Part shown: positions 1-64,000 of the stretch, piece after piece
Position numbering within the stretch: the stretch's first letter is position 1
Layout: each line of letters begins with the position of its first letter
The notes under the pieces: generated by a model
Database searches by the model: none
Told to the model about the DNA's origin: nothing
Seen by the model: only the letters and a program-made list of their open reading frames with translations
NCBI GenBank assembly: GCA_025330725.1
Contig: JAIWND010000064.1
Location: 1 to 64,000 of the forward strand
Source: Chlamydoabsidia padenii
Taxonomy: Eukaryota; Mucoromycota; Mucoromycetes; Mucorales; Cunninghamellaceae
Length of the DNA: 64,000 nt
Reading direction: 5' to 3'
Translations under genes and position numbers: made by a program

Positions 1-569
1 AGCCACCGAATTGCCTACAAGCTGGAGTCCAATGACTTGGTTTTTTTCAGCTAGTGTTAAGGCATAGTATGTCAAGTTACAAGAAGTTTTATTCACAAGT
101 TCACCCGAAAACTACGTATTTCTATTGGGACTGTCTCCGTTGAGATTGTTCGGAATTTGAAAGTGTATACTTTTTTTGTCCCCTGTAATGTCGGGGTTAT
201 AATGGGAAGACTGTGAAGTCAAATAAAAGATAGAATAGATAATGGTTTATTGAATGTGAGTTCGTCCTGTATTTATACTAAACTAAAGCTGCGGTAGGAT
301 AAGAGATAATTACCAATACAAATATATATATATATATATATATCAAAGAGTACCAATAGGAATACGATAAAGTCATGTTATGTCATGATGGCGAAGTAAG
401 TGAAGGGAAGAGAAAAGAAAAAGGAAAAAATGCAAATGCAATTTTGTTGAGCCGCAGTGTACAATAAGAATCCAAGCTGACCAATCAGATTAATCCATTA
501 CACCCCACTGTAATATAGCTGTGTTGAAGCTGAAATGGGGCTTCTATATAATGTGCATATATACAGTAA
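1..569. other. Gene-free left edge
   Basis: No convincing coding exon was seen on either strand. The stretch is AT-rich, with a TA dinucleotide run near 324-344 and purine-rich sequence around 405-430. It ends at the outer border of the left inverted repeat of the neighbouring MULE element. Confidence 0.5.
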
Positions 570-571
570 AA

Positions 572-650
572 GGGAATTGTTATTTCCACCACCTGTTTTA
601 ACTAATTCCACTGCCCCTCGGAGGTACATTCTGCCGGTCCAATAAAAATC
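572..650 (+). repeat. Left terminal inverted repeat of MULE
   Basis: It contains GAGGTACATTCTGCCGGTCC followed by AATAAAAATC, matched in reverse complement at the right end. An insertion of about 20 bp (TGTTTTAACTAATTCCAC region) distinguishes it from the right copy. Confidence 0.85.
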
Positions 651-807
651 GTTTATTTACTACCATCATACTACCATCTATTGCATAATAAAACATCACT
701 TTTTTATTTGATTAAATGATAAGGAAGATAGTAACTATGTCTAAAGGGAAGAAGGGAAGAAGAAGAAGAAGAAGAAGACAATACTAAGCACTAAAAAACC
801 CCCACCA

Positions 808-2813
808 CTAGTTGGGGCAGTTTTTAACGTTGTGCCCAGCCTGTCTGCATCTACCACAACGTCTAGGACTACGTTCAGAGATTTTGAAGGCTGATGGGTC
901 CCTTTACGTCGAGCTGGTGTTGTGGCGAGATGTTGAACTGGTAGGCCTTCCCCGACCACGTCTTATCATTGGATCATGTGGACCTGAGATGGTCCAAATG
1001 CAAGTTGGTGGAGGGCTTGCCGAGCTTGTAGTTGTTGATATAACGGTGCTTGGTTGTAATGGTCCAAGATTCGGTCCACTAACGGTTGTAAGTCCCTATC
1101 TATTTGTTGCTCCCCCTGTTGACCTACCTGTTGTACTTCCAGTGTCGCTTCATTTACAGATACATCAACAATGTCGTCTATCCACCATTGGAGATGAAAG
1201 TCATCAACACTTAAAGTGGCGTCAGGGTGATTGAGAGTGGCAGCAGCAATAGCATGTGCACAAGGAAGACCTATCAAAAAAATAAAACGTTGGCTTTATG
1301 TTGCGATTCAGTTGGTTTCTTTTTTTCTTACCCATCGTTGTCGTGAATGAATTCGTACAAGGAGGTGCGTTCGCTTCGGTGGACTTGACGACTTGTTACA
1401 GCGTTAAAGTGAGAGCATAAGCCGAGATCTTGCCAGTAACCCTAGAGAAAAGATGAATCCGGTGAGTATGAGCTATCCGTATACGTTCATTCATTAATTT
1501 GGCCTGGTAATCCTTTTCTTGATTGGCGACGGCAAGACAAATCTTTCCTTGGACGTCAAATAAATAGTCGGTGGATACGTTGATATAGGACTTGAGTGTA
1601 TGGTAAGCACTTTCGACGCGAGATGCTGTTGTTAATCCCAAGTGGAAAAAGCGCCTTGTCCATGGTGTTGCAAACCGTTCCTTGTGAATCATCCAAGTAG
1701 ATTGGATATAAGAGATAGCAGCGGAGTGACTTGATCGGTATCTTTTTTTGAAGCCTTCCCAACCAGTTTCCAAATCATCTACTTCATAACACCGCACCAC
1801 AGATCGCCAAGATACCAAGAATTCATTCCTAGCGTCTTCATCCCCGTTGAATTGACTTTTGCAGTTGGCTATCAGGTTCTTTTCGATATGCCACATAGAA
1901 AGTACATTGTTGGAAGTAGGGAAGACGCCAGGAATTGCATTCATTAAAGCTTGTTCACGGTCGGTGACAATGGTAACAGGTTGAGATTTTTCGTTAAATA
2001 TCTTTTCCTTGATCGTGCGTAGGACCCAATCATAGTCGTCCTGTTTTTCCTCCGTCAAAAAGACAAAGCATCCAAAGAAAGTGGTCCAAAAGCTTGTAAT
2101 ACCAACCACTTGAAGCAAAGGCATTTTGAATTTGTTTGTCTTGTATTACAATCCATGAGCAAGACAGATCCAAACCGACGAAGCAAGCCAACAGAGATAT
2201 TATGAGCAAAAAAAACAAAGATGAGTCACCCTATCTTCATTGTCAACACGGAAGTCAAATATATACTTATCTGTTTGCGAGACTTTATCCACAAGAGCAC
2301 GGATAGGTGTACGACCTTCGAGTTGAGTTTTCCGGATTTTCACACGTTCGTTGTATATCGTTCTTGGTGTAAGTAAGGTATCAGGATCAGCTTGTCGTAA
2401 AGTAGAGATGATTTGCCAAAGGAGAGATCCGCCAGCTGTCATTTGTGCGACACGTCCTTGTTGAGAGTCAGTGAGCCTACGCATCGAAGGATGATCTGAC
2501 AAGTTTGTGTCGAGCTGGTGATAATGGTTGTTGCAATGTGTTTTGAGGATCCAACGATGTTGACGTTTGACAATCTTCCACTTGAATGGGCAGTCAACCA
2601 ATCTTGTCCCCGTACCTCTCTGATTGCTGGTCCCGTACGTCGTTCTCGGTATGCACCACCACGATCAAATTTCAAGTCAATGGAGGAGAGAATACCAGAT
2701 TTTTTTCTTGATCGTTCCTTTGTGATTACCACACCTTGTTGTTTCCCAAATTGCTTGATGTATTCAGAGGCGCGGATTTCGTTGTCGAATTCCAATTGGT
2801 TTGGCACCGCCAT
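808..2813 (-). pseudogene. MULE transposase, FAR1-MULE-SWIM-zinc knuckle, broken
   Basis: Read from the ATG at 2813, the protein begins MAVPNQLEF and has a FAR1-type DNA-binding region (RGGAYRERRT, then LVDCPFKWKI one frame away). The MULE DDE core follows: VLLMDC..., YKTNKFKMPLLQVVG, then TDREQALMNAIPGVFP and MWHIEKNL. After an intron at about 1276-1332 come GLPCAHAIAAA (SWIM zinc finger) and a C-terminal CCHC knuckle, CGRCRQAGHNVKNC, ending in TAG at 808-810. Disabling changes seen: a one-base shift in the FAR1 region near 2640, an extra base in an 8-A run near 2213, a one-base loss just after the catalytic MDC near 2145, and an in-frame TAA at 1396. Domain order is that of an autonomous MULE transposase, which cuts and pastes the element in the nucleus. 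This copy cannot make a full protein. Confidence 0.85.
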
Positions 2814-2889
2814 AGTGAAGATTTAATCTTGAGGAGCAGACATAGTAAGTGACGGTAAGGTAAGTAATGTGAAGAAGTATGAAGAGGAA

Positions 2890-2947
2890 GATTTTTATTG
2901 GACCGGCAGAATGTACCTCCGAGGGGGTGGTGGAATTAACAATTCCC
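2890..2947 (-). repeat. Right terminal inverted repeat of MULE
   Basis: It reads GATTTTTATTGGACCGGCAG inward to outward and ends TTAACAATTCCC, the reverse complement of the left repeat with a few mismatches. It lies about 75 bp upstream of the transposase start codon, so it probably overlaps the promoter. Confidence 0.85.
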
Positions 2948-2949
2948 TT

Positions 2950-3469
2950 CTAACAAATGCAATTTGCATAATTAACGGTTTTGTCTTTTTATTCAGTGCC
3001 CACTTTTTGCTTCCTCTCTCCAATACGCCTAATAGACACTTTTTAGCCAAGTCGATTTAATCGAAAAGAAAAAAAAAACTATTATATCGATTAATACTAC
3101 ACACTACTTTTTTTTTTTTAAAAAAAGGGGGGGGTACACCCGGTAAACAAACAAAATCCAACATCGCTTTAATCAGCAGAAGTAAAAGAAGTCAGAATAT
3201 ATTTTATTAAGGTGTCGTCATCAGAATTATAAACCCTTAAATGCGCCATGACTCCAATTTTAGTTATTGTTATTCTCTTCCTCTCTCTTTTATCTTTTTT
3301 ACCTTTTATTATTCTCTCCCCTCTTTTTAGTTATAGATTTAGTATAAATATTGTATCAAATGATTTTAATAAAAAGGGTATCTTTATTACTTCTAATCAT
3401 ACTGCCTGGGTTGGTGACAAAGGTAAGCCATTTCAAAGCCCAGCTTATGCAATAAGAGTCAGATAATAA
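2950..3469. other. Intergenic, with one weak hydrophobic ORF
   Basis: An ATG at 3248 opens 72 codons: a hydrophobic N-terminus (ILVIVILFLSLLSFLPFII) and then FITSNHTAWVG. No family was recognised and the reading frame runs into the 3' side of the convergent minus-strand gene. It could be a truncated exon or chance. The A/G homopolymers at 3109-3136 carry no further signal. Confidence 0.3.
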
Positions 3470-3755
3470 CTAATCAAAATCCAATAGATCTAAAATAAAA
3501 AGGTTAATATCAGTAAAGCAACACACACAGATACACATAGTCCCTGTGTTACCTGCTAATTCTTGATCCGTGGCGGCCACAATTGGACTACAGCTTAACC
3601 CACCTCTTTGCAACCAAGAATCTATCTGAGTTTCATTCAAAACGCCTGTTTCCTCAATATGACAGAAGGATTGTTGTTGTTGTTGTTGCTGTTGTTCCCA
3701 TATAAAGTCCAAATCTTGCATCCAGGTTGGTGAGAGTAGCGTATTGTCTGACCCA

Positions 3756-3789
<34 letters not shown>

Positions 3790-4755
3790 GATCTATATTC
3801 ATTGACCTTGAATCCGACACCAGAGGGTCAGTTACTTTATCCATCCGTTCATCTTTTCCATAATCATAATCATCAAAATCAAAATCAAAATCAAAATCCG
3901 AGTCGTTGTCAGAATCATCCGAGTCCCGAATGTTAAAAGAGAAGGAGCGCGTGAGAGTTGCATAAGAATTTTTCGCACAAGACGATGACTTTTTTTTTAG
4001 GACGACTGAGACATAACCATTAGGATTTGTCTGGAGTTCCATGTAGGACGAGGAGCTATGGTAAGGTTTCCTTTTGTGTACCCGGTTCTTGTTGTTGCTG
4101 TGTGTAGTAGTAAATAGATTCCTTCCATTTCCGACTGTTTGGCTGATAATGGCAGATGTGATAATCCTTGTTGGTGTAAAAGATGTCGTTGATCGTTTGG
4201 AATCATCCAAGATGATATTTTCTAATCGGGTATACATGGCAATATCACTGGGCTCCGTTGATCTTTTCAAATCAGTCATCATTCGTTGCTTTGCCAAAGA
4301 GAGATTAGTGCGAAGACGCCTACCAAGATCCACCAGGGAGGTTGATTCTTCTTGTTGTTTTTCTCCTTCTTGTTCTTTGTTGCCCTTGTTATTCCGATTT
4401 GTCAAAGGAGGCGTGGGTGATTGACAGGTGATTGCTAAAAGCTCGTTTGCTGATAATGTTTGAGGCAGTTCCGTGGTGTACTTGTCGTTCAAAGTCAATG
4501 ACAAGTTGAGATCTTGATCAAATAGACCAAAGTTGTATTGATTGGAGTACAAAAGTGATGACAAGAATGGTGGAACATGACTTGAAGGACCACTGCTAAG
4601 GCTTGATTGTTCGGTCAAATAAAGTAGTTGATTTTCATCTGTGACCCTATCATGAACAATGGTTTGTTAGTATGGAGGGCTCAACTGAATCATATTGCCA
4701 CAAGTCATTACCCATTGGTATAAGTAGGAATATTAGTTGAGTACTGATGTAACAT
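3470..4755 (-). CDS. Low-complexity acidic/Gln-rich protein, unknown function
   Basis: Predicted two-exon gene. Exon 1 at 4712-4755 gives MLHQYSTNIPTYTNG. The intron at 4647-4711 has GTAATG...ATAG ends. Exon 2 continues VTDENQLLYLTEQSS and runs to the TAG at 3470, about 406 residues. A further 63-nt in-frame intron (3490-3552, GTAACA...TTTTAG) would replace the odd Cys-rich tail with a C-terminus reading ELADLLDFD. Visible features: a short coiled region rich in Lys/Arg around residues 100-135, a Ser/Thr-rich middle, an Asp/Phe repeat (DSDFDFDFDFDDYDYG), and two polyglutamine runs of 11 and 8. No enzyme motif or membrane segment was seen. Composition suggests a nuclear or regulatory protein, but that is inference. 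No homologue was recognised. Confidence 0.55.
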
Positions 4756-4892
4756 GATTGACAAGTAGACAGAAGAGAAGCAATCGATAAAGAATGAAAG
4801 AGGTAAGGGAATATAGTTTAGAAAGGGGGAAGAAGAAGAAAAAATCTCGGAAGCCCACTTTTTATCTTTTGATCGGAGTGTCCAAATAAAGT

Positions 4893-4946
<54 letters not shown>

Positions 4947-5507
4947 TGTCTATTAGAATAGAAGAGAAAAATAATGATCTTATCACCGAGACTTTTAGCA
5001 TTATCACTTTTCAGATGTAAAGTGCTGCGGTCATTCCATCTCCTCCGACTGTCGCCATGGCAACTGTCATACACTCTTGTTTAATTATATTGGTTTCTCC
5101 GCCGATCTTCCATGGAATGGTGCCTTTTTGTTTTGTTTCATTCCGTTAGAATGTCATGTCATGTCATACTTTAATGAAAAATAAAACTAAATAATTAATT
5201 CATGCTATGTGCACCCTACATATCCCCCTTTTTTTTAAGAACATACTTTTGACGCGGTAAATGATAGTCCCCCCCCGTCATGTAATATCACACAAGTATA
5301 TAACGACTGGGTTTGATACATTCCCCCATAACTTTTTATAGAGTGGTTTCTGGTATACTATTATAGGTGCTTGACTTTTATTTTGTTTGTTACCAGTCAT
5401 GTCAAAAGGAATATTATCTGGTAGTATTGATAAACCAGGGTTTTTTAAAATATCAACATTTTCGATATATGATATGAATTGAGTAATTTATTGTTGTTGT
5501 TTTTTAT

Positions 5508-5549
<42 letters not shown>

Positions 5550-5633
5550 ATTATGTAAAAATGTATATGTTCAAGTTAACTAAAGGGTAGAGAGGAGATA
5601 TGTATCTTGTTCATTATTTATTTATTTAATTAT
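4756..5633. promoter_or_regulatory. Intergenic region with two long poly(dA) tracts
   Basis: It separates the start of the acidic protein gene from the 3' end of the sugar transporter. It holds a run of 51 A at 4894-4944, about 140 bp upstream of the acidic protein start codon, and a second A run at about 5511-5545. Long poly(dA:dT) tracts exclude nucleosomes in fungal promoters, so the first may be a promoter element. No gene was seen. Confidence 0.4.
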
Positions 5634-6445
5634 TTATCGTCTGTACTTTTCAAATTCCCTGACCACGGATTCGATCGACCTATTCTTCGTCTCTAATAAA
5701 ATAAAATAAAAAGCGCTTAATATTATACATTTGTTATTTACTGTTTCTATTTAATTATATATTACCTGGTATATAAAACCAAGTGAATCCCAAAGAAGCA
5801 AGTCCAACCCCAGTAAAGATCAAAAAAGTATAACCTTGAATAGTAGCAAATACCACAGGAAAGAAGAGGGCGACGATAAAGTTGATTGTCCAATTAACAG
5901 TGATAGTCAAACTACCAATAGTGGATGAGGCAAAAGTAGGACACATATCAATGGTCAAGAGCCACGGGATGGGATTCATACCCAAAGCAAACATAGCCAT
6001 ATACATTATCAACCCAACCACAAGAAGAGGGATCAAGTTGAACAAGCAACCCAAGAACACTGCCACCGAGAAGACTGCTACACCGATTTCAGATATCATC
6101 AAAAGAGGACGTCGGCCCATACGATCCATGAGTGCCACTGCCACGATCGTCACCAATAGAAACACCGCGGCGTCCACGGTAGACATGATGTTGGGCATAC
6201 CAATAGATACAGAGTTGGGTGTGTCGTATATGGCTGCATAAACCATGGAGCTGTAATAGAGAATGGCGCTGATACCAAGGAATTGCTGAAGGAGGGAAAG
6301 AACGACAAGAGTGAGGGCCATGCGTCGCATCACTGGATCTTTAAATACAAGTCGGAGAGAGAGTTGTTGTTCACTTGGTCGTTTCTTTTTACCACCACCG
6401 GTGCCCATCATTTCTTCATCATTGTCATTGTCATTGTCGTCGTCG

Positions 6446-6477
<32 letters not shown>

Positions 6478-7665
6478 ATCGGCAGCACATACGTTTTCGC
6501 CTCGAGTTGGCCCGCGATTCAAATGATCTTGTTGTTGATGTTGTTTCTCTGGTAAACTAGAATCCAATGGTTGATGCTCATCATCACCGTCAGCATTGTC
6601 ATCCATGTCTTTTTCTTTTCCTTCTTTGACATCTTGGCCGACCAAAGTGTCTTGAGCAGATATCATCGAGTGGCGATGTTGTTGTGAATAAGGTGATTCG
6701 CTGGTGTATTTCAATGCCGATATTGCACCTGCTGCCCCTAGTTGTCCTTGTACCATTTCATAGAATTCCCGATCAATGCTGCAAGAACCACGTAGTTTTT
6801 GCAAGACATAACGAGCATCATCAATTCGATTCACCGAAATTAACCATCGAGGAGATTCCACACAAGTGAGCATGAGAAGAGTTTGAATCAATGCAGGAAG
6901 AGCGGCCAAACCATAATTGACACGCCATAAAGGTACACGAGATAAAAACATACCAATCAATGTAGATAAAAAGATACCCAAAGCAATAAAGAGTCTGTAT
7001 AAAAGAAAAAGTTGGTTAGTGTTTGACAAAAGGGAGGGAGGGTCAAGACACTTACTGATGATAACATCCCATGGCACCACGTGCACGGATGGTAGAAATT
7101 TCACCAATATATGTAGGAATCACCAAAGAACATAAACCACAAGATAGACCACAAATGATACGACCAGCAATAAACATCCCAGGAACCAAAGAGACGCTAA
7201 TCAAGACGCTGCCGATTACAAATCCAATGTTGCTTAATATGATCGTCCTTTTTCTTCCTAGTTTGGTTTGAAGTAAGGCACAACTGAGAGCACTAATTAA
7301 TCCACCTAAACAAAAGGACGCCACTGCGAATGCCCTTTTTATAGTGGAGGGAAGGAAAGAAAAAAGAAAGGTTAGATATATATTATAATAGATTGAAATA
7401 GACTTACCATAGGAAGGTTGACATTGGTAGACAATCTGGGAATGTTTTATTATAAAGATGAGCATTTCCTGTTGGACAATTGTGTGTGATTTCGCCCGGG
7501 ACATTAGGTGATCTATGGCCAAAAAGTATATTAGTATGACAGCCATATGTTTTCGCATTGTTTCTTACTTTACCCAATAACCCAGCCAAAGGATAATGAT
7601 GTGATACATGTTACCAAAACACAATATACCATGTATTTCGGCGTTTTCGCTTCAACAGATTCCAT
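5634..7665 (-). CDS. SLC2-type sugar transporter (MFS) with Asp-rich central loop
   Basis: Five exons: 7574-7665, 7408-7512, 7056-7334, 5766-6994 and 5634-5692, together 587 residues. It begins MESVEAKTPKYMVYCVLVTC. Family marks in order: LGRKRT after TM2, GEISTIRARGAMGCYHQL (loop 4-5), PRWL after TM6, DRMGRRPLL (loop 8-9), and the closing PETKNRSIESV in the last exon, whose acceptor is TTTATTAG. Twelve membrane segments are expected in the plasma or an organelle membrane, carrying hexose or a related sugar by facilitation or proton symport. The TM6-TM7 cytosolic loop is unusually long, about 150 residues, with a run of about 15 Asp coded by a GAC/GAT repeat, followed by an Asn/Asp stretch and GGGKKKR. 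The last exon is easy to miss because exon 4 reads through into a false stop. The substrate cannot be told from sequence. Confidence 0.88.
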
Positions 7666-7868
7666 TGTGTTCTAGTATATATGATCTACAAAAAAAAAAA
7701 AGAAAGAGAGAGAGAGAGAGAGCTATATAAAGATAAAAGAGAAATAGATAATAATAAAAAAAGACCCATCCCCCCAGTAAAAAGTTAAAAAAAAAAGTCA
7801 AAGGCAAGGGACCCCCCATCCCTTTCTAGTTGTAACCCCTGATAAAGTATGATTAATATACCTGTTTA

Positions 7869-9845
7869 TTAAGTAGTTGTCAAGTGGTTATACATCAATA
7901 AGATCCATCCGTACATAATGCCCAAAGCACAATAAATACTTGTCATCATCAATGGTAAGAATTCATAGTGAGCACCAAACAATAGAGTATGGCCAATCGA
8001 AGTATAACATTGCAAGATAATCAAACCCATTACATAGATCCATTCCACTTGGGTTAGCAATTGTCGGAGTTTTCTAATTTGCCGAGAAAAAAAATAAAGT
8101 TTGCATGAATAAAAGTGTCGATTCATTTTTCGTATCCACTTACGTTTGAAGACAGTAGCATAAGCCAGGGAGGATGGATAGATACCAAATGAGTGTAATG
8201 GATAGCTTTATAGGTGTTTCTATTGTGGATTTTTTTTAAAGAGAGATAGAGAGGGTGAGATGTGCATTGTTTTTTCTCCGATTTACCTTGGATTTGAAAC
8301 AACAGCGGGTACAGTGATACAATTCCAGCACTACTAAGGGTAACAAACATTCGCAAATGGAATACACTTCTTGTCGCCATGAATCTTAAAAAAAAATAGT
8401 CAAGTACACCATTTCTTTTTCTTCTTCTTCTTCATTACTTACGAGTAGGGAATTAATACCAACATAATAGCCTTTTCATGGACATGCCAACCAAAGAAAT
8501 AAGATGCGAATCCACAGAGTGTCAAAGAGGAGATAAAGCAATCGTAAGTGGGTCTTCGCCAAAGCACTTGTAAGACCAACTTTGTAAAAGAAGAATGTCT
8601 GGTTACTGTATTTTGTTATTACCTACACACACTCATATTACTTACTAATTGCACGAGGACTGTCAAAATCAAAGTATGAATAGCTTGGACAGTAGGCAAG
8701 ATAGCAAAGACAGTGTCACCAACGTAGCCTCTTGTCATTGATCCAATAGCAGTGATATCAAAATTCCATTGACACTTTTTGGCAGCTAGGTGGTAAGAAG
8801 AAGGAGAAGAAGACCAAGTGAATAACACGATAAACAAAATAGGGTTTGACCTACCTACCTAGAATCAAACATCGATCCAACCCAGCATAAAGTGCCCAAA
8901 GATTTGGCGCCCAGTAAGCATGACAAAGACCTCGAGTAAAAGGGAATAGTCGATCCAATAATGCTTGAGCTTGACCTGCCCAGATAAATGGACCCAAGGA
9001 GACAAAAAAGACGGCGAGGACGGAGAATCCTAAACGAAAGAAGCGAATAAAGGAGAACTTTTGATCTTGATAACAATAAGCCTGTAGTAGATAAACAAAG
9101 TAAGCTGGAGCCAAATAAAGGTAAATGTGTTTAAAGTTGAGGAGAATGGCAAAGAGAATGCCTGATCGTAAAAGTCGATTCTAACATGATTGAATAGAGA
9201 AGGGTCAGAGATGGTTCACTGTATATATATATATATATATATATTACCTTTTTCGCATCCACAATGGAATGAATTAGTATACCATAAAGTAAACCATTGT
9301 ATTGGAAATGAATATGATCTACAATCCATAACCCAGGGTGTAAAAAGATGGACGCCGCTACCACCAAATAAGAGCCGCTAGTTTTCAAGTAACGTAGTAG
9401 ACCCCAATATAATACAAGTTCACTTATCATTACTGTGGCGCGTTGATAAATAATAGTTGTATTGCTGCTGTATCCTAGTTGAGTGATCATTGTCATGTCG
9501 GGCTCAAGATGATGACCAAACCAGCCTACAAGTTTTTCAAACCAGGCAAAAAACGGTGGGTAATCTAAGGTCCATTCGGAAGTAGACTAACAAAAAAAGA
9601 GGGGGGGGAGTAAGTTCTAGTGTGTATCTTTTCGCAAAAGTAATACGTTTACTTCAAGATACCACTGGGATAAAGGTAAATTATGAGTGATCGACAACCA
9701 ATTTCTGTGGACTTCAAAATCGGTAGATCGACTAGTAGTAATACGCCCAAGTTGATTAATAATCTTTGTGTGTGTATCTATTTACTTACTATGATGGTAT
9801 AAGAAGACACTTGATAAGTGTACTGAGAATTAATAGTGGTAACAT
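7869..9845 (-). CDS. ALG8: Dolichyl-P-Glc:Glc1Man9GlcNAc2-PP-dolichol glucosyltransferase (ALG8)
   Basis: Nine exons close in frame: 9790-9845, 9653-9731, 9248-9586, 8859-9180, 8646-8785, 8443-8579, 8287-8384, 8144-8219 and 7869-8073, giving 483 residues, slightly short for the family. Conserved blocks: [77 protein letters not shown] and [11 protein letters not shown]. These separate ALG8 from ALG6. The enzyme is a polytopic ER protein that adds the second glucose to the lipid-linked oligosaccharide before transfer to Asn by oligosaccharyltransferase. The ATG at 9845 gives only 16 residues before the [12 protein letters not shown] block; an additional upstream exon is possible. The sugar transporter lies head to tail 200 bp downstream. 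A TA microsatellite sits in the third intron near the donor. Confidence 0.92.
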
Positions 9846-10272
9846 GAAGGGACCATGAAGAAGATGAAGAGAAGGGCGAAATTAGCCCACAGGATAATAG
9901 TAGTATATTCAAAAGCCGCCCAATCACCTTTTTTGGACCGACCCAACCCTTTAGAATGCCCGAATTCGTGTGTGTGAAATACAAGATAACTACGAATACT
10001 TGCATTCAAAAATACAAAATGCTCTTTATGTTATTTTTTTAAACAAAAAAAATATGCATCATACATAGCCGAGAATCGGAGAAATGGACGCCACATTTTC
10101 GTTGGACTGAGGTTTTCCTCCAAGGAAAATCCTGCCCGCAAGAGAGGTAACAAGCATATGATAGAAGTGAAGCTTTAATTTTGCAACGATCAATCGGAGA
10201 AAATAAAAATGTCAGTGAAAGATATTGCGGACATGTACGTGAAGTTCCTTTTAGTTTACCATAAGTAGTAAA
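9846..10272. other. Intergenic between ALG8 start and Fanzor relic
   Basis: No gene was seen. It includes AT-rich ALG8 promoter sequence and, at the relic's 3' end, a small inverted repeat (AGTTTAC...GTAAACT) at about 10253-10275 overlapping the relic's stop codon. Confidence 0.4.
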
Positions 10273-11086
10273 CTACTGCGTCGAACATCCTTCCCGAGGA
10301 AGGTAGTGCGTCATAACCTCGTTCCAAGGATTGGCGTCACCGAATAAGCACTTGAACAAAGCTGGTGCTGGTGTTGTTGTTGTTGTTGTCGATGGTGTGA
10401 AAGCAGGGTAATCGTCCTTGGTCGCCATTTTGTAAACCCCTTTTTTCAAAATGTTAATCGCAGCATTTTGATCCCGCCCCCGCTAGGCAACCCCTTTTCT
10501 TCTTCCGATGAAGTCAGGGTTGATACACACAACGATACCAGGATTTAGCTTGCTGCTGTGCTGCCTTGAGGGTGTACCACCCGAGAGTCGCGCAAACAAC
10601 AAAGTTTTGAAATAAGTTATTCGTTTGTGTCTTGGACTTGTGCTTTCAGATCGATGGAGTGTTGCAAATTGATTGTCCTTTTATTCTTGAACCATGACCT
10701 TGGCCAGCATCACCATAGAATACATTACTTTTTTTTTGGTGGCCTTTCTTTTTGGTTTCGAGCGGATTTCGTATCAGTTTTGTTGCCGCCAAAAAATATA
10801 CCTTGCTTGTGAATCGTTTTGTGCCATTTGTGTGCTTGTTCATCCACGGGAATTGGTAGAATGCTTGGAGACGATATCGGTATCCTTGACTTTCATGTAT
10901 GTTTTTGATGTAGGTCTGGTGCTGATCATCTTGATTTTTATGCTTTTTTCCAATCTCCGAGAGATATTGTTCAATGGCATTGAGATTGTCATACAAAAAA
11001 GCTTTTTTGTTGTTGATATCATTAATTTGACAGTAGTTTGCCAGTATGTCTTTGTTTTTCCCATGAATGTCCAGTTTTGTATCCAT
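10273..11086 (-). pseudogene. Fanzor/TnpB-like nuclease relic (C-terminal half)
   Basis: Read on the minus strand in pieces. The 146-codon part (11086-10646) is Lys-rich and ends NVFYGDAGQGHGSRIKGQ, resembling the RuvC-II neighbourhood of Fanzor proteins. It is followed, through stops and frame changes, by NE(stop)LISKLCCLRDSR, VVCINPDFIGRRKG and GRDQNAAINILKKG, resembling the zinc-ribbon and RuvC-III (NRDxNAAxNI) end of TnpB/Fanzor. The terminal exon closes with GCSTQ and TAG at 10273. The RuvC-I aspartate region is not present. The zinc ribbon has lost Cys residues. It is clearly a different lineage from the gene at 37-39.6 kb. Plus-strand ORFs here are antisense shadows. Fanzor proteins are RNA-guided DNA nucleases of transposable elements; this copy is dead. 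Confidence 0.62.
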
Positions 11087-11126
11087 CCGCTTTTTGATCA
11101 GTTTGTTTTTTACAACTTAGCGGACT

Positions 11127-13142
11127 TTACCTTTGAAGATGAAGATATACAATGAGCTGCACAATATTGAACATTTCATAAACTACATCTGAAGCTATAC
11201 GCATCATATTATCATATTGATTTTTGAAAAGATGTTCTGGCACGACCATCTCAAAAAGTATATACACTAGGACGCCCACGCGCTGAGTCCTCAAATTGCG
11301 CAGATAAATTTCCTTCAACGCATGATGCCACGCTTTAACGTAATTATTGGTCTTTCTGTCATAATCGCACTACCGTAAACAGCATGGTTTTAAATTTGAA
11401 AAGGTTTTTATTATTAACATCAACAGTCGCAACAACATAACAGGGTATACTATTCTACAGATTCCTTGTATCTATATCACAATCACAATCACCGTCCATG
11501 CCATCATCACCATCTATGCCACCATCACTATCCATGCCACCATCACTATCCATGCCACCATCACTATCCATGCCACCTAAGGACTTACCTCTCTCCAAGC
11601 CAATGACCACTTGTCTTTTTTTCCAAGATATTCCCGGTTGAAGTAAACAACCAGGGCAGACCCATCCCACACATCATCGGCTACACCATTGCATTCTTCG
11701 AATTCCCGGCAAGCTTCTTCAAATACATCATTGGTTTGGGAAACCATCATCGCAATCATTTGTCAAAGTACGCCCTCACGGTAGGCCTTGTGTTCCGTTG
11801 CTGTTGGTGCTGTTGATCCACGCACGATGACCTTCACTTTCTTGACGATGTTTTACCTCCAGGCTTTAATATATGCCACTGGCAAATCACAATTTTCGTG
11901 TCATCACCAAACGCAGTCTTGATACCAGCGATTTCAGCATCCGAGCTGTCGATCATCACTTGACAAGGAGTGTAGCCATGGTCTTGTCGAAGTCACTGAA
12001 GCCAGAATTACACAGAGTAAGAAGACGCATGATTGATGACCATAAAATCAACGGGTTGCCCTTTACCAGTTTCAGATGATCGTACCACCAAGGTACAGAG
12101 ATAGCAGAAGTTCCTTGGACTAGTGACGCAGGTCTTGTGTGAGGAGTCTAAGCATACAATCCTACCATCCTTTCGTAAACACTATACCCAAACAAAATAA
12201 AGAGTCAACAGTAATATACCACCTTGTTCCTTCGTCTTTTTTTTTCCCCATATACTTACGTTCATTTGCCATTGAGAGCAGAAAGCAAAGGCAAACATCC
12301 CATCGTTCATCGTCTGCATATTCTTCGTAAAGCAATAACCACCAGACTGGACGATTTTTTCCTTCCACATTACCAAACTTTTCGCCAGATCAGTATCGAG
12401 TTGAGACTTGGATTTCATCGTCTTGTTCATCTGATAATACACCGACTGATAGGTGAGACGCATTGATTCTTCGATATTCGCATTTTCCCCCATTTCCATA
12501 ATTAATGCCAGCTGATTGGCATCCTGGCGTAAGAGATGTTTAATGCTGATCCAGGTCATCTTGTTTTCAATTAACTTCTGAAGAGCCAAACGAGCATCTC
12601 GACTTATGGGCGCTGAGACCATGTTCTGAATGCTTCCGGGTGTATGTCCAGTGTGTCCCCAATGGTATTCGATAATAGTTTCCGTGGGGTTTTCTTCGCG
12701 GATCAACATCTTCAAGTACGCTTCACATCCACAAGAAATCGGATCGTGAGAACGAGCAGAGCTGGTGGACGGTTTGAGCGCTCCAAATCGGTGGCAACAA
12801 TAAGTCTATAAAAAAAGTATACGTTAGTAGTTAGATGAATATATATTATACGGACACTTACTTCTCTATAACGAAGTGCATATTTTCGTTTCTTAATTGT
12901 TGGTTCAATAATTGCACCATAAAGTGTTCCATCGTGATTGCCAAACCTTTGAAGGAATATAACATTAGCCTTGCGAGTAGGTCCACTTGTTTTGTCGTAT
13001 AAGGAGAAGTTGCACCTTTGTTCTTCTCTTTTACGGAAGGCACAAAATCACAACGAGGCATGGTAAACTTGGTGGGTTCTTCGCATGTTGAGAGGACTTC
13101 ATGAAAAGGTTCCACAGTACCGGTCGTGTGTCTATTCAACAA
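11127..13142 (-). pseudogene. MULE-family transposase relic (family shared with 59-62 kb copy)
   Basis: The minus-strand N-terminus starts MLNRHTTGTVEPFHEV at 13142. After an intron at about 12795-12857 comes a Cys-rich DNA-binding region (YCCHRFG..., SCGCEAYL). Then come PISRDARLALQKL and NANIEESMRLTYQSVYYQ. After another intron (about 12190-12245) the DDE core reads CLDSSHKTC, VMIDSSDAEIAGIK and ICQWHILK, then KEIYLRNLRTQRVGVL. Several stops and a gap interrupt it, for example after SSYSV, inside LKPGG(stop)NIVKK, and before QMIAMM. Every block has a counterpart in the plus-strand copy at 59.3-62.0 kb. The SWIM zinc-finger part is missing; the sequence stops at 11127, where the Fanzor relic begins. 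No inverted repeats were identified. Confidence 0.75.
11496..11577. repeat. 18-bp minisatellite, about four units
   Basis: The unit CCATGCCACCATCACTAT recurs head to tail. On the minus strand it would code (GMDSDG)n, an insertion within the decayed transposase between VYFNREYLGKKDKW and KEIYL blocks. It is probably replication slippage in dead sequence. Confidence 0.8.
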
Positions 13143-13218
13143 AGTAATGGCGGATTGGATAATTGACCTTTTTTTTTATAATATATAAAAAGAGGAAGGC
13201 TGAAGGAAGAGGAAGAAA

Positions 13219-13276
<58 letters not shown>

Positions 13277-13656
13277 CTTCCTTTCATCCTCGATGATTTA
13301 AAGCGGCAGGGTCAAGTCTATCGGTATTCGAATCCTTGTTTTACTCAAAATTTTACGCAGCATCAATGATATCGGAATTTGAAACTGGTGAGAGGGCGTA
13401 AGCACTTTTTTTCAGATCCCTTGATTTTCGTGTGCCTCTCACTATTTTCTCTTCTTTTTGCTCCCCCCCCCCTTTTTTTTTACTGCCTTGATACATTTCA
13501 ATCAACGTCTCCCTCTCCTTTATTGATTATCTTTATTTATTTTTTTTATTATATTTTATTTGCACTTGAATCCAAAGTTTGGTAAGTAAAACATACTAAA
13601 CAGTGAAACAGTGAAACAGTGAAACTAACTCATAAGATGGTGTTTGATAGTCAACC
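13143..13656. promoter_or_regulatory. SEY1 upstream region with 56-T tract
   Basis: Contains an uninterrupted T run at about 13221-13276 and pyrimidine-rich sequence up to the SEY1 start, including a triplicated CAGTGAAA around 13600-13623. No gene was seen. The poly(dT) tract may be a nucleosome-depleting promoter element or the edge of a decayed insertion. Confidence 0.4.
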
Positions 13657-16568
13657 ATGGACACAACAGCAACAACAGAACCCGTCAATACAACTAGTGG
13701 TAGTGGAGAAGGAATCTCTACAACTGATTGGGACCAAGATACAAAGTTGATTCCTCGCCTTCAATTGGTAGACGAAGACCAGAAATTCACGTAAGAGAAG
13801 AAGAAAAAAGAAACTAAAAGTGTACGTAACGGCCAACTCATCATCTTTATTTTATATAGTCAAGTACTTCCAGACTATATGAGCCAATGGGGACTTGGTG
13901 AAGCAGGGTTTAAATACAATGTGGTAGCTGTATTTGGCTCTCAAAGTACAGGAAAAAGTAAGCACTTGTAAAACCTAAACAAAACAGCAGTAATGGGGTT
14001 ACTAAAACATCTTTTTTTTTTTTCTTTTCTTTTACCTAGGTACTTTATTGAATGGTTTGTTTGGCACTTTATTTGATGTGATGGACGAATCACAACGTAG
14101 CCAAACCACCAAAGGGATTTGGATTTCACGTGGTCGTGGTATGCATGTATTGGTGATGGACGTCGAAGGCACCGATGGTCGTGAACGTGGTGAAGACCAA
14201 GACTTTGAACGTAAATCGGCCCTCTTCTCCATGGCAACAAGTGAAGTCATTATCCTCAATCTATGGGAACATCAAGTCGGGCTCTATCAAGGTGCTAACA
14301 TGGGTTTATTGAAAACTGTCTTTGAAGTCAATCTACAACTCTTCCAACATAGTCAAACTTCAAAAGAAAAAACCTTATTGTTGATTGTCATTCGTGATCA
14401 TGTTGGCTCTACTCCATTGGAAAACTTGGCCAAGACTCTACAAAATGATTTGGAAAAGATATGGGCTGGATTGTCAAAGGTAAATAATTAACTAACTAGC
14501 TAGTATTCTTACTGGTATTCTTACTAACCTTTTTTATTTTACTTTTCAGCCTGAAGGATTGGAAAACTGCAAGATACATGATTACTTTGACTTTATGTAT
14601 ACTGGTCTCCCTCACAAGATCCTCCTACCAGAAAAATTCAATCAAGAAGTCGCCAATCTCCGTCAACGCTTCAATGACCCTCAACATCCCAACTTCGTCT
14701 TTCGGCCTGAATATCACAAACGTATCCCTGCCGATGGTTATCATATTTATGCTAGTGGCATCTGGGACAAGATCTTGACCAACAAGGACTTGGACTTGCC
14801 TACTCAACAAGAATTGTTGGCTCAATACCGATGTGACGAAATTGCTCAGGCTGCCTTTGATATCTTTGCCACTCAACTACAAGCCTTCAAGCAACCCATT
14901 CTGGAAAAGGGACAGACTATTGATGACCTCGGGCTACAAATGCAAACTATTCGAAAGGAAGCCATGGACTCGTTTGATAAAAATGCCTCACGCTATCACC
15001 AAGGTGTTTATCAAAAGAAACGACAAGACATGCTGGTCAAACTCAACACTCAATTGAACGTTTACTTTGTCGGCCAACTGAAGAACTTGCATAAAAAGGC
15101 CATCACTTTGTTTGATACCACATTGAAACAAGAACTGAAAAAGGCGACTTATAATTTCAGTCAAGTGGTGACGGATGCTCTTGGTTCGGCCTCGGATTTA
15201 TTCTTGTCAGGTGCTAAAGAAATGGTCTTGTCGGATACTGATTGGTCTTATACTCACGAATTGGCCATCTTGGAGGAAGAATTTGATCAAGTGTCTACCA
15301 AGGCCCGGGCGGATGAATTCAAAAAAATGAGCAAAGCTCTGACGGTAAATAAAAATAAAAACATAAAGATAAAAATAAAAAAGCCATGACTTACTTGGGA
15401 CTAACCAAATAAATAATAGAAACAAGTTGAAAATGAATTGTCTGAACCAGTGACTATTGCTTTGAATGATCCTCAACCAAACACATGGCATAAAATCATC
15501 GAAGCTTACAAGACCACAGTGGAAAATGGTGAAGCTACTTTGACCAACAAGGCGAAAAGTAAGTGAGATAAGATGAATTATAAACACAACACGATATACT
15601 TATATTCGTTTGTAGGCTTCAGCTCGACTGATGAAGAATTGGAAGAATCCTTATTGGGTTTGAAACGGGAAGCTTGGTTGGTCTTGCGTAAAAAGGTGGA
15701 TGAAGAATTGGCTGACACGATGTTGTTGTTGAAGCTAAGAAACAAGTAAAGTACAAAAGTAAAGAAAAAAAAAAGCTTACTCAACCGTCTTCCTTTGGTA
15801 AACAGATTCGAGGAAAAGTTCAGGTATGACGAACATGGTCTGCCTCGCGTATGGAAACCCGAAGATGATATTGACACTTACTTTAAACATGCTCGGGACG
15901 ATGTAAGTATAATTTGAATGGATATAGCATAGAATCACTCACTCACTCACTTCTTCATTTGTTAGACATTGAAATTGATTCCACTGTTTGCCAAAATCGA
16001 TCTAAAAGAAAATGAAGGGTTTGAAATTGAATCCAATGAGGTAAGTAACAATAGTTTGCATGCAAAAAAGTAGAAACTAACCTCCCCCTCCCATTACATC
16101 AAGGACTTTGATTTTAAACAAACTCTGACGATCCTTAGTGAAGCCAAACAAATCGATATTACCAATCGCTTTAAACGTGAATCTGATGCCTTTTACCTCG
16201 AAGCCAAACGATCTGTGGTAGCCACAACGGCCAAGATCCCCATGTGGCTTGGCGGTGTGATTCTTGCTTTGGGATGGAATGAATTCATGGCGGTGATTCG
16301 TAGTCCTATCTATTTGATCCTGTTTATTCTATTGATTGCTGGTGGTTATGTGGTTTATGTATTAAATCTATGGGGTCCAATTGAACGGGTCTTGACAGTG
16401 GTGGCAGGTGAAGTCACTCGGATAGCCAAGGAACGGGTCATTGAAGGTGTGGATATGATCAGAGAACAACAACATCAGGCGGCGGCGGCTAGTAAAATTA
16501 GTAACAGTAGGATGAATAGTAGTGATTCCGTAGAAATGAATTCTTTACGCAAGGACAAGGATGAATAA
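13657..16568 (+). CDS. SEY1: SEY1/RHD3-family ER-fusion dynamin-like GTPase
   Basis: Nine exons: 13657-13790, 13860-13957, 14040-14479, 14550-15344, 15420-15558, 15616-15745, 15806-15902, 15966-16040 and 16104-16568, totalling 790 residues, normal for the family. GTPase motifs: G1 GSQSTGKST (split by an intron), G2 in QTTKGIW, G3 DVEGTDG and G4 IRDH. A long helical bundle follows, then two closely spaced membrane segments near the C-terminus ([20 protein letters not shown] and [19 protein letters not shown]) and a short cytosolic tail rich in Ser. The protein sits in the ER membrane and drives homotypic fusion of ER tubules, as atlastins do in animals. The start is the first ATG in frame, giving a Thr/Ser-rich N-terminus before [10 protein letters not shown]. 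Confidence 0.95.
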
Positions 16569-17303
16569 AAAAGTCCTTGGTCTGTAACACACCTATTTTT
16601 TTATTGCTTGTCTCTTCAAATATATAAAACATATTACTACTCGGCTTACATATCTATTCTTCTTCTTTTATGAATAAATGGATTGTCTCCTTTGAAACAT
16701 GATGGTATCTATTGGCCTGGGTTAATTATTTTCATTTGTATGTTCGTTATTAACTTTTTATTTTTTGGAATAAAAATAAGGATGTTCATGATATGGTTTT
16801 GCCGCCAGTCATGACCACAGAGTGGCCAAACAGTACTTTAGGCTCAGGAATATATCATGCTGGTTCATCGTCCAGTTCTAGGCAAGTGATCACTGAAACT
16901 GAAAGGCCTCAGCGATTCTTTCCCCTGGAACCATAATGGTCAACGAATCACTTGATCACCCTTGTTCCACTAGAAGGATATACACAGATTTCTTACGACT
17001 TTTGAAAAGCCCTGTGCCCTAAGTAGAGCAAGACACAGAATAAAAAAAGTGAGGAAGAAACTAGCTCTATTTATATTTTTTTTGAAAATTTTTTTCAGTC
17101 GGCGTTTCGACTGCTCGAGGGAAAAAATTTCTTATCAGAAAAAAAAAAACTGTCGGCGTTATAGTTTATCCTTGGAGCTTTTACTCTTGCGCGCAGCATT
17201 CCCCGCAGTGAAAGGAGGACGAGGCTTCTTTTTTACTCTTTTTTCCTGTTGACCTTTTTACTATCTTACTCCGACCTCCATCTTTTTATTTATATTGATC
17301 ATT
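16569..17303. other. Intergenic SEY1-AKR1
   Basis: No gene was seen. It holds the SEY1 3' end (several AATAAA-like sites) and a pyrimidine-rich leader before the AKR1 ATG at 17304. A short inverted pair (CAAGTGAT near 16884, ATCACTTG near 16947) is weak. Confidence 0.4.
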
Positions 17304-19911
17304 ATGGTTGATGCTGAAGATAAAAAGACACTCTTGACGAATAGAAACAGGAACGACTCTGATGAAGAAGGTGGTGACCTATCTACCATTAAACAACAAC
17401 AACTACATCCTTTGAAACAACAACCAGGTCTACCACATCATCAACCAAGTGCCGTTTTACCGGCTAATGGACTTACTCATAACCAAGCTCAGGCACATAT
17501 TGTATCTAATCCACAAAGTAAGATTATCTCCCCTTTGACGAATAACTTACTTGTGTTCGCTGATTCTTTTTTTACAACAATGTGTGTGTGGTAGACATGA
17601 CCCTTTTCGAGGCGGCACGACAAGGTAATTTCCAACAAATCTGTCATCTTTTGGAAACCAAGACGGCATCTGTCCATGATGTCGATGATGATGGTGCCAC
17701 TGCACTTCACTATGCGGCGGTATCGAGCGAAGCTTGTACCAAATACTTGATGGATCGAGGTGCCATTGTCGACCAACCAGCGGGTGAACTGTTAGCAACA
17801 CCGTTACACTGGGCAACGCGACAAGGACAGCTACAAAATGCCCATCGACTGATTACTGACGGTGGTGCCGACCCGACCCTGAAAGATGGCCAAGGTTTCA
17901 ATGCCCTCCATCTCGCCGTTCATTCGACTCAACCCATACTGGTACTCTACTATCTCATTTTGGGTCACCTGGATATAGATGCTGCAGACACGATTGGTGG
18001 ACATACGGCGTTGATGTGGGCGGCATATCAAGGACAACCTCTGACATGCTCTCTACTCCTTCAATTTGGTGCCAATGTCCATGCCACGGATGGGACCGGA
18101 CTGACGCCTTTACATTGGGCAGTGGTGCGTGGACATAAAGGTTGTATTCGGAAAATGCTCGAATATGATGCCAATGTGAATGCAAAGGATATGAATGGGA
18201 AATCCGTGATGGATTTTGTAAAGGAAAAACAGCTTGAAATGGTGTGGCAACGTGCGGTTTTGGAATTTGACATAGTGGCGGAATCAAAACCGGCATTAAG
18301 GGATCGGATTGGGACTTATACTGGTTCGAAACCTCGTCAAATGTCAAAGGTAAAAAAAGTAAAAGTAGTAAAACGGAAAAGGTTGGTTCATCTCTCTCTT
18401 TCTCTCTCTTTCTATATATATATATATATACGTATATCAGCGCACCATTAATACCATTATTTACTTTTTACCTTACATTGCACTTGGTATGGCGTTAAAA
18501 TCATTGGATGTCTTCTCATGGTACCTTGGACTTCCTATGGCTGTACTGTCTCTGGTGGGCATGCATGTAATGATTGTCAAATACTTGATTCCTATTCCTC
18601 ATAATGAAGCTTTATGGAAAACACCTTACTTCTCTTGTATATTCCAATCCTCTGCTTTTTGGGTTTTGGTGACATGGACTTGTATACTTGTACCCAGTAA
18701 GTAACTTGGAAAAAAGAAAAACGAAAAGGAACCAAAAGGTGTGATTGGATGACTGGAATGGTTTGTTTTGATTGTTTCCATAGATACTGCTTATATGACA
18801 ATGACTCATTTGATCTTTATGGTCAGCTTCTTTATTGCAATATATCACTTTTATCATGCGGTAACGGCAGATCCAGGGTTTGTGAACAATGAACCTAGTA
18901 AAGAACAACAACGCCAAGATGTATTGGCTTTGGCGGACGCTCATGCATTGGATGTTCGACACTTTTGTGTGACATGTCTGGTAAGTGTGAGAAGATCAAA
19001 TGAAGGTGGAGATGAACCACTCAACTTGTCTTTTTTATTATGTATTTATAGATCAAGAAACCTTTGCGATCCAAACACTGCAAGATATGTAATCGATGTG
19101 TAGCAAGATTTGACCAGTAAGTAGTAAAGTAATGTGGGAGGAGACATGTTAATATTTTTACTTTTATCACACAGTCATTGCCCATGGATCTATAATTGTA
19201 TTGGTATCAAGAATCATCGATCATTTATGATCTTCTTATTGAACATGGTGATTGCTATTCTCTCATTCACTCAACTCTCCGCACAATGTAAGTCATAAAA
19301 GTAAGATTAAAAGAATTCATCTCTATCTCATTCGTCTCTTTTTTATTATTATTCTAGACCTGACAAGCTTATCATCAAACTATATCCGTGGTACGGATGG
19401 CACTTGTTTCCTCGGCCAAACCATCTGCGGCTACTTTCAGTATGATTCATGGACACTCTCTTTGACGATTTGGGTCTTGATTCAACTATCATGGTCAGTA
19501 TTCTTACTGGGTGTACAACTATATCAAATTGCTGTTGCCACAACGACAAATGAAAGTGCCAATGCACATCGATATTCCTATATGAAAGAAGGCATCGTAC
19601 CGGCGGCTGGCACTGTGGCTGACTCGGATGGTCCAACGTCAATTCATAACCATGGTGGTCCATCAAGCTTTTTACCATGTTTACAACTCTTTGCTGGTGC
19701 TCGGGCATTACATCGATCTCGTGCAAGACAGCCAGGACAGCAACAGTCACGTGGTAATCCCTTTGATAATGGGTGTTTGAAAAACTGTATGGAATTTTGG
19801 ACAGAGGATTGTGAAGGAAAGGATCAATCTCATATCAATTGGTATCATGTTTATAATGTCCAAGAGATAATGAATCAACACTATGATCATCATCATTTAT
19901 CGATAGCTTGA
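17304..19911 (+). CDS. AKR1: AKR1-type ankyrin-repeat DHHC palmitoyltransferase
   Basis: Seven exons: 17304-17517, 17595-18349, 18441-18696, 18784-18980, 19052-19116, 19175-19287 and 19358-19911, giving 717 residues. Order: a Gln/His-rich N-terminus; about six ankyrin repeats (MTLFEAARQGN..., GATALHYAA, ATPLHWATRQG, FNALHLAV, HTALMWAAYQG, LTPLHWAVVRG); two membrane segments; the cysteine-rich domain (HFCVTCLIKKPLRSKHC, CKICNRCVARF); DHHCPWIYNCIG spanning an intron; two further membrane segments; and a Cys/His-containing tail. It transfers palmitate from palmitoyl-CoA to cysteines of membrane-targeted proteins such as casein kinase I, at Golgi or endosomal membranes. The catalytic motif is DHHC, unlike the DHYC of budding-yeast Akr1. 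The start is the ATG in MVDAEDKK. Confidence 0.93.
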
Positions 19912-20639
19912 ACTTTCCCTCCTTTTTATTTTTTTGATATAGTGTCTACTGGTTTTATTTCCATACTATTAAAAAACTTATAGTTCTTAGCTTTTGTATT
20001 TCCTTTTAACGTAATTCCTAAAATGGATTAACCCGTCTCCTTTAGAATAACCCCAGATTCCTTGCCCCCCCCCTTTTAACTTTGAGCCACTCAATAAAAA
20101 AACCTAAATGCTGACTACCCTTTTTTATATCTGTTTTGCTCCATTCGCCTTATATTACTAAATGATGGTTGCAGTGGATGTGCTGGGACATCGTCGACGA
20201 TGATTCCACATCTGTTCAGGGTTGAATGCTAGGGTCTGATCACTGTAATTTGATTGGCCGAAGAACTTCCCGCTATTAATATCCACACACATTAGATCGT
20301 CGGCTATGATTAAAATGCCTTCCCTTCTATTCAAGCTCGAACACAATGGTCTAATTTCAGTAATCTGATTGGTCCCAGATTTTTCGGCGCTGAAATGCCG
20401 CCTCTTTTTTTTTTGTCCCTCTTCCTACCATTAGTCCAACATCGTTAACATATTGTTGGTACTTTACATTCTATCTATACTTCTTTTACACCTTCCCGGT
20501 ATTTCTTCTTCTCTTGACTCTGTCTTTCTCTCTCTCTCTCTTTTTTTTTTTTACTCAACTTCCCATTGTTTTGATCGATCAACAAGTAATCGTTGGAATG
20601 CATAATGCCTGAACATGATCACGACATCGATGAACAAAA
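19912..20639. other. Intergenic, AKR1 3' end to helicase relic
   Basis: No gene was seen. There is a diverged direct repeat: GGTCTGATCACTGTAATTTG at about 20232 and GGTCTAATTTCAGTAATCTG at about 20348, each followed by ATTGG. A CT-rich stretch (20520-20552) follows. It may be the non-coding flank of the transposon that carried the helicase remnant. Confidence 0.35.
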
Positions 20640-20961
20640 TGTTAGAAGAAGGGTATAAGGTAATTGGTGGAATAATAAAAAAAGGGGTGGTATAGTAAAA
20701 GGCACACATTGGGGACAACACATTTTAATACCACGGATTAATTTTACAAGCAAAGAAGGTGAATTCCCCTTTACCATCCGTCGTCGCCAGCTTCCTGTTT
20801 GCGCTGCCTCTGCAATGACCATCCATAAAATCCAAGGACAAACACTGAACCATGTTGGTGTCTACTCGAATGAAAATGTATTCACCCAAGGTCAGCTGTA
20901 TGTTGCACTCTCTCGGGCCACTGATCCTAATTCCCTTTCTGTGGGCTATTCCTCGATCTAA
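20640..20961 (+). pseudogene. PIF1-like helicase C-terminal remnant (Helitron-type)
   Basis: The reading frame ending in TAA at 20959-20961 gives HILIPRINF, then FPFTIRRRQLPVCAASAM, TIHKIQGQTLNHVGVY and FTQGQLYVALSRATDPNSL. These are the last helicase motifs (the T-x-x-K-x-Q-G-Q block and the QLYVALSR block) of PIF1-family proteins, which in fungi are commonly the helicase half of Helitron Rep/Hel. The upstream helicase motifs and any Rep domain are absent, and the 5' side breaks into stops before about 20690. Only about 90 codons remain. A host PIF1 helicase pseudogene is the alternative; the Helitron assignment is inference. Confidence 0.7.
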
Positions 20962-21954
20962 TTCTTCTCTCCCTCCTTCTGCTTCTAACTTTGTATATCG
21001 TGAAGTCCTTATATAATGTAGCTTTGAAATGGTAGTATAGATTTATTATAGTAGATGATATATGAATAAAACCTTTTTTTTTTTTTTAATCTTTGCCTTT
21101 AATTCTAATCACAATATAACGTAAATCCCACTAGGTCACTACAAAATGTACCAGGCTCTGTGAACAAAATCCCCCTTTTTGATCCAATGTAAATCATGCT
21201 AATTATGATTCCCGATCACGCCCCCCATCATGGTCAACACTCTTCAAACAAAATGTAACCCAACACAATCTATAGCCCAACATTTAATACACAAGCTGTG
21301 ACCTAGTCTGCGATACACAAACTGTAACAGGAGGAGACGGCCGGAGTTCGGTGACGAGCCCTGCGTTTATTAATTAAATAAAAGCAACAATAAAATATAC
21401 GATGTTTGAAAAGCAATCGTACATGTGATCAGCCCTTTTTGTCTATGGAAATGATAAAACTTACCACCGAGGTGCAGTGTGTGTAGGTTGCGTTAACTTC
21501 CCGGAAAATTTTGAACATGGTAAGGAGTGAACTGGGCATAGAGAGAGCGGATTCATACCAAGTGGTCAGCATTACTACATGAATTGTTTGATTGTATAGC
21601 CGTTGCAGCCTGGCTAACTACATTGGCAGTGGCAGAAGGAGAGCGGATAGAAGGCAGAGGAGAGAGAAAGACAGCGGATTTATCCAACCATATTGGAAGT
21701 AGTGAAAGGAGGGTGGGAAGAAGACATAAAGGATGAAGGGAAAAAAAGAGTTGACGATCAGTGTTGGAAAAATGATAGCGTGTGAAATCTGATGGTGAAC
21801 CAATCATTCAAACAATGGATAAGAATGTCTCAAAGATAGGAGATGGTCAGTGCTGGGGAAATCGTACGATTTTTAGAATTATGTCTAGATGTAGTCCACC
21901 AAATCAATTAAAAATAAGTAATACAAAAAGATGGGGTCTTTATTAGACGTCAAA

Positions 21955-22470
21955 TGGTTATGTTATATGTTAAAAGCCAAGCACCAAGTCCCTTGTGTCA
22001 ATTTGTCCGAACTTGCGATGACTTTACATGTCATGAAACCCACTTTGTATGCAAACCCCGCTCTTCCTTGATTCCTTACTAAGATTTTGGATGGGCTCTC
22101 CTCACTCCATTGTTAAATACTATAACCCATTTCCAATATACTTTGCCACAAAATTTAAGCGCCAAGATCCTTGTGTCAATCTGTCCAAGCTTGTAATGAG
22201 TTTTACCTGTCTTTTGCAAGAAAAAAGGACGAAGACTTTTTTAGACAGAAGCAAAATCATTTTCAAATCCCGGCAGTCCCTAATCAGAGTTGGAAGGAGC
22301 TTTGCCGCTCCATAGTCAACGGATGCTAATGATTAAAGTGGCCATGTGGACACTATGACCAATTTCCAACATACTTTACCGCAAGTTCAAGTACCAAGGT
22401 TCCTGTGTTAGTGTGTTTTTGGCTTGCAATGGCTTTTACCTTTCCTTTGTGACGAAAGATATTTTTTTTC
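21955..22470. repeat. Three diverged copies of a roughly 220-bp direct repeat
   Basis: Shared segments recur at about 21970, 22145 and 22370. Examples are CCAAGTCCCTTGTGTCAATT, CCAAGATCCTTGTGTCAATC and CCAAGGTTCCTGTGTTAGTG, each followed by a CTTGCRATG or CTTGTAATG block and a TTTACMTGTC or TTTACCTTTC block. The second and third also share CCMATTTCCAAYATACTTT ahead of it. No coding sequence was recognised. It could be an old tandem duplication or part of a decayed transposon. Confidence 0.6.
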
Positions 22471-22479
22471 TATGACTAG

Positions 22480-22662
22480 CCTTCGACCTCCGCTTCGCTA
22501 CGGTAAGTCGTCGCCCTCTCGGGAGCGGATAGGTGGTTTGGTGTGGTCTAACCTTTATGTGGTTTATTAGGCTCTAGGTTTTATCCCCCGCTCCCCTTGG
22601 CCTTTGGCCAAATGGTCGGCACTCACGGGTGCGGTGAAATCGACGTTTCAAAAAAAAAAAAA
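22480..22662 (+). mobile_element. Possible short retroposon with 3' poly(A)
   Basis: A GC-richer island inside AT-rich DNA (CTCCGCTTCGCTACGGTAAG, TCGTCGCCCTCTCGGGAGCG) ends in GACGTTTC followed by 12 A. The sharp composition change and terminal A run resemble a SINE or LINE 3' end. No target-site duplication and no polymerase III boxes were confirmed, so confidence is low. Confidence 0.35.
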
Positions 22663-22973
22663 GATTAAACCGAGGTTTAAAAGACGTTGAGTTTGAGATT
22701 TGTTGTATCTTTTTTTATACGAGATTTTTTATAAGAGATACCTTTTATATATCAATACATATATATATATAACTTATTTGTTTATTATATTCTCTCATAT
22801 AAATAATAAAATTTCTCTCTTGTTTTATCTTTTATCTTTGGTCCGAGGAGTGCTCTTTCCTTCCCCACAATTAGCGGGATTTAAACGAAACAATCAAGTT
22901 ACTCCTGGCACGTGAATACGAAATTACTTCTGCGAAAAATCTCCCTCTCCTTTTTTTCAATTGGAAAACATCC

Positions 22974-23993
22974 ATGGAGCAACCGACAGTACCTAAATCA
23001 TTACTAGATAGATGCAAACAAATAGTCAGGGTAAAACTCTCATTACTTGATGACATTACGTTTTATGATACTATTTCTTTTTTTTTTAATAGCATCCACA
23101 ATTTTATTGGTGGTGTGGTCATATTGCTGTTGTATGTAATAGTCTATTTTATTTTACATCGGTTTCGTCATTCCATTCCGATTCTGTTTATTATTATCGA
23201 GCCTATCTTGGTGCACTTGTGTCTTATGCCATTGTCAGTTACAAATCTATTGGGGTAAGTAAAAACATGATGACGCGTAAACATGAATTAACAGGATGAC
23301 AATGGATAGTTACCGAAACGATGGCAACTGGACACCTTTAGGAACGAAAATATTCAATATTTAGCTTTGGCTTTTTATTGGTATTCATATCAACCAGTTA
23401 CGGGTAAATAGGGGAAAAGAAAAAAAATACGAATCAACTAACTAAAACCTTTTTTTTAATGTGTAGTGACATTGGTCCCTTACTTTGTATTTTCCTTGTT
23501 TCATGCATTTGGATATATTCAAAGCACGATTATTCCGGAATTATTCCCTACAGAGCCATTAGTGGGTCAATTATGTCATACGATCAAAACTTATACCGAC
23601 AATTATCATGAACTAGCAATGCAAATGGCGGCATTTACTGAAGTCATTGTGATTCTTCCAAGACTCTTATTAGGGGTCTTATTGTAAGTCCATAACGTAT
23701 TAATTATTCCATTTTTTCCTGAATACTTTTGTCCTGAAATAAATAGATTTCGAACATCCATATTGGCGTTGATTGTCTTTGGGCATTTTGTCCGCTTACG
23801 CTATTACTTATCACCTTATACTCAGCAAGCTGTCTCACAATCCACTTTGATATTGGATCATTATTTGCTGCCTCCTACTAATCATCCTCAAGTCCCATCT
23901 TGGTTGTCGAAACTTTACTTTAACCTTAGAGGAATATTGTCACGGTACGGGAGTGCTACTGGCTCTGCACCTTCAACCACTGGTACCAATTAG
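22974..23993 (+). CDS. TMEM33/Pom33-family membrane protein
   Basis: Five exons: 22974-23030, 23093-23254, 23310-23403, 23467-23683 and 23747-23993, giving 258 residues, close to the usual size. Family blocks: HPQFYWWCGHIAVV, YYYRAYLGALVSYAIVSYKS, NENIQYLALAFYWYSYQPVT, LVPYFVFSLFHAFGYIQ and VRLRYYLSPYTQQA. Several membrane helices are evident. Relatives are ER and nuclear-envelope proteins (yeast Pom33/Per33, fission-yeast Tts1, animal TMEM33) that help shape ER and place nuclear pore complexes. The fourth intron boundary leaves the usual phase. An upstream AG choice in intron 2 (before TTACCGAAACG) was preferred because it keeps the conserved NENIQYL block in frame. Confidence 0.87.
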
Positions 23994-25492
23994 TTATATA
24001 TATATATAATCATTTGTTTTGTTGATGTTGATAAATAATAAAGGGAGGGATGTTTGCCTATAGATCTTTGTTGTAAATGTTAGTGTAACTTTTCTCATTC
24101 TTCTCAAAAGTGCTCTTACTCATAAGCGGTATACTTTGAGGGATAGGTGGGATTCACTATGTCATACACATACAAATACTGGTATAGACATTATTTCGAA
24201 ATGATGGGCGGTGGGGGGGGGCTCTCAGGGGAAAGGCGACTCACAAGCTGGCATTGATTGTTTGTAAATAATGGACCCGACTCCTACAGTATGTATCAGT
24301 TTTTATTCTTCTACTATTTCCATGACACTGACTTAAAAGTGTGGTCCTTTATTCAAGATATTCCTGTATTCTTAAAAAAGGTTTGACTTTCTTCAATGTT
24401 TCTCGGTCCTCCTTTCATGACCCGTGTGTATTCTATCGATTGCCCAACCAAACATTAATGAAGATGGGCATTTTATAGGGACTGCATCCTCCTTTTTTTT
24501 TTTTGTGCTAAACAATTCCTGGTTGGTTACCACTACCATATCCACACTTCTTTGGATAAGGGCCAAAAGAAAAAAGTTATCATTTCCATAGACAGAAGAA
24601 ACTGACCATATGTACTTACTGACTGTTTGCTTTCTTCACCTGTGTAATATTGCTTTTAATCATTTCTTTAAACTTTTTTTTTTCAAGTTTGGTGGCCCAT
24701 CGAACAAAAAAGAGGTTTCATGTGATAAAGCAGTGTTTTATCTTTTGAATCGGACCCCCATTTGAAAGGGTGAATGCAAGACCGTGAAAGTGATCATCGC
24801 TACCAGCGTGCAAAAAGATGAATAGACATCGAGGACTTTGCTTTTTTTGCTATCGAGTGATTTTAATAGAGATGATGATGAAGAAGAAAAGTAATGACGC
24901 CCCGGTGGGAAACCCCATCCGTCTATTCCGAAAAAAAATCAAATGAAATCTATAATAATCCAAACCAAGCATTTAATAGATCATCGGTGTATATAAAAAT
25001 CACATGAAGAACAAGATCATGAAGAGTACAAAAAGGTGACCCGTGTCGGAATTTTAATAAGAAAATGTGGGGTAAAGGGGAAAACGTGGAAGAGGTTTCT
25101 ATTCTGGAATAAGATCAGTTGATTAAACCACGACACGGCTGATGATATTGTTACTTTTTCTTTCTTTTTGATGCAAAGGAGAACAGGGAAGATTAAAAAA
25201 ACAAGAGAGTGATGTCATAAGAGCAGACCAAAGAAAACCTTATTGTTGCCTTGGACACAAACAAAAGAAAAAATAACATGTGATTGGTAAAGGTCTCTAT
25301 TGACGACGCCCACTATAACATAGCACAGCATATCAAAAACAACAGGGCTCGTTGATTAGTGTAACCATTGACCCCGTGTATATCTTTATTCACCTTTGTT
25401 GGGTTTCTTTTCTTTCTTTCTTCTTTTTCTTTTTCTTCTTCAACCTTTACTCATATAACGCTATTGCTTTTCTAATTTTTATTTTTATTCTA
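23994..25492. other. 1.5-kb intergenic region
   Basis: No coding exon was recognised on either strand. It is AT-rich with homopolymer tracts (for example a G run at 24210-24220 and T runs near 24492 and 24668). The last few hundred bases are CT-rich leader of the bHLH gene. The size suits a regulated transcription-factor promoter; no specific site is claimed. Confidence 0.4.
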
Positions 25493-26840
25493 ATGGACTT
25501 TTTGAAACATCATAATGATACTACTGATTGGGAAGAACTGCAAGAACCTGTTCCTTTTGAAGGTAAATCACCCCCCTCCCCACACACAAGAAAAGAAATG
25601 GGGCTATTAAACACATTTCAACCAATCAGATTTCAAATTTAGTTTTGGATTGGACCCCGATTTCTCCATTCCATTACCACTCGGCCCGAATCTCACCACC
25701 ACTGCCACTCCTTTTAACATGTCAGCCAATGCATCATCTGATCCCATGTTATCTGATGAAATTTTTGCTCTAGATACTTACCTTTCCACCAACAACAGCA
25801 ACAACAATCCCATCATCAGTAGCGTATTAGATGAACAAGATCAAAAGACATTTTCAAATTTCTTGGATACTTTTTTTATGGATCAACTTCCCACTGTTTT
25901 TGACACCTCTACCAATAATAACAATGAATCACTTCAATTCATGTCTCCATTACGAATGAATGATAATGTTGTTGATGATGATGATGATGATGTAGAAGAG
26001 CAAAGACGAAATTCCATTTTGCAATCATTGGATCATCAGAAACAAAAGTTACACGAGCGTTTGAATTTCTTGGCTTCTTCCACTATCAACAATTCTAACC
26101 CCGATCGACGACTCAATACTACTACCAACACTAACAAGAATACATCATCCAATCATAACAACAAAAAGCGATCCTCTAGCGTCATATCATCATCATCATC
26201 ATCATCATCCAAGAAATCCAAACACGATCATCATCATCATCATAAGGAATTGTTAACGGAGGAAGAAAAACGTGCGAACCATATTGCTTCGGAACAGAAA
26301 CGTCGAAGTACGATCAGGACAGGATTCAAAGACCTGACTGAAATTATTCCAACCTTGAAGAACATCAATAACTCGAAAAGCACCATACTTTTTAAAGCTG
26401 TCGATTTCATAAAATACTTGGATCGACGGAATAAGAGCAAAAGAGAGAAAATACATCAACTTGAATTAAGATTACAGCTCCAAGGGAAAATGCTTCTTAG
26501 TCCTCGTCGATCATTACCATCATTATCCAATCATACTTCACCCGCTTCTTCCTCTTCTTCGCCGCCTTCTTCCTTGATCTTACCTTGTTCTTTTCCACCG
26601 AATGTATCTGCCGCTTTACTTGCTCATAAATCCCAACAGGAACAATTACTACAGTTACAGGAACAATTACAGTTACACCAACGTTTATTGGCAAGACAAC
26701 AACTAGAGAAAGAAAAACAACTGCCTCCGTTTACTTTGGCACCGTTGAAACGGAAAGGATTTCGAGCTGTCCGATCCGATGAGAAGGAGGATTTATCTTT
26801 TCACAGATCATCATCATCCCTGTCAGCATTTACACAATAA
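25493..26840 (+). CDS. bHLH transcription factor
   Basis: Two exons, 25493-25562 and 25630-26840, 426 residues, starting MDFLKHHNDTTDWEEL. The bHLH domain lies around residues 205-265: basic region RANHIASEQKRRS, with the His-Glu-Arg spacing typical of CACGTG (E-box) binders; helix 1 IRTGFKDLTEIIPTL; loop; helix 2 SKSTILFKAVDFIKYLD. A Leu/Gln-rich helix follows that may extend into a zipper. The N-terminal half is acidic and Asn/Ser/Asp-rich, as in activation regions; a His run (HDHHHHHK) precedes the domain. Relatives in fungi include SREBP-, INO4- and MLX-like factors; the exact subfamily is not clear and no membrane segment is present, arguing against a full SREBP. Confidence 0.85.
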
Positions 26841-28289
26841 TAATAAAAAAGTGACAGACAAAAATTAATGCATATCGGGAGTTTAAAAGCTCGGGGGTTT
26901 TCTTTGTTTTTGTTTATTTCAAGATAGGTTATCTACTATTTTATTGGTTGCTCCGTATTTCTTGATTAGTTGTTCCTTGTGCTGTAACCATGATGAAGAC
27001 GATGAGCTAGCTCCCGGGGTAGGTGGTGGATTTTTATTGTATTCGTAGAATGTCGAAGTACGTCTTGTTTGAATCATTCCGCCCTCAGTTTCAACTTGGT
27101 TGCTACAACAACAACAACAAAAGTTCATCTTTATGAGAAAGGAAAGAAAGAAAAGAAAAATAGATCCCATTTTCAAACATGTTATATACATACATAACTT
27201 AAAACGCTCAAAGGGAATTCTCTTTATTGGTTGTTTTTGATGCAAATCTTTTTCTTCCAAGCATTTCTTTATGGTGTTTCCAATTTGGAATCCCGCTTCT
27301 AAAAAGGAAATTTGACCGGCTGACTTGGATCACTACCCCCCATTATTGACAGTAACGCATATGTTGCAGTAGATATTTCAAGATAGGTCCCGCCAATCGT
27401 TAGCCAGATCATTGTATTATGTACATGACCTATCATATATATATATATTCTGGATTTCATACGATATACGTCGAATTCATACCAACATTTATACTAAGAG
27501 GGACAGACACCGATTGAATCTGATATATGAAGCAATGGTCTTTTAAGGGGTAGGTTCAAGGACGCAAACAAATAGTTAAATGAAAAAAAGAACGCATAAA
27601 TTGAATACCCGCGGTCAAAACGGGACTCTCCGCATTCCACTGGGTCATCACAAGATCCCTTTTTATTCATTACCCCAAAAGGTATTTTTATGCTTTCTCT
27701 TTCTTTTCCAGTCGATCACCGTTTCGTCAATGCTGAAAAATGATTTTTGTTTCGGTTTTAATTATATAATTAGCAATCACCGGAAAATCGAATTACAATG
27801 TTCGATTGGAGGGATCGTCAAGGAATTATCCTTTCCTCTTTTTTTGGGCACAAGAAACGGTAAAAGTCGGATGTTTCTAGTCAAGATTCCGGCTCTCCCG
27901 GGAAAAAGTTCCAAGTCAACATCATCATCATCATTAAAAATAAAATCATAAATACCAGAAAAAGCAACACTTTGCATAAAAAAACAACAGCAACGGCAAT
28001 CTCTTTAACGTAACTCGTCAAGCTTAAAAGTCGGATATGATACATTGTCTTCTTTCTTTATGGATTCTTCCTTGTCATCGGATATGGGCAGGGTCGGGTG
28101 CTTGAGTTTGAAAAAAATTTTCAATAGGGCAAGTGTAAAAACCCAAACGTAATGTCGGGAATTGAAAATGAGGACACGTTGATTGTGAGTTATATACCCC
28201 CACCCAATTTCTTTTTTTCTCTCCCTCTCTCTCTCTTTTTTTTCCCTTTCTGTTTATTTATTCTCCATTTAACCTATAGAATCAAGAAA
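26841..28289. other. Intergenic with two weak ORFs
   Basis: A minus-strand ORF (27260-26919, 113 codons) contains a run of five Cys, but the run coincides with a pyrimidine-rich TTGTTGTTGTTGTTGTAG that would serve as a splice acceptor, so the Cys run may be intronic. A plus-strand ORF (27580-27951) has no recognisable domain. Neither is annotated as a gene. The right part is the KGD2 leader, with CT-rich sequence before the ATG at 28290. Confidence 0.35.
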
Positions 28290-29366
28290 ATGCACGCCCG
28301 TCTTGCCCGTACCGTGTCTCGCACCAATGCTATGAAACCATCTATGAATGCCTTTAGAATGGTGTCAGGTAGAAACTTTCGTCTTCAATCTCCTGCTGCT
28401 GCCATGTATACCGGTGTCGATCGTCTCAGGTAAAAATAAAAAACAGTGTCTAGTCATGTTTGTTATGACCGACTTGTCAAAGACCCCTATAGTAGGGGGA
28501 GGTATTGTCTTGTTGTCTGGTTATGCTACAAATAGCTCTATGGCATGGATAAATGGTGGTGGCTCGTGGGAAACTGAATGTCATGGATGATTACTCACTT
28601 TTTTTTTTAAAAAAAAAAATTCTTACACTTCAAGACAAGTCAACGGTCTCCAATATGGTGCTTTACACCAACAATTTAGAACTTATGGTATGCTTTTACC
28701 CAAAGAAAAAAAAAAGAAACTGTATTATATATTATCTCTTGACTAATATTCTTTGTATATGGTTTTTTAGCCGACAAGGTTGTCAAGGTTCCTCAAATGG
28801 CCGAATCTATTTCTGAAGGAACATTAAAACAATGGGTTAAACGTAAGTATCCATCGGTACACCTTTCGACAAGGTTGTATAAAAAATTAGTCCAAAAGAA
28901 AGCGTGTGACCTGGTCACAAGTAGAAAATGGTAAATGCTGACTTTTTTTCTTATATATACATATAGAGGTCGGTGACTTTGTCGCTCAAGATGAAGAAGT
29001 GGCTACTATTGAAACTGACAAGGTGGATGTGACTGTAAACTCTCCAGCTTCTGGCACCATCATTGAAGTTTATGCTCAAGAAGAAGACAATGTCGCTGTT
29101 GGTGGTGACTTTTTCAAACTAGAACTCGGGGATGCTCCTAAAGAAGGTAAGATGATCAAGTTGCATTATGTTTGATTTTTACTAAATGATATCTCTTTTC
29201 CTTCTGTTATATGCATATATATATATATATATATACAGGCTCAGCTCCTGCCGCCAAGAAGGAAGAACATAAACAAGCAGAACAATCCAAGCAAGAAGAA
29301 GAACAATCCAAGCAAGAAGAGCAACAACCTAAAAAGCAAGAACAAGAATCAAAACCTTCTCCCGAA

Positions 29367-29410
<44 letters not shown>

Positions 29411-30239
29411 GCAACAATCTACCAACACATCTTCTTCCAATAATGATCAACCTGCCAAAGTGTATGGCAATCGTAACGAAACTCGTGTCAAGATGAACCG
29501 TATGCGTTTACGTATCGCCGAACGATTAAAGCAATCTCAAGACACTGCGGCTTCCCTGACTACATTCAATGAAATCGATATGTCTGCTCTGATGGCTTTG
29601 CGTAAGGAATACAAGGATGCAGTGGTCAAGAAACACGGTGTCAAATTTGGTTTTATGTCTGCCTTTGTCAAGGCCTCGGCCATTGCTCTTCAAGAACTCC
29701 CTGCCGTAAACGCCTCAATCGAAGGAACTGATTTGGTGTACCATGATTATGTTGATGTCAGTGTGGCCGTATCTACTCCTAAAGGTTTAGTAACTCCTGT
29801 CCTTCGTAATGTCGAAGATATGTCATTTGTGGATATTGAAAAGAACATTGCTGCTATGGGTGCCAAGGCTCGTGACAACAAGATCACTATTGAAGACATG
29901 ATTGGTGGTACTTTTACTATTTCCAACGGTGGTGTTTTCGGATCTTTGATGGGTACGCCCATCTTGAACCCTCCTCAAGCTGGTATTTTGGGTATGCACT
30001 CTATCAAGGAAAGACCCATTGTTGTTGATGGAAAGGTAAGTAAAAAGGGAGAGCTAATAATAATAATAAGAAAGTAACAAATCTTCTTTTTTAATGTGTT
30101 GTAGGTTGAAATCCGTCCTATGATGTATGTGGCTCTTACTTATGATCATCGTATCATTGATGGTCGTGAGGCTGTGACTTTTTTGGTCAGACTCAAGGAA
30201 ATGGTTGAAGATCCCCGTAGATTGCTGCTCGACATTTAA
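28290..30239 (+). CDS. KGD2: 2-oxoglutarate dehydrogenase E2, dihydrolipoyl succinyltransferase
   Basis: Six exons: 28290-28429, 28635-28687, 28771-28842, 28967-29146, 29239-30035 and 30105-30239, 458 residues. An Arg/Ser-rich N-terminus ([13 protein letters not shown]...) fits a mitochondrial presequence. The lipoyl domain follows with [13 protein letters not shown] and the lipoyl-lysine site ETDKVDV. Next comes a linker rich in Gln/Glu/Lys holding a run of 17 Gln, then the catalytic acyltransferase domain ([40 protein letters not shown]) ending with the active-site block [12 protein letters not shown]. There is no separate E3-binding domain, as in eukaryotic DLST. The enzyme is the core of the matrix complex that makes succinyl-CoA in the TCA cycle. 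Confidence 0.95.
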
Positions 30240-30450
30240 ATGAATAGATAGAGGTTTCCCTCAAACTCTCTTCTCCCACCCCACCCCACCCCCCTATATA
30301 TATAGCATGTATCCTTCTTTACTACTACTTCCTCTTCCCCTTTATACATATATAACAAACTAATAAAGACAATTTGTTATTTTAACAATGGATGGAATAA
30401 TTTTTAATCTATGCGGTTTTTTTAAAAAATTTATCACTGTGTTTGAATGA

Positions 30451-30993
30451 CTATTTTTCTAAACATAATCTCGGTGTCAAAGTTAAATGCAAGGTGTAAT
30501 CGGGGTAATCATTGATCAAAGCTTCTAATTCCATCGCCCTGAGACTCATCGTTGAAGTAATACAGTCATTATCATTATCTTCTTCTTCTTTTTCCTCCTT
30601 TTTTTTTTTCTTGTCCTGTTTCTGACAATGATGCTGTTTTTTAATCGTACATCGACGTGTGAGATCAGACATGGTCAGCATCCGATCATAACTTTTACTA
30701 CGTTCAAAATGATGATATGATGCATTGATACTTAAAACAGGGTCGGAGGTGATAGATGACAACAATTTGTAGAACCCATTAAGTTTATGTGATAATAACT
30801 TGACTGATAAAAGAGTCGACGAGGTTCGAACAGATCGTAGGGAAGGATTGTTCTTGAAAGATGATAAAGTGGTCGTAGTGGCCCGTGAACTACTATTGGA
30901 GGAAAGGATGGAAGGAGAATGCATGGAAGGGGAATGAATGGAGGAGATGGTGGATGAAGAAGGACTATATGAAGGCAAACATGGTGAATACAT
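30451..30993 (-). CDS. Hypothetical Ser-rich basic protein
   Basis: A 180-codon ORF from an ATG at 30993. It has a Ser/Pro-rich N-terminus ([17 protein letters not shown]), a central basic helix region, KKKKKEEKEEE, and a C-terminus reading ALINDYPDYTLHLTLTPRL. Just upstream on the minus strand is a good splice acceptor (TTCTTCTTCTTTCAG at about 31003-31017), so this could be the last exon of a longer gene whose first exon may start near 31130; the phase of that candidate does not fit exactly. No domain was recognised. It is convergent with KGD2, 210 bp away. Confidence 0.45.
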   Translation of the reverse strand: MYSPCLPSYSPSSSTISSIHSPSMHSPSILSSNSSSRATTTTLSSFKNNPSLRSVRTSSTLLSVKLLSHKLNGFYKLLSSITSDPVLSINASYHHFERSKSYDRMLTMSDLTRRCTIKKQHHCQKQDKKKKKEEKEEEDNDNDCITSTMSLRAMELEALINDYPDYTLHLTLTPRLCLEK

Positions 30994-31561
30994 CGATGGA
31001 CTGAAAGAAGAAGAAAATGTGGAATCGTATTTTGAATAAAAAGAAAAAAAAAAAAAAAGACTATATCATTTTCATTGTTGTTACCCGCACAGACTTTATC
31101 ACAATGAAATCCATCCCTGCTTTTTTCATGGATTTACAATGAATTTGACAAAAGGTGGTAATCAAACAAACAAGCTTCATAAAAGGCATCGGAAAGACTC
31201 TTTTCTGCATAATCAAAACTTTGAATCCCGCCTCACAGTGAATAGCCAGTGAACAATGGAAAACAATATTTACACCAGTCTATCCATCCCAGTATTAAAA
31301 AATACAATTCATACGAGTCTATTATTGTAAAAAAGAAAGATCTGAATTAACAGTGCAAACATATGTTGTAAGCGCTGACTGGTGAAAACACATTTTTATC
31401 CTTGGTGACCAATTTTTAAATGCCGACTATTTACCCCGTGCGCCGAATCCTACATAGCCCTGAATCCGGGAAATCCACCAAGACACTATTGACAATAAAG
31501 ACATAAATATGATAAAATCCAAGTGCTAGTTTATTAATTAATTAATTAATTAAAAAAAAAG
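30994..31561. other. Intergenic; possible upstream exon
   Basis: Holds the candidate acceptor and a possible short exon for the Ser-rich ORF (ATG near 31130, donor GTAACA near 31087). Otherwise AT-rich, with a TTAATTAA repeat at about 31530-31552. Nothing else was seen. Confidence 0.3.
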
Positions 31562-33501
31562 CTAACTGAAGTCATAAAGGTATCTATCTATTTCGAATCG
31601 AACACTTTGTGCCGCAGCCCGAATAAAGTCAAAGCTAACATTACACTTATATTTGGCCCCATCCAATTTATCCAAAGTTGTACATCGTACCAAAAGACGT
31701 AATGTTGTCAAGCTACTGATCTACAAAACAAGAAAGGAAAGATTTTAGTTTAATTTAGTTTTTTACTGTTGATCTTTACCTGTAGCTGGATATCAATACT
31801 ATCTTCCAATTCATCATCAATGATACTGTAAAAGATAGCCAACATACGTTCTATTGGGAATGCTTTCGGACCTACTAACTGCTGTCGCATCTAAAATAGA
31901 GGACAGAATGAGATAATTAGCACTTTTTTTCTTTTCTTTCTAGTTCCTTACTTTGCCACCAGTATTGTCTGCTTTTCCTTTTCTTGTTCCACCACCCTTC
32001 TTTTTCGATCGTTCTTCACGACCTTTAGCAAAGTATCGAATATCAAATCTTGGAGGATTGTAACTTGCCAAATAACATGCCAGTAATAAGAATTTTGTAT
32101 AATAGGGCAAGTCAAAGTCCCCTATATATATATCAAAGAAAGAGATATCAGTTAAACTACCAAGTTCATACTCATCCACCCATTTTTACCTTTCCCCCTG
32201 GATCTTGTATGTGATAAAAAGGCACCAACGCGTTCGTTTTCAGTATGTTCTTGATCCAATTGTCGAGTTTCCTTTGTCCATTCAGCACTAGAGATTTCCC
32301 GGAGATATAGCTTATCAGTAGCTTCCGCAAAATAAGGTTGAGCTTGTTTGAATAATTTGGATGTTTCATATATACCAACTGTACAAGTATATGTATAAAT
32401 CAAAAGATTAGTTCCATAATCATCATCTATTCTTTTTCTGATTTTTACCTGTGCCTTCTTGAATAGGTTTAATATATAATGGTAATAGAAGAGCCACAAA
32501 ATACCGTAATTCATTCAAATCTTTACAGTTATGATTAAAGATGGAGTAGATCAATTCGGCATAACTATAAAAAAACCCATCATCCAACTCTACCATCGTT
32601 GTCATCGAGTCGTCGTGGTCGTCGTCACCAGCATCGTCTGCTTTTACTTTAATGTGTCGCTCAATATTTACAAAATCCAAAAGTAAGATCTGGATCGTAT
32701 CTTCTTTGGTGTAATCAGGGAATCGAATATATATAGGTTCATAAGAGCCACCTTTCATGCGAAACTTTTCAAATACAATGTTACTTAAAAGAATGACAGA
32801 AACATTCTTGTGTGTCTACATGAAGGATGGTGAGTTTTCATTGTCTTTTTTTTCCCCCCCTTCATCCAAGGACTTTTACCAATTCAGAGAGTCGAAGTAA
32901 TACCGGTAGAATGGAAGGTGGCATATCCCGAAGTCGTTCAGCACAATCCAAAACCTATAAAATGACAAGAGTTAAAAGTTGTTCTTTTCCAGTTATACAT
33001 AAAAGCATTTTGGCCATACCAAGTAAATTGTTTCACGTTCACCCAAGTTGATCTTGTCATTGTTATTGAGAGTCACGCCTTCTTGAATGATCTTGACAAA
33101 TTGATGAATAGAATCAGTTTTACAAACATTGGTGAAAGCATTATCAACGGAAGGAGTCCAACCACACCATTGATTCAAGGCACGTTCAAAGATCATTCGA
33201 GGTGTATAGTTTTCAATACAATGGATATAAGCATAATGGGTTTTCGGTAAAGTGGCTTCCAATACAGATCGTACTACGCAAGTTTTACCAGAAGCAGTAT
33301 GTCCGTACACAAATATACTAGGTGCCACCGTATCTGTTGGCTGATCAGTTTATAATGATGGGAGAGGTAAGTTGTAAAAATAAAAAAAAGAGCGATCAAC
33401 CGGTCAAAACTTACATTGCCCATGATGGAAATTAGTGAATGTATTTGTTTCGATCTACCTGGGAATCGTTGTTCAAGCAAAGACCGTGCGTTAGCGCTCA
33501 T
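31562..33501 (-). CDS. ORC5: Origin recognition complex subunit 5
   Basis: Eight exons: 33415-33501, 33020-33340, 32880-32954, 32449-32815, 32190-32378, 31952-32121, 31780-31890 and 31562-31720, giving 492 residues. It starts [20 protein letters not shown]. The AAA+ part shows Walker A GHTASGKT, the [13 protein letters not shown] segment and a Walker B-like [11 protein letters not shown] across an intron. The ORC5-type C-terminus includes [38 protein letters not shown] and a final winged-helix-like [13 protein letters not shown] block. ORC5 is part of the six-subunit complex that binds replication origins and loads MCM helicase. An acidic insert ([10 protein letters not shown]) interrupts the middle. 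The upstream 500 bp hold no gene. Confidence 0.92.
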
Positions 33502-34175
33502 TGTTAATACTGAATGTTTATTAATTAAGGAAAAGCAATCAGAAACTTTTTGTTTATGTGAGCGTTGAACATTTGAAATACCGACATTCGGGGCCGTGTT
33601 CCGAGGCCGATGTGATTGGAACACCGTCATTTTGATTTGGGACTGGGTGTGATGAAACAAAAGGAGACTTGAAACCCCGATCCCTACTTTTGTTAACATC
33701 ATTCCTCTCTCCCTATTCTCACCCTTCTCTTTCTCCTCCTTCACTCTTCATCCCCATATTCTCTCCTTTAGTATAGCATAGTATATATATATATATCTTA
33801 TTCCATTGCTTTAATAAAGACATATCTTTTATCTATTTCTATATTTTGGATATAACACCAGTCTTTTATACATTGACAAGTTGTGATACAACTAGATCTC
33901 TACTCAGTACATTACACTGGGTGACTTTTTATTTGGGACAATGTGAAATTGAAATTCAGACAGGAGGAGAATCACTTGGTACAGAGAAAAAAAAATTGGG
34001 ACACTGTGAAACAGCAATTGGGACAAGGGAACTGCGGAGGGGCCGGCAATGGGGGAGGGGGTGCTATTACTTCATAATAGCGTTGTGGGCCTAGGTATTG
34101 TACCTTAAATTTTCTTAATACGTGTTACTATAGACTTCATTAACTACATCCCAGATCAAAATGTGCCAAATGATG
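33502..34175. other. Intergenic, ORC5 promoter to MULE-OTU border
   Basis: No gene was recognised. CT/GA-rich sequence lies near 33700-33760. Around 33930-34030 the phrase GGGACA recurs three times (TTTGGGACAATGTGAAA, TTGGGACACTGTGAAA, TTGGGACAAGGGAA), a short diverged direct repeat. Confidence 0.35.
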
Positions 34176-34248
34176 GCCATGACTCGGCGCACCAGTAAAC
34201 AAGCACAGTAGCGGGATTAAAAATGTATAAAATCGTTTTGCGGTCTTT
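34176..34248 (+). repeat. Left terminal inverted repeat of MULE-OTU
   Basis: Matches the right repeat in reverse complement over nearly its whole length, apart from about 12 extra bases (AACAAGCACAGT) after ACCAGTA. Confidence 0.9.
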
Positions 34249-34384
34249 AAAAAAGTTGATTCATGCTAAAGACGATCAAAGCTTAGAATTTTTTTATTTA
34301 CAAAATACAACGGGAGAGACTACAATTATAGTGGATGTTAAAAAAGTAATGATGACAGGTAGTAAAAATAGAGTGAGAGGGAGA

Positions 34385-36231
34385 TCATTGACCAAATGAA
34401 GCAGATAGATTGTTGAGGTCCAACTTTTCACATATACTGTTATGCATCATGTTGATAGGAGCATATCCATAGTTGGTGCCCTTTTTCATTGTAACGAGGT
34501 ATATGTGATCGGCGTGGAGGTTTAAAGCTATTGGTCGATATGATTTGTATTTGTGATTTGTTAATGACAAGTACAAAGTCGAATGATTGGGACCATGGAA
34601 TTCGATAGGCGCTTCAAATGTGTCAGCGGCCAACTGAGAGCACACTGGGTCAGTAAACCAGAAGTCCCTGTTATGAAGGCAATTTCCAGTGTTCATTAAA
34701 AGCGCCTCCAGTTTGCCGAAGGAGTCTTCTTTGTTGATCCAGGTACTTTTTTCGTAATCGCCCTTTATTTCTCGAAGCTTTTCTAACATCTTCGTTTTGA
34801 CGTCCATGTACTTTTTTTCGTCACCAAAGACAGCCATTGCCACACACCGAAAACCACAGTTACCATCACCTTTGGGATTATAGACATTTGAAACTTTGGA
34901 AATTTTGACTTCGGATCCGAGGACATGCATCAAACTATTCTTCTTCAGATTTGCTTTGCGCCTAAAAAAATTGGTGCCGCTAACTTTACCTCTTTTTTTT
35001 TTTTTTGATATCCTACTACCTTTTGAGATAAGCTTTCGCAATCACACCTTTGTCGGCTGTGTAGTCATCGACAAGCTGATTAAAAACCTTCAATTGGTCT
35101 TCAAAGTAATCAATAGAGTGAGAGTGGATCATGTTGTATAATGCACGTTCAGTTTTCTCCTAGCCATCGTTGTCCTTGAAGTGTCGTTCCAGTTTCAGCT
35201 TGAAGTTGCGCATCATATGAATGTAGCATAATAAAGTGGAGGCTTCGGGAAACACGATCTTGATACTGGTAGTCAGAGCGTTTTCTTGATCCGTCACAAA
35301 GACAGCAGGTCGCCAGAAGGAGTCGGCAGGGAAGACAGAGGATTCCAGCTGCTTCAAGAGCCACGTATATGACTCGGTAGTTTCATTAGAGATCCATCCA
35401 CCGGCAACGGCGAACGTCATCAAAGAATCCGCCTTTCCACAACAAACGTTGTCTACATCCACCATGTTGACCAAGGTAGCTTATTCCTGTTTGTCTTGTA
35501 AGTTGCATCAATAATGACCACCTCCGGAAAGCGTCTTGCCTGTTTGATGCAAACGTTGTGAGTGAAGAACATGCTGGCAGTTCGTTTTTTTCGTTCACAG
35601 CCCATCGTACATCGTAGCCTGCCTCCTGGAGTTTACTAATAAAGTTAAATATGCGGCGTACCTTTAAATCTTCAGTAACACCAGTACGCCTGTATCGCAT
35701 GTTTGAGATGTCCTTGGCGAGAAGATTTGATCGGTCACCGAATTCGACTTTGCAGTTGCTGATGATGACCTGGTTTGATCCCCGAGAAGCCAAGAGTTTA
35801 TCCACATGGGAATCTTGATCACCAACCACCTTTCGATTCATCACATAAGTAGAGAGACATCCCGCCAACGGATGATTATGTTGATCCATCATCGAAGTAA
35901 TGACCCAACGTTCCGCCTTGTGAATCACCTTGCTTGCCTGACGTCGGTAAATGTTGACCAAATAAGGGCACCCCATACGGAAAGTTTTCGTTTCACATCC
36001 TTCAATTTGGTTTCCTTCTTCACTAGAGTCCCCGTTCATAGCACCTTTGGCTTGACGATATACACCACCATGTTTACATTTCCACGATATAAACCCACAT
36101 TTGTAATCGCTTTTCTTTGTTACAATACTGATATTTTGTTGCCGAGAGTACGCCAAACGATGTTCATTCAAAGCATCGACATCAGAGAATTTCATACCGA
36201 CTGTCAATTCAAGATATTGGTTATCGCTCAT
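34385..36231 (-). pseudogene. MULE transposase with C-terminal OTU cysteine protease, broken
   Basis: From the ATG at 36231 (MSDNQYLELTVGMKF): a FAR1-like zinc region (KCGFISWKCKHGGVYRQ, GCPYLVNIY, DQHNHPL); then YDVRWAVNEKNEL; one frame shift to FFTHNVCIKQARRFPEVV and IIDATYKTNRNKLP; another shift to LVNMVDVDNVCCGK; then FVTDQENAL and LCYIHMMRNFKLKL of the DDE core. A TAG follows NDG at about 35160, and two more stops occur before SKKKKRGK. The last 218-codon frame (35041-34385) is an OTU domain with the catalytic block PKGDGNCGFRCVAMAVFGD and a candidate His in ADHIYLV, both intact. OTU proteases cleave ubiquitin-type chains. The MULE C-terminal part between DDE and OTU looks shortened. The copy is inactive, with two frameshifts and at least three stops. 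Confidence 0.85.
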
Positions 36232-36627
36232 AATGTTTGTAAGAGAATAAAAGCAAAGCAAAGGTAAAGTTAAATAGAGTGTAAATTAAAAAGATAATGG
36301 TTTATTCAATCAACTAATGCAAGATGTATATACACTAATGCTAAGGTCTAAAAAAGTGAGAGAATAATAAAGGATAAAAAAAGGAAGAGAGTAACAAGTG
36401 ACAAAAAAGGAGAGGAATAACAAAGATGAAGTTTGGAAGTCATGGCACATTTAAGGATTCAAGGTCAATGCCTACCACGAGAAGGATAATAGTAATGGTG
36501 ATAATCATATATTAAGATTTAGATTAAAGGATGAGGAAGAGGAAGAAGAGGAAGAAGAGGGAAAAAATGCTTGAACTTTTTCTTTGTTCATTTCCTCCAT
36601 TTTATCCACTGGCGCATAAAACCAATT

Positions 36628-36689
36628 AAAAGACCGCAAAACGATTTTATACATTTTTAATTCCCGCTACTGGTGCGCCGAGTCATGGC
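36628..36689 (-). repeat. Right terminal inverted repeat of MULE-OTU
   Basis: Reads AAAGACCGCAAAACGATTTT inward side first and ends GGTGCGCCGAGTCATGGC at the outer border. It lies about 400 bp upstream of the transposase start. Confidence 0.9.
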
Positions 36690-36756
36690 ATTATATATGA
36701 GTATGGTACAAAGAGGTGACAACCTCCCTGCGCCAGTGACTATTTCCATAGTGACA

Positions 36757-37160
36757 GAGTCAATGATACTTCCATATGATTGCCATGACTGTGTCGATCC
36801 ATCGCACGAGGACTTTGTTTTTGGTGTTTGGGTTCGTCATGATTGCCCAGATTGTTTGTTGAGATGGAGGGAACACGGGGCCAGCCCACAGGTGATCTTT
36901 AACAGTACATCCCAAGAAGAAATGGTAGTAGTCTTCTATTGTTTGAGTGCAATGAGCGCAGATTGGATCCAAATTCGTGTTTGTTGTTCGCTGTGCAATG
37001 CGCTCCTTCGTTGAAAGGGCACCATGGAGTAGCCGCCACCAAATTGTCGGCGTCTTGTGTTGCAGGACAATTTTCCTAAAAGCCTTCCACGTAGACTGTG
37101 GCAACCGCCAGCCCATTGAGATTTTCAAGAGAGGAGTAGGAAGACAAGTGAACCAGAGCC
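36757..37160 (-). pseudogene. LINE reverse-transcriptase 3' relic (zf-RVT)
   Basis: A minus-strand ORF of 122 codons from 37128 contains WWRLLHGALSTKERIAQRT and the zinc-binding CAHCTQTIEDYYHFFLGC followed by a Trp (KDHLW). This is the zf-RVT segment found after the reverse transcriptase domain of non-LTR retrotransposons. No RT core motif remains. No poly(A) tail or target duplication was identified. It abuts the right repeat of the MULE-OTU element and is distinct in sequence from the LINE at 58.5-59.2 kb. Confidence 0.78.
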
Positions 37161-37237
37161 GTTATGGTTGAAGTTGAGATGAAGTACCTCAAGATTATGA
37201 TGAACTTTTTAAGTACCTCAAAATTAACAGCACCCCC

Positions 37238-39589
37238 ATGGTAGTAGTAGAAGCAAAGACTGTCCAAATCACAATTTTACCCTGGATGAGACGATAAGAA
37301 ACGCCTTTGATGGTCCTTATGATACTTACACCATTTCTATCCCTTTGTCCTCATTTCTGAATAATCAAGATCTTTTACCACCGATAGTAGAGAAAGTTAC
37401 TGCTCTTTCAAGCTTTCTTTGTGATATTATTTTCAAGGCTCAGCTTCTGGTTAACTTTAATATAACTCAAAACCATGCAACTATTTTCAATGACATTTGC
37501 GATCAAACTTTTGGTACACCATGTGCCGAATTATATATGGTAGACGATGCTCAAACAAGGTACCCTGGATTTATTAGCCTTCAACATTCCTATGACACGC
37601 TTACTTCGACTTACAATATTAATCTTTTGGTGCCCTTGAATAATCTGCGTAATTATGGTCAAATTGTTTCCACTGCTTGTGTTACTCTTTCTACTTGTTA
37701 TAACAACTATTATGTGGAAAACTTTGAAAGCATTGGTGCAAACTATTTCATCAACTCCATCAAGAATGAACATCAGGTACATATGATTTGAATTCTCTTA
37801 AAAAGGTTGAAACTAATTGTTTTATGATATTATGTAGACTTTGCCAATGGGACGTATCAAGAACCTTGTATTTGATCATATTTTAGACCGAGTCTTTCTG
37901 CACAGATAGCCTCTTGAGATTATTGAAGCAATGTTCCCTAACAGTCCTGCTATAATTCCTGAACTCCAACATCAAGTTGCTAGGCTCATTACTTCTATCA
38001 CGAACAGACTACCTGCAGAGCCTATCACAAAAGTTACCATTTCTGCAAACCCTATCAGTGTCATGTCTGATTTTAGACATATATTAGAAACTTATGAGAC
38101 CAATATCAGGCTTTCAGCTGCTCAAGAAGATGATGCTCAAGAAGGTGATGCTCAACGGCGCGTACCTCTACTGCCTGAAGAAGGCGTCCCTGTAGTACCA
38201 GCTAGACCTGTTCAATCAAGGTTGTTCTCTCTGTTTCCTAGTCCTAGTTTTAAATGGCGCTTCATAAAAATGGATTCTCAAAACGTTCTTTCGTTCTTTT
38301 CAGCAGAGAATCGACCTACCAGAATAGCGGCCGATACAGACATGGCACATACACGACAAATTTTTAACCATTACTTCAATTTCGATAAATTGAGAGTTAA
38401 ATAATAAGTGGAAACACAAATTGTTATATTCGAATTATAGACTGATGCATATTATTTTCTTATACCAATAGAGCTGACAATCAAGGCAATGCAACCCCGG
38501 ACCGTATGTTCATGAACTCTGTCTACACTGATGGTCATACCTGTCGTGTTCTTTTTGCTCACAAGGTGGTTACAAATCCTTTGGATGCTGTTGAGCTGAC
38601 TCTTGATGACTTTACTGAAGAAGAAGTGAACCAAGCGTTTCGGATATGTACTCTTGACCCTGGAAGAAAAGATGCGTTTGTCTCATATCATGGTGGAAAT
38701 CAAGTCAGAAAGCTCACTACTGCTGAATACTATCATGTGTCTAGTACTCCTAACAGAATGAAGAAAAAAGATGCTCCCAAGATTGAACAAGGCATAAAGC
38801 AGCTCGAAACTAATATACATACGCCTAAGACAATACTATCAGTTAATTACCTTTTGCACGCTGTATACATGAACGCCTATCTTCGCACGTTTTTTGGCTT
38901 TTATGGCTTCCGCACTGTGTCTATTAACTAGGTTAACTATCATGGTCGTCAGGAAGCATTTGATCTTTGTACCAATATTCTCATTGATGGCTCCAAGAAG
39001 TACATCCAGGGAGCTAGACAAAAACACAAGACAAACAAAAAAAAAAAAAAAGCCGAAAAAGGTTCGTTCTAGGCGGCGCCCAGGTGTTCAATCTAGAGGA
39101 GGAAACCTACATACTACTCATACACATCGAAATGTAGTCCAAGAAGGAGAAAGAAACAACATGCCTTTGGTGGTTTTCGGTGACGGTCTAAAGAGCAAAG
39201 AGAGCGTCAGGTTTCGTGGTCTATGTCATTGTGCCTCTTCAGTGATCTACAATTATCTACACAAAAGGCAAAAGGAGAACCAGGTCTTTGTTCTTGATAT
39301 CAATGAATTCCGAACTTCTCGAGTCTGTAACAACTGTCGGAATCATACCAACATGTTTAACTTTGTCCGTCCCGACAGGAAACGTATCCACCAGATATTG
39401 ATCTGCAACGATTGTAATATTTACTGGAACCGCGATGTCAGGGCTACAAAGAACATGTGGACTATTGCTACTTCTATTTTGGCTGGTAATGGTCGTCCTT
39501 ATGTCCTCACTCGACAACGTCAGTTACAAGAACGGCAAGAACAACAAGAACAACAAGAAAAGCAAGAAAAGCGACATGAACAACAATAA
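37238..39589 (+). pseudogene. Fanzor (TnpB-like RNA-guided nuclease), near full length, broken
   Basis: A likely start at 37238 gives MVVVEAKTVQITILP, then a one-base loss in a C run shifts to LDETIRNAFDGPYDTYTI. The long N-terminal domain continues through an intron (about 37775-37838), an in-frame TAG at 37907, and a second intron ending AATAG at about 38471. RuvC-I is FRICTLDPGRKDAFVSY (Asp near 38656). A TAG follows GFRTVSIN near 38929, then NYHGRQEAFDL continues in frame until a slip in a 15-A lysine run near 39048. The last frame has PLVVFGDGLKSKES (RuvC-II region), DINEFRTSRVCNNC and ICNDC (CxxC...CxxC zinc ribbon), and RuvC-III WNRDVRATKNM (Asp near 39434), then a Gln/Glu tail. Fanzors use a guide RNA transcribed from their 3' flank. 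Two stops and two shifts argue for a recent corpse. Confidence 0.85.
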
Positions 39590-41227
<1,638 letters not shown>

Positions 41228-42004
41228 CTATAGTCTAGAAGCTTTGAAGGATTCGACGATATGATTAGCAATACCATAACTGACAGCTTCGGTGGATACC
41301 ATAGGGTTCACACCTAAATTAAAATCAGATAAATTAAAACCAGATGAATTATGTGTGTGGATTACATATATATATATATCTTACCAGTGCTTGTAGGGAA
41401 GACAGAGGCATCAGCAACATACAAGTTCTTGACTTCATGCGCTTCACCTTGAGGATTGATTACACTGTTTTGGGGCGAAATACCCATACGACTATCAAAA
41501 GATAAAGAGTTGAGTATCATACTATCCTTTCTTTCTTTTTTTTTTTTTTCACAGGAAGACTTACCAAGATCCCATCAAATGTGCACTGGCAAGAGTTTCA
41601 GGAGGGCCACGAGCACGTAAATCATCCAACCAGGCATTGAAGCGAGGATTGTTCACATCAGAAGGCTCATCCGAGTTGAAGACAAAGACAGGAGTACGAG
41701 GATCACTGGTATGGAGTTCACGGGCACCGTCGGCGACCAGCACACGGAAAGCAGCCACCAAACCAGCAGTAACAGAATCAGCATCATGTTTTGATACCTT
41801 GAAATCCACAATAACTTCGCCTTCTTCATCATAACTGACTGAAGCAACAGAATCCTTGTCACGGACCAAGACAACCACAGGAGCAAAGTTACGGAATTCA
41901 AGCATCAATTGTTTGTGTTCTCTAGCCCCGCGCCAAGGCATCATACCTGAGAAGAGACCTAATAAAGGAATGAGTAATGATGAATTATTCCAGTCTCATA
42001 CTTT

Positions 42005-42040
<36 letters not shown>

Positions 42041-42557
42041 CCTGGATGAAGAACAGGCACTTCAAGTTTAGCGCCATAATAATCCCCGTGACAATTTTCG
42101 GTCACATTACTTACGGCGGTCATGATCGAACCATTCCAAGCATCGACAGGATAATCCATTTTACCACAGCAAAAGGCGACAGGATGGACACGCAAGTTAC
42201 GACCAATGTTGGGGTTGGATAAGCCACTACGTTTTAAGACACCAGGAGAATGGAGGGATCCTGCAGAGACAACCACACGATCAGCACTGATTTGAATTTT
42301 TTCAGGGGTACCATGAATCAAACATTCCACACCCACTGCTTTTCCATCCTTCACCAACACACGAAGCACACGGCTACGATCCAAGAATTGAGCACCATTT
42401 TTAGCAGCATCACGAAGCCAAGTGTTCATTGTACCGTTCTTGATCCCGTCTTTACAACCAGTGAAACACCAATGGCAAGGGTGAAGTTTACCACCTGTGT
42501 TTTGAGGAATATCATCAACGTGATAACCAAGTTTCCTATGAAAAGAATAAATAGTTT

Positions 42558-42596
<39 letters not shown>

Positions 42597-43836
42597 TTGA
42601 AGTATCGACTTACTTGCATCCATTGATCAAGATTTGGTTAGGAATGTTGTGACGAATCCCACTTGTTTCAGCACCAATTCTTTCACAGACACGGTCAAGG
42701 TCATCCGCAAACTACAGTAAAAGGAAGAATAAAACGAAAGTAACTCTTCAATACACATTCCCTTTTGTGTCTTTTGTCATATTCTTTTCATTTACCTTGG
42801 AAGATGTATAGTAAGGGAGACCTTCCTTTGCCCAATCTTCACGAACAAAATGTTGAGGCTACAGCCAAAAGAGCAAAAGAAAAAAAGCGGAATGTGAAAA
42901 ATTAAGCTTTCCCCCCTTTTATCCTAGCTTTTTTTTTCTTGAACTTACCTTTAAAGAAGCAGACCAATTGACAGTAGTAGAGCCACCAAAAGTGCTACCG
43001 GCCATAATGCTGAGGGATCCATCAGACGAAGGGAAAAGACTGGACTTTTCATACAAATGTTCAAACCCTTTAGATTCACAGGAGATAAATTCGGATTCAT
43101 GATAATACCGACCCTTTTCGATCACCAAAACACGTTTACCAGCTTGAGCTAATTGAGCAGCAACCACACCACCACCAGCACCACTACCAATAACGATGGC
43201 ATCATAATGCAAATTTTTAGCGGTAGCTTCTTTATAAGTCAACATCTTGAGGCGTTCAGGGTAATGGCCTTGGGGAGGGACATAATCAGGTTTACTACGG
43301 ATTGGATCACTGGTGGGAAATCCAAGCACTTTGTGAAGAGGTTCACCTTGAGCCACAAAGTAAGATGACATCATTGAAATTCCAGATAAACCACGATAAA
43401 TCGCACGCAAATCAGCAGAACTGGATTGTTGCCAAGCAAGCAAAAGAGATTCACGATCTTGACGAGAGAGTTGAGCAAATCCAACATGATGCTTTCCTTG
43501 AGACAAACCAGCCATTTCCTTGCCGTCAGAAAGTAGTTGAAGGAGTTGGAAAAACTCGGCTTGTTTAGACTTACTTGAGGTCCGAGTAAGGAATCCGAGG
43601 GCTTCGTCTACGGCAGTCCATCCCGTGGTAGCTTGAGTCAGTCCAGAGGCATCAATGGAAGCAATGGCCCGAATTTGATCTTCTTTGACAGAGGGAGCCA
43701 CTGTTTGGAAGTATGTCTTCATCTTGTCAACGGCATCTTCGTCCAACTTGCCAATGAACGTGTCGAGAACGGTTTCGAGGGTCAAGAGTTGATCCTTGTT
43801 CAATGTTGAACGTAGAGAGACGGGATTATTGGCCAT
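41228..43836 (-). CDS. Long-chain fatty alcohol oxidase, GMC oxidoreductase
   Basis: Seven exons: 42949-43836, 42796-42858, 42614-42711, 42042-42535, 41565-41958, 41385-41491 and 41228-41313, 709 residues. A helical N-terminal region of about 200 residues typical of FAO proteins precedes the FAD-binding Rossmann motif YDAIVIGSGAGGGVVAAQLA (residues about 215-235), the GMC signature region MAGSTFGGSTTVNWSASL, CHWCFTGCKDG, VVVSAGSLHSPGVLKRSGL, and near the C-terminus AHLMGSCRMG and NLYVADASVFPTSTGVNPM. The enzyme oxidises long-chain alcohols to aldehydes with O2, giving H2O2, in omega-oxidation and alkane/wax use, usually in peroxisomes or ER. The extreme C-terminus is ASRL, close to a PTS1 SRL/SKL tripeptide, supporting peroxisomal import. 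Intron 4 starts with a TA microsatellite; intron 3 holds a 33-A run. Confidence 0.92.
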
Positions 43837-45148
43837 GAAGAAGGCAGTATTTAGGGATTGGGAGATATTTAAAGAGGAAAAAACAAGAAGAAAGAAAGAA
43901 AGAAGAAAGAAGAAATAAAGAAGATGTGCTCCGGAACACAGATAAAACCTTTTTTTCAGCGCACAAACGAAATATCCAAGTCCCGAAAGAATTCCTTCAT
44001 GCACAAAACTGAAAGGAAGATGGTGAAAAAACAAAGTTGTTCTGAATACAATCACGGTAGATTAGTTTAATCCCGTGCTTACCTACAAAGTATGGGGTGA
44101 ACCAAGTGAGCACATCTCAGTAAAGTTCGACTCGATCATCCAAGGCACCTTTCCCTTCACTTGGACTGGACCGAGTAATATGTAAATAATAAGCTTCTTT
44201 TTTTTTTTACGAAAACTTCTCAGAATTAAAGAGATCGGAGTTTCAGTTTTAGTGATGTGCAACATATAGTACTGTACTGTGTATCTCTTCAAACCACGCT
44301 TGATGGGCTACACTCTAGATCAAAATAAGTATCCATCACAACCCTTCAGAAACAAACTGTAATAATCGGAGATGCTTGTGATGCTACTAAATGTCAAAAA
44401 ACGTACGTTAATTTGTACAGAGATGCTTTTTTCTTTTTCTTTTTTCAAACTGGATCACATGCGATTAATAGCCTTAGTGATTGCCCTTGTCATTCTATCA
44501 CACAGATAGGATTCAATCATCGCATTATTACACAAAAAAAATCTTACATCTAATGTACTGTATTGTGCTAAGTGTTTGCATTGTTAGGTGTTTCCTTATA
44601 ATGTTTGTATCTTGGTCACATCTTTTTTCCTTTATAGGAAAAGGTGCGCATGGATGATTTACCTTCATTACTACCGTATTTTTACTTGGTTTTCGAACAC
44701 CGCTGCATCTATTTGACGACCTATTCCCTTAAGCTCGATCCAATTGAATAGTTTTGGTCAGTAGTTAAGAGTAAAGTAAATCGTAACAAATTCCTAGAAA
44801 CGGAGAAACTTATGACAAGAATTAGTGAAGCTTCTATTAGCTTGAAGCTAAGCGACTTTAAAAAGATTTTGTTCAGCATTCTTACAATTATTTGGAAAAA
44901 TGCCATAACAGAGAACAACTTTAATAGCCAATTCTCAATTGTAACCACATTCAAAATTACTAATTATTCATCAACAGGTCCAAAATTCCAAAATGATAGT
45001 TTCAGGATAGCAAAATAATGAGCTACATTACGGTACAACCATTTGTCTGCTATTTTGATCAAGCTTGAACTGCTTATCATGTAATATGAGCAAGGTACAT
45101 AATAGATAAAAGTGATGCATTTTATTGAACAAACATTCATTGAGTGAG

Positions 45149-45184
<36 letters not shown>

Positions 45185-45328
45185 AGGGATAGCTAAATTG
45201 CATTACTTTTCGCATACTGTTTAATGGACCATGTCAGGTTTCTCGAGTAATTATGCATAACAGGCTTTCCTATTTATCTGGAATTGTGCGGCAAATTCCA
45301 TAGTACGTTGATACTTTTGTTCATCAAA
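43837..45328. other. 1.5-kb intergenic region
   Basis: No gene was recognised. A TA run of about 28 bp lies at 45153-45181. Scattered short ORFs have no domain and heavy AT bias. The first 200 bp are the alcohol oxidase leader. Confidence 0.4.
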
Positions 45329-45553
45329 TCAGGGGTCTGGCGAGCTTTTTTCAGTAACACAATTTTCATTCTGGTCACACATCTCTTGGAACTGTCGCTT
45401 TGTAGAAATCATTTTTTCCAGCCCTTCCTTTGCACACTGGTTGATCGTAGATGTATAGGCTAATCGCTCGCTGGTATTCAGTATTTCTCCATAGAGTTTC
45501 ACGTTTGCATCACAAATTGAGCTGATCGCATCCAGTTGTTTCTCGTTCAACAT
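45329..45553 (-). CDS. Small hypothetical ORF, 74 codons
   Basis: MLNEKQLDAISSICDANVKL..., a mostly helical, Glu/Lys/Asn-rich sequence with a balanced codon composition unlike the surrounding AT-biased frames, ending CVTEKSSPDP. No homologue was recognised and no splice partner is evident. It may be a surviving piece of a transposon protein or a small gene. Confidence 0.3.
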   Translation of the reverse strand: MLNEKQLDAISSICDANVKLYGEILNTSERLAYTSTINQCAKEGLEKMISTKRQFQEMCDQNENCVTEKSSPDP

Positions 45554-47310
45554 TTTTATTCACCGTTTCTTTCATGAAATCAAACAACCTGATTAACGTG
45601 GAATCCTTCCAATTTCAGGCGGTCAGCAAACATGCTTTTTTGAACAGCCATAGCCCAACCCCTCCCCAGAAGAAAAGAAAAGAAAAGAAAAGAAAAAAAA
45701 AAACGAATCCGGGGATTTGCTACGGACTCGTATGGATTTCGCAAGTAGACCTTTTTCAAAGTTTGTGGTAATGTGAAAAAGTGAATATATCACCAACCAA
45801 GGTAGGGTCAAATAAAGTAAGGATCAGTCATTGTAATATATATATATATATATTAATTATAAGGACTAAAAAAAAAGGAAGAGAGCAACAAAGGATAAAA
45901 GGAATAACAACAATCAAAATCTGGGGATTTAAGGAGTCGAGTTCCATGCCCGACAGATGTGTGGGAACTCAAGGGCTCGTACTGAACTGAATGCATAGAC
46001 ATTCATGTGGGGCGCGTGCGACTGACATTTACACTTCCTATCTAGAGATATCTCCAGCTTGAACGCCAAACTACAGTGTTACTTGTAAATATCGTCAAAG
46101 ATTAACCCTTGAACCCCTCTTCTTAATAACAGCTTTTCATATTCAGTCACATCTTTCTTTTCGATTGAAAGAAAGTGGACCAAGCATCATTCTGACATGT
46201 TTTACCAATATGAAAAAAGGGGAGAGGGATATAAAAGGAGGAAAGAGTCTACTAGAACGATATTATTAAAAGAAGAGAAGGAAGGTTTATCGTACCCCCC
46301 TGAATTATTACATCCTTTATCGCTGCTACAGTGCCAAATAGTTTGACGTTGCAACTTGAGAAATGAAGTGAACAAGCTCAAGTATGACCCAGGCACCTGA
46401 TTGATTGATTGATTTCAAAAAGCTCATTTATCCAAAATAGTCGTGGAAACGGGTTAAAAAATTAAGGTTGTAGACGTGTTTCCAATTCAATCATTGAAAA
46501 CAAACGATAAAGTGGTTATTTTGTTGTTGTTGTTGTTGTTTTTATTTCATCATTACCATTTAGTCTGTACAGCTTATGATATAACCAAGACATACTGATT
46601 GATTTCATCTTTTTTCTTTTTTTGATTAGGCACGTCCCAAATGCAATGTTCATTTCCTTCCCATCTGTGCTGCAGGCCGCCCAGTGTATTTATGATGATG
46701 ATATTATATTGATTGGACCCAAAATAATAATAAAAATGATGTTGTTGTGTTTGACGGGGACAATCATGGTTTTAACTGCATGCCCCCTCATAAAAACCAA
46801 CACATCATTGTTTACTGTTCAATAAACTCAAAACTATAACCCCTTCCTCTCCCTGTCAACTTTTTCTTTTACTTGCCTCCTTTTTTTTTTCGGCCTTGAT
46901 CATAAAAAGGTAATCCGAGAGTGCATTGATAATATTGTATGTTGTTGAACTGCGAAAGAGTAATAAAGTGACAATGTTTTGACAGAATTATATACCAATG
47001 AAACTATTTATAGATAGATGAAATGTTCTTGTTAAAACAAGAAATAAAAATAAAAGTGTCAGATGAGAGAGGGGTTGGGGTGGTTGCTTAGCGTCGGGAT
47101 TTTTAATCTACGACAGGCTGATGATATGTATGTGTTTTGACAGAAGGTAGGCGACGATCATGCATGATTCTCATTTTTTTAGAATAGTACATGTTGTCCA
47201 TGTATATATTTAAATCTATTTAAAAGCGGAACGCCTTTTTTTTTTTTTTTTATTCTTTTCTTTGGTCTTTCTCCCTTTCTTTTCTTTCCCCCTCCCTCTT
47301 ACTCTTCCAC
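45554..47310. other. 1.75-kb intergenic region
   Basis: No gene was recognised. Around 45870-45960 the phrases GGAAGAGAGCAACAAAGGAT and AAAGGAATAACAACAATC loosely resemble the 5' flank of the MULE-OTU element (36380-36430), suggesting a decayed related element. The right end is the homeobox gene leader, with TATA-like TATATATTTAAA near 47202. Confidence 0.35.
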
Positions 47311-48265
47311 ATGCAAACAATGCCTCGTTATTTTCAACCAGTAATACTTTATAACAATGAACATTCGTTCAATTTGCCTATTGAAAAGAAGAACCAAATT
47401 CATGATATGCTACGTACGAATGGCAGGATATGGACAGCACTCTTGTCTTCCCCAGTCATCCACCAAGAAGGATCAGTTTTGTCATCTTTAGCTACAACTC
47501 CATGTCATACACCACAAAGTGACGACGACAATGACGACGACGACGAATCACCCCCAGATTACGGGTCTCCTTACATCGATGATAATGGTGACAGCGGAGT
47601 TGACAGGGAGATAGATGATGGAAGCAACCGAATCAAACAACAACAACAACCAAGAAAAAGAAAATCTTCTTCAAGTCGCCGTCATCCATCCAGCTCACCT
47701 GTCTTATCTTCATCCTCATCCATCTCGTCCTCATCACCGCCTCCTTCCACGCCAATGATATTGGCGAGAAAGAGAAGAGGCAACTTACCCAAAACAATCA
47801 CGTGCCTCTTGAAAGAGTGGCTCGTTCTTCACGCTGACCATCCTTATCCTTCTGATGATGAAAAATCACATTTACAACGAGAAACAAACTTGACAATCAA
47901 TCAAATTAGTAATTGGTTTATTAATGCTCGCCGTCGCCTTTTACCTTATCTTATTAATGGTGCTCAGTCAATGGATCACCGCTATCGACATCAATCAAAA
48001 AGATCATCAACAGGTAGCGGGGGGAAAAGAAAACAAGGTATGTATGATAGTGTCAGTAAGCGGGCTATATTCACACACACACACACTCTCTCTCTCTCTG
48101 TCTCTCTTTTAATAATCAGATACTAGGACCCATACGACAACGACAGCAAAGAAATCAAATGGTAGTGGTATGGTTAAAAAACATAATACTCGGCCCAAAA
48201 GAACTTGCAGATTATACCAAGTTTCGTCCATATTAGGCAATGACAGTGAGGACTGGGTCGAGTAA
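47311..48265 (+). CDS. TALE-class homeodomain protein
   Basis: Two exons, 47311-48037 and 48120-48265, 290 residues. The homeodomain (about residues 150-215) begins RKRRGNLPKTITCLLKEW, contains the three-residue loop extension around HADHPYPSDDEK, and ends with helix 3 ISNWFINARRR. The asparagine and arginines of the WFxNxR signature are present. The N-terminal part is acidic and Ser-rich (SDDDNDDDDESPPDYG). The second exon adds a basic tail and the acidic end GNDSEDWVE. It is a nuclear DNA-binding regulator related to fungal CUP9/TOS8 and animal Meis/Pbx proteins; targets are unknown. Intron 1 contains (CA)n and (CT)n runs. Confidence 0.9.
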
Positions 48266-50410
48266 AAGAGTCCATCCCCTATATTATATGTCATATGCCT
48301 CCTTTTGTCCTTTTACTTGTCTATACATTATAATACATTTATCATATTTCTATACTCTTTACTTACTCTTTTAATTCAATTTGACTACATATATAAAATA
48401 TATACTCTATTTACAAACTCATCATTAGCATTTGTTTTTTTTTCTCACTCTGGAACAAAATAGAGTTGTTTGAACCTTGTTTGTGGGTTTTAAACTCTTT
48501 CCCAGAAAGCAGGGTCAGTTGTGGGAGAGGATCGCCAAAGAAAAAGAAAAAAGGGCGGGGCTGGAATAGATGGAACATTTTTTTTTTTTTTTTTTTTGGG
48601 TTACACTCTGTGAACTTTTTTCGACCAGTGCGATTCATTGTAGAAACACAAACATGACATGAATCGATGTAATGAAAAATGAAACAGCTTTATCGGTTGC
48701 ATTCATAATTTCTTTTAGTAGGTAAACTATTTTTCTTAACAAACCAAATAGGATAGAGAGGTTTTTGCAATAAAAACAATGTGGGGAATCGGCAACAACA
48801 AATAACCAGGAATACGTATACAAAAGAAAAACAAACAAAAGGGCAAAAGAGGCACGTGCTCTTATCAAGGCGCTCATAGAAGAGAAATCATTCCTATGTC
48901 CTTTTTTAGAAGTAAGGGACGGAGATGAAAATTATCTTTTTTTTTTTTTTGTCTAACAAATATGGCGTTGCCTCTTATAAGTCAAATAAAGCATTTGCTT
49001 TTACGATTCCACAAAGTAGTTGGGCCATTCTATAATGTATGCCGCATAATTAGATGAATCCAACTTTTTTTTGATAAACTGACTAATCTACATGAATTGC
49101 TTGTTGGGAAACATTGATAACTATTGTAGTGTGGCTACGAAAGATACGTACTGTAAGAGCGTATATATATATATATATTTATATATTATATATATGCGTT
49201 CTCTCTCTCCTTCTTTCTCTTTCTCAAAGAATTGCCAATTAGAAACTATCGATAACAAAAAAAAAAAAAATACCCACGCATGACCTCTTTATTATATTAC
49301 TATATATCTTTGTTTTATTGATATTCCCTATTAAAATGACTATATAAAATAAATTGCTGTTTAGTTTCGTATTGTATAAAAGATAATAGTACCACCGTTG
49401 ATAAGTTATTTCTCTCTACTAAGAGTATTCTGTGATTCCTTACTTTTTTGACATGCTCTAAATGTATTACCTACTCTATCTCTAACGAGGTGCACACCGG
49501 AGATTGAAACCGATGAGAAATGCATTGAGGGAGTACAATCAATGAGGATCAGATATCCATTTATAGAGCTTATCGTACCTTGTGATATCCTCCCCCCCCC
49601 AACCACGCATCGTCCACCTTTGTTTACCGGATATAGGATATATGGTGTGGAGGAGTGGGGATGAGAATAGATGAGAACAAAATGGTTTAGTTAGATTCAC
49701 TATCATGTTTTGAATCAGAAACTATAGATAAAACTAATAATCCCCACCAGGATTAATCTTTTCCCGGTATCAATAGGAATATCGTGATAAGATGTACGGT
49801 ATATATTTACCATGATACTGTAATGTTGTTTTGCAGTAAGACATTCGACCTCACGCTGTAATGTATGTACAGTACAGTAAACTCTTAAAGTTGTATATAT
49901 ATAAAAATACCGGTTTTATTTTTATTTTTATTTTTACAGCCAACTGATCAGATTTCTTTTGCTCGGGACAAACATCCTTGATTACTATTATTACTTTCCT
50001 CATATCAAACTTGAATCTTTCCTGATCTCCATTTGTCCTCTCGCCCCAAAAATCTACCAAAAAAGTGGGATGTTTAGAGCATTGCCGTTCCGATCGGGAT
50101 TCGAATATATGGTTTCTTTTCTTTTCTTTTTTTTTTTTTTTACATCGCATTACATGACAGTAAAAAAGGAGTGCTACAATAAATATGGGGGGAGTATGTA
50201 CATAGGGAAATCGACCGGAAATGGTTGGTTAGTGATTTTGTGTAAACAAAACGGACGATGGATGGAGACGGAAAAGAAGGTTTATAAAAGGGAGTAAAAA
50301 TCTATCAAACCTTTTTTTTTCCCTCTCTCTTTCTTGTTTTCTTTCTTTCTTTAGATTTCCTTTTTCCTCTTACTACCTCCCCCTTTTCCGTACACCTTTA
50401 TTCCATTTCA
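48266..50410. other. 2.1-kb intergenic region
   Basis: No coding exon was recognised. There are TA-rich segments near 49162-49196, T runs near 48579 and 50128, and a C run near 49590. The last 150 bp are the promoter of the PP1-targeting gene, with a CT-rich leader. Confidence 0.4.
50283..50289 (+). promoter_or_regulatory. Candidate TATA box of the CBM21 gene
   Basis: TATAAAA stands 122-128 bp upstream of the ATG at 50411, followed by a CT-rich leader, a usual fungal arrangement. It is a motif match only; the transcription start is not known. Confidence 0.4.
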
Positions 50411-51505
50411 ATGGCCACTCTTGCATACCAACAACAGCAACAGCAACAGCAGCAGCAGCAACAAAATTATTTATCCGTTATCAATCATCATCATCATCAT
50501 CAACAGCAATTATCAATTCAAAGTCGTCGCCGTGTCTCTATCAATAATCGATACGGGAATCAGCGACGTCCTTTACCTTCCCCTCCTTTACTACCCAATA
50601 GTACTCCACACCAACAAAAGAAGAAAAGTGTTCGATTTTGCTCTGATAATGATTTGGAACAAGTCCGTTTATTCATAAAGACACAAACACCATTGGCTGT
50701 TCAAAGTGATCCACCCATGTTGGCTACTGATGATGATGATGTAAGGTTTGATATCAAATATCCCAACTGGCCGTCTAAATGGACAATGTATAAGAGTCTA
50801 TCACAATCTGCGATAAGAATGGAAAATGTACAATTGGTAGACGATCATCACCATCATTTGATGAACAACAAGCTGCTTCTGGGTCGATGCCGAGTCTCCA
50901 ACCTAGCTTTTGAAAAACAAGTAGTGGTTAGGTACTCCTTTGATTATTGGCAATCCCACCGAGAAATCTATGCTTCTTATCGTGAAGCTATTGCAAGTAC
51001 AACCAATACATGGGATCGGTTCACCTTTGACATTGAATTGCCAACATTATCATCCTCATCCTCGTCTGCTTCTTCCAATCGAGGATATTGCCCTTTAACT
51101 TGTTGGATTGCTCTACGATATTTAGTGAATGGTCAAGAATTTTGGGATAACAATGATGGCAAGAATTATCAAGTGGATCTCATACCTGTGAACACTTCTC
51201 CTTCTACTCCACCTTTACAGCTTAGTGATAATGATGACGATGAAGATGACGATGACGATCCATTCTTATACCATATGCCATCATCTTCTAAACATGTCAC
51301 CATACCTGAAACAAAAAAGACACCATCATCGAATCCTTTTCATACTTTGGATCAATTGAAGCACCGCTACAACTTCTCAACTGCTGCTCAGACGACAGCC
51401 ACTATAACAGCCAGTACTGCTACTACTCCTTCTCTTCATGTTGGTTATCAGGATTTCATTACAAAGTATTGTTTTTATAACTCATCCCCACCTTCTATCA
51501 TTTAA
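50411..51505 (+). CDS. CBM21 protein phosphatase 1 regulatory (glycogen-targeting) subunit
   Basis: Single exon, 364 residues. The N-terminus has Gln (about 12) and His runs. KKKSVRFCSDNDLEQVRLF holds an RVxF-type PP1-docking motif (SVRF) just before the carbohydrate-binding part. The CBM21 domain spans about residues 140-260: LLLGRCRVSNLAFEKQVVVR, YSFDYWQSHREIYASY, WDRFTFDIELP and ALRYLVNGQEFWDNNDGKNY. These are the blocks of yeast Gac1/Pig1 and animal PPP1R3 subunits, which bring PP1 to glycogen and favour glycogen synthase activation. The C-terminal part is acidic (DDDEDDDDD) and Ser/Thr-rich. No intron consensus was needed. Confidence 0.9.
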   Translation: MATLAYQQQQQQQQQQQQNYLSVINHHHHHQQQLSIQSRRRVSINNRYGNQRRPLPSPPLLPNSTPHQQKKKSVRFCSDNDLEQVRLFIKTQTPLAVQSDPPMLATDDDDVRFDIKYPNWPSKWTMYKSLSQSAIRMENVQLVDDHHHHLMNNKLLLGRCRVSNLAFEKQVVVRYSFDYWQSHREIYASYREAIASTTNTWDRFTFDIELPTLSSSSSSASSNRGYCPLTCWIALRYLVNGQEFWDNNDGKNYQVDLIPVNTSPSTPPLQLSDNDDDEDDDDDPFLYHMPSSSKHVTIPETKKTPSSNPFHTLDQLKHRYNFSTAAQTTATITASTATTPSLHVGYQDFITKYCFYNSSPPSII

Positions 51506-51598
51506 AACTAAGTTTCATTTTCCCATGTATTTCATTCTCTGTATATAATATAAAAAAAGTCGTATTTTAGTTTTGATAGCAGTAGTAGTAGTAGTTAT

Positions 51599-51643
<45 letters not shown>

Positions 51644-53315
51644 CACTCATGGCTCCCACCACTCTTCCAAAAAAAGTTTTGTGTTTCTTTAAAATAAAAA
51701 AATTTCATGTATACCACACAAAAAACGTCATTACCATAACATATCTCTTTTGCTGGGGTTCTGTTTTTTTTTTTTTTTCACACACAAATTTATCTACTTC
51801 GATTTTCACACACACGTATTTTTTTTGTGGTAACAACAAAAACATAATATTGTATTTACTAAGCATGCTGATTTTAAATACAGATGAAATACAAAAAGGG
51901 ACTCTCAGATTGGCAGTTAAAAAGAAAATATTGTGGGGTAAGGAGGTGCAAAACAACGCCAATGAAACCCTTTTTCGAGTAACAACCATTTCCGTGTCAC
52001 GTGTTTCCCATCTCCCCTCTCTATACATACAAACTTGTTGAGTGCATCAGTGTATATGTATGTGAGCTCAACTTTTCTCGATAGCTTTTTCTACCTCTAA
52101 TAAAACGTAGATATTTAGCTCCGTATCACTTATACGTACGGTATCACCACAGAATAGAACATCGACAATAGGTTCGATTTTGTTCGATTTTGCATTGCTT
52201 CATGGTATAAAGTTTGAGTTGGCTTTTTTTTTTTTTTTTCAATAAAAAGGGAATTATAGATAACATCATGCATGTCAAAATATATGAAACATTTTTCAAA
52301 AGGTGGAAAAGTAGATTAATTAAGCTGGTAAAACGCCCACTATCTATCAAGATGATTGTTTGTTAAAGATATTCGTCTTCTTGGTGCATTTATCTTCCAG
52401 TGTTTGTATCACGTTGCCCCAACAAAAAAAAGGCGGGGGAAGGCGCCTTTTTTTGGGTTCTATTTTTTCATTGATCGATTTTTTCACTCGTTGGATCGAG
52501 AATCAGAAATCTAGTACTTTGTTCTACCCTCCTTTCAGATTTCGGTGTATTTAACATTTTTCTTTCTTTCCAAAGAGTGATTACTAACTACGGGGAAACA
52601 TAGTTTAGTAACGATGACATAAAAAAAAGTGAGAGGGATAAATATAACATACTATATACATAGGAAGAAATGGGCATAACTGGTATACTAAAAAGAAAGA
52701 GCGGAGAACATGTTCCTAGAGTCACAAAAAGGGGGGAAAGGTACGATCGGTTATCTCTTTAACCCCATCCCGTTTTTACCAAATATGGATTCCTCAAACA
52801 CTTCTTCCCTCTTTTTTTTTTCGCCTTTCTCTTTTAATGATATTAATGATAAAAAACCGACCGATAGTTTTGATTATGCATGAGAAACAAGCCTTCAGGC
52901 GATCCGATCCTCGGACTTTTCCCGTTAAATGTATCATGCATTATTACAGAATGCAATAACAAGTTATAGATAATGCGCACTTCGATGTATTGCATCAGAT
53001 AGTGTGCACACAAACAAATTTATAATACCGAACAGGTTTCAAAAACGTAATCGCCATAAAAAAAGAAACTTACTTTTTCTGACTTCATAGTTATGCTGAT
53101 ATCGAGCCTTTTTATCGTTATGAATGCACTTGTATAGCCATAAACTCTTTACATCACAGGAATTCATCAGAAAGATGTTTTCTGCTATGAAAAGAACTTT
53201 TCAAGGAACTGGGACTCGGTAATGATGCCTTTATGTTGGGCTCAGATTTATATAGTATATATATCTATGTTTTCACTTCTTTACCTCTCAGACGAATAAG
53301 GTTATCATCTTTTTC
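51506..53315. other. 1.8-kb intergenic region with 41-T tract
   Basis: A T run of about 41 at 51601-51641 lies shortly after the CBM21 gene; it could be a terminator-region tract or the poly(A) of a minus-strand retroposon, but no RT sequence adjoins it. The rest is AT-rich without a recognised gene. Confidence 0.4.
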
Positions 53316-53630
53316 TCAAAAAGGATTAGGTGTGGGTCCTGCGACAAGCACGGTATTTAGTTGAGGGGGGGAAGTAGCAATTAAGGTGGTGAAATAAGAA
53401 CTAGTTTTTCTATGAGTCCGGTGCTGGTCTCTGACTTCAGTTGCTACAATAATCCCAACAACGACAGTTTCTATGGTAGTAGGAACATTTGCCAATGCTT
53501 GTGTTGGTTTTGGAGCCAATGATGGAGTTGGATCGAATACTTGACCAAGACACAATAATGTGTTAATCAATATAACAAACAATAACTGGGAAAAGACATA
53601 CATTTTTTTTTTAATGAGAAAAGAAGACAA
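53316..53630 (-). CDS. Small putative secreted or membrane protein
   Basis: An ORF of 104 codons; the second ATG gives MYVFSQLLFVILINTLLCLG, a good signal peptide, then a Pro/Thr-rich mature part (VFDPTPSLAPKPTQ) and a second hydrophobic stretch VETVVVGIIVA-like around residue 60. The C-terminus is VLVAGPTPNPF. No cysteine pattern or domain was recognised. It lies 175 bp downstream of RRP41 on the same strand. It could be a small secreted fungal protein; support is the signal peptide alone. Confidence 0.42.
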   Translation of the reverse strand: MSSFLIKKKMYVFSQLLFVILINTLLCLGQVFDPTPSLAPKPTQALANVPTTIETVVVGIIVATEVRDQHRTHRKTSSYFTTLIATSPPQLNTVLVAGPTPNPF

Positions 53631-53804
53631 ATCATCAGATTCATACTCTATGTACCCTTCCCTGGGAATGTTACTGTAGATTTCGGTAACTTTGGAATGA
53701 TGATGATGATAAAATATGCAGTTTTTTATTGAATTCGAAGGACAAAATAAACATGAAGTAAGATATCACCCAGATTATCTTCAACCGAGTGAAACTAATC
53801 CATA

Positions 53805-54882
53805 TTATGCCTTCATCCTATTAATGAAATGTTCCATATTCTGTCGAATGACTTTATCCAAAAGTTCATGTACTTGCAGACACCCTTCCTTGGCCAATTC
53901 AGTCACACTTTCTAATTGTTCGATATGTAATCTTGATTCCAACTAATTATCCCACACACAAATTAGTATACCATGTCACATCTTCATGATATAAATATAT
54001 GCATACCTCAACCAAGTTTACTTTTCCAGTTCTTGGTAATATGGCCAATGTCAACTCGGGAGTATCGGATGTTTCTTCAAGATTATTCAAATCTATAAAA
54101 TACAAAGATTAGATACACATACCACCATCACTAACTAAACATGTGATGTCTTATTAGTACCTAACATTGGTACTTTATCAATACAACCAGCAGAGCAGGC
54201 ACATACAAAGTCAATCATAGGGATGCCAGCATCAATCAACGCCATTGTCGTAGCATTAATACAACATTGAAGTACACCACCGTCATGTTGAAATATTTGA
54301 ATATAAACATCAATTTGTGATCGAGGGAATTGGTTTGTTTGAATCACTGGTTCAAAAGTTTGTCGAATAAAAGTCGCCAGTTCAAGAGACCGCCTATAAA
54401 AGATCAAAGTGAGTGGATTAGTGACAGAATCTCCAAAAAAGGAGGGGGGGTATTTACTTGTCTGATTTTGATCGTTTTTGTCGTTCACTAGTACTAAATG
54501 GTGCTACGTTGAACTCCACATTAATAATGGCACGGTCAGCTAGGGTTTGTTGACGATGTCGAGCTTCACGAGGTCCATACACTGCGACTAGACATTTCGT
54601 ATTGCCTTGTTCGATATAAGCTGAGCCATCAGCTTGACTGAATACCGAAGTTTTTGCTGTTATTTTTCGTAGTTCATTCGCACGACGTCCATCAATACGA
54701 AGACCTGCAAATTGACAAGAAAAAAAAAGTTGAGGATATGTTGACTGTTCAAGTCGTACTTCCTTTACCTTCTGGTGTTAATAATTCTAGTCGCGACTAG
54801 TTTCAAAAAAGTGAAATAAAGTATAAAGTATAATAATGATATGTTAGATAGATGGTCCAAAAGCTTTTGAATAGGTTACCAT
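53805..54882 (-). CDS. RRP41/SKI6: Exosome core subunit RRP41 (RNase PH-like)
   Basis: Six exons: 54880-54882, 54769-54796, 54458-54704, 54161-54393, 54007-54092 and 53805-53942, summing to 244 residues, the normal length. The first coding exon appears to be just ATG followed by GTAACC; the acceptor GAAACTAG joins it to SRLELLTPEG. Family blocks: GLRIDGRRANELRKI, SAYIEQGNTKCLVAVYGPRE, FIRQTFEPVI, FQHDGGVLQCCINATTMAL and CIDKVPMLDLN. RRP41 is one of the six RNase PH-type subunits of the exosome ring that processes and degrades RNA in nucleus and cytoplasm; eukaryotic rings are catalytically inert. The alternative is an in-frame ATG hidden further upstream, but none fits the conserved N-terminus better. 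Confidence 0.9.
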
Positions 54883-55061
54883 GGTTTTGTTTCTGTTTAA
54901 GATTGAAAAAACGAAGTGTGAAAAAAAAAGTCTAAAACTTTTGGGCGGGGCTGTAAAATAGGCTTTCTGGAGCTTAAGCCACGGGAGGATGAGGGGATCA
55001 TTTATTATGTAACAGTTTGAAAATGGGTTGCATGAATTTTGGTTCGATACACAGTTGTAGT

Positions 55062-56008
55062 TCATAAAACAGAATACAAATCAATTAATGAATGAGATGA
55101 CGATTTCGACAAAGAAGAAGAAGAAGAAACCTGAGGTTGATGATTTTTGAATATCAAGTAAGAGCGCATGCTACCATCAAGGTAAAGCAACAAAAGTTGA
55201 TAAACAGGGGAAGAAAAATGACGTGATTGATCATCAGAAGGTAGCCGATGAACAGTCATACCATAAAGCCCAGAGTTTTGTATTCCATGTAAAGGCAGGT
55301 ATTTCTCATGATTAAACATACATGTTTGAAGATTGCCACCTTCGAGTTGTACTTGTAGAATCCGCATCAAGGCCACGCACCCTTTTTGTGAAGCCATGAC
55401 ACATAATTCTAATTCTGGGATCCATTCTACAAAGGCAATACGGTCCATCATATCCAGTATGTCATCGGTGCGGAAATCTGCACGACTTACTGCATGTCTT
55501 TCGCGTTGAATAGTTGTCATTGCGTGCCTTTTAGTAGGTGAAACCGTCGCAGGCCATGTCAATGATGATGTTGATGATGATGATGGTTCATGAGATACAT
55601 TCAATAAATATGCGTCTTTCTTGGTTGTTATCAGTAGATAATCTTGCAAGTTGTCATGATTGATTGTTTTGTTGATAATGTCTGATGATGATGATGATGG
55701 TTTGGTAGAGTCAAATATAGTTGGTATTTTTTTCATGTCATGATCGCTGCTATTTATCGAAAGACAGGCGAGAGGTGGCGCAAGTACTGTTGGATTTAAT
55801 GATGCAGTGGAAGGGCAGGATGATATTGGGGAGGAGGAAATGTTGATAAATGGAAATGCTGTAGTGAAACTTTGCTCAGTGCCATTATCGAACGTTTGAT
55901 ACCCTGTCCTATCATGATGCTGATCTAGTGGTGGAATTGATTCATTTTCACGATCATCTAAATCATATCGATTCAAAACAGAAGCGATGTTATAGTTTGT
56001 CTCGATTA

Positions 56009-56044
<36 letters not shown>

Positions 56045-58383
56045 TATTATATGATTTACCTTGTTCATTACTGGCTCTGATTCCGGTCCAATGCCACGGA
56101 AACATAGTTTGATCTTCCATCCAGCTGCCGGCTTCCATCATCGTATCTTCATAATCTTCTCTTTGATTCATATGTTGTGTTGGGCTTCCCCATCCACTAT
56201 TCCCACTATCATTACTCTCTTGTCGGTTAATATCATAGTCGTTGTAATCAGTCGCATCGTCATTATCATCCATGTAATCTTCAGTTGTTTCCAAAGTATG
56301 ATATTCTTGCCAGTCGTTAGCTACATCATGAACTACTGCTTGATCCATTTCGTCAAAAGCATCATCTCTTTCGTCTATCGGCGAAGTATCCCAAGGATTA
56401 TACTGATCTTCCCAGTATAATAGATCTGCATCTTCCTGATCATCCAGTTGTTGTCGCTGTTGTTGTACCGGTGGAGTAAACCGTTCAAACAAAGCATCGA
56501 GGTCGTCATCAAGATCGCTATCGATGAGAACTTGGTTCATAGCATTAGGTTGATTTTCATTAAAGTAGTCACTAAAACCACTCTGTCCTTCCTGAGAATG
56601 ATGGTGTCCTTCTCGACCGGTATAGGTGTCATAAAGCTCGTCCTGGTATGTGTCATTGTCGTCATTACCAGTTGTCCGATAGATATTATCTGCATCATCG
56701 TTTTCATCAATGACTTCATTATCGAATGATGCTGTTGTGGGGTCAGTGTTATCGATATCATTGTCTTCTTCTTCGTATCGATGTAAAAGGTCATCGTTAA
56801 TAGGTGAGGGATCCAAGGGTTCGAGTACATTTGTTTCAGCATTATTATCAGTTTGAGGGACTGACTGTTGTCGTTGCTGTTGTCGTAAATGTTGTGCGAG
56901 AAAGTTGCTTAATCTGATTAATCGTGTGATATCAGGAGGGTCGTTCCAATCATCAGTCCCATCATTCAAATCAATCACATGTTGATTTATACCTATTGTT
57001 GTTGTATTTGTACCCTCATCATCGCCGCTGCCGCCGTCGCTGTAGTAATAATCCTCTATATTTGAATGACTAAAAACTCGTCCCATGTCAAGTTGAAAGA
57101 TTGGAAAGGGCGCGGAGTGTACCAAATCCAGGTCTAAAATACTAGTTGATCGGCCTTGATCAAGTCTTTGATGAATCGTCTTTGACAATGACGAATTAAT
57201 GCATTTGGCATGTTTAAAGTTCCCAGGTGGGATGAACTTGACACTCCACAACCTAAGAGAGAAATTATACAACGAGTTACTCGAGTTTAAAAAGACATGT
57301 TTTGAGGAGGGAAAAAAATTACCAAGCATCTTCTCCAAGTGTTCTTGTCATGGATCGTTTACCAATCTGTTGCAAATTAGAAAGATCCCACAAACGACAT
57401 GTCATATCAATTGATCCGCTGGCCAAATATCGCCCAGTACTATCAAAATCAATACTGGGAACATTATCCAAATGTCCTGCCAAATCCACCTGCCCTCGAT
57501 CGCCCAGAGAGTTTTTAATTTCTGCTGCTGCTGCTGCAGATTTCCAAAGATTGTAAATGGTTATTCGGTGATTGTTGGCGGACACGGCCAATAAGCCATG
57601 TGTATGTATTGCAATGCCCCATGTTGATGCACCTTCACTTGCTTCATTTTCAGCCAACTCCAAATTCACTTTTGTGAAGAAAGGTCGTTTTCGTTCATCA
57701 CCTGTCATCTCGCTTTTGGAGAAAAGACGTGGTGTGTCCCAGGCAAAAACTTCACCATTATCACCCACTACTACCAAGATTTCAGAAGCATGGTGATCCG
57801 GATGAAGCATCATAAATCCTACTTTGATCGAATTGATGATAAAGTCGTGCTGTACAAGTATATACAGAATATCAGTCAGTCGTGGTCATGGAAAGACAAT
57901 AATGTCGGAGCCTTTACCTGGGTAGAAGGTTTCAAGATCATTATGGGGCGTTGAGTGAATTGGCGACCCCCAGTAAATCCATAAATACGAATTTCATTCC
58001 TGACAGCTAGAACGAAAAAGTTTTAATTAATCTTGTTTGATATAGACATGCGAAACTCTCTTGTTTTGTTATTGACCTATGATGTATTTCGTCGGATCTG
58101 TCTGACTGATAGCGCACAGGTTCAATTTCTGTCGCAAATTCATGCTGATTAGTTCATATAGAGTAGTTTATCCTTGAATGAAAAGCCAATCTTACAAAGG
58201 GTAAAGGATAATCTAGAGAGAAGCGTATATCATCACAGTTTTGGACCTACCCCCAAAGGAAACAATAGTGTCATCAAGTAGTTTTGACTAAAAATTGTTG
58301 AAGAAACAAGGTATTGTTACCTGTAATAGCGAGTAGTCTGATAATACTTGATGAACCGGTTTATTTAGATTGTCATTCTCCAT
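55062..58383 (-). CDS. CRT10-like WD40 repeat protein
   Basis: The ATG at 58383 starts MENDNLNKPVHQVLSDYSLLQ; several short 5' exons (58321-58383, about 58251-58287, about 58196-58212, about 58078-58140) lead to LCAISQTDPTKYIIAVRNEI. The main blocks are EILVVVGDNGEVFAWD, STWGIAIHTHGLLAVSANNH, GHLDNVPSIDFDSTGRYLAS, GSIDMTCRLWDLSNLQ and LWSVKFIPP, then a long Asp/Asn-rich insert and a C-terminal half with FVEWIPELELCVMASQKGCV. The order, with SANxHxI and WSVK(F/W)I, resembles fungal CRT10, a WD40 protein linked in yeast to ribonucleotide reductase expression. An intron at about 55960-56060 contains a 33-bp A run that reads as poly-Lys if not removed. Phases of the tiny 5' exons were not all reconciled. 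Function is inferred from family resemblance only. Confidence 0.68.
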
Positions 58384-58487
58384 TCTTTTGAGGGCAATTT
58401 TCGCAAACTTTCCTCTCTTTGTCTCTCTTAATTAGAACTCGGCGCACGAAGTTCGGTGTTTCAAAATTTTCAACTACCACGTTTTAT

Positions 58488-58502
58488 ACCCTGAGTGTCG
58501 AT
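58488..58502 (+). repeat. Target-site duplication, left copy
   Basis: ACCCTGAGTGTCGAT, 15 bp, identical to the copy at 59225-59239; the pair brackets the LINE insertion. Confidence 0.92.
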
Positions 58503-59192
58503 ACTCCTCTTGTCACGGCTTTTAAAACTTCTTCTCAGTGGCAAGCCTTCAAACCACGACGCCATCGTCAACGTCTCCTCTCCTCTCTTGATCAATCCTC
58601 TCTTCCACCCACGCTATCTCCATCAATATGGAAGCTTTTCTGGCATCATCAATTACAACCTCAAGGACGTACCTTGTGGTATAGATTGATTCTGGGAAAA
58701 CTATATAGCAATGAAACTCTCTCGAAATTTGGGGATCAAGCTTCCTCCTGTAATCTATGCTTTTCACCGAACGAATCTATACAACATCTCTTTGTCTCAT
58801 GCCCCATAAAATGGGATATATGGTTACGTTCCTTCGCCCTCATCTTGCCATCCTTAAGTATCACTCCTTCTACAATAATGTCTTTCCTTTGGAATCTTGA
58901 CTTTCCTTCAGACAAGAATGTGGCAACCACAGTCAGGCTATTATGTGCATGCATTATACAAGCGATTTGGCAACATCATTGGCAATACATAATTTGCGAT
59001 ACTCCGTTCAATGTCAATATATCTCTTTCCACAGTCATTAGTCTCTTCACTCAACTACGCCCAGATCCACTAATATACCTTATTCCCCCTTCTTAGCGTA
59101 GTTGTCTCTCACCCTTAGTTTAGTACCCTTAATTTTCCTCTCTCTGACGCCTATTAAGTACTAAACTCCGCAATAAATTTATTTTATTTGCC

Positions 59193-59224
<32 letters not shown>
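58503..59224 (+). mobile_element. 5'-truncated LINE with poly(A) tail
   Basis: Inserted sequence codes in frame to a TAG at 59094-59096: SPSIWKLFWHHQLQPQGRTL, then the zinc-binding CNLCFSPNESIQHLFVSC and IKWDIWL (zf-RVT), the 3' end of a LINE ORF2. A 100-bp 3' UTR and a tail of about 30 A follow. A perfect 15-bp target duplication flanks it. All marks of target-primed reverse transcription with 5' truncation are present. The copy is recent enough that the duplication and tail are intact and the remaining ORF (about 198 codons) is open. Confidence 0.95.
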
Positions 59225-59227
<3 letters not shown>

Positions 59228-59239
59228 CTGAGTGTCGAT
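59225..59239 (+). repeat. Target-site duplication, right copy
   Basis: ACCCTGAGTGTCGAT directly after the poly(A) tail. Confidence 0.92.
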
Positions 59240-59308
59240 TAGGCAAAATTTTATTCCGAGTGGCTTCCTATAGGCGCCATTTCTTCTTTCTCTCTCTCTC
59301 TCTCTCTA

Positions 59309-61966
59309 ATGGCTTTAATTCGTTCAGCTGTCAACATGCTCAATCAACGGGTCACTGGTGTGGTGGACGATTACGACACCATTTGTCCTGCCACTCGCAT
59401 AGTGCCCCGCCGGGATTGGTTGTTGTTTTTACAACGGGAATCGCAACGAACCAACATTACCTTCCATAACGTAACCTCTGGACCCCGGATGGCCAAAAAC
59501 AAAAGTTTTTTGAAACAATTTGGTAATCGCGATGGAACTGCATTTGCTGATTGTCCAAGACCTTCCAACAACCAAACCAGCAACGGAAGCAGCAACAACC
59601 CTCGTGACGACAGTAGCAATACCTTCAGGAGAAGAAAAACGAAAATGAACTTCAAAGAGGAAAGTCTTTTTAGTAACTGTGATATATGTATACCACATAT
59701 TCACCGTCTTTTTTTTTATTTTTTATTTTTTAGTTGTAGGAATGTAACAGACGGGGTAATTACAAGGCACCTGCTAATCTCAACCGAACCAATGAACTGC
59801 TCCCATGTAATTGCAATGCTTATATAATGGTGACATCCAGTGAAGACAATCCTGATCAAGTCGAAATTGAATACAACTGGAAACACGACAATCACGTCCC
59901 TGGTAGTGTTGATGATATGGCTATTGCTCCCATCAGCCGTGATGCTCGTTTGGTGCTCCAAGACTTGGTGGAAAGTCACTTTAACTGGAAAAGCATCAAA
60001 GGGATCCTTCGTCAAGACAGGGCCAAGCTTGCGGTGATGCTGGAAATGGGTACCAATGCCAACATCGAGGAATCTCATCGCCTATCGTACCAGTCTATAT
60101 ATTACCAAATCAACAAATTTATGACGGTCTTCCCGCCTGCATGCTCATGTCGACCAAAGTTTGATGTTGTGGCAGGACAAGATCAAATCATCGGGTGGTC
60201 AATGCTTCACGAAAAAACATCCATCTCATGAAAGAAGGAATGTTTATGTTTGCATTTATGTCAAACTGGCAATTAGACGTAAGTAAAAACGCCTCATTTA
60301 TCTTACTAATGTTTTTATTATTATTACTAGTGTCTCCGTAAAGATGGCCGAATTGTATGTCTCGATTCGATGCACAAAACATGTATCACTGGTCAAAGAG
60401 ACTATTGTTACCTGTACACTTTGGTTGATCGGTCCTCCGCCACTGGGAAAGGTGTGCCTGTGGCTTTTATGATAACGAATCATGCTGGATCCGCCCCTGT
60501 GGAGGTTTAGCTCAAGTGGATCAAGGTAGAATTTGGTTTTACCCCTCGTCAAGTAATGATCGACAATTCGGATGCAGAAATGGCGGGAATCAAGGCGGCG
60601 TATGGCGATGCAGTCAAGGTGGTGATATGTCAATGGCACATTCTGAAGTGTTGGCGACAAAACATCGTGAAAAAGGTCAAAGTGGTAAGTGGTGCGTCAA
60701 GGGTCCCTACCTCGACGGAAAAAGGGAACATAGGGACAATGTTATGAAGCAGATGATTGCCATGATGGATGCCGATACGGAGGGTGCCTTTGAAGATGCC
60801 CATCAAGAATTCGAAGACTTCAACAATCAGCCTGATGATATTTGGGATGCTTCCGCGCTCATAGTATACTTTGACCGGGAGTATCTTGGAAAAGAAGAAA
60901 ACTGGTCCCAAGCTTATAGACAGGTAAGTCATTTGGTGGTGTCGATCTGGTGACTGTGAGTGTATGGTGGGTGGTGGTGCACATATTATAGATTAGTATA
61001 GATTGTATGTGATGTGGTTAGTATAGATTGTATGTGGTGTGGTGGTATGAATTATGTTGATTATTGACAATAAAAACCTTTTTTTTTTATATCCTCAGAC
61101 ATTATGACTTACTAGTGCGACTATGATATACGTACAAGCAATTATGTCGAAAGTTGGCACCGTTCATTGAAAGAAGTGTACTTGAATGGTCTGCGTAGTC
61201 AGCGTGTCGACGTACTTGTGTATACCCTGCATGAGATGGTCGTACCCGATTTTATGGACGATTCTGTAAAAACGGGCGCTTTATTCAAAAGTGGGGTCAT
61301 GTCTCTTGCTGAAAGACGTAAAAGAAAGTGGGTTGCAAACATGCCTTGTAAGAAGAAAAAAAAAAAAAAAAAGGAGGGGCAGCTTATTGATCCTTTCATT
61401 TTAGCGGACGATGCTAGGCAGATGATCAACAATGATGAAGCTGGCATAATCAAAGTCGATTTTTTCAGCCCATTATGTGATGAAGTTTATACCATCACGC
61501 TTGATGAAGAACACGAAAACGTAATGGTACCCTGCTCTTGCTATGCCTTTGTCAGAAATGGCACAAGGTGTAAGCATATGTTCCTCGTCAACAGAATGGA
61601 TCGAACTCTTTTCCCTGACACTCTTCACCAACCACCCACACCCCCTACAACAAATCAACGTTTAAATGAAGCCCAACAAGTGGATCATCAAGCCCTATTA
61701 GACAGAGCAACAACAGTGTAAATTATCATCGAATTTTTATACTTTATTGATAACATAACCAAATAATCTAATAACTATTCTAATTTTCTAGTCTAAACAC
61801 CAACAATACAAGATTGCAGGATTTGCTGGCAGCAAACCCCCGGTACGACCAACGTGCTGCCGAAAACATAGTGCATGCAGCAGAGCTGTTGACAAATGCT
61901 TGGTCGATCTTGAAGGATTCCGAGTACCCTATGCGCGGAGCGAATCACCATCAAAGAAGATTCTAG
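59309..61966 (+). pseudogene. MULE-family transposase (SWIM type), broken
   Basis: Starts MALIRSAVNMLNQRVTGVV. After an intron, LPCNCNAYIMVTSSEDNPDQ leads into PISRDARLVLQDL and NANIEESHRLSYQSIYYQ. After a further intron the DDE core reads CLRKDGRIVCLDSMHKTC, then a TAG at about 60508 inside VEV(stop)LKWIKVEF (Trp expected), VMIDNSDAEMAGIK and ICQWHILKCW, then QMIAMMDADTEGAFEDAH, SWHRSLKEVYLNGLRSQRV, the SWIM finger CSCYAFVRNGTRCKHMF, and a last exon after TTTTCTAG ending HHQRRF. Another frame change lies in the region after KKVKV. The minus-strand relic at 11.1-13.1 kb matches block for block but is more damaged. With one clear nonsense codon and few shifts this is the better preserved copy, though no longer coding throughout. 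Confidence 0.82.
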
Positions 61967-62684
61967 TTAGTCCATTCTTTTATCAGTTTTTTTTCTTGTT
62001 TTCAACACTTATCTTCTTGCTTGTTTTCATTATTATGTTTTACTTTTTTCTTCTTCAATAAAATTGAATCAATAGACTTATACTTACCTTCAACGATCAT
62101 AAACAAACAAGATTATAGTTAGTTCCACTTTTTTTTGTTATTATAATCATTACCTTTTCATTTGCTTCCATATGGTCGTCATTAACATCCTTCTTTGATA
62201 GGATCAGATTTATACATCTCTGTTTATCTTCGAGCTATTTAACCGCTGATCGAATTTAATGGGAAGAGAGAGAGAGAAGAAGAAAAAGAAAATCAAAACT
62301 TTTCCATTTCACCTTTATTAGAGACCTCATGTATTTTGCGAAATTCATATTTTGCAAAAAAAAAAAAAAAAAAAAAAAAAAAATAAGCAACTAAAAACTT
62401 TAATTCGTGCTACTTCGGGGATTAAAATCTTAAAATATCTGGTTTCAAAACCAACTCACCCAAAAAGAGGTTGCATCAAACGGTGAAAAAAAGCAACGGC
62501 TGCATTTTTGACCGTTTGATGCAACCCCGTTCAAGAACGAAACCGGAGGTCGAATAAGGTCCTAACAGGACTTCCGTTACTCAAAGAGACTTTTTTTCTT
62601 GACCTTCTTCGACTTTCTTCGACTTTCCTTCACTTCTCTTCCACTTATTCACTTTTCCACTTTATTCAATTTCTTATTTCTATA
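61967..62684. other. Intergenic with A-run and perfect hairpin
   Basis: No gene was seen. A 28-A run lies at about 62356-62383. A 16-bp perfect inverted repeat lies at 62469-62526. CT-rich sequence (TTCGACTTTC repeats) leads into the next relic. Confidence 0.45.
62469..62526. repeat. Inverted repeat, 16-bp arms
   Basis: GGTTGCATCAAACGGT at 62469-62484 and its exact reverse complement at 62511-62526, separated by 26 bp (which include GCAACGGCTGCA). It could be a transposon end pair left after internal deletion, or a transcribed hairpin. Confidence 0.85.
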
Positions 62685-63054
62685 ATGTCTCAAGCTAATT
62701 TCACCTTTGTCGAGTCGATGAAAGTACCAACTTCGACCGAGAAGTACTTGCTGCTGCTCCTGCTGTTACTGCTCCCAGTGATGTCACGCCTTCTCGTGCT
62801 TATACGGCGTGGGATGCCACTGATGGACATCTTATCAAAGTGATGTCAACCAATTGAACTGAAAGTGACACCTGCACCAACAACATCGAAAAGAAAATTT
62901 TGTGGGAGAAGGTGACGAATGAATTGAACGCTTTGTGCAGTGGAAGAAAGTCGGTGGGCGCAGTCAAACGAAAATGGCAGACTCTCAAGACTACGTTCAT
63001 GGACCTCAACGATCAAGTCGAAAACCGGGAGCCGATATTTTGGAGGTACCTCCA
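62685..63054 (+). pseudogene. Myb/SANT-like DNA-binding relic
   Basis: From ATG 62685 (MSQANFTFVES), one frame change gives REVLAAAPAVTAPSDVTPSR and YTAWDATDGHLIKVMSTN, a TGA, then IEKKILWEKVTNELNALCSG and KSVGAVKRKWQTLKTTFMDL. The latter has the spaced Trp/hydrophobic pattern of Myb/SANT-like (trihelix, MADF-like) domains found with Harbinger-type and other transposons. The fragment runs into the palindrome at 63037. The exact family is not known. Confidence 0.5.
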
Positions 63055-63120
63055 AAATTTCGGCTGACTTTGAGGGTACCTCGAAAATCCGCCAACAAAT
63101 TGGAGGTACCTTAAAATTTC
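63037..63120. repeat. 22-bp perfect palindrome plus two diverged GGTACCT units
   Basis: A palindrome centred on GGAGGTACCTCC (63037-63058) is followed by GAGGGTACCTCGAAAATC and TTGGAGGTACCTTAAAATTT about 30 bp apart each. No coding role. See findings for the similar motif at 37.18-37.22 kb. Confidence 0.75.
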
Positions 63121-63265
63121 CTTTTCTGTACTTTCGGCAATCAATAAAATCTTCCTTCATTGTTAATACTACCAAAATTATGGATATATCTTTATTTTAT
63201 AATATAATATTCACTAAAATATTGAATAGTTTATATATATGCGAAAAAAAGTAGAACTACTGTTG

Positions 63266-64000
63266 CTATTTTACTTTCAACTTCAAGAAAAGACGCTGTT
63301 GCTTAATTCTTTTCCTTGGTATTGTAATTTTGCATGAAGAAGAAGGAGGAGAAGAAGGAGAAGGAGAAGGAACGGCAAGAGCAATAGCAGCAGCAATAGT
63401 ACCATCATCAGTAGTAGCAGGGACACGGTCAGGATTAGCAGTAGAGGAAGTGGTCGACACTTTCTTATACATCACCATCGCCGTGTTCTTCATTCGTCCA
63501 TCCAATGACTCCATGTTGGATGTTTTTAATTTTTGTGAAAGGTTGTCTACCTTATACACCACGCTATCACCGTCAACATAGTATGACCAGAAATGAGCAC
63601 CAGTCTTGGATGCTGCACATATCCGTCCCATCAGCAAAAAATAGTCATCACCCAAGTGAAAAGAGTTGGGGTAATCAACTGATATATCTTCCAAAGGATC
63701 AGACAAGAAAAGGTAACTGGGTAAGTGATTACTGTCAAAATCTTTCAAAGTTGAATCCATAATCGATTTTTGAACATATTGGCCGAAGGAAGAGTGAGTA
63801 GGATTAACACCAGCATTTAGAAGTACATACGGACCAAGGAAAGATTTTGTTGTCGTTAAACAAATGAAAGGCTGTAGTAAATGATCCTTAGTATACAATA
63901 CACTGCCCCGGATGTTGTCAAGAAGTAAGTGAAGAACATCGCGACAATCACCCATCATACCTTGTGGAACTTTTCCATATTCCCATACAAAAGATCTGGC
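63266..64000 (-). CDS. Partial ubiquitin-specific-protease-like protein, 5' end outside window
   Basis: The frame is open to the window edge on the minus strand (ARSFVWEYGKVPQGM...) and ends in TAA at 63266; 244 codons are visible. EYGKVPQGMMGDCRDVLHLL resembles the helix after the USP catalytic Cys box (QQDxxEFLxxLL). DDYFLLMGRICAASKTGAHF, WSYYVDGDSVVYKVDNL and AMVMYKKV resemble the C-terminal His box of peptidase C19 (H-F-W-S-Y-Y, then a final MYK). The tail is Ala/Ser/Pro-rich and ends in a basic KRIKQQRLFLKLKVK. The catalytic Cys would lie outside the window. It may be a host deubiquitinase or a transposon-borne one; the neighbourhood of relics favours the latter, as inference. Confidence 0.45.
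   Translation of the reverse strand, partial: ARSFVWEYGKVPQGMMGDCRDVLHLLLDNIRGSVLYTKDHLLQPFICLTTTKSFLGPYVLLNAGVNPTHSSFGQYVQKSIMDSTLKDFDSNHLPSYLFLSDPLEDISVDYPNSFHLGDDYFLLMGRICAASKTGAHFWSYYVDGDSVVYKVDNLSQKLKTSNMESLDGRMKNTAMVMYKKVSTTSSTANPDRVPATTDDGTIAAAIALAVPSPSPSSPPSSSCKITIPRKRIKQQRLFLKLKVK

Follow-up and report, generated by a model that had tools for sequence, protein, structure and literature searches.

A dead Fanzor remnant, probably carried by a Tc1/mariner-type transposon, in the Mucorales fungus Chlamydoabsidia padenii

Fanzors are eukaryotic relatives of TnpB and Cas12 and act as RNA-guided DNA cutters. A passage of Bao and Jurka 2013 (PMC3627910) gives the Fanzor pattern as D-X(125,275)-[TS][TS]-X-X-[C4 zinc finger]-X(5,50)-RD, and a section of another account (PMC10711439) names two hallmarks, DPG at RuvC-I and a glutamate that precedes the zinc finger by six residues. 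The presence of Fanzor1 inside mariner elements is already known from part of the former source (PMC3627910), in which PGv-1 and PUl-4 are Fanzor1 elements of Tc1/mariner. Both differ from the family described here in their hosts, and PUl-4, a Fanzor-only element with mariner-type repeats and a TA duplication, appears similar to it. In the same part, three Fanzor1 elements of Mucorales with MuDR-type ends, ROr-4, PBl-3 and MCi-4, are placed in MuDR. SpuFz1, the Fanzor1 of Spizellomyces punctatus (8gkh), is an active enzyme with a known guide RNA, whereas the copy described here is a truncated pseudogene. The sequence match between SpuFz1 and our family covers only portions of RuvC and of the zinc ribbon, where the RuvC-I aspartate (DP), the glutamate beside the zinc ribbon and WNRD are aligned. 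A search of titles and abstract openings in the open-licence literature found no published account of the mariner-ended Fanzor elements of Mucorales that are presented here.

In this study, we analysed a 64-kb stretch of C. padenii DNA (contig JAIWND010000064.1, positions 1 to 64,000; the window in what follows). We conclude, with a probability of roughly 0.85, that it preserves a Fanzor1-type gene in dead, fragmentary form and that this gene was carried, in this soil fungus, by a Tc1/mariner-type DNA transposon. By analogy with other, published Fanzors, the 3' end of the element would have been transcribed into a guide RNA bound by the intact protein, adjoining host sequence would have been used as the guide, and the RuvC domain would have cut matching sites. 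None of these steps is open to the window copy, which has lost its left third next to a LINE fragment and in which the reading frame, the splice sites and the right end are all damaged.

Motifs, relatives and lesions of the window copy

Four large open frames, of 187, 164, 161 and 238 aa, lie on the plus strand in the stretch 37228-39589. The features of the locus are given below in window coordinates. Sisters are the copies L033, L031, L032 and L054 elsewhere in the genome.

36688-37235, minus strand: fragment of a LINE-type element (zf-RVT; PF13966, E=4e-9), adjoining the broken left edge
37236-39871, plus strand: 5'-truncated remnant of a transposon copy with a Fanzor gene; its last bases are ACTG, with TA after them (BLAST against three sister loci)
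37238-37776, plus strand: N-terminal coding remnant, beginning inside a zinc-knuckle-like motif (second half ...HGSSRSKDCPNH...; open frame)
37500-37545, plus strand: local frame shift, from 1-base and 11-base losses relative to all four sisters (alignment)
37777-37837, plus strand: predicted intron 1, 61 nt, GT...AG, with identical limits in all five copies (placed from the flanking frames)
37907-37909, plus strand: in-frame TAG, also in L032 and absent from L033, L031 and L054 (alignment)
38404-38465, plus strand: predicted position of intron 2 (placed from frames and alignment)
38653-38673, plus strand: RuvC-I motif LDPGRKD, with the catalytic D of DPG type (motif scan, alignment of relatives)
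38929-38931, plus strand: in-frame TAG, absent from the three sisters that cover the site (alignment)
39037-39051, plus strand: A15 run with 7 extra bases relative to the three sisters that cover the site, and a frame change (alignment)
39305-39307, plus strand: shifted RuvC-II glutamate of Fanzors, within NEFRTSRVCNNC (E six residues before CxxC)
39326-39415, plus strand: TNB zinc ribbon, CNNC ... CNDC (PF07282, E=2.1e-8)
39425-39436, plus strand: RuvC-III WNRD, with the catalytic D (PDB match, motif scan)
39590-39867, plus strand: 3' noncoding stretch conserved among copies, a possible source of guide RNA scaffold (sister comparison)
39868-39873, plus strand: right end, ACTG and TA; inner repeat with an 11-base deletion (alignment of ends)

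The initial annotation had called this locus a Fanzor gene and had named a profile search as a check; the domain matches bear this out. The 238-aa frame matched PF07282 (TNB zinc ribbon) at E=2.1e-8 with 34.6 bits, above the curated cut-off of 26.3, and zero Pfam families above cut-off were obtained with the other three frames (187, 164 and 161 aa). In the PDB, the 238-aa frame had three matches, the best of which was the S. punctatus Fanzor (8gkh, E=0.0011) and the others Cas12f (0.18). The same structure was the sole match of the 354-aa frame of sister L033 (E=2.5e-7). The other solved Fanzors, GtFz1 and PpFz1, were absent from the PDB matches of both frames, and the RuvC-I frame of the window alone had no PDB match. 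The structure predicted for the L033 354-aa frame (AlphaFold, 13 sequences) was poor, with a mean pLDDT of 50.5, and provides no fold evidence.

LDPGRKD, the two CxxC knuckles (39326-39337 and 39404-39415) and WNRD follow each other on the plus strand in the order first described, and the three catalytic positions are all kept (DPG, the shifted glutamate and NRD). The pattern E-x6-CxxC-x(8,40)-CxxC-x(3,7)-RD occurs a single time in the six frames of the 64-kb window. Since this occurrence is single and the PF07282 match exceeds the curated cut-off, the zinc-ribbon/RuvC motif match is not a chance one. Counted across the lesions, ~219 codons separate the DPG aspartate from TSRVC, after which CNNC..CNDC and RD follow, in agreement with the pattern of Bao and Jurka. 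Likewise, LDPG at 38653 and EFRTSRVCNNC at 39305 agree with the hallmarks in the cited section of PMC10711439. VVFGDG had been taken for the RuvC-II region. As a catalytic RuvC-II site it was rejected, because the alignment and the definition given in that section place the glutamate six residues ahead of the zinc ribbon, at 39305; VVFGDG lies upstream of this residue and is conserved among the aligned relatives. Judged from its sequence, the feature is a Fanzor pseudogene. Fanzor1 genes ride on varied eukaryotic transposons and not on IS607. The best PDB match, itself a Fanzor1, and the mariner-like ends suggest that the window copy is probably a Fanzor1 rather than a Fanzor2.

When 5.8 billion proteins were searched with the zinc-ribbon frame, two matches were obtained, the first being P0001 (C. 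padenii BC941DRAFT_441990). This is a 222-aa protein that the public annotation models from the sister on contig C39, which holds one sister copy. The L033 354-aa frame found 36 relatives at E<=0.001 (4 nameless, 32 named), and the named ones belong to Chlamydoabsidia, Mucor, Rhizopus, Benjaminiella, Gilbertella and Cokeromyces, all of which are Mucorales genera. The best relative outside the species was P0003 of Mucor circinelloides (49% identity over 94% of the query), whose model starts inside the gene and whose motifs stand in the same order as in the window's family. Identity over shorter stretches reaches 63%. P0005 of Benjaminiella poitrasii is longer than P0003, and its model lacks the first CxxC. 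Both proteins share the motif order and the GDGL and DINE(F/Y) stretches with our family, and P0005 also the zinc-knuckle-like motif. They differ from it in that their frames are open and in their distance (49% and 43% identity to L033). Open RuvC/zinc-ribbon halves are present in proteins of other Mucorales, such as P0003.

The copy had been described as nearly full-length, a description that does not survive comparison with the sisters. In BLAST comparisons, three sister loci align with the window from 37236 to a 3' end that they have in common, beyond which their flanks differ, and all four sisters reach ~1.13-1.18 kb further left, through N-terminal coding frames and the first half of the zinc-knuckle-like motif. 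The window copy thus lacks ~1.16 kb at its left, comprising N-terminal exons, half of this motif and the left end of the element. The ATG at 37238 was rejected as a start, as the sisters continue upstream of it. In L033 the zinc-knuckle-like motif reads CKSCKQLGHGSSRSKDCPNHNF, and P0005 and P0029 carry a similar one; its match to the Pfam zinc knuckle (E=0.14) is under the cut-off.

The inactivation itself is well founded: truncation, two stops, frame shifts and altered splice sites leave no intact reading frame with all domains. The two TAG codons of the initial annotation were found again at 37907-37909 and 38929-38931, and the proposed slip in the A15 run coincides with the frame change at 39037-39051. 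The one-base loss near the N-terminus was likewise located, near 37505, and a further loss of 11 bases near 37540 puts the frame back (both relative to the four sisters). The sisters' frame over 37500-37545 resembles P0005. The lesions had been held to be only these; however, changes in both splice sites of intron 2 and the 11-base deletion in the right end had been missed. Compared with L033, L031 and L054, the window copy has other dinucleotides at both the donor and the acceptor of intron 2; L032 has a changed donor as well and keeps the acceptor.

Several neighbours of the remnant were also observed. Repeat copies of the LINE fragment start at 36688 and end near 37225-37236. The sequence at 36300-36676 is partly repeated elsewhere, and 35386-36285 on the minus strand contains a 299-aa frame whose FAR1/MuDR-type DNA-binding match is weak and misses the cut-off (E=0.0025). 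About 350 bases downstream of the end of the dead Fanzor, 40215-40788 is presumably ubiquitin fused to ribosomal protein L40.

Sister copies and their divergence

The window's own assembly (34.2 Mb, 95 contigs) was searched for related copies. This search scores the best candidates, so that copy counts are lower bounds. At least four sisters (L033, L031, L032 and L054) with 91-92% DNA identity were found. Two of them lie on one contig (C48) in opposite orientation and are 99.2% identical, and the sister on C35 ends inside the RuvC half. An intact sister had been expected somewhere in this genome. It was not seen among the copies found, each of the four having in-frame stops in the parts compared (3 in L033, 2 in L031, 5 in L032 and 3 in L054) and one lacking the 3' half; an intact member of the window's family among these copies was accordingly rejected, and the search for intact paralogues advised earlier gave broken sisters among its best candidates.

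A TAA is common to all four sisters at the codon homologous to window position 38482, where the window copy has none. The TAG at 37907, which the window copy shares with L032, conflicts with this TAA on a simple tree, and at least one of the two has therefore arisen twice by recurrent mutation or was exchanged between copies. In pairwise comparison, the window copy stands apart (94.0-94.7% identity to the others, compared with 94.9-99.2% among the sisters). It differs from the sisters by 5.3-6.0% of nucleotides, with a dS of ~0.075-0.080 and dN/dS of 0.60-0.77. These distances come without a clock and do not support the description of the gene as recently inactivated.

It might be supposed that expression of the zinc-ribbon half continues and yields a shortened protein, such as an RNA- or DNA-binding fragment. 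The frames of 238 aa in the window and 354 aa in L033 are open, dN/dS is below 1 (0.60 between window and L033), and P0001 is a public model of 222 aa made from the C39 sister. However, the zinc-ribbon motif is interrupted by a stop in L032, L031 carries a frame shift, and the dN/dS values over all pairs compared (0.59-0.85) fit earlier constraint mixed with decay. We regard such a protein as highly improbable, and the reading of the locus as a dead gene is kept.

Between L033 and L031, 29 of 3749 sites are different; the two copies lie in different flanks and have two stops in common. The simplest reading of this combination is transposition in trans after inactivation. Segmental duplication would offer another origin for the sisters, and the two copies on C48, 99.2% identical and in opposite orientation, are what it might leave behind. 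It does not account for the right boundary common to four copies, nor for the nearly common left boundary of L033, L054 and L031, beyond which the flanks differ, and its probability appears to be very small. Under the preferred reading, transposition, the family would have been moved in trans by the DDE_3 transposases of elements with like ends in the same genome, and it probably spread in part after its Fanzor was broken.

Element ends and resident mariner elements

Four copies have the right end ...AAACTGTA in common, and beyond it each has a flank of its own. On the opposite strand, this end reads TACAGTTTAT[TC]AACTTCAAATTGAGAC in those three sisters in which it is present. The left end of L033 and L054 is TACAGT...ATTGAGAC; the left TACAGT was not seen in L031 and L032. 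Imperfect 27-bp inverted repeats at both ends (TA|CAGT...ACTG|TA) are thus found in one of the five copies, L033. L054 has the left end only (its 3' part is missing), L031 and L032 the right end only, and the window copy has lost its left end and carries a damaged right repeat. The left and right repeats of L033 agree at 19/27 bases, and the left repeat of L054 agrees with the right one of L033 at 21/27.

With up to 3 mismatches, the end pattern, which was derived from the window's family itself, had 47 matches in the whole genome, compared with 6 for a reversed control. A DDE_3 match within 1.7 kb is faced by 14 of these 47. At C54, C86 and C10, complete repeat pairs enclose DDE_3. These Tc1/mariner elements share the 27-bp terminal repeat with our family (the ends of C10 and C54 agree with the right end of L033 at 21-23/27 bases). 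They differ in having a transposase and no Fanzor, in their length of ~1.75-1.8 kb between outer repeat edges and in having both ends of one type. The frames of the C10 and C54 elements match DDE_3 but are interrupted or overlapping when read without introns. No transposase family was recognised in the four long frames of L033, none of 87 DDE_3 matches lies inside a sister element, and no empty insertion site was seen. As a separate observation, short elements of ~692 bp at G000:C28, C41 and C62 are bounded by repeats in three complete pairs and hold a DDE_3 remnant; they are probably internally deleted mariner derivatives.

A second Fanzor family bears on the same question. The 5.4-kb element L039 321-5724 (G000:C67:1169820-1175223) has both mariner-type ends, and its left end is identical to the C54 repeat over 27/27 bases. 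This identity supports a Tc1/mariner home for the C67 Fanzor element and, less firmly, for the window's family, in which the repeats are imperfect and TA on both sides is a short signature. It is possible to suppose instead that our family belongs to another superfamily (MuDR with 9-bp duplications, Helitron or an unclassified one) and that its likeness to mariner is a coincidence. The placement of the Mucorales elements ROr-4, PBl-3 and MCi-4 in MuDR agrees with this, as do the missing left TACAGT of L031 and L032 and the lack of such ends, even with up to 5 mismatches allowed, at 12 of the 13 oriented loci of other Fanzors. On the other hand, the right ends of three sisters and of the Fanzor loci on C8 and C67 match the pattern with TA adjoining, and C67 has both ends. 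We therefore consider another superfamily unlikely and retain the Tc1/mariner assignment.

Other Fanzor loci were met in the course of the search. PF07282 was matched at 43 places in the genome at E<=1, and 30 of these are above the curated cut-off; by these sequence matches the fungus is rich in Fanzor-like genes, including more distant Fanzor families. The C67 element contains long open pieces of 781, 160 and 147 aa, which could be exons of a whole gene, and long Q/T/N repeats. At G000:C8:705583-706154 a right-type end equals that of L033 over 27/27 bases and adjoins a Fanzor zinc ribbon 25% identical to that of the window, which is the same end with a different Fanzor. Three copies of yet another family (L034, L035 and L036) lie on one contig, G000:C43. 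They have no stop in the zinc-ribbon match, their ends are not of the mariner type searched, and L035 and L036 are 99.6% identical over 3.8 kb, which suggests recent movement.

The 3' flank had been proposed to hold the guide-RNA region, and comparison of paralogue flanks to reveal a conserved boundary and structure. The boundary is there: 39590-39867 is conserved to a sharp limit, and three sisters match it at 86, 88 and 94% identity (two of these matches cover part of it). The structure did not follow, as no RNA fold was better than shuffled (5 sequences, z -0.5 to 2.1), and the three Rfam matches of the region were each below their own gathering score. Some published Fanzor1 guide RNAs are predicted, in the cited section of PMC10711439, to include the terminal repeat and the target duplication, a layout in keeping with this position. 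A guide-RNA region in the 3' stretch is possible from sequence conservation, without support from folding or Rfam.

The element ends themselves fall into types. TTAT stands at positions 7-10 in 7 of the 47 end matches, and left ends and transposase-only elements seen read TACAGTA... or near forms. A position up to 1 kb downstream of a zinc-ribbon match, in the right orientation, is occupied by 5/7 ends of the TTAT type and 0/40 of the others (Fisher one-sided 1.4e-5), a value that overstates the evidence, because the types were split after the matches had been seen and a single family supplies 3 of the 5 supporting ends. For 2/7 right-type ends no zinc ribbon was found nearby. Counted from the other side, a mariner-type right end lies no more than 1 kb away for only 5 of the 43 zinc-ribbon places in the genome, and these 5 do not include the window copy. 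We tentatively propose, as a conjecture that is more probably wrong than right, that in the Fanzor mariner elements of this genome a special right repeat (TACAGTTTAT...) adjoins the 3' end of the Fanzor, and that this repeat might combine two roles, as a site for the transposase and as the 3' guide-RNA scaffold. The latter role is suggested by the terminal repeats predicted in published Fanzor1 guide RNAs (section cited of PMC10711439). A Fanzor would then hitch to a resident transposon by changing one end, and copies with a broken Fanzor would still spread in trans.

How Fanzors live with host transposons is not settled. The window copy itself is only a fossil, less complete and less clearly recent than had been claimed. 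The most informative part of the finding is the ends that the family has in common with resident mariner elements, together with the distinct right end. A single genome combines a Fanzor element with a candidate transposase for its movement, and with copies in which transposition seems to have continued after the Fanzor frame was disrupted. Two questions thereby become testable, namely whether the Fanzor is needed in cis and whether the terminal repeat doubles as a guide-RNA scaffold.
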